The notes below the pieces were generated by a model that saw nothing but the letters and a program-made list of their open reading frames with translations, was not told the origin of the DNA and ran no database searches. A program made the translations under genes and the position numbers. This document shows, in pieces, positions 1-64,000 of a DNA stretch of 64,000 nt. The stretch's first letter is position 1; every line of letters begins with the position of its first letter. The stretch comes from Tribonema minus (lineage: Eukaryota; Sar; Xanthophyceae; Tribonematales; Tribonemataceae). The stretch covers positions 62,001 through 126,000 of the forward strand of contig JAFCMP010000088.1 in assembly GCA_017506865.1 (NCBI GenBank), given 5' to 3'.

Positions 1-452
1 GGTCGTTCAAAGATGATTGACCATATATTACATGCCTGGAGGGTGTTTCAGCATGCACGCACGCGCGCCTTTGGAAATGGATGTCTGAAACGTCACACTG
101 TTGAGGCCAGCCTTCAAGATGTCACATGCTCCGAAGCTTTACGTTCTGGCTGCGATGCTGACCCATGGCATGCACTGGTTTCTGAGAACTGGCTGAGAGC
201 GTCTTTGCTTTTGGACCATCAGCGCGCACAAATTTACTTCAAAATGTGACGCGGCTCAGGAATAAAAAAATCGAGAATGAGCAGCAGGTCAGTGTGGTGC
301 CTCTAGCAGCAGAGAAACGGCAAATATTTTTACCACGACAAAACATGTAGCTCGTCTGCGCTGCACCAACTGCTGCCAAGCAGTTTCAAGTACTCAGGTG
401 GAAGTGCTCTCAACCTGAGCACGTGGTTCCAGCCACCTGCATATCGAGGACA
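1..452. other. Left edge, no supported gene
   Basis: A moderately AT-rich stretch before the first candidate exon. Short open frames exist on both strands, but none shows a recognisable domain or a convincing splice context. It may hold the promoter or an upstream exon of the gene starting at 453. Confidence 0.4.
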
Positions 453-3400
453 ATGAGCGATTTGATACCAGAGCCCGAGGCAATCAGTTTGCCTGAGCCC
501 GAGCGTGTCACTTGGGCGACAGGCTTTACCTGGTTCTGTCGGCAACTGTATCAGCGGCAGGATGGCAGAACATGTCGCGCTGAGCAAGCTCTGCAAGAGC
601 AGCTGCAGCGGCAGGGCAAGAAAGCGGTGGCAGCAGCAAGGCGTTTATCCGACGAGGTCTACTGCAGGAGGCTACTCAAGCAGGCGCTGGAGCCGTATCT
701 GCCGCCGACGCAGGAGGAGTTGGATCGCGAGCGAGAAGGTGATGATTGAGACATGTGGTCGTTGATGATGACTGCAACGCAGGATGTGTGTTCGTTACCG
801 CAACAAAACATATGCTGGTGCCAGCAGTCATCTCTGTCGCTGGCGCAGTTAAGGGACCACCAAACCTCAGTTGACCCCTTGCCAACCACGTGCCTTAACT
901 GGTACACAGAGCATGAAGGTATGCCAACTGCTATCTGCTCAGCTGATGTAGTTCCTTGGATGCGGTCATAACAAGTGGCACTCGTGCTGGAAAGCACAGA
1001 CGTTACGAGGGCGCCGTGTCATGTCATTAAGCCATGACCTGGTGGTGCCAGGCTTTACGTCAGGCGTGTTTGGTTTTGCAACAACAGCCGTTCTTGCCTG
1101 TGCCATTGCAACCACTGGTCAGCTCACACACTCACTTTTGTATATACCATATACTTCTTGCAGATCAGGAGGCAACATCAGATATCCTTGAAACATTATC
1201 TTGGACAACACTGTGAGTGTCTTGCCGGACAAGACAAGTTGTTGAGCGCTTGCAGTTTGTGTCCAAGTGAAGACTTTATTCGAACTCTCAACTGTGTGCA
1301 GTCAACTTCGCTGTCATTCATTCTGTCATTGCCCTCTACGGTCAAACAATGGGTCGTTGCCATCCATCAGAAGTACTATATTAGCATCAGCAGACTACAG
1401 TGTACATGTACCCAAGGCTTTGAATTTGGCGTGCAGCTCCTCCTTTTCTGGTGGTGTATTGCTGTGGAATGAGCGATGAAGTAAACTTGCAGCGCATCTG
1501 ATACTGCATCCTTCTGCACCTCTTGTTCCAGTGTCTGCGTGATGTTCGCAACTGGCTTGCTCAACTCCTGTGCTTCTCACTTCAATGTTCAGGAACGTTG
1601 GTCCGGCACTCTTAACCTGGTAACACGGTGGCCACTGGCAGCAATGCTTACGAAGCAACGCCAGAAGTCACCCTGCCCCCCCTTGATAATGGATCTTGAT
1701 TTGCATCCCCTTTGCGCAGGCAAGCCACTGCCAGCGAACATGTGGCACTCTGTTGCCGCCATGAGGTCCGGAAAGCTTCAGCGAGGCTTGTACTTCCATC
1801 CTCTTACGGACGACGTAAAGTACTTTTTTGCCCGGCTGGCAGCATTCCATGGCCACACCTCCTGGGACGATGCGACGAGTTTGACACCGACTTCAGTCTG
1901 CTTCGATGGTGTTCCCAAGGAGCTTGTTGAGCGGTTTGTGCAAGCGCTGCGCGACGTGCAAGCCGCAGATGCTGCAGGTAACTGTCGTATGGAACAGTAA
2001 CAGCGCACGTCATGTAAGAATGTAGTTCTTGCGCCTTTATTGTTTTTGTAAAAAGGGGTCCCTGGACGTTTGCCGCAATCGGGGTATACATTCATGACCC
2101 ACTCTTCAGCCATGCAGATTGAACTGCTTACTCCCTGTAATAGATCGCAGCCGCCTATCACTGCGGCACCACTGTAAGAGCAATGCCCTCTCATTGTGAT
2201 AGCTTTGATTTGGAGCCTAAACTTCAGTTACATTCTTTTGCCCACTTGGAATGCTTTGTTGCTGCATCAGACGCAGCAATGAACCATACATCCACAATTC
2301 TTGGTCAGCCCAGAGAATCGCAATAACCACATCAGTACATTGGGCGCAACGAGCTTACAGTCTCCTGAAGTACTAATACATGTGAGAGCATAGAGTTGAA
2401 GTTGACACCACTTGAACTGCAAGTCAATTTCAACTTCTGCCTTTGCATAGTGCACATGGGGGGTAGCCCGGATGCCTTTAACCGCTCCTGTCATTGTCGC
2501 TTCCAGTGACTGCAGTGCCCTCTTGATGGCTGACGTATAGAAACAGCGGCAGTGCCAGACTGCGAGAAAACTCGCATACACGTTTGCTCCCCTGTTTGCG
2601 CTCGTGTGACCTTTCACCGCTGCTGGGTCATGCCTGAAGGCATTCACATTGATGGGGGCTGGCCTGCTGCATGGCATGCGCTGAGGATCACAACCTGTAA
2701 ATTACCACTTCAGCAAAACGATGATAAATGACATAACTGGGGCGTTGCAGCGGAACAGCAGAGCAGCAGAAAGGCCGACACTTGAATGGTGATGATGGGG
2801 ACCACAACAGCTGCGCTTACTGTCGCTGGGACTGAGAGTGATCGTATATTTATCGATGGGGCTGTGGCGGTGATGCTCCGCCTAGGACTTGAACTTACCA
2901 ATCTGCAACTAGGTTTGGTTCCCTAACTATGTCAACCCCCCCTTCGAACAAGAGAGCTGTGTGGTCCGGTGAAATCTTCCGGTGGTCTGGTAGGCAAAAG
3001 GAACCCTCTGACTAGCTTAGGGCGTTGCAGTCTTCGTGCTCGCTACAAAGCGCAACACAGAATGACCATCGCACACGACCTGCGGCGATCAGCCTCTTGT
3101 CAGGGCGTTCAACACGGAGTCAAGTCTAGTCTACTCTTTCTGCTTGACTTGAAGCGGCGGAACCCTATGAAGCATGCATGTAGTACACAGCCGATAATGA
3201 TCATGATCCCACGGAAGACAACAAACATCACACGTCCTGACGCATATGTACGCTTGTTGTCCTCTCAGGTCCACGCCCACTTTGGGCACAGCTGTGGGAT
3301 GAAGTGCCCACCGAGGTCAGTCCACGCGTGATGGGCATTGCAGCTGCTATTGCGCTGGACTTTTTGGTGACTGGTGGCTTCGTCACTGTAATTGGCCTTG

Positions 3401-3621
3401 GCACGTACTCCGCTGTGGGTGGATACATGTATACTCCCGAGACACCCATGCTTCATGGCACGAGTGATACAACTAGGAGTTCTACTGAAGGAGGTAATGA
3501 TGCACACTGCCCTGCTGAGAACAGGCCGGCATTGATCCAGCGTGCAGTAGCATCAGATAACGCAATTCCTGGTCGCCATGATAGCGGCGGCGCACCTTGT
3601 GTGCGCACAGGGTCACAGTGA
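453..3621 (+). CDS. Unrecognised protein with one predicted membrane helix (3-exon model)
   Basis: I do not recognise this protein. The model joins exons 453-738, 1720-1977 and 3269-3621. Both junctions are phase 1 with GT donors (gtgatg, gtaact) and AG acceptors (gcgcag, tctcag), and the whole reads open to a TGA at 3619-3621, giving about 298 residues. The N-terminal part is charged and helix-prone, with a Trp/Phe-rich stretch (TWATGFTWFCRQLYQ). The middle part contains YFHPLTDDVKYFFARLAAFHG and a segment PKELVERFVQALRDV. A hydrophobic helix lies near residues 204-226 (GIAAAIALDFLVTGGFVTVI). No signal peptide is obvious. The frame could instead splice out at 3494 (gtaatg), so the C-terminus is uncertain; a (CAG)21 tract follows the stop. 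The matching phases and even composition argue for a real gene, but exon number and both ends may be wrong. Confidence 0.4.
2391..2440. repeat. Imperfect inverted repeat of the TTGAAGTTGAA type
   Basis: The arms agagttgaagttgac and gtcaatttcaacttct are near reverse complements around a short centre that also contains cttgaact. The repeat lies in intron 2 of the first candidate gene. It is built from the same TTGAAGTTGAA word seen upstream of several genes in the window. Confidence 0.6.
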
Positions 3622-3627
3622 CCAAGC

Positions 3628-3697
<70 letters not shown>

Positions 3698-4038
3698 CGA
3701 CACGATGCATAGTGATAGCGGCACCGTACCTTGCCCTGCTGTAGGACAGGCCAAGCAGAAGAAAGAATAGATGCTGCTCCTGTGCATAGGCCCTGTCACC
3801 CAGAATGTACATGGTGAATCAACTGCTACCAATGGCTCAAATCAATTAATTTATGGCTTGCTTCCCTGCCACAAGTCACCTGAAACAGTTGTTGCATCGC
3901 CACCGCTTTGTCTGTGAGGCACAACATAGCTGCCCGTGGATGCTTGGTGATGCGTTGAGACGCGTCTAGCAAGAGAGGCAGGTTACGCTTTACCCCGCAC
4001 GTTGTGAATTCCCATAGGCTGTCACTGCAGGATCTATT

Positions 4039-4069
<31 letters not shown>

Positions 4070-4986
4070 CGTTAATACCTTATCGCTTTGCAAATTTGCA
4101 GGTCATTGGTATTCAGAACCCTTGAATGCTGCCACATCATCCATGCTTTGCTATTTGGGATCTCTGCAATGAGTAGGGTTCTTGTAGATCGCCACGGAGG
4201 TGGTACTGACCCACCAATTGCCATTATTCACAACTTAGTTGCGGCCTTGTGGGGCTTCCAGACCAAAGTTGTGGAGACATTGACATTCACTCTACGTTCA
4301 AGTCACATCGTCTCTCGCAACTTTCAGCTGCACTAACATCACCCATGCATTGCGCAACCTCTAAGACATTTCCGCCAGCCGGGCAACAGTGATTTCACAC
4401 CATTCGCAAGAGAATGCACCAACAATTTCGCTGAAGCTCCGGGATCATCATGCTGGCAACAGTCGCCACATGTTCTCTGGCGAGTGGCCTGCAACAAACA
4501 AATGCCAACAAGACTCACAAGGGTGTGTGTGTGGGAGCACGGCAGCTCCTCAGCAGTACTGGTGCTATTGCTGCAACGAGTTGCGCATGCTTGCACTTTG
4601 TCAACAATGCTGCCAGTCAGTGGCCCACCACGAAGGGGTGTGATGACGAGCTGCGTGCTACACAGTGTGCGATATTTGTTTACTACGGAACACACTACAG
4701 CAGCGCTACAGCGTATGAAGACACCTCTGCCCCCTGGCCATGAGGATGCCCGCCTCGCGACATGCGTCCTGATGTACGGACAACTTACGCGTAAGCCAAA
4801 GTTGCAGACCTAGTAGGCCTACCATCAACGATGAGCGCAGAGACTGAAGTGCCAGCCGCACGCGTTCGTGACTTGGTTAGTCATGAGCTGCTGGCGGAAC
4901 TTTAGCCGTTTTTGCTCAACTGCAACTTGAACTAGTGACATGACATGACATCTTCGGCTCTGTGTGTGAGTGTGTGTTTGCGCATA
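3622..4986. other. Intergenic region with CAG tracts, no supported gene
   Basis: Apart from the (CAG)21 and (CAG)9 tracts, nothing gene-like is visible. Short partial duplications surround the CAG tract: gatagcggc...acctt occurs near 3581 and again near 3716. The last 100 bases contain cttgaact-type words before the NF-YC start. Confidence 0.5.
3631..3693 (+). repeat. (CAG)21 microsatellite
   Basis: Twenty-one uninterrupted CAG units lie just after the stop of the first candidate gene. A shorter (CAG)9 tract sits at 4040-4066. On the minus strand the first would encode poly-Cys or poly-Ala, but no gene is supported there. Confidence 0.95.
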
Positions 4987-7085
4987 ATGACGGACGGGAC
5001 TGATGGCGGCCACTGCAAGTCAGGTGAGCTCAGAACCTCACTGTGCACCTTACAGTTGACGAGCGCTCCACCATCCTTGCCAGGGCAATGCACACTGAGT
5101 ACTCCCGTGTCAGGCTCAGAGTGTTGGAACGAACCAGCTCTTCCTTCTCACCAACAAACGACTGCTAATCAGGAATCTTGCTGACTATATCTCTCCCAAA
5201 TCTGGCGCAGCGCCCACGCTGCAGCACCAGTTGAAGCTGCAGCAGAAAGCGCAAGGATCGGAAGCGGCCCTGGACAGATTCTGGCTGCAAACCTTGGCTG
5301 ACATTACAAACGCAACGGAGGTCGCAAATTTGGAGCCGCTTGATGTGCCACCGGCTGGCGTCAGGAGCATTATGATGCTGGAGGACGATGCCAAGGTACT
5401 TTGTCAGTACAACGAACGCAGCTGCAATGACAGGAATAGCAATGGCGTGCAAGCAGCGACTGTGTGCGCCGGAAGGCACGACATTGATTCCACGCGCGAT
5501 GCGTGATCCAAGTTGCCTTCCAGCTTGTGCATGAAGTTTCGGCTTCAGCTTCATAAGCTCCAACAACCAGTCAAGATTGTGGCTTGCCACGTGCACGCAC
5601 GCTGGAGAATCATCGTGTTGGCTTTTAGTGTTCCTGCACTTGACCTCCCTTGCGCCAGACACCGGCCGGTGCCGCCAGAGACCACTCGTAGACTGCACCA
5701 CCGATCAGGACCGCGCCTTCAACACATTGTCGCCGGCTCGAGACTCTGCAACACCCGGGCCACAGAGGCCTCAGCACCCGGCGCAGAGCAGCGCGCGTCG
5801 TCTGCCGCCGCCGCATCATCAATACCCATCATCAGTCACTGCTGCCCACCAGCCACGCTGCGCGCTGAGCACCGCGGCCCTGCTCGCGCCGCCCTCTGCA
5901 GCTGGGCGGTGCATCGACACCGCTCACCGTTGCCAGCGGCGCTCCGCAGCTTCTGGCCAAGGCCAGCGAGCTGTTCATCGCGGAGCTGGTGCTGCGCGCT
6001 ACCGGGCAGAGCCACGAGGTGAGCGCTGGCGTGTTATGTCTTGAAGTTGGGTTATGGTTCTGGTGATGACGGAGTTGGCGGTAACGTGCGAAGGCAGTCC
6101 ACGATGCCCCTAATCGCCGTCGTCTGCGGAGGCTTCATGGTGTGCTGCTCTGACCGTGCGGCGTGTCGGCATTGCGTACGATGGCGCACGCCGTTCGCGC
6201 AACACACACGCTTGTGCTGCGCATGTGTGCATGCAGCGACGTGCGTGAGCGCATCTATGATTCAAACGTTCACCGCGACGTCTGTGACACAGGAGGGAGG
6301 GTCTGTCGGTGTTTATGGCTATGGCGTGCGTACTCAAAGGCACGAGCTGCCCCCCCCCCCCCCCCCCCACAAACCACGTCAACTCAAAAAGCGCCGTGAG
6401 GGTTACGAGGGCTGTTGGAGACCGCATATCATCACTGGCCATAGCTACATGGAGCTGTCTCACTCATGGCTACTCCAGTACCTCTTGGGTTGAATGTAAC
6501 TCAGGATTGTTTGCGCGCACCACCGTGCATGCTCTCAGGCGACGCGTCTGAGCGACCCTTGCTGCGCTCCCTGTACAGACCGAGGCGCGGGTGCTGCGGC
6601 GGCGCGACATCGCCTCTGCCGTGCAGCGCCACGACATCTACGACTTCCTCGTGGACATCGTGGCGCCGCGCGGCGACGGCGACGAGAAGGCGCATGCTCA
6701 CGTCGACCTGCTGCAGGCTCGGCAGGTGCGCAGGTGACCTCGCATCCAATGCAGTTTGCTCTCCAGACGGCGCCGTACTGCCACAGCTGCTTTTCATGAT
6801 GTGCTGCAGCATCTCCTGGGGGCTCAATGCTTCACGAGAGTCTCGATGCCCAGTTGTGCGTGACCCAGCGCAACGGCAGCAGATAAACTTATCTCAGGTT
6901 GGATTCACTGTATACCAGGAGCTTCAGGTATGATTTATTGTATACCAGAGCAGAACTTCCTGAGCGCTATAGATGGTTGGCTGGAGACAGGCCAACACAG
7001 CCCCTGCTCATGGTGTTGCGCTTTGTTGCACATGCAGCAGGCACCAGCCCATCTGCAGCTAGAGCAAGGAGTTCAGCAATTGAAG

Positions 7086-7120
<35 letters not shown>

Positions 7121-7504
7121 CCACCACCAGCACCAGCAGCAGCAGCAGCAGCAGCACCAGCAGCAGCTCCAGTCGCAGCAGCAGCAATCACCACAGCAGC
7201 GCCAGTCACATCAACAGCAGCCGCTGCAGCGCCAGTCACATCAACAGCAGCCGCTGCTGCAGGAACAGCACTCACAGCATTTGCAGCAGAAGATGCTACA
7301 GCAGCAGCCTCCTGCGCAGCTACATAGATCATCGCAGCAGCAGCAAGTCTCGCTGCCACCGCTGCAAGGGAATAGCAGCACGCTGGAGAGAGCGATGCCA
7401 GGCGGTGTTCTGGCAGGCACTGGTGCACTGTCAGTAGCGCATCCGCCGCCACACCAGCAGTTTCAGCAGCAGCAGCTGCAGCTGCAGCAGCCAGAGAAGC
7501 CACT

Positions 7505-7539
<35 letters not shown>

Positions 7540-7919
7540 TCGCATTAGCATCAGGTGCACTGCGTCAGCAGCAGGACCACCGTCAGCAGCAGCAGCACGT
7601 TGAAGCCATGCAGCAGCACCAGCAGCACCAGCAAGCGATCCTGCTTCTTGGGCTCCTAGATCAACCGCCGGCGCAGGGCAATAATGTGGTGCGTTCATCG
7701 ACTTTTAACAGACATGTGCTTGCAGTGCCACATCCGCCGATACCTACCAACAGCTCAGTGCTTGCAGACTTGTCACGTTTCTTACACTTCATACCACTGT
7801 TGGTCTCTGAAAGCCTCTCGCAGCATCATCATACTTTGTGCGCAAATACCTGTCATATGCGTTTGAGTGGGGAGCCTGGCAGAGTTTGGAAGAGACTGGG
7901 GAGTCTGCCCCCTTTCTAA
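4987..7919 (+). CDS. NF-YC: NF-YC, histone-fold subunit of the CCAAT-binding factor, with Gln-rich tail
   Basis: NF-YC pairs with NF-YB through a histone fold and, with NF-YA, binds CCAAT boxes in promoters. Model: exons 4987-5023, 5211-5395, 5902-6018, 6579-6725 and 7038-7919, about 455 residues. The family block before the fold is visible (ALDRFWLQTLADI). Helix 2 reads APQLLAKASELFIAELVLRA, and helix 3 with its following block reads RRRDIASAVQRHDIYDFLVD, both close to animal, plant and fungal NF-YC. The tail from 7038 is dominated by Gln (CAG) runs, as in many NF-YC transactivation domains, and includes two tandem copies of RQSHQQQPLQ (30-bp units at 7201-7260). The N-terminus is ambiguous: ATG 4987 joins exon 2 at 5211 in phase 1, or ATG 5003 could join a later acceptor at 5225 in phase 0. 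About eight extra residues sit between the RSIMMLEDDAK helix and helix 2, so exon 3 could start slightly later. The last ~75 residues after QGNN (7685) may be intron read-through. Confidence 0.85.
7081..7540 (+). repeat. CAG-rich coding region of NF-YC
   Basis: Several interrupted CAG runs encode poly-Gln. They include a 30-bp direct tandem repeat at 7201-7230 and 7231-7260 that differs by one base. Shifted frames read poly-Ala or poly-Ser; these are by-products of the repeat and not separate genes. Confidence 0.9.
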
Positions 7920-9575
7920 ACCCCTCAGCATGTCACCTGTGCAACTGCGCTCTTCTTTTACATCGAAAGATGTAGGAGATGGTGTTTGGCTTACTCAGTT
8001 GAGTTCAAAACACCCTTTGTATGAGACACCAGAGATCACACCACATGTTCTGCTTAGCTTGATTGGTGTGTACACATCCCCAACGCACGACGCGCAGATT
8101 CCCATTAATGACATGTTGTTGCTTCTTGCTGGCCATTCATCGTGATCACGCACACTCAGAGCTTTGCATGTTGTCTTTCTGCACGCGTCTTGCAGGGTGT
8201 ACAACGGGGGTGAAGTGTTCTGATGGCAGTGCGGCCTTCATGATTGGCCAGCGTTTGCCCCGTATAACTCCCCTGTACATACCCCCCATTGGAGCTACTT
8301 AAAAGGGGGGGAGGGCAGGGGCCCGGGAACAAGGTTCAGCATACGGATTGCGCTGGGCACAAATCATCAGATTGAAGGCACCAGTGTGAGGATCTCATAT
8401 AGTTTACACAGTCATGCCCAGATGTGCGCCCCAGATTGCAGGTTTAGCTGTTTTTTAGCGTTCAAGGCCGGAGGCGAGGCACGTATCCACATCATCGGCA
8501 TACAACGCACAGCTGGTAATGAACACATGTGGCGTGCTGTCGGCGAACTGTGCGTTGCAGTAGTTGCACGCTTTCAGTTTAAAATGATGAAATTCTACTT
8601 CTAGCTTGCTTGCAAATGATCTCGGGCGCTGCTCTTGGCCGCATGCTCAATGTCTCGCAGCACTGCAAGCCTGTCTTGTCTCGTGCGCAATGGCACCGGC
8701 TCAAGCTATGGTCAGCCCCAACATTACCGTTGTCGTGTTTACAACCGTGTATGCTTGACATGTTTGCACAACGTGGTGGTCCAGGCGGTCCCGACGTCCC
8801 TGGTTCGGCAGATGCGGTGCTTTATATGCTGAGCGCTGCATCATGCACATAGGGGGGCACATGGAGGAGGACGTAGGGGAGGACCCCGAGCTGCCATTTG
8901 GCGGCGGCGGCGTTTGAGTGGTTGTCGTTGCGACACTTTCAGACTGTCATACGACATGTAGATTCTTTACAGCTAGATGCCAATCATCTGGGCTTTTTCG
9001 CGCCCTGAGCGAGAATTAATAAAACATTGCACTTCCACAGCCACAAGTGGAATATAATAAAAGTACATAGTCGTTGCGACACTTTCAGACTGTCATACGA
9101 CATGTAGATTCCTTACAGCTAGATGCCAATCATCTGGGCTTTTTCGCGCCCTGAGCGAGAATTGATAAAAAGTACATAGCCACCAACATGAGAGAAACTG
9201 TCTGGCAGGGGGGCTTGACAGTTCTTTGTCGGACTGTTCTGACCTGGCCCTAACCCCAAAACAAGCACTTGACCTGGGCGTACCTACTTTCCAAGTAATA
9301 TGTCTCAGAAGCTGCAGCACATGAGAGTGCAAGCTGATCACGAGTGCATTCCGTAAAAAAAACAGAAACAAGCAAACACTTGCCAGCTGTTCGAACATGT
9401 TCGAACATGTTCATGCACGAATCCTAGGTGATCACTTTGACCAAGCCCTAACCCCGATTTCACCCCTTCAGGCAACTGTGATCAACTTTTTTTTCTTCTG
9501 TTTGTAGCATTCAGTTGTGCCTGACCAGCACAACCAACGCCCTTCTCTACCGCTCAAGGCGTACTCAGCAGCGTC
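7920..9575. other. Intergenic region, no supported gene
   Basis: No ORF with recognisable content was found on either strand. It contains the 146-bp tandem duplication at 8925-9179, a short gttcgaacat direct repeat near 9392-9412, and two ccctaacccc words near 9241 and 9446. It may contain the NF-YC 3' UTR and the aminotransferase promoter. Confidence 0.5.
8925..9179. repeat. Tandem duplication, two copies about 100 bp alike
   Basis: The block starting tcgttgcgacactttcagac at 8925 recurs at 9071. About 100 bases match with two visible mismatches. Copy 1 carries an extra ~36 bases (9025-9060) before the shared gtacatag end. Both copies end in AT-rich ataaaa words, so the duplicated unit could contain a polyadenylation region. 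Confidence 0.95.
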
Positions 9576-11481
9576 ATGCCGGCCGTCTCCAGGTTAGTCT
9601 CATCCGCAGCTCACTGCGCAGGCACTTGCTGCACAGAGCTTGCATGCGTGTGCGCTGGTGTGCAATTGGAATACTTCAGACGCGTCATGCTGCAAACAGC
9701 GACACAGCCTGCTTGCCCGTGTCGATTGAGAGCTGTGCCGCGCTACGAAATAGGATGCCCGTGAGGCCTTGGTTCGGCCACAGGCCGTGGCTGCCTGTAG
9801 TAGGCGCTGAGTCAGTCGCTATTATACATTGCCCTGTTACACCACCACCTATGCTGCTGGTTCCTGAATGCGTCTCTGCATTGAAGGCGACTTTCGCGTT
9901 GTACAGTCGCTTGAAAACAATCTTTGCAAGTTGGATCCTGGTTGGAACGTAGCACCGGCACCTGGCCGCGCCACTTCAATACAGCTCGCTTTTCTAATCT
10001 CACTGCCACCGCACCTGTATTATCCCCGCCGACGCCATCGCAGCTCCGACAAGGTGCTCAGCTATGAGAAGGTGGCCGAGAGCGTGAAGCGCGCGCAGTA
10101 CGCCGTCCGCGGTGAGATCTACCTGGCAGCCTCTGAGCGCATCAAAAAGGGGGAGAAGGTGATCTTCACCAACGTGGGCAACCCCCACGGCCTGGGACAG
10201 AAGCCGCTGACCTTCCCCCGCCAGGTCATGGCCCTCTTGACGGCGCCCTTCCTGCTGGACGACCCCCGCACGGCCACCATGTTCCCAGCAGACGCCATCA
10301 CCCGCGCCAAGACGTACCTCGCCAACATCAAGGGGGGCGTGGGCGCCTACTCGGACTCCGTCGGCAACCCCTACATCAGGGACGAGGTGGCGCAGTTCAT
10401 ACAGGCGCGCGACGGCCACGCCGCGGACCCGGAGCGCATCTTCCTGACGAACGGCGCGTCGGAGGCGGTGCGCACGCTGCTGCGCACCCTCATCCGGGGC
10501 CACATGGACGGCGTCATGGTGCCCGTCCCCCAGTACCCCCTCTACAGCGCGTCCATCGCGCTGTACGATGGCTGCTTCGTGGGCTACGAGCTCGACGAGT
10601 CCACGGGCTGGGGGCTCGACCTCGTGAAGACCAAGGCGTCGCTCGACGCCGCGCGCGCGCGCGGCCTGTGCGTGCGCGGCCTCGTCTTCATCAACCCCGG
10701 CAATCCTACAGGGCAGTGCCTGAGCCGCGCGGACGTCGAGGCGCTCGTGCGCTTCTGCTTCGACAATCGCCTCGTCCTCATGGCGGACGAGGTGTACCAG
10801 GAGAACGTGTACCGCTCGCGCCACCCGTTCACGAGCGCCAAGAAGGTCATGTGCGAGCTCGGCGAGCCGTACACGAGCGGCCTCGAGCTCGTCTCCTTCC
10901 ACACCGTCTCCAAGGGCGTGTACGGCGAGTGCGGCCTGCGCGGCGGCTACATGGAGATGTGCAACTTCGACCCGCGCACCGTCGAGGAGATCTACAAGAT
11001 CTGCTCCATCAACCTCTCGCCGAACGTCCCGGGGCAGGTCGCGGTGGGCCTCATGTGCAACCCGCCGCGGCGCGGCGACCCGTCCTTCGACTCGTTCATG
11101 GCGGAGAAGGCGGAGCTGCTCGCGTCGCTCAAGCGCCGCGCGCGCCTCCTCACGGACGCCTTCAACTCGCTCGAGGGCGTCTCGTGCCAGGAGACGGAGG
11201 GCGCGCTGTACTCCTTCCCGCAGATCACGCTGCCGCCCGCCGCCGTCGCCGCCGCGCGCGCTGCCGGCAAGGCGCCCGACGTCTTCTACTGCCTCGCGCT
11301 GCTCAGCGAGACGGGGCTCTCCACCGTCCCCGGCAGTGGCTTCGGCCAGGCCGAGGGCACGTTCCACTTCCGCACGACCATCCTGCCCGCGGAGGCGGAC
11401 ATGGGGGAGGTGGTCGAGCTCTTCAAGCGCTTCCACAAGGGGTTCGTGCAGCGGTATTCGGGCCCCGTGGCGAAGCTCTGA
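9576..11481 (+). CDS. GGAT: Alanine / glutamate:glyoxylate aminotransferase, peroxisomal type
   Basis: This is a PLP enzyme of aminotransferase class I/II, alanine-aminotransferase group. Such enzymes move an amino group between Ala or Glu and 2-oxoglutarate, pyruvate or glyoxylate. Model: a 17-nt first coding exon 9576-9592 (MPAVS, donor gttagt) joined in phase 2 to exon 10044-11479, with the stop ending at 11481, for 484 residues, the normal family length. Visible motifs are NVGNPHGLGQKPLTFPRQV near the start, GVGAYSDSVG, FINPGNPTG, LMADEVYQENVY, and SFHTVSKGVYGECGLRGGY with the PLP lysine at about residue 296. The last three residues are AKL, which fits the peroxisomal PTS1 consensus. Plant glyoxylate aminotransferases of this group are peroxisomal photorespiratory enzymes, so GGAT activity is inferred; plain alanine aminotransferase remains possible. 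A shadow ORF covers the whole minus strand because of GC-rich codons and is not a gene. The downstream 3' region is extremely G-rich. Confidence 0.92.
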
Positions 11482-12180
11482 GCGGCGCGGCGGCGGCGGC
11501 AGCGGCAGCGGCGGCAGCGGCAGCGGCGGCAGCGGCAGCGGCAGAGCGCGCACGGTAGGAGGGGGAATGGGGGTGGGGGGGGGGGGGTGGGGGCATGTGC
11601 AATAATAGGGGCGCGGCGAGGCTGCGGCCGCTGTGCAGCGGGGAGGGGGGGGGGGGGGGGGAGGGGGCAACTGTTTGTGAAGGCCGCTGAGGGCGGCGGC
11701 AGGTGCGGCTCATAAGGAGGCGCCGCCGCCGCAAGGCGTGATGGTAGTCGGTTGTGGGGGGCAAGGACTCCGTGCGCCCCCCGAGGGGGGGGGGGGGGGG
11801 GGGGGGCGTGGGCGGGGGCGCGCACCGGGGGGGGGGACGTGGGCGGGGGCGCGCACCACGGGGCGCGGTGGCGCACTGCGCAGCTGCGTGCCAGTGCTCC
11901 GCTCACTGTGTATTGTAGTCCATCAGACGAGCGCTGTGGCAGCCGTAGTTCTGGGAGGGGGGCGCACGTGCAGAGAGGACGCCCCCCCCCGCATTTTACT
12001 CTGCGGTCACAGCGGCGGTGACCAGCCATTTATACAGCGGCGCGCGGATAGCGTGACGCGCCGAAGTGTCGCATGCGCACTGGGCCCCGGGGGGGGGGGG
12101 GCTGGGGGGGCATTCCCCCCCCCCCTCCAACGCTATACATAGCTTACAGAGCAGCAGCAACAGGCTTACAATCACCAAAT
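11482..12180. other. G-tract-rich 3' flank of the aminotransferase
   Basis: The + strand carries many runs of 6-22 consecutive G (for example near 11575, 11640, 11785, 11827 and 12087) plus a ggcggcagc array at 11487-11545. These could form G-quadruplexes in RNA or DNA. Long apparent Pro/Gly/Arg-rich ORFs here are compositional. No gene is supported. Confidence 0.7.
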
Positions 12181-13856
12181 TAGCACGCTCTTTTCCTGTT
12201 TAGCATTCTGGAGTTTTTGTTCTTGGGTGTTTGCAGGGATTACAGCAGAACCCCATCGTCAGTGTTTGTGCGTATGTGAATGAAAGTTGCATGGCGCATA
12301 CGTGAGACACAAGTTGCATTGTGCATGCATGAGACACATGCGGCATTTTCACACCCCATCTCCACATGCAGGAAGTTGCGTGTGCATGGCCTCGAAGAAC
12401 TCAGTGAGAAGTAGCTTTGGAAACCCATGGTCACGTGTTGCAACATGTACTGGCGCGCCTGTGTCGAGAGCGCGTTTTCCAACTGCGTACACATACATTG
12501 AAAATGCGTGCAGTGTTTGGCATGCTCCTTCTAGGTCCTGAAGGCAGTTGTGCTGTTCCCTCACGCCATGTAGGAATGCTTCTACTTGAGTGTCCACGCA
12601 TTACCTACACAATGTGTGGTACACATGTTCCACTCAAAGGCGAAGAGCACACCACACAGCCTTCTGGTGAGCCATCCCAATGCCTTGTTTGGGTGATGCT
12701 GGTGCAATTGCCTCATGCATGTACCGCACGCAGTGTACATGCTTTGCAGTGTTGCAGCATATGGCTGGCTTCATTGAAGTCTGTAGTGTGTTCAGATGCG
12801 CATGAACAGCATGAGAGCATAATGTGCATCGCAACATATCACAATGCTTCAGAACAGGCTAGCTGCTCATGATTATGAAAGGAACTGACTAACCCAAAAT
12901 GTGCTGGAGTGCTTCGGCCACCAATGAGCAGACAAACAGGTGTGCCTGTCACCGCATCATGCATATTGCCAACATCACCTCAACAACGTCATGCCGCTGC
13001 CATGTGCAAATCCTCATTTTGCATGGTTGCAGACAGAGTTTTCTCGATACAGTCGCACAGAGCATGGCGAACGATACAATCATCACGGGGGCAGTGCTAG
13101 AATTCAAAGGCAATGAAACAAACAGCACTGGCAGGGCAGTGCCATGGGCACCATGTCGTAACGACATTGACACCATGGTGCAGCCACATTGTTGGCAATG
13201 ACATCATTGTCTTGTCAACTTGGTGCGGGCTCGCGTCCGTCGCTGCCCTTGTCACACAGCTGAACGAATCCGTGGTGACGGCTCCGTTCTCAAGATCGAG
13301 TGTGCCCATCAAAACATGTGTGTAAGAGTATCATCACTGCCAGCGCCTGTTGTGTCAAAGCATCCGCTGACTTTGAGCATTGCTCGCAACGCCAAAGCTC
13401 ACAAAGCGAGAAGAACAAACAGCGGCTGTGCCAACTTTGCTGCACGCCATCACCGCACAAGACACAATCTGCACGTTGCAGTGCACTTTGAGCACAACGC
13501 AACAGCACCGCCAAGAAGACGCAGGCAGTGGACCACACATGTCAATGTCCATACATTTCTGAGCGCGAGAGAGGGCGCCGTAAACTGCAATGGCGCGCGC
13601 GCGCGCTACGTTGTGGTGGCAGCCGCGCCACCTTAGCTGAGCGCTGTGGCCTGCCGATAGTGTGCGTAAACTGCGCGCATCTCTGTCCAATGCCGCATCA
13701 TCATTATAACATCCGCAGCAGCGAGCCCCGGCAGCGCGCAGCACCGTTGCTGCGAGCACGCGCCTCTCCCCCCAATCGTTGACGAGATCGCAAGCCCCCC
13801 CTCCGGCTTCTCCTCTTCATCAATAAAGCCATCCTCGAGGCCAGTTGAGCACAGCC
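12181..13856. other. Intergenic region, no supported gene
   Basis: Composition is near 50% GC, with many short ORFs that lack domains or splice-consistent extensions. It separates the convergent 3' ends of the aminotransferase (+) and sulfite reductase (-). Nothing recognisable was seen. Confidence 0.5.
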
Positions 13857-16800
13857 TCACACGGCGGCGACGGCGGCCTCCACGCCGGCCTTGCCGAGGC
13901 GCGAGCAGTACTCGCCGAACGACTCGGGGCCGCGCGCACCGGCGCGCGTCTGGCGACCCGCCTTGTACGCCGCGAGCAGCGGCCGCAGCGTCGCCTCCAG
14001 GTCCTTCTCCTTCATGCCCTTCATGAGGGGGTACCCCACGCGGTCGCACTGAGGCGTGCCACCGAGCCACACCTGCCATTGCGGGGGTATGAAAGAAAAG
14101 GGGTTGACAGTATCAGTTGGGTGTGCGCCTACAGGGGGGCGGTTTAGAGGTGTATAGAGCTGGTGCCATGAAGCGTGTGGGACGCGTACATGATTGCATG
14201 CTGCATATGTGACACAAGTGAGGGCCGATTCGAAGCCAAGTGCGGGGGCTGTATACGTAATCACACCAGAGAGTGAGGCATTCTGCATATGCACGAACCA
14301 ATTGCAGCAGCTCAGAGCCAGCGGCGCAACGCTGGCAACAGAAACGCAGGGAGCAGGGACTACTAGGCTCCATCTAAACCCTTAGCCGGACCACACAACA
14401 AGGATCTCAACACGCAGCACCGTCAGCCGCAGAGCACACAGTGATTGCTGTGCAACAGCGACATGCCCTCTTTCGCCCGCAGGTCCTGCGTCAGGCACGG
14501 CAGACCGACAGCGTGCGGCCGACAGCGCCCCCTCTCACCTGGTACGTGTCAGGGCCGTCGCCCACGAATGCCAGCTCCGCCATGTACGGGCGCGCGCAGC
14601 CGTTGGGGCACCCCGTCATGCGCATCATGATCTCCTCGTCGCCGAGGCCGCCCGCGTCCAGCAGCGCGCGCACGCGCGTAATAAACTCCGGCATGCGCCG
14701 CTCCGCCTCCGTGATGGCGAGGCCGCACATGGGCAGCGCGGGGCATGCGATCGCGAGGCGCGTGAGCGGGTCGATCGCCTCGATGGGCAGGATGCCGTGC
14801 GCGGCGAGCAGCGCCTCGAGCGGCGCGCGCTGCGCCTCCGCGACGTCGCGCAGGATGAGCGACTGGTTCGGCGTGCAGATCATGGGGAACGCAAAGCGGT
14901 CCGCGATCGCGCGCAGCGCCGTCTTGATCTGCGGCCCGCCCTCGCGGTCGATGACGCGGCCCTGCGCGCGGGGGGAGCGCAGCGGAGCGGGGCACGGGGG
15001 CGGAGCGGCGACGCCGGTCAGCGGTGGAGCCGCGGGCGCGCGCGGGGCAGGGGTGGTGTGTGATGGCGGCGCATTTCAAGGTGCGGCGCGCTCGCTGCCA
15101 TGCGCATACATGCGGACATGCAAAACGGACACGCGTGACTGTCAGGGGCAACTGAGCGGGCCCAATGCGGAACGGAACAGTTGCAGCGCTCCACATTGGG
15201 CGAGACACCACATACAATGTGCGGCGCTCCGCAGCTGCTGCCCGGCTGCTGTCAGTGAAAGCCCACTGCGCAAGCACTGCTCTAGACATGCTGCCAATTG
15301 GAACCGCAGCTGAAGGCTCCGACGCTGTCAAGCCGCTCTTGCAGTGGCGGATCTACACGCCACGCGCCATTGAGGACTGGCACAGCGTCTGTGATGCTGC
15401 CGCGCCGAACGCATGCACGTCCTGTCACGTGCTCAGGAGAGAACATCTGAACAGAGGGTGTACGCATGTCAGTGCCGCATTGGCAGCCCTTCAAGCAAGC
15501 TCATGACGCATGCTTGCGACTTCTATGCGCCACCGCGCCAAGCCCACGCCACAAATCGTCCACAGCTTGTCTAGTGCAAGCAACTCGCCCGCTCAACATG
15601 AATGCCGCAGAAGTGCTCCCGGCATGCACGTCAGCCAGCCCGCCCCTCAAGCGACCGCAGCACGTTGGCACGTGGCTGCGACGCACCCCTGACCATGCAC
15701 TGATAAGAAACAGCAAAAAATATGGCGCAAAACTCGCCTACTTACATCGAAGCAGAAACTGCTTGTGAGATTATGCTGCAAGACTCGCCTGCTCGATGTT
15801 GAAGCCGTAGAACCACTTCCCATCGCCCTGCTCGTGCCAGCCCATCCAGTCGCTGTAGCGCCACTCCGGCAGGGCGCGCCACGGCTCAAACGGCGCGCTC
15901 ATGTACGACTCCACCAGCGTGCGAAACCGGTCCACGCCGAGGGTGTGCACGAGGTACTTCATGCGCGCGTTGGCGCGCACCTCGCGGTTGCCTGGCGCAA
16001 ACGAAGGAGACTTGATGTTAGTGGAAATTTGCATGTTGAAGTAGCCCAGAGAAGCGGCGTTCTAGAGGATACAAGTGCTGCTGAGAAACGCTGGTGCCTG
16101 TGAACAGAGCATGATGATTCAGCCTGAGGGCATGCAGAATCGATGTCCAACATCTACAAAATTCAACTTCAACACGCAGACTGCAGCAGAGGAAAGTGTG
16201 ACATGCAAAGCGCAACTACATCCAGAAATGCTGAGTGCCCTGCTTCTGCTGCAGTGCTGCAATCGCGTCGAAGTGCACCAGCACGCAAACTGTCAGTCCT
16301 CCGACATGACCTTCACAGCGACAGGCCAGCGGCGGTAAGCCATTGCAGACCATCAAAGCTATGCTGACAGCAGCTCACGAATCAAAAGCACGACACTACT
16401 CAGCGGAACACGCGAAAACGTCAACACGTCGTTGCCCACAGCTGTGGCTGCAGTTCCTACAGCACTCAACGGGACGCACGCTGCCCACGTGCCCTCCAAC
16501 ATGCAGCACATCGCGACCCTCCTGCCGCCAGCCGCTGTGCACCACGGCGGACGGCGCAGCAGCAGCAGCGGCGCACTGACCTCACCGCACTCATCGCATC
16601 CGGCACGTCACCCCCCCACGCGTGCCGCAAACTTCAACAACAAACTTCAACAGCAAGCGAACGCGCGCAACGACCACCGCCGCCACGCACCGTGGTCGCG
16701 CTGCGCCGCCAGAATCGCCTTGCAGCACTCCAGCACGCGGTCCGCGGGGACAAAGCCGATGTGGTCCGCGGCGCGCGCGAACGTCGTCTCCTTGCCGTGC

Positions 16801-19103
16801 GTGCGCCCGAGGCCGCCGCCCGCCATTACGTTGAACCCCTCCAGCGCGCCCGTGCGCGGGTCCGTCACCACCACGAGCCCGATGTCGTTCGTGTAGATGT
16901 CGATGGCGTTGTCGCCGGGGACGGTCACGCCGATCTTGAACTTGCGCGGCAGGTACAGGTCGCCGTACAGCGGCTCGACGGGGTGGTCGAGGATGACGCC
17001 GCGCCCGTTGTCGCGCAGCATCTCGGCGTCTATCGCCGCGCCGTCAATGTCCTTGCGCCAGTACTCTATGGTCGCCGCCTTCTCACCGTCCAGCCACAGC
17101 TCCGTGAACGCCGCAGACAGGGGGCGCAGCAGCTCCGCGACTTGCTGGCGGCACGAGGGGGGGGAGAGGGGGGCGCGGGGGGGTTAGAGCCGGTGCTGCG
17201 TGCATAGCAGTCGAGAGCGAGCGGTCCGGACGTCGTGACATCCGTAAGTGAAGCTCTTGTTGATGACGCAGTACGGTAGGACTGCGTGATCGAGCGGCCA
17301 AAGAACCTGCTGTGCTGCTGAGAGGCTACTCTATTCTGTCGTTTGCGTGCACAAGATACACGATACAGGTGGTTGGCATGCGCTACACAGAGCCGCACAG
17401 GGCGCATCCCTGGTGCACGTTGCTTGACGTCTGCGCGTGTCGTTCAAAAATACACAGCAACAAAACCGTGGACACATGCACATCAACACCAATGCTCAGC
17501 AGGTGACGATTTTACTAGAGGCAAAACCAATCCCCGCGCCACAGAGGCCGCTGCACAAGAAGCAGTTGCAGCCTGAGCTGACAGCATACAACCACACCCC
17601 CTCTCAAATGAAGCGTGGACCGCAGCCCTTCACCACCATCGACGCTGCCGCGCCTCACCTTGGTCACCGTGCGCGCGTACTCGTACTCGGGCCTGTTGGT
17701 GATGGGCGCGGGCGTCGTCATGATGTTGCGGTTCACGTCGCCGCAGCCGCCGACCGTTGACGAGCCGACGTTCATGATCTCGCGGATCACGTGCTTGAGG
17801 TTCGACTTGGCGACGCCGTGCAGCTGGAACGTCTGGCGCGTCGTCAGGCGCAGGTGGCCGTGGCCGTACTCGTTGGACAGGTCGTCCAGGAGGCGGTACA
17901 GCTCCGGCGGGCACTCGCCGCCGGGCATCTTCAGCCTGCGCCGCAGCGGCGGCAGCAGCAGCAGCAGCGCGTGTGGTAATGGCGGCGTGAGTGAAGGGCG
18001 TAGGGGCGCGTGAGAACAAGGACGTTCGGGGCGTCAGCGGCGATGAAGCGAGTGCGCAGGTGCGTCAGCGCGCTCCTAGTGTTCCAATTGTGCGTGTGCT
18101 GCACGGCGCACTCCAAAGAAAACGGCGGCCAGGTGTTCTGACGTTGCGACAGGCGAGTCGCCCGCTCCATCACGCAGCGACAGGTTCACAGAAAGTACTG
18201 GCGACGGCGAGCGGCCAGCGTGAGTCTGTAGGTGTGCTGAACGCAACATCAGCGGCGACAGCTGTGACAGGCATGAAAAGGGAGCTTGCGGGTGGCTATG
18301 CGGTTACTGTGGCACTGTAAGCTCACATTGTCGTCAAATCCTCAAACTTGAAGTTGGACAAAATTTGTGTCTCGTGCTACCTGTGCAGCCACTTAGGTTG
18401 AGAAGCTGAAGCTTGGCGTCCAAAACAGGCAGAACGCTGCATATATCTTCTCCTGTGATGAATCTGGGAAGTTCCCGCAAACTTCCAACAAACACACTTT
18501 AAGTGTCACAAAGGTGCAACAGAAAGATCTTAGGTGGCAATCTCACCGCAACATGAAGGAGTAATCCTTGTCCGCGCCCTTCTTGCGGTTCTCACGGTTG
18601 TCCTGCATGTAGCTGCCGTGAAACTTAAGGATCTGGTAAGCATCGTGGTTGATGAACACCTCCTCCGTCGCCATTTCCGATCGCACTGGCTCCCGCAGAT
18701 TTTGAGAGTGCAGCTTTATCAAGTTGACCTGCATAGGAGAAGCAGGATCACGACAGATGATCAACATCAACGTGCTACCGACAGGCTGCAAGCGGCCAGA
18801 TCTTGACGTTTGAAGTTCTCCGATCTGGTACGGCGCGGTGGTGAGAGCCATGCAACAACAACGCCGGGGTTGATCTATCGATGATAACAAACTGAAAACA
18901 CACCCACGATGCTCTGGTCACGCCGGGGCACGTCTCACCTTGTCGAGCTTGATCGGCTTCGCTGGTGGCTCGGCCACCATGCTCGTCACTCCGGAGGAAG
19001 CAGCTGACAGCGGCGTCGTATGCCGTACAAGCGGCGTTCCAATAAACCCCGAAGCCGGAGCGATCAACGCCACCAGCGCCAGCGCGGCGCAGGTGTGCGC
19101 CAT
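13857..19103 (-). CDS. SIR: Ferredoxin-sulfite reductase, plastid-targeted
   Basis: The enzyme reduces sulfite to sulfide with six electrons from ferredoxin, using siroheme and a [4Fe-4S] cluster, in plastid sulfur assimilation. Model, 7 exons (descending): 19103-18939, 18728-18547, 17935-17659, 17144-16691, 15991-15789, 14961-14539, 14072-13857. All phases agree; 639 residues. The order of family blocks is intact: LKFHGSYMQDNRENRKKGAD, YSFMLRL, GHLRLTTRQTFQLHG, GSSTVGGCGDVNRN, RDHGNREVRANARMKYLVHT, GWHEQGDGKWFYGF. The cluster/siroheme cysteines are C500 and C506 (ACPALPMC) and C545 and C549 (TGCPNGC). This CX5C...CX3C pattern with full ferredoxin-type length argues for sulfite over nitrite reductase. 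Residues 1-18 form a signal peptide ending ASGFIGTP, the Phe-containing bipartite plastid signal of secondary red plastids. Intron 5 has a GC donor (gcgagt at 15788). Expression may share the 424-bp divergent promoter with DNAJC2. Confidence 0.95.
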
Positions 19104-19527
19104 GATGGCTGCAACCAGCGCAGTTCAGAGACACACACGCAGAGGCCGAACACAAGGTCAAACGGCGGCAGGCAATATGGCGCAATATGCGATGATCGCT
19201 GCTGCTCCCGATTGTGTGTCGGGGTGTGAGTGCTGCTCTAACGGGAACCGAGCTCGAAGATCACAGGACCAACCAGCACCCACCTTTTGACTGTGGAGCT
19301 TAATCCGATCGCTGGCCGCTGAACCTGTTGCGCGTGCTCCACTCAATAGCTGATAGACCGCTAGACAAGATCCCCGCTGCTTTCCAATCCAATCAGCGCC
19401 TCTCCCCTCGTTGCACAAAAAAAGTTGGAAGTGAATCACAGTGCTGAAGTTGCCTCGTCCTCAGGAACCGCAAAACCTTGGAGTTGAATTTGGTGCAACA
19501 TTACGTTCGTGAAGCGCTAACAGCGGC
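19104..19527. promoter_or_regulatory. Divergent promoter region SIR / DNAJC2
   Basis: Only 424 bases separate the two divergent start codons. The right half holds gttggaagtgaa, ctgaagttgc and ggagttgaattt words, related to the TTGAAGTTGAA motif seen before other genes. No TATA box is evident. A bidirectional promoter is inferred from spacing alone. Confidence 0.45.
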
Positions 19528-22500
19528 ATGTCGGTGGCATGTATTTGGTACATTGACGCTGCGGCTGCCCTGCCCGCAGGTGCGCCTACAGCCACCGCGG
19601 CAGTGTCACAAATTCAATGGACATCCCAGCCTGCCTTGCCACCACTGCCCGTGCAGCCCGCGGGCAGGGCGTACTGGGCCTTCGTAAACAGAGGCAGGAC
19701 CATTGATGCCAGAAAAATCGACAACGTCACAGCCCTTGCTACGGAGCAGGACAAGGACGGCGGCGGCAGCGGCGGCAAGGGTGACGAGGCGGACGATGCC
19801 GCCTCCTTTCAATTACGAGACGACCTCACGGCAGACAACGTTGGCAACTTCACGTACTATGAGCTGCTGGGCTTCGATAAGTATGGCACAGGCGTCACGG
19901 ACGACGGCCTCAAGAAGGCCTACAGAAAAGCTGTGCTTAAGTACCATCCCGACAAGGTTGGGGCTTCAGTCGCGGACGAGGGCGAGGAGGACGAGGTGTT
20001 CATCCTGATGCAGAAGGCATATGAAACGCTGACGGATGTCACCAAGAAAAGAGCATACGACTCGTCGCTGGAGTTCGACGACACCATACCTGCTGATGAT
20101 GCCGGCAAGAACGGCGATTTCTTCGAGGTGAGGCTATGGTTCTCAGATTGTGATGGGCACTGGCTCAACATATCACTAGAGCTGTCATGCTCAGCGCAGG
20201 GCTTTGGTGCACGTTTCTCACGCACGGGCTGTTGCGCATCAGTCAGTTCTGATCAAAATACCGATGTAGGCATCGAGCATGCATCAAGCACGAGCTGCTG
20301 CTTGCTTTTATTGCACCTGTCGAGAAGTTTCCTGCCCCCCGCAACCTCAAGTGCAGCTGAGTTTGACTGTGCGCTTCTGTGGTGTCAATTCATGAAAATT
20401 CTTTCAATTTGCTTCTTTATCTCTCAATGAAGAAACGCTTGAGGACTGTCGGCCGCAGCAGCAGGAGCACGCGACACTCAGCACGGCGAATGTGTGCCCA
20501 GCAGTGGGTGCCCAAGATTCACTAGCCCAATGGTCAATGTCATTATACACTCATTAGCTGTTACTCATAGTGTATTTACCCAATCCATTGTTGGCTTGCA
20601 CGTGCAGCGCAGAATGTGCTGCTCACACGCCAGAATGTGCTGCTCACACGCCGCCGAGGCAAATCACCCCTCCCATTTCTCAACATAGCAGTGTACATTG
20701 TTATGATAACATGCGCCGCTTGCAAATGCATGCCCACGTCCACGTCTGAATGTCGCCGTGCGCTGGGAAGCGCCGCGCCCCCGCCCTCTAGCCTCCAATT
20801 CCCCGAGAACACCTGCCATCTGCGGACAGATTTCTGGGGCGAACATATTTGACCCTTCTTACGAACCTGCCTTGCGATGCCGCCGCGTCAGGTGTACGGC
20901 CCTGTGTTTTCGCGCTACGAGCGCTTCGCCGTTGTCGTCCCCGCGCCGCTCTAGTCCCCAATTCCCCACGCACGCCCGCGACTTGCACTCTGGACGATTA
21001 ACCCTCCTTACGCACCCGCCCGCGCCGCCGCCGCATCAGGTGTACGGCCCCGTGTTCTCGCGCAACGAGCGCTTCGCCGTCGTCGTCCCCGCGCCGCCGC
21101 TCGGCGGCGACGACGCGCCCATCGAGGAGGTCAACAAGTTCTATGAGTACTGGGCGAACTTTGAGTCGTGGCGCGACTTCACGCTCGACTCGGCGGAGCA
21201 CAACCTGGACGACGCGGAGGACCGCTACCACAAGCGCTGGATGGAGAAGGAGAACGCCAAGCGCTCCAAGGACCTCAAGAAGAAGGAGTACAAGCGGCTG
21301 TCGCGGCTGGTGGACAACGTGAGTAGTGGCAGCGGCGGCCGGCGGCACCGAGCGCAATATGCACCCTGTTGCAGTAGCCGATGAGATGGTGCGATGTCTC
21401 TGCGGCAGCGCTCAACTGAAGCAGTGGTGTACTGGTCTGGAACGGTATTGATTCACTTTTGAATCACAATACACATACACCCAGAGTAGTTGCAGCACCA
21501 GAGTCGCGCAGGTAGGCGTCACGTGACGTTTTTTATCGTTGTGGTACTTGAAGTAGTCTATTCACGGGTGCTGTGTCTGCAGGTGACCGCATGCACTTTC
21601 AAGAGTGCACATTGTGCTGAATTGGCACTGGTAGGTGGTGTCTGCGACGGCTGCACACGTGCTCAATGTCGATGAGATTGTCGACAGACGTCAAACTGCA
21701 GTAAGTGACGTGCATGATGACTGTTTCCGGTCGTACATGTTCTTGAGGACACAAGTGCTCGCGTTTTGGACCCTATCAGGCACGGACAAGGCATGGGTCT
21801 GGTTTGTTGACAGAGTGACACATGGCAAAGTGGGCCAGAATCACTACAATGACCCACTGCAGCAGTGGGCGCACTCGTCAAGAACTTCCTTGATGATTTT
21901 AAGGATGTAGTCTAATGGTCAATTGTAGGTATATAGCCACGAATCGTAGGGGAGCGATCTCAAGGGCCACGCGTGTGTGCTACGTCCCATACTTACATGC
22001 CAAATGACGTATTGCATGCAGCCATGTGTGGGTACTACGACCCGTGCCTACATGCCACATGCAGTATAGGAACACCTTATTTGGCAGGCTGGGCTGCAGC
22101 ACTTGCTGGTGCGCGGTGCACTGACACTCACTACTGCTGTCCGCATGTATCATCCACCTTCAATTAGTGTGCTTCCACAAGCGATTCTTGGGTCGGATAC
22201 TGTGCCTGAATGCACGAGCGCTGTTGCGCACTCACCCCCCCCCATCCCCCCCCACACCCCAACCCTCAGGCGTACGCGGCGGACCCGCGCGTGAAGCGCG
22301 CGCGCCAGGCGGAGGCGGACGCCAAGCGCGCCAAGAAGGAGGCGCGCGAGGCGGAGAAGCGCGCCAAGGAGGAGGCCGCAGCCAAGGAGGTGGCGGACGC
22401 GCGCGCGGCGGCGGCGGCGACGGAGGCGGAGGCGGCGGCGCGCGCGAAGGACGCCAAGACGGTGCGCGAGGCCGCCAAGAAGGAGGCGCGCCGGTTGAAA

Positions 22501-24683
22501 AAGGTGCGCACGAGAGATTGTTGCCGCGGCCGCGGCGGCGGCGGCGGCACGCGCGGCTGCAGGCGTCCCGCGGGCCGTGCTGTGTGTTGAAGTATTTGGT
22601 GACGTGCGTAGCTGCGGGCTGCGGCGCACCGCGGAGGGCCTTCGTTTGTGTGTCGCTGGTGGAACAGAGAGTCAGCTGCGCCGTGCGGTGCAGGAGGATG
22701 AGGCGTAGCGAGACGGCGGCGACGGCGGCTGCTGCAGAGGCTGCAGGTTCCTGCCGGTCGTAGTGCACCGGCTTTCGCTCGTGAGTGAGTATTGGTCGCG
22801 GCAAGGGTTGGCGCGAAGCGGCAACATCAACCTGTTGCTACTGTTGAAGTTTGGTGGCACTTTTCAAAAAGTGACTTTTGCAGCATGAGCTGCGATTGTG
22901 TGCCGTCTGGATGATCTCACACTGCCATGCCCCCCGGCATGCATGTGTTGCAAAGGTCCATTGAATAGGGGGTCACAGCAATAGAAGCAACGATGCCAGC
23001 GACATTGCTGCTTGGTCTTTTAGATCCAGATCGTCCCTCATTATGCAAACGTCAGGGCCCAGGAGTTCTCTTGCAAATGCCAGGTTCTCCTTCTCGAGAC
23101 GGTCAGCTAGCCTCTGCTGCTCTCTGGAGAGCAGTCAAGGCCTGCACAGCGCGGCTGAAAGAGATACTTCAAGCCATTGTCACTGGCCCATGCACTCGTA
23201 CATGCTCCATCAGAGAAGTGTCATGCGTCTAGCAGGCGCACTCACCACGGAAAGCACTACACCCCCCGCCAATCATCACCCCTTTTCCCGCCGCGTCGCA
23301 CTCGCAGATCCTGCGCGCCGGCTTCGCGGCGGCGCTGGCGGCGGAGAGCGCGGCGGCGGCAGCAACGGCCAACGGCAACGGCGACGCCAGCAACCACGAG
23401 CATGAGCACGTGCACGATCCGGACCATCTGGTGGAGGCTGATCTGGAGTTCTTCTGTGATTACGGTACGGGGGAACAGCTGGTGGCGGGCGCGGCGGCGC
23501 TCAAGGAGGACGGCAGCGGCGGCACCGCGGCGATAGCGCCCATCATAAAGGTGGTCAAGGGCGAGCAGGCGGCGGCGGCGGCGGCGATGGAGAAGGTGCG
23601 CGGGGGCGATGCGCCGTGGTGTGCTGCGGCGTGACGCGTGCAGGCAGCTGGTGACTGTGTTCGATGACGGCAACAGGGACCGCTAGCGCTATCGATTGGC
23701 GATGAGTCTACAGCCGGCAGCATTGTACTGCATCAGGGTGCTTATGCACAGCGGTCGTTGACACGTGAGCATCATGTGCATTATGTGTGCATCTGGTCAC
23801 TGTCGATGGTGACCAACAAGAGTTTACTGAATTGAGGCGGTGCCACCAGGTGCTTTCGACAGTGCACGCTTCAAGACCTGCCTGCCCCTAATTTCAATCC
23901 ACGAACCAGCATCTGTGGAGCTCGGCTATGCCCTCGCCACAGCAATGTGCACCGCGTACTTAGGCATCCTGCGCCCCGGACTCACGCCTCCACTCACCCG
24001 CCCCCCCCCCCGTGCCGCAGATCAAAGCAGCGGACGCGGCGCGGCGCGCGGCGGATGCGCGGCGCGTCGCCGAGACCAAGCGCGCGGCCAAGGCGGCGCG
24101 CGTCTGGAGCGACGCCGAGGTGTCTGCGCTTTCCAAGGGCGCCGCCAAGTTCCCCGCGGGCACGCAGTCGCGCTGGACCAAGGTCGCGGAGTTCGTCGCC
24201 ACCGCGACGCACGCCGCCGCGCCGCGCGGCAAGGACGAGTGCATCGCCAAGTACCAGGAGGTCGCGGCGATGCCCGTCAAGGCGCACAAGCCCGTCGCGT
24301 TGGAGCCCGCGGCGGCGGCGGCGGAGGCGCCGCTGCCGGTGCCGCCGGCGCCGGCGGCAGCTTCAGCGGCCGTGACGCCGGTAGCGGCGGCGGTGACGGC
24401 GGTGGCGGAGGAGCCGGCGCGCGCCGCGCGCGCGCCCAGCGGCGGCGGTGGCGGCGGCGCGGCGGCGGCGGCGGACGCGCCGGAGGACGTGTGGACGGAC
24501 GAGCAGCACCGCGCGTTCGTCGCGGCGATCGCCAAGTTCCCGCCGGCGATGGAGAAGAACGAGCGGTGGAACGCGATCGCGGCCGCGGTGCCGGGCAAGT
24601 CGCGCAAGCAGTGCGTGGACCGCTTCAAGTTTGTCAAGGCGCGCCTCATGGCGAAGAAGCAGGCGGCGGGGGACGCCAAGTAG
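19528..24683 (+). CDS. DNAJC2: DnaJ homolog C2 / zuotin (ribosome-associated J protein with two SANT domains)
   Basis: Zuotin/MPP11 binds the ribosome exit tunnel and, as part of the ribosome-associated complex, stimulates Hsp70 on nascent chains; the SANT repeats are found in animal, plant and protist members. Model: exons 19528-20127, 21040-21318, 22270-22503, 23308-23595 and 24021-24683, all phase 0, 687 residues. The J domain spans about residues 105-190, with HPD at 140-142 (LKYHPDKVG). The zuotin homology region follows (VNKFYEYWANFESWRDF, HKRWMEKENAKRSKDLKKKE, LVDNAYAADPRVKRAR), then a long Lys/Glu/Ala coiled coil that would bind ribosomes. Two SANT domains lie in the last exon (VWSDAEVSALSKGAAKFPAG...RW and VWTDEQHRAFVAAIAKFPPA...RW). 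Between the coil and SANT1 is a His-rich linker (NHEHEHVHDPDH). A truncated duplicate of the exon 2 start lies upstream at 20892. Confidence 0.95.
20609..20652 (+). repeat. 21-22 bp direct tandem repeat
   Basis: The unit cagaatgtgctgctcacacg occurs twice in succession inside DNAJC2 intron 1. Confidence 0.9.
20784..21103 (+). repeat. Tandem duplication of intron end plus start of DNAJC2 exon 2
   Basis: Two adjacent units, about 20784-20945 and 20946-21103, share ctctag..ccaattcccc at their start, an AG acceptor, and then the exon opening that reads VYGPVFSR[Y/N]ERFAVVVPAP. The acceptors lie 148 bases apart (20891 and 21039). The upstream copy reads in frame for 20 codons and then meets a TAG at 20952-20954, so only the downstream copy can be the working exon. 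Confidence 0.92.
21979..22066 (+). repeat. 54-bp-offset tandem repeat in DNAJC2 intron 2
   Basis: The block ctacgtcccatacttacatg at 21979 recurs as ctacgacccgtgcctacatg at 22033, each followed by similar cca(a/c)atg(a/c) text. This is an imperfect two-copy repeat. Confidence 0.7.
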
Positions 24684-25049
24684 CGCGGCGGCTGCCGGCG
24701 AGGGGGGCGGCGCTGCTGCGGATTTGAGCGCGCGCGCGTGCGCCGTGCGCTGCGCGTGCACATGACTGTGCGGTATCACAACACACAACATTTTTGCCCG
24801 TCGGTGGTACGGCGGCGGCACTGCGTGTACGTGCGCATGCGCTGCGTGTAGTTGCTTGTTTCTGCTGGCGCTCTTTCAATGCTGCTGTGCACTACCTAGA
24901 CAGGGCGCCTTTTTCGTCAATGAGACTGCACATTTTCCTAACACCCTTGTCTCAGCGCCCAGCTCCAGGCTCATTTTTTCGTTCCTGCTGAACTTGAACT
25001 TGAATTGTGGACTCTGAGTTGAACTTTCTGACATCAGAAACTCCATCGT

Positions 25050-28000
25050 GTGCAGCGCTGCATGCAGCTGCGTCCTGTGCTTGTATTGGCAGCATCAGCA
25101 AGCAGAACAGCAGCTTTTCTTTCTCACCTGTCAGCACTACCATCGACGGCCACACGAGGCAGGCTTGCAGTTCAAGTGCTCTCAATGTCTAAACGAGCAG
25201 CAAGTAGTGTAGACGCAGCTGGAGTTTCCAAGAAGGGAAAGAAAGCTAATGGTGGTGGCAGTGCGACAGGTCCTAGTGGGTTGCCGCCATCGCCGGAGTG
25301 GTTCGACGACAGGCGCGTCAGGTGCCTGACTGCCGAGGTGGTCTCTCAGCCTCGGGCCAGCGGCGGGTGTGTTGTGTATTGGATGTCCCGTGACCAGAGG
25401 GCAGAGGACAACTGGGCCATGCTGTATGCAAGGTGCGTCGGCAGCAGCAGTCAGTTGGGCTGTTGATGTGTTCCGACCTGCCTGCGACATGAATGCTGCT
25501 TGTTTCTGCAGACCGATGTCGTGTATCAATCGACAAGGTGTGCCTCTGGCGGCTGCAAGGTCCCATTCGTGGCAGCTCGTCAGCATTACCGGCATGTGCT
25601 TCTACATGCGCACATGCATGCGCGCACGTAGTGTGCGTGCACACTCCACGACACCTTGCAGCTTCACCAACGAGTTGAACTGATCGCTCAGCTCCCGTTG
25701 GCCGCCTGCATCAACTGCAGGCCGTGTGATGACAAATTCATGGCGCCCAAGAGACGAACTGCATGTAGTTCGATGCATGTTTCATCCTTGCTCAGTTTAG
25801 GCGGCTCAGCCACACCACTGTGTTTAAATAATTACCAAATGAATGCAATGTATACGTCGCGCATCACCGTCAGGCGATTACATGTTGTCAACACAGCGCC
25901 TCCTTCTCGAGGGGGCCACACTGTTGAATGAGCTTGTCGTCACCCTCACGAGTGCTCCCTCGACACGTTGTTGCCGCTTTATGCGGCACGGACCCCGATG
26001 TGCCGCCTCCTGAGCGCTCGCGACGTGCAAAAAAAAAAGAGGAAAAAAGATGGATCGACTGCCACTTCAATCGACCTTTTAGCAGTGAACAGGCATCTGT
26101 CCATGTTGCCCCCGCTCAGAAGCCCCTCTGCCATGCCTGGTGTCATCAGCAATAACCGTCATCTCAGTAAGCCATGCCGTTTCCGGCTGCTTCTGGTGCT
26201 GCACCCTCTGCTCCTGAGGCGTTGTGCAGGCAGACTTCTGCGCCGTGCAGAGCCATTCTCCACTCCCAATGCGCACATTCCGACGCTACCAACTGTGGTC
26301 CTGCTCACCGCACACGGCACCGCCGCCGGTCGGCTCACTGTTACAGCACAAGCGTGCGATAACCGCCGCTCGTTCCTCCACCTCACTCTCTGACTGTGTC
26401 ATTCACGACCCCCCCCCCCACCCCCCCCACCCCCCCCCCCCCGCAGGCACCTTGCGCAGGAGGCGTCCGTGCCGCTCGTCGTCGCGTTCAACCTCGTCCC
26501 GCGCTTCCTCGCAGCGACGATCCGCCACTTCGGCTTCATGCTGCGCGGCCTGGAGGAGACGGAGGCCGACCTGCGCGCCAAGCGCGTGCCGTTCCACCTG
26601 CTGCGCGGCGCGGAGCCCGCGGACACCGTCCCCGAGTTTGCGCGCGCGCAGGGCGCGGTCGCCGTGGTGTGCGACATGTCGCCGCTGCGCGTGCCGCGCG
26701 CGTGGACGGAGGGCGTCGCCGCCAAGCTTGCGGAGCAGGGCGTGCCGGTGTTCCAGGTGCGGCGGTCGGCGCGCGGTTTGGGTTGACTGCATTTGCGGCG
26801 CGTGCCGTGTGCGCGTGTGCGCATGTGTGCTGGAGGGGGGGAGGAATGTGCGAGGGCGGCGAGGGCGGCAGGGCCCTGCGGCAGCAGCGGCGCGCGGGTG
26901 TGTGAGCCATGCTGCTGCGGAGCAGCGCACTCTCACCATCTGCGTCGGCTTCGGACAGGCGGCTGTGCCTCAGCAACTGCGGGTGCTCAATTGAAGCATC
27001 AGCACGGTCCCTCACCCCACACAAATCAGAGGCGCGAAGTGCGGAGGTTGCTGAGGAGGCAGCGCCGCTGCGCGGCTCGACACGCGCCGCACGCCGCTTT
27101 ACGTATCGTGCGGCTGTCACACCTACATTGACAACAGAGACGTGACCATGCACTTGTTCACCCCAAATAAGCTGCGCATCGCAGCTACGTGCGAACATCA
27201 CCTGCAGACGTCTGTCACCACCACATCTGCCGTTCTCATGCCGCCGTCGCACATGCGCCGCCGCCGCCGCCGCCACGCAACCAGGTCGACGCGCACAACA
27301 TCGTGCCCGTGTGGACGGTGTCGGACAAGCAGGAGACGGGCGCGCGCACGCTGCGGCCCAAGATCGACAGGCTGCTGACCATGCTGACCGACGTGCCGCC
27401 GCTCGCGCCCAACGCGGAGGGCACGGCGCTGCCGCCGCGGCCGGACTGGGCGGCGGCGCGCGAGACGCTGGAGGTGGACAGGAGCGTGCAGGAGGTCAAG
27501 GTAGGCAGGCGTGCGCTGGCGCGCGCTCTTCGGCTGATGTTGCTGGTGAGGGTGGCACCGCTGGAAGCTACTGGGTTAGACGCGGAGCAGTGGAGAGTGC
27601 CGCAGCTACTGGCGCCGTGGTAGGAAGGCTGGAAGTGTTCCCGCTGAGGTTGTTGCAGCTGCACGCTGCTGATCTAGGACGGCTTTGCCGGAGCGTGACA
27701 GGCATGTGAGGCTGGTCCGCGACGGGGTTGCAGCTGGCGGTAGGCGGCGTAGTGGCCAGGCGCGTCCGCCGCCTTCTTGCACACCTCAAGATGGCGGTTG
27801 CATGCAAGTGCATGTGCTGAGCTGCTTATGCTCGAGGTGGGCAACTTTGCATTGCATCATAAGATTGCGCGTGACTCGATGCAATGGTATGCGGATGTGT
27901 CGGTGCTGCTTGCATCGCTGATGCAGTTCGCTGTTGAGCGCCGCAGTTGCCTGCTGCGGCATCGTCGCGCAACCGTCCTGCCCCCAGGGCAGCACCGCAG

Positions 28001-30546
28001 GCCGCGCCGCGCCGCTGGCCGCTTGCGCGCATATGCTGCCAGGCTCCGTGATGTGCATCGTTGAGCGCACCCGCCCCCCCGCAGACACGCACACTCGGGG
28101 CCTGCAAGCGTTCGCCGCCCCGCCGTGCAGACCCTCACTCCTGGCCTTAAGCACCGCGCAAGCAAGCGTGTTGGGTGTCCGTGAAGTTGATGGTGGAGTT
28201 CGATCATACACACATGCGCGCGCGCGTACACGCAACGCCCTTGACCCGCATGCGTGCGCTGCGCGCTGCTGCGCAGACCTTCACGCCCGGCGCCGCCGCC
28301 GGCCGCGCCAAGCTCCAGGACTTCATCGACAACCGCCTCAAGCTGTTTGCGACGGGGCGCAACGACCCCAACGTGCACGCCTCCAGCGATCTCAGCCCGT
28401 ACCTCCACTTTGGCCAGGTGCGTGGATCGATGGGTGCGCGGCGTACTGGTGTGTATATAGAAGTATTCAACAGCAGCCGTGTGGTTTGGACACTCCCACT
28501 GCACTGGCCGGCAGTAATGCTCGTGCGAATGCCCACGCGTCAATGACGTGGCCCATGTCTGGAGCACTCGCGAGCAAGCTGCTCCGTGCTCACTGGTAGT
28601 CCACCCACTCCGACCCCTGCAAATGAAAACGAATCAAAAGATCGTAGAGCTCTAGGTGACAAAGGATGGTTGGCCGCAAGTGCCTTCCACCAATAATCGT
28701 GGTCGCCGCTGCTGCAGCAATTGGCCACGAGTCAAACAGTACCACCGTATACACCAGTCAAATCATGCACAACGAGTGCAATGAGTGTGCGCCAGTCGGG
28801 CTCTTGGGCATCTGCGCGGCGTGCCTCAGAGGAGGTGCGGCCGCGCACTGCGATTTTGTAAGTTAAATGCGCCGGCACGCCGCACGGCGTTTGTTATGCA
28901 CGCACCGGATCCTGAGCGCAACGGGTAACTGCCCTCTAAACACACCTTCGTGTCAGTAGCCGCAATCAAAATTGTCAAATTGCGCGCCTGTGCTGCTGAC
29001 AACACCACACCACCATACCTACCTGCCCCCCCATCCGCCGCGGCAGCTGTCCGTGCAGCGCGCCGTGCTCGAGGTGCGCGCGTCCAAGAAGTCCAGCGAG
29101 TCCACCAAGTCGTACGTCGAGGAGGCCGTCGTGCGGCGCGAGCTCTCCGACAACTTCTGCTTCTACAACGCGGACTACGACAGCCTTGCCGCCGCCGCCA
29201 ACTGGGCGCGCGACAGCCTTGCGCTGCACGCGTCGGACGCGCGCGAGCACACGTACACGCGGGACGACCTCGAGGCCGGCCGCACGCACGACGACCTCTG
29301 GAACGCGGCTCAGGTGCGCGCGCTGCTGCTGCGGTGCTACGTCGGGTGCTGCCCCTGCGCGCCTCCCCCGCTGCGCTGCACTGGCGGCGCCGTCTGTGCT
29401 GCGGCGTTGAGGGGGGGGGCGGCTGCAGCACCGCGCGTCGCGGGCCTCGTGGGCGTGTCGCATCGCGCTTTCTGCTGCTGCACATTCATCCAGTGCTTGG
29501 GGCGTGGCGTCCTTTGCGCGCGTTACAGGGGTTCAGCTCGGCTGCGAGGGTGCCCTTGCGTTGCTCGTTCACGTTCATCGGAGCACGAGTTCTGCGACAC
29601 TGCGTTCTCACGGCGCTTGCTAGCGCATCTCAGTGCGTGTGTTCTCCGCAGTGTACGTCACTGTGGGCGCTGTACAAGGTTCTGCAAGCGACCTCCACCT
29701 CAACTACTGCACTGCCCCCCCCTCCCCCGCGCCCCCTGCATGAACAGATCCAGATGGTGCAGGAGGGCAAGATGCACGGCTTCCTGCGCATGTACTGGGC
29801 CAAGAAGATACTGGAGTGGACGCCGTCGCCCGCGGAGGCGCTCGCGACGGCCATCTACCTCAACGACCGCTACGAGCTCGACGGGCGCGACCCCAACGGC
29901 TACGTCGGCATCGCGTGGAGCATCATGGGCATACACGACATGGTGAGGCGGCGATGCGCCGCGCTCTGCATGCTTGTGTGTGGCTGCTCGCGCTGTTGCG
30001 GCGCGTGTTGGCCTGTGACTTGGAACTGCCATCGGTGCGTGAGCGCGCTCAGCGCTGGCTGGTGCGGTGCTGCGCCAGTTCAGATGCGCACGGCGCGCCC
30101 GCGCGAAAGAGCGGCGTGTGCGCGCGCTGCTGCCGCCTGCGGGCTGCGCTCTGTTGTCGCCTGCCGTCGTGCAGCCTGCTGGCGAAACTGTGTGGTTCAT
30201 TGCATGCTGCCGCGCCGCACGTGAGAGCTGCTTTGCGCTGTTTTCTGACAGTCGTCTGTTCCAGCCAAGCACCCGCCAATTACTCCATGGTTGGCAGCCA
30301 CATGGCAATGGTCTGATTGCGCCGTTGCCATGTTGTGCGCCTTGCGGTCTGACACAGGGGTGGACGGAGCGGCCCATATTTGGCAAGATCCGCTACATGA
30401 ACTACGCAGGGTGCATGCGGAAGTTCAACGTCGCCTCATTTGTGGCGCGCTACCCCGCTGCAGTGGCCAACTGCAAGGCTGCGGGCGGCGAGCCTGCAAA
30501 GCCCAAGAAAGCGAGGGCGACGGCCACAAAGAAGAGCAAGAAGTGA
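25050..30546 (+). CDS. PHR2: Class II CPD DNA photolyase
   Basis: This FAD enzyme repairs cyclobutane pyrimidine dimers using blue/UV-A light. Model, 7 exons: 25050-25432, 26447-26756, 27285-27500, 28277-28417, 29047-29313, 29748-29942, 30358-30546; all phases agree. It gives 521 residues from the Met at 25185, or 566 from 25050. Class II signatures occur in order: [149 protein letters not shown]-like [27 protein letters not shown]. The C-terminus is a Lys-rich tail ([15 protein letters not shown]), a possible nuclear signal. The upstream in-frame extension ([18 protein letters not shown]) resembles an organelle pre-sequence, so two start sites could give nuclear and organelle forms; this is inference. 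Intron 4 carries a dispersed repeat. An AATAAA lies at 30590. Confidence 0.95.
28621..28746 (+). repeat. Intron-resident dispersed repeat, copy A
   Basis: A block of about 126 bp in photolyase intron 4. It is about 90% alike by eye, in inverted orientation, to copy C in the MTD1 intron at 40286-40411, and more distantly like copy B in a cycloartenol synthase intron at 35311-35426. The core shared text is tagagctctaggtgacaa and ccaataatcgtggtcgccgc. No coding capacity and no clear terminal repeats or target-site duplication are visible. Confidence 0.9.
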
Positions 30547-30589
30547 CAGAACAGACCACGTTGTCTAATTTGCTCATTTGAACACTGTC

Positions 30590-30595
30590 AATAAA
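30590..30595 (+). terminator. Polyadenylation hexamer AATAAA after the photolyase stop
   Basis: AATAAA lies 44 bases after the TGA, in AT-rich sequence, just where a 3' UTR would end before the PsbP-domain gene begins at 30753. Use as a poly(A) signal in this organism is assumed. Confidence 0.5.
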
Positions 30596-30752
30596 TTCTG
30601 ATCTGACATTTTTGGCAGCGGGGCATGTGTATTCCTGTTGCTATGCTGGTGTTGACACCATTTTTGAAGGCTGTGCTTCTTCATGTGATGCAACGCCAAC
30701 ATCAACTTCAACACCTCACTTGAAGTGCTCGAAGCTTGTTGCTGAAAGCTTC

Positions 30753-32044
30753 ATGCGGCTGTCAAGCGCAGCTGTGGCTGTGGCAGCGTGTGCCCAGCCA
30801 GCGCTGACTCTGGCCTTCAGCGCGAGGCCGCTTGTGGTTCCTGCATCCTCACGAAGGCACGCATGCAGATGCTGCATGCATGCCGCAGCAGCCTCGGCAA
30901 TAGACAGGCGGAGGTTTGCTGCAGGCACTGCGTCCGCCATTGCAGGAGTGCTGCTGCTGCCTCAACCAACAGTTGCAGAGGTTCCGAGCCTTGCGGCCTA
31001 CAGTGACAGTCGGGGATACTTTGAAATATCGCTGCCAGCCAACTGGGTGAGGGCGGAAAGGAAGGGCGATCAAGAAGCCAAAGGGGTGTTATTTGTCACT
31101 GGCAACTACGTGAAGGCCATCACCCTGTCTGTGGCCATCATCAAGTCCTCGCAGCTGCTGAGAGACGCAGGTACGGCCCCTCTGGTGCATGTTCTTCGGT
31201 CACGGTGCTGCTGTGTCCCTGCTTGTGCAATCGTCATGGCTTGCACACAGACTACTTGCACGTGCCCTCGCCATCTTGAAACTCACAGATATTGCAACGC
31301 GCTGCGCTGCGCCGAGCCAGGGTTCAAGGTGCTGCCCACGGACGACCTGACCACATGGGCTGGCGTGGGCACGCCCATGGGCATCGCGAAGCTGCTGGCG
31401 TTCCGCCGTGACCAGGATGCTGCGCAGGCCGCTGCACAGGACAGTGAGGTTCTGCCGGACACAGTGGTGCTGGACGGCAACGCGCTGACGTTCATGGTGG
31501 GTGGGCGGTCCCTGGCTCGTGTAACGCCGTGAAAACCAGTAGATGTGGTAGCGCGGGGCGCTGGCGTGTGATGACGGCTGTTGTAGCTCAGGCAATGCGC
31601 AGTTGCCAAGCGTGGCTTCAGTATGTTCTGCAACTGGCCAAGACGGTTTATCTGCATGAACGCGCTTCGCTCCCTGAAGGCAGAGCTGCGACACATTGTC
31701 TGAGCCTCTGCTCACTGCAGTGCTGAAGCACACGCGCGCGCGCACATATTCTTTGCCCCGCGGATGCAGCAACTCCTTTCCCTGAGCGCTGCTGTTGCTG
31801 CTCTGCGCACTACCGCCGCTGCGCGCAGATCAAGACGCGCGTGCCCGTGCAGCGCCCGGACCTGCTGGAGAAGGAGCGCGGCGTGCGCGAGCTGTACCGG
31901 CTGACGTACGGCAAGGCGCTCATGCGCGGCGACGGGACGTTCCTGCTGTGCTGGGCGGGCGCGCTCAACACGGAGTGGGGGGAGCCCACGAACGCCAGGG
32001 ACACGCTGGCGGCGGTCGTGGCGTCGTTTCACTTGGGGCTGTAG
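30753..32044 (+). CDS. PsbP-domain thylakoid lumen protein
   Basis: PsbP and PsbP-like/PPD proteins sit in the thylakoid lumen and assist photosystem assembly or stability. Model: exons 30753-31170, 31321-31496 and 31829-32044 (phases 1 and 0), 269 residues. The N-terminus is tripartite: a signal peptide (VAVAACAQPALTLAFSARP, with a Phe motif), a Ser/Ala/Arg-rich transit stretch, then a twin-arginine signal DRRRFAAGTASAIAGVLLLP ending TVAE. The mature part starts YSDSRGYFEISLPANWVRAE, the usual PsbP opening, followed by GVLFVTGNYVKAITLSVAII and a C-terminal strand region. It is nearer to PPD-type proteins than to the photosystem II PsbP, but the subgroup cannot be fixed by eye. Upstream 30693-30735 holds caacatcaacttcaacacc and cttgaagtgctc words. 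The gene starts only about 200 bases after the photolyase stop. Confidence 0.88.
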
Positions 32045-33092
32045 CTTTAGCGCTGGTGTTGGAGAGTGTGTGACGGTTAAGCAGATTATTCATCTTCAAC
32101 ACAACTCCCCGCCAGTACCCAACTTTAACTCAGGCGCGTCGCGCACCGCATCGCGCCTGCACGCCTGCAGCGCGGTCACAGCGTGAGTGTTTCATCACTT
32201 GGGGCTGTCGTGGGGGTCGGGCAGCGGCAGTGGTCGAGAGCGCGGGGGTGCTGTGGGGGTGCAGTTTGCGGCGTTAACGTACGGCACTGTGCATGAGACG
32301 TCTTGATAGACCATCACATGGTTATGGAACCCAAGTCGGCCACAAAGTTGGTTGGTCCTGATTGAGATGTGTTGTGTGGGTGCTTGGCAGCACAGGTGGC
32401 ATCTACAGCAACCGATGCCGCATCTGTCTTGATGTGAATGCTCGGCATACAACACACACTGCCTTTGTATGCAACAAATAATCACACGGCAATACATTGT
32501 GTGACTGTAGAGCTCTGTGCTGTCTTGCTCGCATTTCATCTAGAATATGTGTGAGCCTAAGCTTGCTGACCAACGCGCTGAGAACAGCCTGCAGGAATAA
32601 AGTAGTGACATTCGCTGATTCTTGTAGGGTGCGATCCGAACATCACTCATCAGAGGATGTGGAAGTTTTGTCCAACAACTGCACTGCCTGCATGTTGATA
32701 ATGCATTAATGCCGCCTTCCAAATGTTAAAACACGCAGCAATGATGTTCCTCACCTTTTAGGAAGTTGCTACTTCACCGGTGACGCTCCTCCTGCTCTGA
32801 ACGGGACCTTTGTGTGTGCGACCGGTCGTCCCCTCTGCAGAGGGTTGCAGTCCTTGGCTGTCCCAATGGCGAAGTTGGTCACCTGGCATGCGGCGGTTGG
32901 GGACGTTGACGTACCCGTAGAGGTTCTGATGTGAGTGATGCGCTGAAGTCCCGTTAGGGCATTTCCTGGAGAATCCAGCTGCTGTTGTGCTAGCTGCCGC
33001 ATGCAAGTAGCCCATGACTATCTCAATGCGTTGCCGATACTGACGCAACTATGCGATCATGATGCAACAGCGAGCAAGGCGACAGCGCTCAC
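32045..33092. other. Intergenic region, no supported gene
   Basis: AT-richer DNA without recognisable coding content on either strand. An upstream exon of cycloartenol synthase could lie in the last part, since the N-terminus of that gene is unresolved. Confidence 0.45.
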
Positions 33093-33146
33093 ATGCATCA
33101 TTATTCTACACCCCACGGCGTTGGCTGCTGCTGCTGGCTGCTCTCA

Positions 33147-33207
<61 letters not shown>

Positions 33208-36200
33208 ACACCGCTGCTGCTGGTGCTGTCATTTTCACACGTTATCTAAGAGGTGTGCCTGAAAGCCCACACCTGCAGGCGACTGAGACTCATTTCGCTG
33301 ATGTCTCACGCTGCCGACATGTCACACACCTGCTGCGCCGCTGCAGCGCCATCGCCGCGGTCACGGCCACCGCGCTGTACTACCTCTGGACCAGCGCCCT
33401 CTCCTTCTACTACTATCAGGTCTCGCCCGTCGCCTTCCCGGGCGGCCCCAAGCCCGACCCCCTCACGCGCCTCGGCTCGTGGCCCGAGCGGGAGACGACG
33501 CTGGCGCCCGGCTGGCGCTTCCTCACCGCGGAGGAGTCCCACCGCCACACCGAGGCGCAGTGCGGGGGCGAGCTGCCGCTGCTGGGGGAGGCCGCGGGGC
33601 GCCAGATCTGGGTGCACGATGAGGGCCTCGCGAGGGCGCAGGAGGGGCGCGCGCTGCCGGCGTTCAGCGCCGCGCGCAATCCGAACGCGTCCGACCGCCT
33701 CATGCGCGAGCAGAACATTGCGGCGTGGCGCGAGGAGCGGCCGGCGGCGGGCGGCGAAGGAGGGGGGCAGGGGGAGGGGGAGGGGGGCAGCGCGCTGGAC
33801 GCGGCGCGCAGGGGGATCCGCTACTTCCAGATGGTGCAGTGCGAGGACGGGCACTGGGGCGGCGACTACGGTGAGCAACTTGCGCTGTGTGGGATGGCCG
33901 TGGGGACTCAAGCCTGCGTGTGCTGGCGGAGGTAGCTGCCGCTTGCTACCATGGGTTGCGCTGGCGTTACCTGGCCGGTCATGTGCGTTGAGCACAGGCG
34001 CCGGTCAATCCATCACCGAACTGGCTATGAGAATAGTTATTGTGGGACTGCAGAGGAGGGGCCTTTGCGTAGCCTGCGGCTTTAGAGACGTCGGCGTGCA
34101 CCTACTGCGTGTGCGTCTTGGTCACGCTGCAAGTGGTCACAAGCGCTCCCTCGCATTGACAAGCCATCGCCGCATGCTGACACAAAGCAACTTGCAGCAC
34201 TGCACTCGGTGTACGAGGCAAGCGAGCCAGCCATGGCATGCATTTGACGCCGCGCAGCAGCACCAAGTGAACTTCCTTCATCTGCCTCAGCACCTGCTGC
34301 ATCGCCTGCGCTGCTTCACCAACAAGAGCACCGCACCGCCGCCGCTGCCGCCGCCGCTGCTGCCGCCGCTGCCGCCACCGCTGCCGCCGCCGCGCAGGCG
34401 GCCCCTTGTTCCTCATGCCGGGCATGATCATCGCGCACTACGTGATCGGCGAGCCGATCGCGGGCGCGCGCGCCGCGGCCATGCGCCACTACCTCCTCAA
34501 CCACCAGCAGCGCGACGGCGGCTGGGGCACGCACGTCGAGTGCGCGTCGACCATGTTCGGCACGGCGCTCAACTACGTCGCGCTGCGGCTGCTCGGCGCC
34601 GCGCCGGACGCCGCGCCGTGCGCCGCGGCGCGCGCCTTCCTGCACGCGCGCGGCGGCGCGCTCATGACGACGTCCTGGGCCAAGTTCTGGCTCGCGCTGC
34701 TCGGCGTGTACGGCTGGGACGGCATCAACTCGGTGCCCGCGGAGATGTGGCTGCTGCCGCGCTGGCTCCCCTTCCACCCGGGGCGCATGTGGTGCCACTC
34801 GCGCATGGTCTACCTGCCCATGTGCTACCTGTACTGCCGCCGCTGGACGTACGCGCGCGCGGACGCGGACCCGCTCACCCTCGCGCTGCGCACGGAGCTC
34901 TACACGACGCCCTACGCCGCCATCGACTGGGACGCGCACCGCCACGCGTGCTGCCCCGAAGACGCGTACGCGCCGCCGCGCCCGGTGATGCGCCTCCTGC
35001 AGAACGCGCTCGCGGCGTACGAGCGGTGGGGGTGCGTGGGGCCGCTGCGCCGCGCGCGCGCGCGCGGGCTCGCGTTCGCCGCTGAGTACATGGCCGCGGA
35101 GGACGCGCAGACCAACTACATCGACATCGGGCCCGTGAACAAGGCGTTCCACGTGGTGGTGGCGTTCGCGGAGGCGGGCGGCGACGCGCGCGCGCCCGCC
35201 GTGCGGCGCCACCTCCAGCGCGTCGACGACTACCTGTGGGTCGCGGAGGACGGCATGAAGATGCAGGTGCGCGCGCGCGCTGCGGGACGCGAGGCAGCGC
35301 TCGACATCATGTATGGAAACGATGCAAAAGATGGTAGAGCTCAAAGTAGGCGACAAGGCGTGGTGAGCCGCCGGTGCCCTCCACCGATGACCGCGGTCGC
35401 CGCTGCGGGTCAAGCAGTGCCTCCATATATATATCATCTGGTCTCGTGGACGAGCGCCGCTGAGAGGCGCAGCGGCCGCGGTGACGGAAGCGCTCAGGAT
35501 GCGTGGACGCGGCGCTGCGGGCAGCGGCGCTGCGGGCGGCGGCGGCGCGGGTGTCGCCTCGTGTTTTCGACGCCAGATGGTGGACGTATGCTTGCGTGCT
35601 TGCTGGTGTGTGATCGCGGAAAACCGTACGCGGCGGACGTACGCTCGCACGGCAGCGGTGAGGAGGCGCAGCGCGGCAGGGCCGCGCCTTTGTCGCGCCG
35701 CTGTACCGCCGCATGTCGCAGTGCCGGCCTTCCGCGCCGCGCGACCGCGGCAGCGTTAGGGTCAGGGCCAGCGCTGTGCCAGCGGTCATGGTGCCCCTCG
35801 CGGGGCCAGTGCCTCGGCCATCAGCTGCGGATGACGTCAGGCTTCCTGTTTGCATCGCATGTCAGCTCTGTTGCGCACACTGATTTCTGCGCATCGGTGT
35901 CGCCGTGCTCACCCTGCCGCCGCCCCCCCTCCCGCGCCGCCGCAGGGCTACAACGGGAGCCAGTGCTGGGACACGAGCTTCATGCTGCAGGCGGTGGTGG
36001 ACACGGGCCTCGCGGAGGAGTTCCCGCTGCTGTGCCAGCGCGGCTGGCGCTACCTGATGCGCACGCAGGCAAGTCAGGGCCGCGGTGTGTGTATATGTAT
36101 CCTGCTTGCTGAAACATATGCGCTGAGGTGCCGCGCGGCGCTCTTGCTGTGGCCAAGATGTGTTGCGCGTCTATTGCGCTTGCGCGGTGTCTACGCGCTG

Positions 36201-38162
36201 CTGCCGTCACCGCGCGGCGTACTGCATGATGGCGCGCGTAGATCGCGTGCTTGCGGTGCGTTTCGCGTATCTGGCGCTGCGCTGGCGCTGGCCCGCCCCG
36301 TTGTTGTGCCGAGCGCAGCGGCATGCGATGCATGTTGCTTGGGTTCGACCACCCATTCCAGGCCGGATGCGTTCTTCACTTCTGGGCATGGCTGCCGCAG
36401 CGAACGCAACGGGCACCGCCACACAACTCGCACAGACCTGCGCCGCGTGACGCCTGCTGCTGACTACTTTTGCGTGCATTCTAATGATGTTGAAGCCCCG
36501 GACAGCCTGCACGTCACCGCATGCAGCTTCCTCGCCTTGCAGGGGGCAGACAGTGACACGGCGCTGTTTCTCCGCCTGCGCACCTGCTCCCCAGCATTGC
36601 CGAGCGCTGACTGCCAGCGGCGCTTGCGCGTCTCAGCACCCCCCCTCATCCATATCATCATCGCATCGTCGCGCGCAGATCCCCGTCGACGAGGACAACC
36701 GCGAGCGCTACTACCGCCACATCAGCAAGGGCGGGTGGCCGTTCAGCACGGCGGCGCACGGCTGGCCCATCTCGGACTGCACGGGCGAGGGCCTCAAGGC
36801 CGTGCTCGCGCTCGCGCGGCTGTCGTGCGTCGAGGCGGCGGAGGCGCGCATGCCGGAGCAGCGCCTGTACGACGCCGTCAACGTCATCTTCAGCCTGCAG
36901 GCGAGTGCGCGCGTCGCGGGCTTGCGGAGCGATGGGGTCGATTGCCGTGTGTGTCACAGCGCGCACTCACACACACACGCAACGGGGTCGATAACAGTGT
37001 GTCACGGCGCGCAAGCACGCACGCGCCGTGTCTCCCCCGAGGTCCCCGCGCGCGGCTGGCGCGTCGTCATACGGCGCCAGCGCGTTGCGACGCGCGCACT
37101 GCGGTGTCGATGTAACGATGCGGGGGGCGCCGCTGCTGCTGATGCGCTGCTATGCTCCGAGGGACGGCAGAAGCGCGCGGGCTTCCCTGCGCCGCTTGCA
37201 GCAAGAAGATGCCGTCAGTGGTCGATGCGTGCACGAACACATGTGCGCCAACAGGCGCATGCGCAATCTGCGCTGCGCTGCACCTCACTGCACGCGTGCA
37301 ACTACGCCAATCTCACCGCGCTCGCCGCACGCGCCCCCCCCCCCCCCCCCCCTCTGCGCAGAACGAGGACGGCGGCTGGGCGACGTACGAGAACACGCGC
37401 GGCTTTGGCTGGTACGAGTCCCTCAACCCTAGCGAGGTCTTCGGCGACATCATGATCGACTACTCGTACGTCGAGTGCACGAGCGCGTGCGTCACGGCGC
37501 TCGCGGCGTTCGCGCGCCGCCACCCGCGCCACGCGCCGCGGCGCGTCGCGCGCGCCATCGCGCGTGGCGGCGCCTTCCTGCGCAGCATCCAGCGCGCGGA
37601 CGGCTCGTGGTACGGCTCGTGGGCGGTCTGCTTCACGTACGGCACGTGGTTCGGCGTCGTCGGGCTCGCGGCGGTGGCCGCGACGGCGCGCCGCCCGCTC
37701 AGCGCCGCGGAGCGCGGCGCCGTCGCGCGCGCCGCCGCCTTCCTCCTGCGGCGGCAGCGCGCCAACGGCGGCTGGGGCGAGTCGTACCTCGCGTGCGTCA
37801 ACAAGGCGTACCCGGAGGCGGACGGGACGCGCAGCACGAGCGGCGGCGGCGAGCTCGGCGCCGGCGGCAGCGGCGTCGTGCAGACGGCGTGGGCGGTGCT
37901 GGCGCTGGCGGCGGCGGACCTGCGCCCCGGGCAGCTGCGCGCGGGCGAGGCGGAGGTCGCGGACGCGGCGGCGATACGCGCGGCCGTCGCGCGCGGCGCC
38001 GCATTCCTGCGCACGCGCCAGCTGCCGGACGGCGACTGGGCGCAGGAGGGCATCACGGGCGTCTTCAACCGCAGCTGCGGCATCTCGTACTCGGCGTACC
38101 GCAACATCTTCCCGGTGTGGGCGCTCGGCGTGTACGCGCGCCGCTACGAGGCGCAGCGGTGA
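33093..38162 (+). CDS. CAS1: Cycloartenol synthase (oxidosqualene cyclase) with an N-terminal membrane anchor
   Basis: The enzyme cyclises 2,3-oxidosqualene to cycloartenol, the first sterol in plants and many algae, at the ER membrane. Model: exons to 33870, then 34398-35266, 35946-36068, 36679-36900 and 37362-38162; all phases agree. Product choice can be read from three known determinants. Tyr is present in MKMQ-GYNGSQ (35946), and His and Ile are present in HGWPISDC (36757-36771); lanosterol synthases have Thr/Cys or Gln/Val there. QW-type repeats and the blocks [35 protein letters not shown] and [20 protein letters not shown] are intact. The catalytic motif is DCTGE, not the usual DCTAE. 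The start is uncertain: the only in-frame ATG in this exon is 33093, which runs through (CTG)20 as poly-Ala, and an acceptor at 33341 would instead begin the exon at [20 protein letters not shown], a hydrophobic segment absent from ordinary cycloartenol synthases. Introns 3 and 4 have GC donors (36069, 36901). Confidence 0.93.
33148..33207 (+). repeat. (CTG)20 microsatellite
   Basis: Twenty uninterrupted CTG units lie just before or within the first cycloartenol synthase exon. If ATG 33093 is used, the tract is translated as poly-Ala; if an upstream exon exists, it is intronic. Confidence 0.95.
35311..35426 (+). repeat. Intron-resident dispersed repeat, copy B
   Basis: A diverged, GC-shifted relative of copies A and C in cycloartenol synthase intron 2. 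It shares agatggtagagctc..aggcgacaagg, then tgccctccaccgatgacc and cggtcgccgctgc. It lacks about 18 bases (gctgcagcaattggccac) present in the other copies. Confidence 0.75.
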
Positions 38163-39280
38163 GGGGGGGGGGGTCTGGGGGGTGGAAGGGGGGGGGGGCG
38201 GGGGGGCAGCAGTCTGTGATGCGCTGCGGTCTGCAGTGCCGTTGCGGTGTTCCTCTTGCTGCATGTTGGCAGCGCTCATTGTGCGTGATGGGCGATTGAC
38301 ACTGGTGCAATAGCAGCAGGAGTGTGGTTCGACGATGCTAAGCTAAACTTCACCAACACTACAGGGTTCATTTACACCCGCTGTGGTGTGCCTGACCATT
38401 ATTCAGCAAAGCGGGGCTATATTCGTTGTGCAACGACATGAGCGCGCGTTAAGAGCCGGTGCTGATGTGACTGCCATAGGCTGCAGCAGCATCATTCGCC
38501 CTCATCACAGCGAAACTGACTCTTTCGAGTCCACTTCTAATACCATTCCATCAGTTTTTTTGAAAATATACACGTCAGGCACGTCTGCTGTTTATGAACA
38601 GCAGTCTAACCTGCCTGACTCATCACGCGCTTCGCATGTGCATCAGTCATGTGACACGTACTGTGTCCCGATTGTCGCTGACCCTTGAGTTCTGACCTCT
38701 TTATGTCCGACATGTTATTTGGTGGTTTTAGTTTGGTCATACATCAGCATAGGGTCCAAACACACCATGGCAGCATCAGACGTTGACTGATGCTTTGTCA
38801 GTGTCAGTGTATGTGCCCTTGATGGGTCATCGGGCAAATTTGCATGTCGTGCCGACAACACCAGTATTGAGCAAGTCCCCCCCCCCCCTCAGAACATGTT
38901 GCAATTCCTGAAATGTACCAGCCGCAGCTTCATTGCGCGTGTGGAAAGAGGCACACATGTTGATGAGGGAAAGATTGCACCCATTTTGGTGTGGTGCAAG
39001 CAAGCATTTGTTGCTGCAGTGAGCATGCAGGCAGCGGACAACAGCCAGCATGAACAGAGGCGTCAGCAGCGAATCACAGCCGATGTGTGCGCGAACGCCG
39101 GCACGCGCACTTCCGATTACCGTCTGTGATCGCACGCCGTGCGCACTACAAACGCACACGCCTATCCTGCCCCCCTAGCACAACAAACTGCCTACCGCAG
39201 CCCCCCCCCCCACTGCTTCTTAGACGCGCCGCGCGCCCCTACAACGGCTAGCGCGCACGACACTCCAGGGGGCGCCGCCA
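38163..39280. other. Convergent intergenic region CAS / MTD1
   Basis: It opens with strong G runs directly after the cycloartenol synthase stop (38163-38205). The rest is AT-richer with no recognisable gene. Both flanking genes end here. Confidence 0.5.
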
Positions 39281-42162
39281 TCATGCCTCGCCGTTGTCGA
39301 GCTTGGCCTTCTTGGCGGCGGACGGCCGCGCCGCGGCAAAGTTGCCGTGCAGGCGCAGCAGGTTGCGCTCGAGCATCGCGACGGTCACCTTGCCGACCAT
39401 GGGCACGTACTTGACGCCGGGCACCTGCAGGAGCTCCTCCTCGTGCACGTTCTTGAACGTCGACACGTTCACCACGACCGTCCCCGGCTGCACCCACTCC
39501 GTCACGAGCTTGTAGTCACGCGACGGGACGCCGCAGATGACGGCGTGCGAGCGGCGGATCGCGCCCTCCGCCGTCTCGTCCACGACCACGAGGCGCCCGC
39601 GCCGGAACTCGTAGATCGAGTCGATGTCGATCGAGTAGATGGTCGCGCCGTCGTTCGCGAGCATCGCCGCGAGCGGGCGCCCCACGATCTCCGAGCGGTT
39701 GATGATGGTGACGACCTTGCCCTCGAGGCGCGCGCCGACGGGCAGCGCCGCGTCGTACACGGCGAGGTGCTCGAGGATCTTGACGCACGACAGCGGCGTG
39801 CACGGGAGGATGCACTTCTGCGTCTCCGCGGCGTCCACGTAGCGCACGTTGCGGTAGAGGTTGCGCCGGTACAGGTGGCACAGGCCCTCCACGTCCTGCG
39901 GGGGGGGGGGGGCAGCAACGCTCAGTTCGCTGGTGCCACAGCGCGGTGAGCGTGTGTGTCGTGGGCACGCATGGTGTCGTTTTCGTGCTCCGATAAGTGG
40001 TGCCCGGGTTTGATCCGGTGCCATATGCAGAAATGCGCGGGTGGTGAAGTGAGCCGGGAGATGAAGTTTGTGCTGCATTGGCGTTAGCAAGTATGACTCG
40101 TGAAGCTTGCAGGGAGCCCCGGCGCGCATGATACGCAGTTACAACCTCGCCCGCAAGTATCATTGAAACAAGATTCTACAGCACTGCGTTTGGATGTGTC
40201 ATAAGTCAGAGTATTGATACTGAACACCCATGCCTCGAGTGCTCAAAAGCTTGCACACAGAAGTCTTTTTGCCTATTGTGGTTATGGTGGCACTGTTTGA
40301 CTCGTGGCCAATGACTGCAGCAGCGGCAACCACGGTTATTGGTGGAAGGCACTTGCGGCTAACCATCCCTTGTCACCTAGAGCTCAACGATCATTCGATT
40401 CGTTTTTCATTGAAGCACCGCTGAGCAAATATGCCAAATGTTGAAGCAGCGGTGCTGCGCATGCAAACAAACAAGGGGAGGTACATCATTGGTGCAATCC
40501 ACAATGGTGTGGTCCACTGCACTGCAAACTCTGAACACCATGCGCACAGACACATCAAAGCATGTTCGTCTGGCTGACTCATCGACAGGGCTGCGTCTGG
40601 CGGTGCGCTGTCAAGATGTGGCTGTGAGGCCCTATGACCATGGCGCACTTGCAACACCTCATGAGAGATAAACCCTACCATTGTGACAATGAAAGGCCCA
40701 TTATGTGAAGGTGCCACTGCGTTGATCATGATAAGACCTAGAACATGATCGGAGCAGAGCTCACTTTTAAGCTTGATTGAGATAGGGCGTGCTCAAATTA
40801 TGTCATCGCGGTCGACGAATTACTCAATTAGGTCATGGGGAGCTGCACAGGAGCTGTGATGGCGAACAAATTGCTGTGGCTCAGAACCGGGAAAATGACT
40901 CAAGATTTGCGATATGATACACAATGAGACAGTCGCTTCCTGTACTGTACAGTGCACAGTGCAATGCTACCATGCTCATGCACAGCGAGCACAACCAAGT
41001 CACCAAGTCAGCACTTGTGAGCTGCCAATTGACTTCCGTAAGTAGCGGGCGCCTTTTGATATTCATTGCTGGGCTGAGGACCATGAGCCAAATGGTGGCA
41101 TTATGTAATTTTGTAGTGTTGTGTTGCCGCACAACTCATGTGGTGCTCACGTTGCAACAGCGAGCTCTTATTGTAGGGCATTCCTCGAAGCCTGTAGCCT
41201 ACAACCAGGTGCATGATGTTGGTGTGTGCATGTTTGCAGCACAGCGCATGTGGTGCTCGCGTTGCAATAGAGAGCTGTTATTGTACACCATTCCCATAAA
41301 TCAGAATAAGAGTTGCATTGGTTGCAAGTGTTCTTCTCTCATGTGAGCTATAGATTTTTGTGCAGGCTGACTGCCGAGCAACAGCATGAACCAACCATGT
41401 GTTCACGTCAACACTTGAAGCTGCAGGAGACTTAAGTTGAAGTTGCATCAACGTGAGATTCTGGAGGGAGGCAGCATTAATGACTTCACCCGTTATAGTT
41501 TCAGTAAGAGTATGTGCCTTACCTTTTCATGGCTAATGCTGTCCCTGAGATAGTCATCCATGGTGCCGCCATAGAAGCTGGGGAAAGCACCGAACACAGG
41601 GTAGTACACCATGATGCCGTGCACGTCTGGGTCCGCATTTGCCTCCTCCAATTTTGTCTCCAGATCCTCCTTTGTGCATTCCCGTACCTGCCGGGGGACG
41701 CACAGCGAAGCAGCCCACGTGAATCTCAAGTCCACCCCAGGGACTCAGCAACATGTCACTGCTACTTCTGTGCGTTGATGTTCATCGCCGTGTCTTAGTA
41801 GTGACGCGAGACCCTACGATATGTTGGATATCCACAGCAATTGTGCAGTGTGTCAGCTGGAGCGCAAGCCGCAGCTACTGGACTGGTGTTCCTGTCCTTA
41901 CATGCGACGTCAGAGCGGCGGCGTGCCTCACCTCATATCGAATACCATCCCTAGCACAGGCCCGCCCTGTCCAGTCAGCGTATTTTTTGGCAGCAGGGTC
42001 GTTGTTGGCCAGCAGGCCCACCATTTTGGGCCCGACGCCGCCCAGCTTCTCCTGGATATATGTTTTGACCTCTTCCCTGAAGGGCTCGGCTATGAGGGCA
42101 GCATCTATCTTCTCGCCCGGAGGCAGGTCCTCTGCCACTACTGCTGCTGTCGCTGCTGCCAT
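39281..42162 (-). CDS. MTD1: NAD-dependent methylenetetrahydrofolate dehydrogenase, MTD1 type
   Basis: It oxidises 5,10-methylene-THF to methenyl-THF with NAD+ in the one-carbon pool. Model: exons 42162-41932, 41687-41523 and 39895-39281, phase 0 throughout, 336 residues, close to yeast Mtd1. Shared blocks are LLANNDPAAKKYADWT, GIMVYYPVFG, DVEGLCHLYRRNLYRNVRYV, ILPCTPLSCVKILEHLAVYD, INRSEIVGRPLAAMLANDGA and YVPMVGKVTVAML. In bifunctional dehydrogenase/cyclohydrolases the first block has Y-x-x-x-K, whose Lys drives cyclohydrolase. Here the site reads YADWT, as in monofunctional Mtd1, so cyclohydrolase activity is probably absent. The start ATG is 42162; no organelle signal is evident, so it is likely cytosolic. 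The C-terminal tail is basic (PSAAKKAKLD). Intron 2 is 1.6 kb and holds a dispersed repeat and a two-copy tandem repeat. The region 42219-42265 upstream has ctcaacttcat and aaacttcaagatcaagttga. Confidence 0.93.
40286..40411 (-). repeat. Intron-resident dispersed repeat, copy C
   Basis: The inverted counterpart of copy A, inside MTD1 intron 2. Relative to its host gene it lies in the sense direction, as do copies A and B. By eye roughly 12 of 126 positions differ from copy A. Confidence 0.9.
41129..41294 (-). repeat. Two-copy tandem repeat, 110-bp offset
   Basis: The block 41129-41184 (catgtggtgctcacgttgca, then gagctcttattgta) recurs at 41239-41294 with a few substitutions (catgtggtgctcgcgttgca, then gagctgttattgta). 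It lies in MTD1 intron 2, not far before exon 2. Confidence 0.88.
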
Positions 42163-43189
42163 GTTTGCAAGCAACTTTGAGACTGTGGAGCGTGTGTAGT
42201 GCCTGCCCTCTCACACTAGCCTCAACTTCATGAGATTGTAAACTTCAAGATCAAGTTGATCTTGTGGAGCGTGGTTTTGGAGTGTTGAACCCACCGCGCC
42301 GCGCCCTACGCAGCGATAGCAACTTTGCAATACTGGCGCCATGCCGCCGTCGCGCAGACAGTATTGGCAGCAGCACTGGTAGCAGGAGGGTGCATCAATT
42401 GTAAGCTGGACTCTTTCCAAGGAGTGTGGTAGCTTGTGTACATGCAGCCGCCGACGCGACTGGTGAAGGCACTGCTACCGAGTTGCCATAGGTGGTATGA
42501 TCGGCGGCTTTGAAACCGTGCTGCTGCGCGGAGTGATGCCCTTGGTTTTCAGGTACGAACCTTCCATGGTTCACAACGAGTGGTGCAGAACGGAACTGAT
42601 GCGTGGCTCGCTCGCCTGCGAGCCTAGTCAAATCGCATGACGATGCGACAGTGCCCAACGGCGCTCAACCACGCAGCAGTTTTGCGACACGTGCCAGTGA
42701 ATTCAAAGTCAAGAATTTGTGGCTACGGACTAAATTACACGCTTGTGATCAAAAGTGTTACAAAACTGCCTTCTTGGTGACGTGTTGTTGCTCAAAGCAC
42801 AGCTTTCAGGGGGGGGAGGCAGATGCTGCTGGCTGCATGGTGAGGGAGTTGACAAACTCCACGACTGAATTTGCCAGCAGGGCATGCACTCTAGCGTGAG
42901 TGAGGGTGACGGCTTGGCCCTAACGTGCGCTCGCCTCTATCGCGCGGAGCTTCACGTTGCAGCTCTCTGTTGCAGCGCCCCACATTGCCATTATCAGATG
43001 TTGACACAAGAGGCAGAGGGAAGGGCGGGTGGACATGGGTGCACGAGGCTGCCATGAAGGGTGCGTGCACATCATGTGGCTAACATTCCAGTGTGGCTCT
43101 GCGTGTGTAATGGCAAGAGTCTCGAGGCATCTGCTTTTGACTTGCAAGCCTTCGATGAGCAGCACCCTGTGCTTTGAGGACACAAAAAG
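42163..43189. promoter_or_regulatory. Upstream region of MTD1
   Basis: The first ~100 bases next to the start codon hold three TTCAA/TTGAA words (42219-42265), partly palindromic (cttcaagatcaagttgatct). The remainder shows no gene. Confidence 0.4.
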
Positions 43190-43263
43190 TACTCCGAGTG
43201 GGGCTTGAACCCACGACCTTGTGCATGTGAAGCACACGCTACTGCCAACTGAGCTATCGAAGC
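43190..43263 (-). tRNA. trnV-CAC: tRNA-Val(CAC)
   Basis: On the minus strand this 74-nt sequence folds as a full cloverleaf. The acceptor gcttcga pairs with tcggagt (with G1-U72 and U4-G69 wobbles). The D arm is gctc agttggca gtagc. The anticodon stem tgtgc/gcaca is perfect around the loop ttcacat (anticodon CAC, plus-strand 43227-43229). The T arm is gtggg ttcaagc cccac. The discriminator base is A; CCA is not encoded and there is no intron, so it is a normal nuclear tRNA gene reading GUG codons, which are common in these GC-rich genes. Internal A and B boxes are intact. It is downstream of a TTTTTG stretch on the minus strand (43184-43189) that could end RNA polymerase III transcription. 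Confidence 0.95.
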
Positions 43264-45118
43264 ATGATAATCCAAGTGATGACACGATGCTGTCCGAGAG
43301 TATGTAAGCTAGATGCAAGGAACTCATGAATAAACCGACGCCGTGGCCTACGGCGGCGGGGATGCCTGCCTGCTGCATGCCTGCGACGGTGCGCTGCTGC
43401 CCATGCCCTTTGCCTGATGACGCCTGCATGCTACAAGGCTATGAAACAACTGGTTGTGTATCGATTGGTCATCATCAAAGTGTTGCAATCAGTATGCAAT
43501 GAGGAACACCAAAAATTAAGACGTCGGTGATAGCGCCGCTGACGTATGCATACTGTGCTTATGGAGAGACAAAGCGCCGGATTGACAGCTGGTGGTGCCC
43601 CACCTTGAGCTCATCCGTCAAGGACGAGTATACCAAGCATCATGGCATGTATGCAAACACAGTGAGGGCAGGATTGTAGCACAGAAGTCTTGCTGTAACA
43701 GATTCAAGGTTTGACACTTTCAATGTTGTTTGGTTCTCATGGTTCTCATAAGCCCCAGGGCCCTTCTCAACAATGGAAGCTCCCCCGTTACCGTTACCAC
43801 AGGAATTGGCCTTCAGGACGCCTCACAGCGAGTTATGCAATGGTTCACCTCACAGCGAATCTTATGCACTTGTTCAGGGTCAATGTCATCAGATTCTTTT
43901 TCGCAAGTCTGATCGGGGCAATTGCTCAGCGCTGGTTGGTAAGTCAAGCTTTCGTGTAGGCTACCAGTGTTCTGCTTGATGTCTAATGAAAGCAGTTCGT
44001 TTTTTGTGTGGTCGACCCCCCTGTCGCGTAGTGCCTGCTGGAGCTGCGCTGACCTACACGCGCGCCAACTGCACTACACTGTACACATCACCTGCCTGTG
44101 AGGAAGCACAACTGATTCGCTTGCATGCCATGCTGTTGCCATGCGTGGCGGACATGACCGCTAATCTAGCCCTAACCCTAACTCCTTGCTGTGAACTCGC
44201 TCCAATGTCCATTTATGAAGATCCTGATGTACACATGCTCGCGTATACCGAGTGAGTCATGCATGGAGTCACATATAGCACCCCCCATGCGCCTGGAATC
44301 ATTCAGCCCCATCTGTGAGCATGGCCGGCTCTGCAGGTGCCGCAGGGAGTAGCGGCACTGTGCATGGTACGCCCGGCGTGCACGACGCGCCCATGTGTGG
44401 TGCACCTCTCCACGCTCATGGCATTGCACATCAGAGCTCGCGGCATGGCACATCTGAAATTTGTCCCTGGCACACGCATGAGCAGCGCGCACTGCTTTGA
44501 AGTGCCATCAATCAGACATCGATCCTCATCAGAGGCTCTGAGTGCATCAGTGGCATGCCTCGCACGGGCGCTGCACTTCAGAACAACATCGAGATCCGGC
44601 ACCACCCTGCAGGGAGCTTGTATCTTCGGAGGACCCATGCAATGTGTGTTCTAGGCATGTACATGGGTGCTGCTGGTACGCACATGCGCTGATGTGCTGC
44701 TTGCCAGCTGGCTGACTGTTCTCATGTGCCAATGCCCCTGGACCGTCACAAGGGCTACCCCTGGTAGTACATGGAAAAAACGCGGTACATCCCAAGCAGT
44801 GTATTAATGCCTTTGCGCCCACATCCAGCCACTATCGAACCGTGCAGATCGTGTACGAGGCCACCGCAGCGTGTTGCTACACGGCAGGTTCATGGCGCTG
44901 ACAACAAACACACAAAACCCAGATGACGCACATCAGCTATGCTCGCGTAACTCCAAGGGCGCATGCAGTGCATATTCAAATCAAGTTTGGGCAACATGGC
45001 CCACTTTTATTCATAATCCTCGTGGGCGATAGGGTAGTACGACAGCGCCTCCTGTACGTGATGACATTGCGTCTGACCTTGGCTACATCCCCACAACGCC
45101 TGCAACCCAGCTCCCTAT
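43264..45118. other. Intergenic region, no supported gene
   Basis: A 26-bp imperfect tandem repeat (cctcacagcgag/cctcacagcgaa) lies near 43824-43875, and a telomere-like ccctaaccctaac word near 44169. ORFs up to about 110 codons show no recognisable features. Confidence 0.45.
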
Positions 45119-45400
45119 TCACATTGAGCGCCATTCCTTTACTGCTGCTGCCGGATCCTTCGCCTGGTCTGCCAGCTGCTTATCTATCTGCTTTTGCCAT
45201 GCTCTGACGCGCTTGTCCCTGTTGGCACAGTCGAAGTCCCACTTGGTCCTGCCACTCATCCTCCACTCTCCTGTTGACAGCCTGTGCACTCCTCCGAGGA
45301 TGGCTCCGGCCAACCCCACCGCCGCGCCGACGATGATGATACCGGGGAGTGTCTGAGTAGGCATGGTGTCTGCGGAGGCGATGGCAGGACGAAGTGGCAT
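45119..45400 (-). CDS. NDUFA1: NDUFA1 / MWFE-like subunit of mitochondrial complex I
   Basis: A small single-exon gene, 93 residues from ATG 45400 or 81 from ATG 45364 (MPTQTLPG). MWFE is a short one-helix supernumerary subunit of respiratory complex I in the inner mitochondrial membrane. The family layout is visible: an N-terminal hydrophobic helix (GIIIVGAAVGLAGAILGGVH), a short polar loop, then W-D-x4-x-RDK (TKWDFDCANRDKRVR), matching the W-D-..-R-R-D-K-R/K core of plant and animal MWFE. It has a C-terminal extension of about 25 charged residues (KQIDKQLADQAKDPAAAVK) beyond the usual ~70. The protein is short, so the family call rests on one helix and one motif. Confidence 0.6.
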   Translation of the reverse strand: MPLRPAIASADTMPTQTLPGIIIVGAAVGLAGAILGGVHRLSTGEWRMSGRTKWDFDCANRDKRVRAWQKQIDKQLADQAKDPAAAVKEWRSM

Positions 45401-46404
45401 ATTTGGCGCCGACGCGCCGATGTGCAAACATCAATTGCAGCCTTCACTGAGTCTGTGCTCACATCATTAGGCGGACATCAGACACTTGTGAATGGGAATC
45501 AGGCTTTACTGTTCGCAACTGCACGTCATGTGTATGAGGTAAGGCAACGCAAAAGTGCAGCGAAGCTCTAGTTGGAAACGCAAGTGCAAGAAACACAAAC
45601 ATCATTGACTCACCAGATGGGGCACGAAGATTGGATGAGGTCCGACCACAGGCTATCTGCGCTGCAGCTGCCTTGCCAGAGCTCTCAGGCGTGTGTGGCG
45701 CAGTTGCCACGGTCGCTACATACCCTACCCAAAGTTGAACTTCGTCTGTTGCAGTTGGGGCATGCCATCCGGATGCATCCCTTGTATCGTTCTGTTCAAC
45801 CAAACAAGTTACGTGTTTATATGTAGGAATATAATATATAGCCAAACGCTTGGTGTCTAGACAGATCTGCAGATCTGCCCGCCAAAGGATATGCTCAAGT
45901 CAATGCGCTGCTGCATAAGTGGCAAGCATCACCAATGCCGCACTGCAGGCACCTGTGTATCCTGAGTATGCAAAGACGAGGCGCACTAGTCTGAGCATGT
46001 TGCATGCACCACACTGGATGTTGTTAGGTGCCACACTCCGCCATCCACGTGTATAGTCAGCAATGAGAGGCACAAAGCACAGCATGCAGCACAGCGCGTG
46101 TTGCAAGCCAAGCGATTGACGTGGGGGGCTGCCCCATAGAGGTTGTGTTCAAGTCATTGCTCAACGACCAACACCATAACATTGCAGGCATTTGTGATGC
46201 TGAGCGTAAGCAAGGTGCCGAACTAGCAATGGGCATGATGATGGACCAACAAGGCATTCACTGGATACATCTAATGTATTACTTGAAGTACATCACATGA
46301 CAGTGTTGAAAGATTGCCACACACCAACAAACATGAGAAGCCGATGCTCTCAACACAAGTCAAAGAGCACACAAAGACATGGTCACATGCTTCGACGCCC
46401 CCAT
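45401..46404. other. Intergenic region between NDUFA1-like and CxxC-protein genes
   Basis: No gene is supported. A word aaagttgaacttcgtc near 45739 lies about 340 bases before the NDUFA1-like start and belongs to the TTGAA/TTCAA word family. Confidence 0.4.
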
Positions 46405-48039
46405 TTATCCTTTGCTCTGCTGTGCGCTGTCGTCATCGGCCTCTTCGAACTTGAACTGCAGCTTCTCGTCCCACCAGTCGCGGCGCGCCTGCCCCTCTAG
46501 AGCTCCAGCCAGCTTGGCGCTGTACTCCTGCTTGTCGCGTCCATACCACAGCATGTCTACATCCTGTCCCTCCGGACATGGCAAGCCGTTTCGGTCCTGG
46601 TGCAGCAGGAGCGCACAAGGTACATATGTTATTTTCTGATGGGTGTTGTTAGGATGTGATGGAGAGTGCACCCACTGAACTACAAACAGCTTGATGTGGC
46701 AAAGAATGCACCACATATTGTCAGACTCACAGCAGATGCTGTCACTTCTGCGCTTGCAGCGACCGAGAGGGATGTAAGAGGCTTGCTGCTGCTCAGTGCA
46801 GCTTGCAAATGTAGGAGCCAAGTAATGGCAAAATGGAAATTGCGCACACTGCACTCCACTACAAAGTGCTGGAGGTACGCACATGCCAACAAAGTATGGA
46901 TGCCTGCAGTGCTTATTTACATTTACTACCCCCTCCCCACAAACAACCAAGGTGGGTGAACAGATGCATGGCACCTCTGAATTTGACAATAATGCAATGC
47001 CATGGGTGACAAAGAATAAGTTGACAACCTGCACTGAATGTGCAAGTCCTTTGAAGGTATCGTCCTTGCCACCCCCCCAGCGGTGGGCATGCACCCACTG
47101 CCATGGGATATGCGGAGCGAGACAATGTGCATAGCTCAGGAGCTTTGCGCGAATGAAACTGCTGCGTAACGATGTTGCACCTGTATGAATATTATCATGC
47201 CATGCCTGTAACCCTTTCAGATCCGAGGTCCGCGCTCACGTATATAGTGATGGGTGGCCCCCTGTCTAGCAGCCGCCTCTGCTCCGCCTTGCACGACGCC
47301 TTCGCCAGCTGATCCACGTACTTCTGCCATTGCGTCGCCAGCAGCGTCTCGACGCACGTCACACAGAATCCACACGGCTTCCAGGGCCCCCCTGTCGTGG
47401 TGTAGCGGTGATAGCGTGGACAGCATCAGGGCACAGGTGTCTAACTGGTGAAAGGTCGGGTCGCTGCTTGCTGGAAACCCTGTCAAATCACCCCTTCGAA
47501 ATTCATTGCAGAACTGTTCTGCGTGTGTACTCACGCGGCCGACACCCCCTTCTGGTGAGAAGGTGCTTGTCTTGCGTAGACTATGCAGCATAGTGCATTC
47601 GACCGCGCTCCATGCGGCGGACGAGCAAACCCTTTCATGTGTGTACCTGCTGTGCTGCAGATCCCCACCTTCACACCCTCAAAATTGTGTCTCGACAGAG
47701 GTCCTTCACCTGTGCAGGACTCGACCCTGCCCCCGCGCGCGCTATGGTGTGCAAACGAGTGCCCGCCGTTCCAGATCCTCGTGTTTAAGTTTATTTTGTG
47801 TTGTGATGCCACGGTCTGTAGGGATGCGCCACCATGGCGGGGACTCACCAACGTAGCTGTGCCTGTCGCAACACAGCGAAACCCAGAATTGAGGCGAACC
47901 CCAATTGATGTGGTCACTGCAACAGAGGCTCACCTGCGCCCACGCGGTACTCCACATACTTTTCCATGTCAATGTCGTCCATGCACACCATACACTCCTT
48001 CCCCTCCGCCGGCGCCGAGTGTCCTTCTTCTGCGCTCAT
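46405..48039 (-). CDS. Conserved small CxxC...CxxC protein of unknown function
   Basis: Model: exons 48039-47934, 47391-47240 and 46596-46405, with GT donors (gtgagc, gtgagc) and AG acceptors, phases 1 and 0, 149 residues. The sequence has one zinc-type Cys pair near the start (ECMVCMDDIDMEKYVEYR) and a second after the first intron (WKPCGFCVTCVETLL). Next come the helical block LATQWQKYVDQLAKASCKAE and RRLLDRGPPITIY, then a C-terminal LWYGRDKQEYSAKLAGALEG and WWDEKLQFKFEE. From memory, proteins with this same block order exist in oomycetes and algae as uncharacterised hypothetical proteins; no function is known to me. The opening CMVCMDDI resembles half a RING or zinc ribbon, but the spacing does not give a full RING. 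No targeting peptide is seen, so it is probably cytosolic or nuclear. The gene is divergent from the PPR gene. Confidence 0.85.
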
Positions 48040-48353
48040 CGGATTTTCCTGCCGGTTCTGAGAAGTAAATGTGGTCGCCGGTCGCCCCTCACGCTGTCGG
48101 GTCACGATGAATGGTACAAAGGAGGGGAGCGGAAGCAGCGATGCTAGCAGCAGCACGCGGCAAGAAGTTGGAACGCTGCTCTTGGCCCCCCACAACGAGA
48201 TGTTTTTTAGTTCAAGTTGTAGCTGAAGTTGACTACGAGAGTTGAAGTTAAACTTGAAGTGTGGAGAAGTGAGACGGTGCAAAAGAGTGACATTGCGAGC
48301 GGTTGCGCAAGTGACGATAGCCTCTGCTGGCGTCAGCGGCTTTGCGGGCCGCA
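48040..48353. promoter_or_regulatory. Divergent promoter region, CxxC protein / PPR protein
   Basis: 314 bases separate two divergent ATGs. The centre (48205-48262) is a dense run of the TTGAA/TTCAA word: gttcaagttgtagctgaag, gagttgaagttaaacttgaa. This is the clearest example of the motif placed between two start codons. Confidence 0.55.
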
Positions 48354-51300
48354 ATGGCTGCACTGGCTCAACTTGCCTTTGTGCCCTCCTCCAGTAATGC
48401 AAGTACCTGCTTCAGCGCCGTGATAGCACGGCGCAGGAGGCTCCGCGCCCCTGCCATCACTCTTGGAAGTGGTGGTGGTATCAGCAGCAGAAGATCCAGT
48501 GGCAATATCGGTGCCGGCAGCGACAAACGCGCTCACGTGCGAGGCTTGAGCACCAGCACTGCGCAGCACGTCACGGACCTCAGAAAGCTCGCAGGAGACA
48601 AGACGGCTGTGCTGGGTCTTTTGCAGGGGCTTGTCGCTCAAGGACTACCACCAGATGCATCACATCTGTATGCAGCAGCGATTTCTGCTGTGGCTCGACA
48701 TGGAGACTGGCAAACTGCACTCTCGCTTCTAAGCGAGTGTCGAAGTCAGGGATTCAGACCCAGTGCTGCTGCCTTCAGTGCCTGCGTGCACTCTTGCGCA
48801 TCGCACGGACCTGTTCTTAAGTCAGTGGCACTGCTTAAGGAGGCTGCGGCGATGAAGCTGACGCCCTCACGTGACATGGTCGATGCGACCTTGGCTGCCT
48901 GCGAGAAGGGCGGGTCGTGGTTGGATGCCTATGCGGTGTGGCGTTCCTCCATAAAGGTCAGCGCTGGTGTGGCCAATGCTCGTGTGACTGACCGCAAACA
49001 CCCTCTTCTGTCAACGCTGCATGTGCTGTGCGCAATTCTTCAACGCCACTGTCTACACCACATTCCACTGCACGCTGTCGCTTACAGCAGACTTCAAAGC
49101 AGGTGCTGGCTGGGCGCATGCACGCTGCGCAGCACCGCAGCTCACGCGCGCCTCGCCGCTTGCCTCGCCCCAGACGTCCAGCGCAGCGCGGCGGCTGTCG
49201 CCGCGCTCGCAAGCGTACCTTGCGCACGTCCTACGCAGCGCCGGCAAAGAGGACGAGGCACACGCTATCCTGCATCCGGGCGCCCGAGCCGAAGGTACAG
49301 CCCCGCCGCAAGCTGCCGGTGGTCTCCGGCCGCGTAGCCCGCGCGCTGCGCCCGGAGCCGGCGCAGGCGGCAGCAACGACCGCACGCAACGCAGCGGCGG
49401 CAACGGCGACAGCGCGCGCGCCCCGCGCGCCGGCGCAGCGCCCAAAGCCATCGCCGCGCTGTGCCGCGCCGGAAAAGTGGACGAGGCGCTGCGGCTGCTG
49501 GACAGCGCGACTTTTGGCGCGGAACCAGATGCGAGCAGCAGCGCCAACGGCAGCGGCGGCGGCGAATCGGGCAGCGCTCAGGCCCCGTTTCAGCCTGCAG
49601 CGGCGGACTTCGACGCGGTCATAGCGGCGCTGGGGCGGCAGCGGCGCAGAACGGCGGCGCGGGGGGCGGGGGAAGCTGTCGTTGGGGCGCTGCTGCGGCG
49701 CATGCGCGCGCGGGGCTTCACGCCCAGCGCCGAGAGCTACACGTGGGCGATGGTGGAGTGCAACGCTGCGCGGCGGTACGCGGAGGCGGTGGATCTGCTC
49801 GATGAGGCGCTGGCAGAGGTGAGCGCTGCCGACCTGTAGGGGGGCGCTGTAGGGGGGTAATCGTGCCTGGATGCTTAGAACTGCGAGCAGCGGTAGTGCA
49901 TGCGCATTGTTCAAGCACGGCCAACGCCTGCGGCATCGTTGCTCAACAGATGCGATGACCATGCGTTTCGAAGACTGCTCATACCCTGGCTCGTAGAAGC
50001 TGGCGTTTCTTGCCGCTGCGAGCCAAGCGCTTCCGCTCCGCAAATAGCCAGATAGACGCTCTGCCAGCACACCACACGTGCACGCGCTCACACAAAACCC
50101 CACATGCGCACCGCCGCGCGCAGGGCGTCGAGGCCGGCGTGGTCGCCTTCAACGCCGCCATCAACGCGGCCGCCAAGCTGCGCGACGGCGCGCTGGCGCT
50201 GGTGGTGCTGGAGGAGATGCGCGCGCGCAGCGTCGCGCCGACGGCGGTCACGTTCGGCACCGCCATGAGCGCGTTCGCGAGGGCCACGCAGCGCGGCGGC
50301 AGCGGCGGCGGCGGCGGCGGCGGCAGCGGCGATGACGCCGTGGAGTTTGCGGACACGGCGCTGCAGCTGCTGCGCCAGGTGCGCTGGGCGCCCCGCTGCA
50401 TGTTGCGGGCGCGCATTGTGCCTGCGTGCGCGTGCAATTGGTTGTATCGGGGAAAGTGTCATGGCTGAGAGCGGCGCGATTGCGCAGCGCCGTTGCGTGC
50501 GCGGAGCAGTTGCCGGCCTGCCCGCGCAGCCGACGGACAACCTCCAGTGCGGCGTTCCTGTACATGCCGCAGCGCTGTGACGTGGCGCGCGATCCGATGC
50601 TGTCCCTGCAACGCCCTGGCTCATCTCATGCGCGTCTTCTCAAGCCGCGTCTGCGCATGACCCCCCCCCTCCCTTGCCCCCCCCCCCCCCCCCCCCGGGT
50701 GTCCGCGCAGATGAAGGAAACCGGTGTGGAGCCTCAGCGGGAGGCGTACGACGGCGTCATGTCGGCTCTGGTAAACGCCGGAAGGGGCGAGGAGGCGCTG
50801 GAGGTCATGGCAGAGATGGAGGTGAGGGTCAAGGAAATCCGCATGACATGCTGCATGTATATGCATTTCTTGGAGTTGCTGAGCCAATTTGGGGGTGAGC
50901 AGACGCGGCAGCAACGGGGACGTACGTGGCCTCGGGGGTGCGTGTGCAGCCGGCGCACGTCTCATCCGCGTCCGATGCTTGCTGCGTCCACGACGGGCGG
51001 ACGACGCCTCGCAGCACTGGCACAGCGAAATCTGTTGGGGTCATCTGCAACTCCCCGCCGCCGCCAACGCAGTGCGCCCCCCCTACCCCCTACCCCCCTG
51101 AGTGTGTGCATCCCCCCCCCCCCCCCCCCCCCCTGCAGGCCGCGGGCACGCGCCCCGGCGTGCACACCATGTCCATCGCCATGGGCGCGTACGGGCAGGC
51201 GGGCGACTGGCGCGCGGCGGTGGCGCTGCTCGGCGCGATGCGCGCGCGCGGCGTCGCGCCGGACGCCGTCGTCTACAACGCGGCGATAGCGGCGTGCGGC

Positions 51301-54300
51301 GACGGCGGCGGCGTGGAGGGCGCGGACGCGGTCGCGGCGGACATGGCGGCGCGCGGCGTGCCCATGACGGTCGTCACGCACACGAGCCTCATCACGGCGT
51401 ACGGGCGCGCGGGGGATGTGAGTTGGGGGACGGGGGGCGGGGGGGGGGGGTTGAGGGGGGGGGGGGGGGGCACATGCTTGCTGTGTAGCATGTTGCATGG
51501 GTATCGTAGTACTCGGGAAGCCAGGCACGGCTCGCGTTGTGTTGCCTTTTGCTCAAGCGCTCCCATCACTTTGAAGCCTGGCCTCGCTGTTGATGCGAGC
51601 TGCTTCAGGCATCACGGCGGCGTCCGTGCAACGCATGGGTCGCAGAGTGTGCAGTCCGGACATGTGCGGTGCGCGCTCCGAGACACCAAAGCATGTGACA
51701 TGTGTGTGCGTCCGTCGGCAACTGACAGCGCCGCCGCACGGTGATGCGCAGTAACATTGCCGCTGCACGAACACCATCATGTGAGCTGCACCTGCATTTG
51801 CGCACGTAGCGCCAAGCGCGCAAGCCACGCCCGCCGGCGCTGTCCCGCTGCTGCGTTGCGCTGTCATCTGGCATGAGGCACACATCGCTGTTGACGCATC
51901 TGTGTGCTCCGTGCCTCACCTCCGCATCATTTGCAAGCGGAAGTTGTGGTAGAGGACAGAGATTGTGGTTGCTAATGCCTCCTTGATTTGACTTCAGAGC
52001 TGCCACACCCACCTCACCCAACACATTGTGCCTCTGAACGCTTTCTTGACCGCCCCCAACAAAGCCCTGACACAATCAGCTGCTGCGCCTCTGACGCGTC
52101 CTCAATCGCAACAGTGGGAACGCGCCGTCGACTACCTGCGGCGGCTGCGCGCGGCGGCGCCCGGCGACGGCGGCGCGCGCGGCGGCAGCTACAACGTGCG
52201 CACGTACAACGCGGCGCTGGCGGCGGTGGCGCACGCGGCGCCGCCGCATGCGCCGCAGCTGGTGGCGGAGCTGCTGCGCGACATGCGCGCCGCGCGCCTC
52301 GCGCCGGACGCGTACAGCTTCAACGCGGCGGTGCTCGCGAGCGGCGACTGGCATGCAGGCCGTGAATACATGCAGGAGGTAGGCCAAAGAATTGTGATGC
52401 TGCGGACAGAAATGGTGGAGTCATGGGATGGTGGGCTTGGGGCTGCAGTGGCAGAGGCACAGCGGCAGCAGGCACTAGCCCACGCCGCAGCAGCAGGGGT
52501 GTAGCTCAAGCCAAACACGCGCGCCACCGACACAGAGGCGTAGGCGGCGCGCCGCCGCTTCTGCTATTCATACATGACATGCATGCGCACCGACAACTTC
52601 TTCACGGCACTGCGTCCGTTTAATGTCGTGTGCACCCATGCCCGCGTTGCTGCTGTGAGCCGTCTAGTATACAGTGATGCCCCGCTCACACACCTGAACA
52701 TGCAGGAGGTGCGCGCCCGTAGTGTCTGTGTAACGCGGGTGTACTCTGGATCAGGGTTGACGCGCGGCACCATCCGCGCCGCGCTGCGCCGGAATGTGCG
52801 GAGCAGGAGCAGTGGGCGACAGCACCGCCTGTGTGTAGAGCTGTGCACGGCGTCAGTGCATGTATGTGTACGTAATCGTGCGTCATTCATCACGGCCACT
52901 GTAGATGGGGGTTTGTTGGGAGCATGCAGCACTGAGTCAACGTCCAGTCCAGAGACTGCATGGTGCTGAATGCAAGCTTCAACATACTGTGTGCGACAAC
53001 CCACTCTCATATACTGATAAGGTACGGTGCGCGCCAGCTATAAACCCCATGTAACACATCGGCGATGCCGCTGCGCATCGCACCGCGTGCGGCACCGCGT
53101 GTGGAAGCCTCTAATCCTGCCGCCGCGCACACCGCCCGCCCCCCCCGCTGCGCACCCAGATGGCGGCCGCTGGAGTCCCCTGCACGGAGGGGACGTACAT
53201 CAACATGATGCGCGTGTGCGCCGGCTCGGGCAGCTCCGCGAAGGTGCGACAGTCGCCCGCAGCTGGCTTTCACAGATTACACATTTTTGTAGATGCAGGT
53301 TTGGGGGGAGTGAGTACAGCTCCTCGTGTTTAGTTTGATGTGATCAAAGCGTAGTGGGCGTGCATGTGGATTCTGGTACACCCACACATGAGCAAGAGTA
53401 GCAGTGCTTGCAGGCATGCACCGGTCAGGAGGTTGATAACTTTAACCGCGTTGTACCCATGACACGACAGCGGCACCAGCAATGCAGACGCAAGCGGTAC
53501 GCCTGCAAGCGGTGAACGGAGCTCTGCGCCACAACTTCAAGCGACAGGTGTCCAGGCGCCCGCGACGATGAATGACGCAGTGAAATGCTACGCGCCTCAC
53601 GACTTGAAAAACCTGGCAAGTCATCAAACCGTATGCAAGTGCACCGGGCCGCAGCAGCGAGCGCATGGTCAACAGCGACAGACCCGATCGTTGCTGCCTT
53701 AAGGACGGCGTGTGCGGCCAGCGCCGCCGGCGCACGCGGCGACGCTGCCGCTGCCGCTGCTGCTGTTGCTGCCGCTGCCGCTGGCCTTTCCGGCTGACTG
53801 CCACCGCACCCCCTGCGCACACCGGCATTCACCGCGAGCCAGCCCGTCCGCAGCGCCGCCGCGGCCGCCAGCGCACGCACACGAGCGTACCCGCACATCA
53901 TTGCAGCGCCACACTCATCAGACACGGCGCGACCCACAACAGCTTTAACGTCACACACGTCTATGACTGCGTTTCTCGCCGCGTCCCGCGCTGCGTCGCG
54001 CCGCATGTCGTGCACCCCCGCTCGACGGCCGCTGCGCAGGCGGTGCCGCTGCTGCGCGCCGCGCTCGCGTCCGGCCTGCCGCCGTCGACGCGCCTGTACA
54101 ACGCGTGCCTCGCGGCGCTCGCCAAGGCGGGCGACGTCGAGGCGGCGCTGCAGCTGCTCGAGGACATGCGCGGCGCCGGCAGCAGCGCCGGCAGCAGCAG
54201 CATCAGCAGTGGCGGCGACGCCGCGGGCGAGGCCGGCGGCGCATCGAGCGCCGCTGCCGCCGCCACTACGGGCGCCGCGGCGAGTCCCGCCGCTCGGTAC

Positions 54301-57182
54301 AGCCGCCGCGTCCTCGTCCAGCGGAGCGCCGCAGGCGCTGCGCCCGGCAGGCAAGGCGCGCGTGGCGGCGGCGGCGGCGGCGGCGCATGCGTGCCGGACG
54401 CCGTGAGCTGGAACATTGTCATCGATGCCGCCGCAAAAGCCGGCGACTGGGGTGAGAGAGCGCTCGCTCGTGCGCGCGAGCACATGCTGGTCGTTTGCGC
54501 AGCGGGGGCGCGACTCGTTTGTGGTACCGCGTCGCACGCGCTTTGCTGGATCAGCAGCGGGCCGCCAGAGCTGCGACGCCTGCGCGCTTGTGCTCAGGGG
54601 CGGTGCGTGGGGTGTGTGTGTGGGGGGGGGGCGGTGCGCTCAATGCACTGTCGTCACCATGCATGCCCCTTGAGCAATCCGCATCGCGTCCTGAGCTGGC
54701 CCCCCCTTCTTTAACCTAGCCCTTATACACGACTCAATGCGTCGTCATCACCATACATGGCCCGTGAGCAATCTGCATCGGTCCTGAGCCATGCCCCCTA
54801 CCTCAACCTAACCCTTACCTCCCCGTATTCTGCCCCCTGGTCCCCCACCGTGCCGCGCGCCAGCGCTCGCCCTGTGGCTTCTGTCCGATATGAAGCGCCA
54901 CGGCATCGCGCCCGACTCCGTGTCGTGGGGCAGCGCAATCGACGCGTGCAGCCGCGGCGGCAACTCAGAGGCAAGTGGCCGATTGCATGTGGCACGTTCG
55001 GCATGACTAAGTGCACGTGTGACGCACCTTCAGTGGCCAGCGGCGCGTGCCAATGTCGTGCAGCCGCAGCGGCAAGTGGCTGATCGCGACGCAGCATGCA
55101 GGTATTCGCGCCAGCAGCGGTCGATGAGTGTCGTCGAAGAAGCGTGGGTCTTGCACACCTGCAGTCGCCGCGCGGCAGCTTCATGAACACGTACGCCCCA
55201 TGATGGGCTGCAGAGTGGGCAGCCGCGGCGGCAACTCTGAGACAAGTGGCCGATCGCGTCGTGGCATGTGCATCGCGACCAAGGGCTCGTGTGACGCACC
55301 TGAAGGTGGCCAGCAGCGTGCCAATGTCGCGCAGCGTGCTGCGTCTGTTCTCCCGCCGCACCTCCTCACCCGCCGTGACCACGTGGTAGGCGTTTGCGCC
55401 GGCAGCGGTCGACGAGCGCTGTGTCGAAGCGCGCGTCTCGCGCTCTTGTGTCCGTTGCGGCAGCTCTCTGTGAACACGTTCCATGATGGACTGCAGGGTG
55501 GGCCGTCCGCTGCGGCGCGACGAATGTGCGCGGCTGCTGCTGCGAAGCGCCTCATTAAGCCGTCGGTGTGTCTGTAGCGAAAACGCGGCCTCACCAGGGG
55601 GGGGCGGGGGGGCCGCCGTGACCAGCACGCAGCCACGCGCTTGGGCGATGGCACATGGCGCATGTTGCCAGCGGCCGGCGCTCATCGCGCGCATCGCGTG
55701 GCAGCACGTGTGCATGCCCTTCATTTCTTGTGCGAGCGTCGCACGCGATCTGGTCTCGCATGCATCTATGTCGGCAGTGCCGAGCATGCATCTATGTCGG
55801 CGGTGCCGAGTCAGCGTCTCATCGCACCTGTGCTGTGCCTGCCAGCTGCAGGGGTTTGCATCAGGGCTGGTGGCCATCGCGCGACCCCAGTTAGTTGGGT
55901 GGCGACGCGTGATCGTCGCAGCAGCACCAAGCGCTCAGCACGTGATGCCGGCACCGTGAAGCGCGATTATTGAAGTACCACACGTTGCGTCGTGCGCACG
56001 GCCACACGGCACACTTTGATGCTCGCAGCAGGCAATGCAATGACACCGTGGCCGCCCTGACTGATGACAAGCACTGCTGGAACAGACACGCACCGCTCGC
56101 TAACTCTCAACAATCCCCCCCCCCCTGTCCCCCCCCCCCCCCCCCCCCCCCCCCCGGCAGGCCGCGCTGGCGCTGCTGGAGCGCATGCGCGTGCACGGCG
56201 TCCCCCCCGACGCCCACGCCTACGCGAGTGCCATGAGCGCCTGCCAGAAGGCCAAGCGCGGCGACGCGGTGCTGGCGCTGCTGCGGCAGGCAAGGGGGCT
56301 GCGGCTTGACTCGATGACTTGACTTGACTTGGAGGGCGTTGCGCGCATGCGCCGCCGCTGCGGCCGTGGTGCGGCTCAGGCAGACGGCGTGCCTGCTCGA
56401 CGCGCAGCGCGGAGCATTGCGTGTTGGCGCAGTATGAGCAGCTGATGGTGGTTGCGGCTGGCACTGGTATGGCAGCGCTCGCACGCTGCGGCGCGTGCTT
56501 GTGCAGCGGCGGCACGGCGTGATGGCGCCATTGAGCCTGTGGTTGCAGCATGCAGCCCGCGAGTCGCGCACAGCAGAGTGGGCAACCTGCCGCAGCACAA
56601 GCGCTCGCGCCGCTATAGCGCCGCGTGCACCACCCGCACCCACCTTAAGCTTGGCTCACGCCCCCCCCCCACCCCTTGTCACCCCCCCCCATACACCACA
56701 CCCCGCCCCCGCCCCCGCAGATGCGCGCGGAGGGCCTGAGCCCGACGGCGCACCACCTCGCGCCCGGCATCCACGCGTGCGCGCGCGCCGGCGACCACCG
56801 CGGCGCCCTCGCGCTGCTCGCCGAGCTGCCTCGCCCCGACGCACACGCGTTCGGCGGCGCGATCCTCGCGTGCGCGCGCGCGCGCGCCGCGCCGGCGCCG
56901 CGCTGCGGCTGCTGCGCGACATGGCCGCGCGCGGCGTCGCGCCGACGCGCTTCTGCTACAACGCGGCGCTGGGCGCGGCGGCGCGCGGCGGCGACGCGGA
57001 GGGCGCCGCCGCGCTGCTGGCGGAGATGGAGGCGGCGGGCGTCGCGCCGGTGAGAGGGGGTGTGCGGCATGTGTACACGTGTGTAGGGGTGCTGGTTTTG
57101 CCATTGCTGCTGCTGCGGCCTCTCCTGGTAGTGGGGAGGGTGCTGGTGGTGGTGCTGCTTTGGCGGCGGCTGTGGTGGCGGC

Positions 57183-57222
<40 letters not shown>

Positions 57223-58644
57223 ATGCAACGGCATGCCTCCGACCATCGCGGACTACCGCTTTCGCTCGTCCTCTTGTGCCCCCGCTGCCATGCACGGCAC
57301 GGCTTATGATGGCACTTAACAACTGCCCCCGCAGCACTTCCGTGTTCCGCGTTGTTCCAGTCCGACGCTGCCTGCGTGCAGCGCGGCGCCCAGGCGGCGC
57401 ACCGCCACAATGTCGTTGACCGATGCCAGCTTACGCAGCCCCTGTCGTACTCACCACTCAGCCTCTGCCGCCGCCTGCTGCGCGGGATGGGCTTTGGCCA
57501 CGCAAGCGCCGCTCTCAGCAGCCCGTGCGCCGTCCGTCAAACGCGGCACGATGCTATGGTAATCGCCTTGTACCGCCCATGCGTCAACCTCGCACTGACG
57601 TTTCGGAGCGCTCAACCTCCGTGGAGCCCCCCTGACCCCCTGCTCCGATCGTCTGCGCCGTGCGCGCCAGCTGACGTGCCTGACGCCATGCTCCCCCTGC
57701 TGCCGCCGCTGCGATGCACAACGTGCAGGACGAGCTGACGTTCGCGAGCGCCGTGCACGGCCTGTGCGCCGCCCGAAACTTCGACGGCGCGCTCGCAATG
57801 GAGGCCCGGATGCGCGCGGCGGGCCTGCAGGTGCCGTCCTCGTGCTACAGCGCGCTGGTGGCAGCGGCGGCGCGCGCGGCGCAGGTGCGAGGCCTCTGCA
57901 GCACGCAGTGCGTGAGCACGTTGCTGTCTGCAGTGGCTGGCGCGATGCTCCTTGTTTGCACGAGTACCGCGTGTGTTGGACGGGCCGTTGCGGGCGGCCG
58001 CAGCCGGTGTATTGAGTTCTGGGGCGTCTGTGCTCTCGCCAGCAGTGATGATCAAGCTCGCGTGCAGAACTCGTGCCCTTTTCATCGCTCGCCTGTTCCT
58101 TTGATGCATTCTCTGTTGCGGCGCTTTTGGCGCAGAGTCGCTCGCCCTCATGCTCTCGCTGATGTATACGCTGTTGGCCGACGCCCATCAAGTCTGACGT
58201 CCTCAAGTCGAAACTCGTCCGCATCACAATAAACGCTATGCTTGAGTAACCACACACCCGATGGTCCGCGTACCGCCTCCGCCCCGCACCTCCCGTCACA
58301 CCACCACACCACGCATGTGAAACGCACAGGTGGACCGCGGCATCGCGCTGTTGCGCGCGGCGACCGCGGAGGGCTGCGCCCTCGACACCCAGGCCTTTGC
58401 GGTGCTGCTGCTCGCGGCGTGCGGCGACGGCGCCGCGGCGCACACGCTCTTCGACATCCTCGCGCTCGCGCGCGCGCCGCAGCACGGCGCGGACGCCGCC
58501 ACGCTGCGCGGCATGCAGCGCGCTGCCGCCGACGCGCTCGCCGCGGCGGGGCGCATCGTGGACGCCGGCGCGCTGCTCGACGCCATGCCGGACGACGAGG
58601 ACGACGCGCCGCGCGCCGCCGCCGCCGCCGCTGCAGATGGCTGA
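48354..58644 (+). CDS. Large pentatricopeptide repeat (PPR) protein, 13 exons
   Basis: PPR proteins bind organelle RNA in a one-repeat-per-base manner and guide processing, stability or translation. Exons: 48354-48956, 49174-49818, 50124-50378, 50711-50821, 51139-51417, 52115-52378, 53160-53243, 54040-54451, 54864-54970, 56161-56289, 56721-57049, 57729-57884 and 58330-58644, about 1,228 residues. P-class repeats are clear throughout, such as VVAFNAAINAAAKLRDGALA, VVYNAAIAACGDGGG, RLYNACLAALAKAGDVEAAL, SVSWGSAIDACSRGGN, AHAYASAMSACQKAKRGDAV, FCYNAALGAAARGGDAEGAA and LTFASAVHGLCAARNFDGAL. Many repeat boundaries coincide with exon ends. Low-complexity Gly/Ser/Ala inserts interrupt some repeats. 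The N-terminus (MAALAQLAFVPSSSN, then RRRRLR) suits an organelle signal, but plastid versus mitochondrion is unclear. No DYW, SMR or E domain is seen. Introns 9 and 10 have GC donors. Exon 11 needs a 2-base frame change in a CG run near 56871-56888. Confidence 0.9.
54948..55520 (+). repeat. Tandem duplication of PPR exon 9 end plus donor and intron start
   Basis: The unit beginning gcagccgcggcggcaactc at 54948, which spans the last bases of exon 9 and its GC donor, recurs at 55219 (offset 271). The similarity continues through ggccagcagcgtgccaatgtcg and cagcggtcgacgag. A third partial unit starts near 55480 (aacacgttccatgatggact), and a shortened internal copy of exon end plus gcaagt lies at 55059-55080. 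Confidence 0.88.
56871..56888 (+). repeat. (GC)n tract with frame change in PPR exon 11
   Basis: A tgcgcgcgcgcgcgcgcc run sits where the PPR reading frame changes from ILACARARA to GAALRLLRDMAARGVAPT. Removing one CG dinucleotide would keep one continuous repeat. It is either an assembly or sequencing slip, a polymorphic allele, or a tiny intron. Confidence 0.7.
57184..57222 (+). repeat. (CTG)13 microsatellite
   Basis: Thirteen CTG units in PPR intron 11. Confidence 0.95.
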
Positions 58645-60357
58645 GCGATGGGAAAGGGCAGCGTGTGCGTCGCGTGAGTGCAGCGGCTGCTAGCTGCGAG
58701 GTCGGCGTCATGCGCTGGCGCGCACGGCGCTGCGCGCTGCGCATGCGCAGCCTTGCTTGGCGGCTGGACTGTAGCTCCACGGTGCTGCGCGCTGCTGCCA
58801 GGGGATGGCGGGCCGTACTTGTGCGGCAGAAAGATGATCGCCGCACATGCCAAAGCGCAGCCAAGAGCCCCACACACCTAAGGTGTGGTGCACACGTTTT
58901 TTTGTCATGAGTCGTGACGCTCGACGTCGTGGCAGTGGCCTCACACAGTGGTTAGGTTACTGTAAGAGCATGGTGACGGTTGTCTGAACCTAACAATGTG
59001 CAGACATTTTCCGGACCGCTTTTGGTGCAAGGCCGACACGGCATGTGATCGCAGCATAATGGCACTGTTACAGCAGCGCAGCATCAGTGCTCCAGTGTTA
59101 TCATTTCCGTTTCCCGTGCGCATGCATGGCATAGTCTAGTAGTATTCCAGATGGAACGATTTGCAGCGCTTGAAGGAATCTGTTGCGATGTGTAGAGGCT
59201 TTGTTGCCGACCATCTGAGTCACTGTTCTTGCATGGACTGCACGTTTTTGCGAGTGGTTGGTGTTAACTGCAACTTGCAACATTGTGGTTATGCTTGAAA
59301 CACAAAGCTTGTGATCTCGCGAGCTTTATACATGAACCTCACGAGTTCAGCTTGCATGAGCTTGTCCCGGCGACACAATGGCCCAGGGTGTACCCAATGC
59401 TCTTGCCATATAATGCCAGTCTCAAGTGAAGCATGCAAAAGCCAAGGCCACGAGGAGGCCGCGCCCATTTATTGCACATGCATGTACATTCTGTGCCTTG
59501 GTGAATGAGGGGATCCAGGGCATCTGGAGGGCATTCATGGTACACACCCTTGATACTGCGCTGCTGATGTTTTCTAAACAATGGACAAGGCGAGCAACAA
59601 ACTGCATGAAGTCGTAAGACGGAAAATGCGCATGTATTTGGTGCCTGAGTGGGGGATGAAAGCCCATGAAGCCATAATATTCCTGGTCAGGTGTAAAAGC
59701 AGGCAGGACGGCAGCCGCTTTTCTGCAGCTCTGCGGAACACGATACAAAACCTGAGGGGGGATCGTCGTTGCCAAAAGAGCGCACGTCGACTTGCAAACC
59801 TGCAACTTTTGTTCCTCCGCCAGCAGAAGAGTATTCACATATAAAAACATACTGCCCAAACGAGCCGCGCATTCACACACTGCTTCGAGTCGTGAAATAG
59901 CGACTAGTGCTTCTAACACAACACTTGCCCCAGAATCGCTCTAAACGAGGCGCGGGCATGAAACCTGAAATCTGTAGGGGCGCGCAGCGCGCACTGCTGC
60001 GGCACTGTGTGCTGCACAGCGCCGCAGCAGGCACTGCCGCTGCGCCTGCCTGCTGCCGTTGCCGCCGGGTGTCCGGCCGGCACGCACCATGTCGTCGTCG
60101 CCCGCGACAGCCGGACGAACCGCGGCATCATGCGGACCTTTGTCGTGTCTCGCCTGCTTGCGCCGGGGCTACTGCCATTGCAGCACTCAAGGCGCGGCGG
60201 AAATCGCGCAAGGGCCGGCGCTGCGCTGTATCAGGTGCTGCCTCGCGCGGCCAAGCTGCAAGCGCGCCAGGTGAGGCGGCGCCGCCACCGCCACCGCTGC
60301 CGCCGCAGAAACGCCGCAGCGCAACCGCTGTCACGTGTCGAAAGAGCTGCCGCGTAG
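58645..60357. other. Convergent intergenic region PPR / channel
   Basis: A minus-strand open frame of about 165 codons at 59422-59919 is the longest here. It starts from a non-recognisable context and has no family resemblance, so I do not call it a gene. A short + strand frame at 60129-60271 ending in CAG|gtgagg has no follow-on exon. Confidence 0.4.
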
Positions 60358-63300
60358 TCATTGCGTGCTGCCGTAGTTGCCCGTCGAGCGCCGCAGCAGG
60401 CGCCGCGCAGGGTCGCCGCCGCCGCTGCCGCCGCCGCCGCCGCCGATGCCGCCGACGCTGTTGAAGCTGCCGTTGCTGCCTGTCACGGAATCCGTGCTCT
60501 GGTGCCTCGGCAGGCCGGCGGGGACCGGGCGGTGCGAGAACGCGCTGCGCATGAGCGAGATGGCCAGCTGCTGCCGCAGCCGCTGCGCCGCCTCCTTGGC
60601 AGCAGCCAGCTCAATCTGCGGCGCACGGCGGCAAGCGGAGCGCGCACGCGCAAGCGTGAGAGGTATCGCCTGATGGGTAGATGGCATGGGGGCGCGAGCA
60701 TACGCGCCAGCGTCGCTACGCCTCCTTCGGTGCAGCGACGGAACAAGGGCGCGCCCAGCAGCATGAAACAATTCATGAAATTGCAGACTGCCGTACACAG
60801 CCAAGGGCGAAGCGACGCGCGCGCTGCGCCCTGCCCGCCGCCGCGTTGGCAACAAGATTGCATGGCATGCATATGCACGCCATGTGCGCTCTCGTCCGCT
60901 GTGACAGTCGAGCAGGTGAGCACTAGGGCAGCAGATGCAGCACGTATTGGAGTTATGTAATGCATCACTCAAACTCCGCGCCGCCGCGGCAGAGCCGCCG
61001 CACCTCCAGAGTGTCCACGTGCTCGTGCAGCTCCTGCAGCTCCATGCTCTCGCGCGCCGCCGCCTCCTGCGGCCCCCAGAAGTTGGACAGCGTGCGTGGC
61101 ACGGGCGCCAGGTGCACCACGTCGCTGCTGCCGCCGCCGCCGCCAGCGCTGCTGCCGCGCCGCCGCGCGTGCGCCGCCACCATGGCGCCGCCCACCGAGT
61201 CCCCCACGGCGTAGCTGTCGCCGCCGCCGCCGCCGCCAGCGCCGCAGTCCGCAGCATGGCTCAGCAGGCCGGTCGCGCGGTCGTCGTCGTCGCTGCTGTA
61301 GCCGTCATCGGAGGCGGAGGAGCAGGGCGACGGCGGTGCATAGGGCGGCGACGGCGCCGCCGCGGCGGGCACGCGTGCGCCCATCCAAGCTTGCACCACG
61401 AAACCGAGGAGCACGGGCTAAGGGGGGGGGGGGGGAAGTGCGGGGCGCGGGGGGGGGGGGAGGCAGGGGGCAGCAAGTCAGTCAAAGCTGCGCCCACTGC
61501 GTGGGTTGTGACATACCGATGTCCATGCCAAGCAGCAAACGACCTTTGTCAAACGACCTTTGTCAACCAATACACACACGCATACGTGCATAAATGTATG
61601 CAATTTGTGTAACTGTATGATGAAACAGGAACGTACTGGCTCTGAACGAAGACTAGAAGCACAAGCGCGCAGGCCAGCAGAGTGGCAGCTCCCCTGCGCA
61701 CTCCATTACGTCTGAGTTGCTCCTGTCAAGACAACAGAGCAAAGACTAGTGCAGAGCGATTCTCGACTGCCGGCGACTTGCCTGTATGAAGTACAGCGTG
61801 AGCACTTTGAAGAGGTAGAAGAACCACCACGCTGGCCAGCCGATGGCCACGAACGCCGCGTCCATGAACAGCGTCCAGTTGCCCAGCAGCAGCGTGTCGA
61901 GCATGGACAGCAGCGAGTCGCCAAAGCTCTCGTAGCCCACCACCTCGCTGTACGCCATCCAGCGCTTCATCATGGGGTTCGCAGACACGGCCGTTGTGTC
62001 CTGCACGCCGAGGGGGCTGCGGAGCGCGTCGCAGGGGGCGTCACAACAAAGCAGTGAAGTTGATGTTAAGTTGGGGTGAAGGTGGAGGTGGAAGTGACAC
62101 GGCCGTCGTGTCCTCCACGCCCAGCGGGCTGCGCGCGCGCCGCGGAGGAGCGCGTCGCGCAGGGGGCGTCGTAACAAGGAAGTGACATTGAAGTTGAAGT
62201 TGAAACGAAGTTGAAGTGAAAGTGATGATGGTCGTGGCCCACCACCTCGCTGTACGCCATCCAGCGCTTCATCATGGGGTTCGCTGACACGGCCGTCGTG
62301 TCCTGCACGCCGAGGGGGCTGCGGAGCGCGTCGCACGGGGCATCACAGCAAGTGAAGTTGATGATGATGTTGAAGTTAAGGTAAAGGTGGAAATGAAAGT
62401 GAGAAGTGTGGCGACTCTCGTAGCCCACCATTTTGCTGTACGCCATCCAGCGCCTCATCATGGGGTTCGCCGACACGGCCGTCGTGTCCTCCACGCCGAG
62501 GGGGGCTGTCAACAAGGACGTGAATTTAAAGTTGAAGTAGAAGGGAGACGGAAGTGAAAGTGAGAATCGTTGGCTGGGACTAGCAAGCAGCGCCTGTGGA
62601 CTTCTAGTGCCCTGCAGATGTATATACCTAAGCAACAATATCTTGGCGGTGTTAATGTAGCGCATCGCTGTGAGGTGCAAGCGGCAAGATGACAGGGCGG
62701 GGTGACGGCCGCATCAAGATCGATGGATGCCGCCGTCGTGTCTTGCACGCCTGGCAATAACCACACATGATGACAACGTGTGCGAGGCTTGCGTGCACGG
62801 CAACGGCTGAAAGCAGGAAATGCCGCCGTCGCATTTGCATATGCTGTTGTGTATGGGAGCAACCGTGTTCCGTGCGAATGGGTGCGCAGGTACGGAGTGC
62901 ATCGTTGCGCCGACAGCAGTGCACCATCACATGGATGCCCTGACAGGCGGCCCAAGTTTGCAAGCAACCCATGCGTCTACAGACTCAGCTTGCAGAGTAG
63001 GACCGTGCATGGTGAGCATGTAAGGGTCAGCGCAATGCATGCCTTGAGTGGCTGACCCTAAGACTAGCCCTAGCCCCAACCCCGATGCTGCGATGCATGC
63101 CAGCCAGCCAAGTCCCAATGTCAGCTGGTCCTGGCAAGCAGGTGAAGTCAGCCACATTCCTCAGCCTGCAAGTGCAGTGTTTGATCCTTGCAAGTAGCAA
63201 TAGCTAGCACTAGCGTATCCACTTCTCTTGTAGGCGAGTTCTCGACGCTTGCATGCTGCGCACACCTTGCCAATGCTCAGCGTGCCTGCAGAGTCTACGC

Positions 63301-64000
63301 CTTGTCTGGACCCAACTCATGGATGTGCTGGTCGTGAGGCGAGCTCCCGCGTGCTCGCCATCACAGAGCCTACCGTGACCATGACGCACCTGAGTGCCCG
63401 CAGCACTCCCATATCAGCTTACAGGCATTCCCACCCGCCGCTGTGCTGCGTGCGGTGCACTCGTGCGCAATGTGGTGAGCGCCTGTGGCACTACACGCAC
63501 ACACGCACACACGAACACACTATCAATGAGCACAAGAGACCATGAGAAATGCAGGCGTTTGCGCAACGCGCAACAGACCGCTACACAACATGCGCGCCGC
63601 GGCCGCCCACTCACGTGTGCCACAGCATGCCGTACGCGCAGAGCGCGGACGAGTACACGAACGCGAGCAGGACGGACGTCGAGCGCAGCAGCGTCGGCAG
63701 CACGCGCGCGAGGCGCTCCGCGACGTCGGAGCGCGTCCCCTGCAGCTGGTGGACGACGCGCCACAGCCCGAGCGCGCGCGGCGCCATGGCCACGTAGTAC
63801 GCGCGGTCACGCCCCTCGGGCCACGCGCCCGCGACCCACGCCGTCGCGACGGCGTTGAGCGCGACGCCGAGGCACCAGTACGCGTCCGACAGCGCGCGCG
63901 CCGCGCCGCCGGCCCAGAGCACCGCCGCCGCGTCCGCCCAGAAGTACACGACGAGGGTGTACTCGAGCAGCGCCATGTGGAGCTCGCGCCCCTCGAAGGC
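60358..64000 (-). CDS. TPC: Two-pore-type voltage-gated cation channel, C-terminal part
   Basis: The 5' part lies outside the window. Exons (descending): beyond 64000-63615, 62016-61782, 61722-61633, 61417-61004 and 60615-60358; 460 residues are visible. The first exon ends a voltage-sensor-like region (RALGLWRVVHQL) and a hydrophobic S5 (LLRSTSVLLAFVYSSALCAY). Exon 2 has the pore loop SLLSMLDTLLLGNWTLFMDA, whose L-x-x-G-N-W-x-x-x-M-D/E pattern resembles the second filter of plant-type TPC1 channels, followed by IGWPAWWFFYLFKVLTLYFI. The S6-like helix ends VLLGFVVQAWM. A long Gly/Ser/Asp-rich cytosolic tail follows, then a coiled coil (ESMELQELHEHVDTLE-IELAAAKEAAQRLRQQLA) and a Ser/Gly tail. 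TPC channels conduct Na+/Ca2+ across vacuolar or lysosomal membranes. With half the protein unseen, another ion-transport family member is possible. The exon 2 donor is GC (gcaagt); the donor after 61633 (gttcct) is weak. Confidence 0.72.
62016..62760 (-). repeat. Tandem array: acceptor plus exon-start units in the channel gene
   Basis: Upstream of the working exon (acceptor at 62017-62018) lie further copies of its opening, each with an AG acceptor and preceded by a pyrimidine-rich intron end. The units are about 62095-62231 (short; acceptor-side text and GVEDTTAVS), 62232-62414 (PLGVQDTTAVSANPMMKRWM then AYSEVVG), 62415-62569 (PLGVEDTTAVSANPMMRRWM then AYSKMVGYES), and a remnant at 62728-62757 (GVQDTTAAS). 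Each unit ends where the next intron-like tract begins, so none carries the pore-loop part of the exon. Confidence 0.93.

Follow-up and report, generated by a model that had tools for sequence, protein, structure and literature searches.

Introns of Tribonema minus probably lengthen through serial short tandem duplications that straddle exon edges, a process that appears to be common throughout the genome and whose products seem to decay neutrally. One such case lies in an ion-channel gene of the analysed window, that is, the whole 64,000-nucleotide stretch of contig JAFCMP010000088.1, where the end of one intron and the beginning of the following exon are repeated several times. A broader claim, about evenly poised between right and wrong, is that introns in this lineage grow largely in this way, as a neutral ratchet of edge-straddling duplications that adds decoy exon starts and ends. 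If true, introns would here lengthen mainly by a route not described before, the arrays would offer a natural setting in which to study splice-site choice, and the spliceosome would have to choose consistently the outermost site among the decoys. Intron lengthening and the choice of splice sites among similar candidates are questions usually approached with single cases; this genome appears to hold many donor and acceptor arrays of different ages in conserved genes, which could allow direct measurement of how fast such duplications arise and decay and of which splice sites are chosen.

In the channel gene, four head-to-tail units occupy 61925-62590 on the reverse strand at a spacing of 112-190 nt, present where the initial annotation had placed them (Table 1). 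Each unit consists of a pyrimidine-rich intron end with a CTTCAA-type stretch, followed by AG and by the beginning of one exon, of which at most about 100 nt are included, so that three further copies besides the real junction are found between 62017 and 62590. A 39-nt core of the units recurs at start-to-start intervals of 112, 190, and 186 nt, the distances of the copies from c1 being 112, 302, and 488 nt. The direct repeats were also recovered independently, and self-comparison of the window aligns c1 with c3 at 89% identity over 169 aligned nt and with c4 at 92% identity over 90 nt. The fifth, remnant member that had been proposed is likewise present: c5 has an alignment score of 35, compared with a best score of 30 among 2000 dinucleotide shuffles of 62600-63600, and this score lies below the limits used in the copy search at 19 junctions and in the divergence analysis described below. 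It was also correctly noted that copy 1, the last in transcript order, is alone in running on into the pore loop.

Table 1. Coordinates of the channel-gene array and of other duplicated exon edges in the window
Feature	Position	Strand	Evidence
Upstream channel exon, S5 side (...CAYGMLWH + AC), last base 63615	63616..64000, continues past window	-	Open frame; Pfam Ion_trans E 0.0049, below curated cut-off
5' donor GTGAGT of 1.6-kb intron, phase 2	63609..63614	-	Read from sequence; outside duplicated units
Real pore exon PLGVQDTTAVSANPMMKRWMAYSEVVGYESFGDSLLSMLDTLLLGNWT..., start 62016	61782..62016	-	1/5 acceptors tested keeps frame
Copy c1, repeat unit of real junction	61925..62100	-	Repeat alignment; runs on into pore exon
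Copy c2, extra unit, would-be exon start 62128	62095..62232	-	Exon part 29/33
Copy c3, extra unit, would-be exon start 62318	62228..62412	-	Exon part 46/48, intron flank 49/56
Copy c4, extra unit, would-be exon start 62505	62410..62590	-	Exon part 45/48, intron flank 30/37
Remnant c5, exon-start fragment	62732..62751	-	19/20 nt; 0/2000 shuffles reach score
Zuotin-like gene, extra copy of intron end + AG + exon start	20849..20949	+	87% to 20998-21097; exon part 44/48, intron flank 42/52
Real zuotin-like junction and exon, start read as 21040, inferred GTGAGT donor	20998..21318	+	Pfam ZUO1-like_ZHD E 1.9e-31
PPR-like exon end, GC donor GCAAGT at 54971	54872..54970 (start chosen for search)	+	Pfam PPR_2 E 1.5e-4, below curated cut-off
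Copy of PPR-like exon end + mutated donor + intron start	55219..55516	+	71% to 54948-55232; exon part 22/23, intron flank 49/56

The units differ in extent and condition. About 70 nt of the exon part are absent from c2, which carries inserts of 2 and 14 nt ahead of its AG; in c4, the G+C-rich part ahead of the AG is missing and one extra C follows the AG, shifting the phase. The intron flanks align with the real flank over 36/44 positions in c2 (z 12.0), 49/56 in c3 (z 22.7), and 30/37 in c4 (a weak z of 3.4), and the array is made of duplications that cross the intron-exon boundary, as in the potato case considered below, with the flank of c4 only weakly aligned. It is at the same time a head-to-tail genomic duplication with an identifiable source. 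The 2-kb array region has a single genomic match in 158 Mb, and the protein of the pore exon finds three matches in the genome, every one of them within the array. A mobile element or a paralogue as source was ruled out on the basis of that single match. The codon CAG is common to c1 and c3, and GAG to c2 and c4, a pairing in the sequence that may point to one duplication of a two-unit block. Separately, exon sequence just past the unit end (61915-61931) recurs inverted at the end of c4 (62401-62417; 17 nt, 82%), which could be a template-switch scar or a matter of chance.

The gene, known here from a partial model, is probably a two-pore channel, judging from a weak sequence likeness of both of its domains to TPC2 and TPC3. 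Domain I passes the Pfam cut-off for Ion_trans (E 6.4e-7) and, compared with solved structures, has TPC2 chains (6nq0/8ouo) as the sole hits listed at E 1, at E 0.14; the second domain matches Ion_trans at E 0.0049, below the curated cut-off. Once S5, pore, and S6 of the second domain are joined, the best structure match is TPC3 (6v1q), a weak one at E 0.099, whose alignment spans the array junction in the loop ahead of the pore helix. The Pfam search with the pore exon on its own gave no match, and a query of the second-domain exons that lacked the S6 tail found nothing at E 1 among solved structures. The real acceptor AG of the pore exon lies at 62018-62017 in the context CGCAG, and the exon ends at an apparent GC donor, GCAAGT, at 61781-61776. 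Splicing to c1 yields MLWHTPLGVQDTTAVSANPMMKRWMAYS...DTLLLGNW in frame, and read-through from the acceptors of c2, c3, c4, and c5 meets a stop before the pore. Because the frame stays open into the pore from c1 alone, the intron looks older than the array and would have grown, not been born, at this place. About 1 kb of intron, holding the remnant c5 alone, lies between the donor at 63614 and the array.

Duplicated exon edges are also found elsewhere in the window, in a zuotin-like and a PPR-like gene (Table 1); the extra copy in the zuotin-like gene runs into a TAG. A GC donor of the form GCAAGT is read twice in the window, at 61776-61781 and at 54971-54976, and GC-AG introns, as read from these sites, may not be rare in the Tribonema minus genome.

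In all, 55 partial exon-edge copies, those of the window included, were collected at 19 junctions, comprising donors and acceptors and selected for having arrays. The intron flank aligns at z >= 4 against shuffles in 35 of these copies and is not convincingly aligned (z < 4) in the other 20. Among 20 exon segments adjoining arrays, ten match Pfam at E 0.1 or better, and seven pass the Pfam cut-off, representing EF-Tu (two), UPF0029, Oxidored_FMN, RanBP1, carbonic anhydrase, and zuotin. In one EF-Tu gene (locus L014, 6700-10000), a single exon is preceded by seven extra exon starts and followed by ten extra exon ends, the latter being copies of exon end plus donor with 88-94% identity in the exon part, and the large introns of this gene are filled with copies of its own exon edges. 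In the UPF0029 gene (locus L011), neighbouring exons match profile positions 8-55 (below the cut-off) and 58-107, and copies are present of the donor of the first exon, of the acceptor region of the second, and of the donor of the second; the copy at the acceptor region stops short of the AG. Exon-edge copies occur at several junctions of an actin-related gene (L041), which was reached via an actin query and not through its repeats, whereas none were found in the actin-family loci L038, L039, and L040 or in alpha-tubulin; L039 and the alpha-tubulin locus contain one local duplication each, outside the matched exons. This contrast is possibly linked to expression level.

The frequency of such arrays was estimated in a sample of 264 kb, consisting of the window and 20 loci of 10 kb for which contig number and position were the sole criteria (every fourth contig, C4 to C80), a systematic and not a random choice. 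With low-complexity repeat pairs removed before arrays and spacings were counted, the sample contains 60 local direct-repeat arrays spanning about 25 kb, and at least one occurs in 19 of the 20 sampled loci. Repeat pairs within 700 nt are direct in 124 cases and inverted in 3, and their spacing modulo 3 (42/35/47) shows no 3-nt periodicity. By eye, several arrays appear to lie in non-coding DNA, and a few fall within coding sequence of a repetitive kind. One edge of a predicted exon, the predictions being ab initio for most loci, is straddled by 20 of the 60 arrays, nine at acceptors and eleven at donors when assigned by strand, compared with 8.6 +/- 2.6 under random placement (0 of 2000 placements reach 20), an observed-to-random ratio of 2.3. 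A cruder survey based on unrefined exon ends, which is insensitive, recorded repeats at 6/52 acceptors, 2/49 donors, 8/176 random non-exon positions, and 1/81 positions in exon interiors; there, edges lie near the non-coding background and not clearly above it, and exon interiors have fewer repeats. Local duplication as a cause of intron growth, one of the readings originally offered for the channel array, is supported both at that array and across the genome sample.

The divergence of the copies bears on their fate after duplication. Forty-nine copies reach the junction, of which 39 keep AG or GT and four more have GC; retention in 39/49 is approximately what a per-site divergence of 9% would lead one to expect (0.91 squared = 0.83). 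Averaged over 48 copies, the exon part departs from the real edge by 0.09 and the intron flank by 0.22, compared with 0.32 in a control with reversed sequence; in 40 of the 48, the flank is the more diverged of the two. The excess of the flank beyond a simple model may be due to detection bias, alignment error, or gene conversion. Differences between real exon and copy amount to 47/772, 39/773, and 128/763 at the three codon positions, roughly threefold more at the third, a pattern that could reflect either constrained copies or a real exon that changed synonymously once it had been copied. Private changes, present in one copy only, help to distinguish these readings and were tallied by codon position at those 13 of the 19 junctions that have at least two copies. 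With a tighter alignment, they number 32/616, 27/638, and 45/457, an excess at the third position, and 87/518 in introns. With a wider alignment, in which inner and outermost copies were kept apart, private changes reach 0.066/0.049/0.085 in inner copies (p 0.10) and 0.086/0.091/0.112 in outermost copies (p 0.36), and 14 of 15 indels in the copies are not multiples of three. Given the lack of a significant codon-position bias in the wider alignment and the frame-breaking nature of 14 of the 15 indels, the copies most likely decay neutrally, to judge from their sequences; weak constraint or gene conversion may act on them. The initial annotation had described the codons of the extra copies as conserved, with mostly conservative changes. 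This holds in so far as a third-position excess is left in the tighter alignment, whereas the wider one gives no significant bias, and the conservation is better explained by the copies being young and by synonymous substitutions in the real exon. Similarity to the real exon rises with proximity to it (p 0.034, 13 arrays), which is what duplication at the real edge would produce; the channel array is an exception, since c3 has diverged less than the middle copy c2 despite its greater distance.

According to the proposed mechanism, serial short tandem duplications, spaced at 112-190 nt, would span the acceptor end of an existing intron and the opening part of the exon that follows. Every duplication would leave one junction contiguous with the remaining exon, and all sequence upstream of it would become intron, so that use of the outermost acceptor would leave the protein unchanged and the intron longer. 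In the mirror case at donors, where exon end, donor, and intron start are duplicated, the same outcome would follow. A duplication within an exon would usually harm the protein, whereas one that straddles an edge should be as tolerable as an intronic one because splicing from the outermost site would restore the message. The copied exon edges would afterwards decay, most likely neutrally, and frequent duplication would lead the introns of many genes to hold partial exon copies with splice sites. Ordinary short tandem duplication would be a sufficient cause, and the excess at edges over random placement could arise as the conserved real-exon partner keeps a pair detectable for longer. We infer that the outermost splice site is used, that duplicates arise at the real junction with newer ones nearer to it, and that introns grow as a net result. 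Splice rules favouring the shortest intron would pick the wrong sites in such arrays, and gene finders may mistake edge copies for exons or alternative acceptors.

Several other explanations of the arrays were weighed. It is unlikely that the extra acceptors serve as regulatory decoys that are partly used, with truncated messages being degraded and the level of the channel thereby tuned. Such a role would fit the close acceptor copy in c3, where splicing would start in frame and stop about 80 codons later, as well as the stops met on read-through from c2-c5, the AG or GT kept in 39/49 copies, and the third-position excess under the tighter alignment. However, that retention is close to the prediction from 9% per-site divergence, the wider test has no significant codon-position signature while 14/15 indels are frame-breaking, and similar arrays in unrelated genes and on both sides of exons fit a mutational cause. 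The earlier suggestion that decoy acceptors control splicing may hold but draws no positive evidence from the copies, which decay in the wider alignment without significant codon-position bias and keep AG/GT about as often as neighbouring bases would predict. A cause acting at the junctions themselves, in the form of splicing-linked or RNA-templated copying in place of DNA tandem duplication, would account for arrays that straddle predicted exon edges 2.3 times as often as random placement. This is very unlikely, as intron sequence is included in 35/55 copies, the copies stand head to tail and are found at both donors and acceptors, non-coding DNA has local direct repeats as well, and the edge excess can stem from detection, the real exon being held constant by selection.

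Intron birth in progress, whereby a duplicated stretch containing an AG would have made formerly exonic DNA removable, had also been raised, and a precedent exists in potato RdRp, where a duplication across an intron-exon boundary created an intron (PMC4974935). In the channel gene, however, the old intron end is already part of the copied units, which do not include the donor at 63614; about 1 kb of intron separates this donor from the array, and micro-exons ending at the in-exon GT of GAG/GTGGTG would be expected to shift the frame. The idea is disfavoured and deserves hardly any credence. A search for a new donor of the form GTAAG or GTGAG, extending 110 nt from the c2, c3, and c4 acceptors, found none, and the GCGAG of c3 is also present in c1. 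The same result counts against tandem alternative exons, in which every copy would be an exon with its own donor. The longer copies do hold an in-exon GT, as in GAG/GTGGTG, and the GCGAG in c1 and c3 is a possible GC-type donor, but the pore helix is present in c1 only, read-through from c2-c4, which do not have it, meets stops, c2 is truncated, and the copy-to-c1 distances of 112, 302, and 488 are not multiples of three, making this arrangement extremely improbable. An assembly artefact might be suspected in an assembly of 554 contigs; yet the channel copies differ by 4-12% from the real exon edge (46/48, 45/48, and 29/33) and from one another by indels, and similar arrays recur on many contigs, so the probability left to it is close to nil.

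Serial duplication across exon edges, the preferred reading, can be set beside systems already described. Gao and Lynch reportedly proposed in 2009 that internal gene duplication propagates introns, whole introns being multiplied; intragenic tandem duplication that changes exon-intron structure is the common element, whereas here one exon edge only is involved. In PMC4974935, the potato RdRp gene is described as having obtained a new spliced intron through a tandem duplication across an intron-exon boundary, and as containing a separate 83-bp duplication within its first intron. The resemblance is that the duplication takes in the branch site and pyrimidine tract along with the AG and the start of the exon (PMC4974935). 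There, a single event recruited a cryptic donor from the exon and produced a new intron (PMC4974935), whereas Tribonema minus has multi-copy arrays at donors and acceptors of many genes, with no clear new donor, and it is the old intron that grows. That source (PMC4974935) also covers the Rogers AGGT duplication model, vertebrate ATP2A1, and the 24-bp AGGT repeats of fission yeast, in which the intron spans four or two duplicates. In these AGGT systems too, tandem duplication provides the splice signals; however, they start from exonic AGGT DNA, whereas here an existing junction is copied. Introners, as characterised in PMC9860276, are dispersed mobile elements alike between genes that grow intron sequence genome-wide, and growth of intron sequence across the genome is the feature shared with the present arrays. 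An introner identity was rejected for the channel array, which is local and has a single match in 158 Mb, not many copies in unrelated genes. An exact-term search of the open-licence PMC literature retrieved no report of genome-wide exon-edge arrays; single boundary-crossing duplications are already known, as in potato RdRp.

Other repeats and RNA genes were noticed in the course of the analysis. A 128-bp dispersed element occurs in the window at 28622-28749 (+), 35313-35406 (+), and 40283-40411 (-), and at least 40 scored genome copies, the window's included, show 97-100% identity, among 2057 candidates. The element has no Rfam match, no splice-site ends were seen in it, and it is possibly SINE-like; sequence similar to it adjoins a flavodoxin-like exon in locus L008. 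At 8924-9170 of the window, two 101-bp copies lie 146 nt apart at 98% identity, apparently just past a stop codon, and seem to be the product of a very recent, non-coding duplication, and a 61-bp local duplication with 84% identity is found at 41124-41294 in apparently non-coding DNA. At the Rfam gathering threshold, the window has a single match, a tRNA gene at 43190-43263 (-). Fragments of 18S from the genome may be of stramenopile type. Elsewhere in the assembly, six 18S-like matches, 88-100% identical to a universal fragment, fall on contigs C300, C259, C305, C270, C303, and C434, some of which are small, and the rDNA copies appear to be heterogeneous or error-rich.
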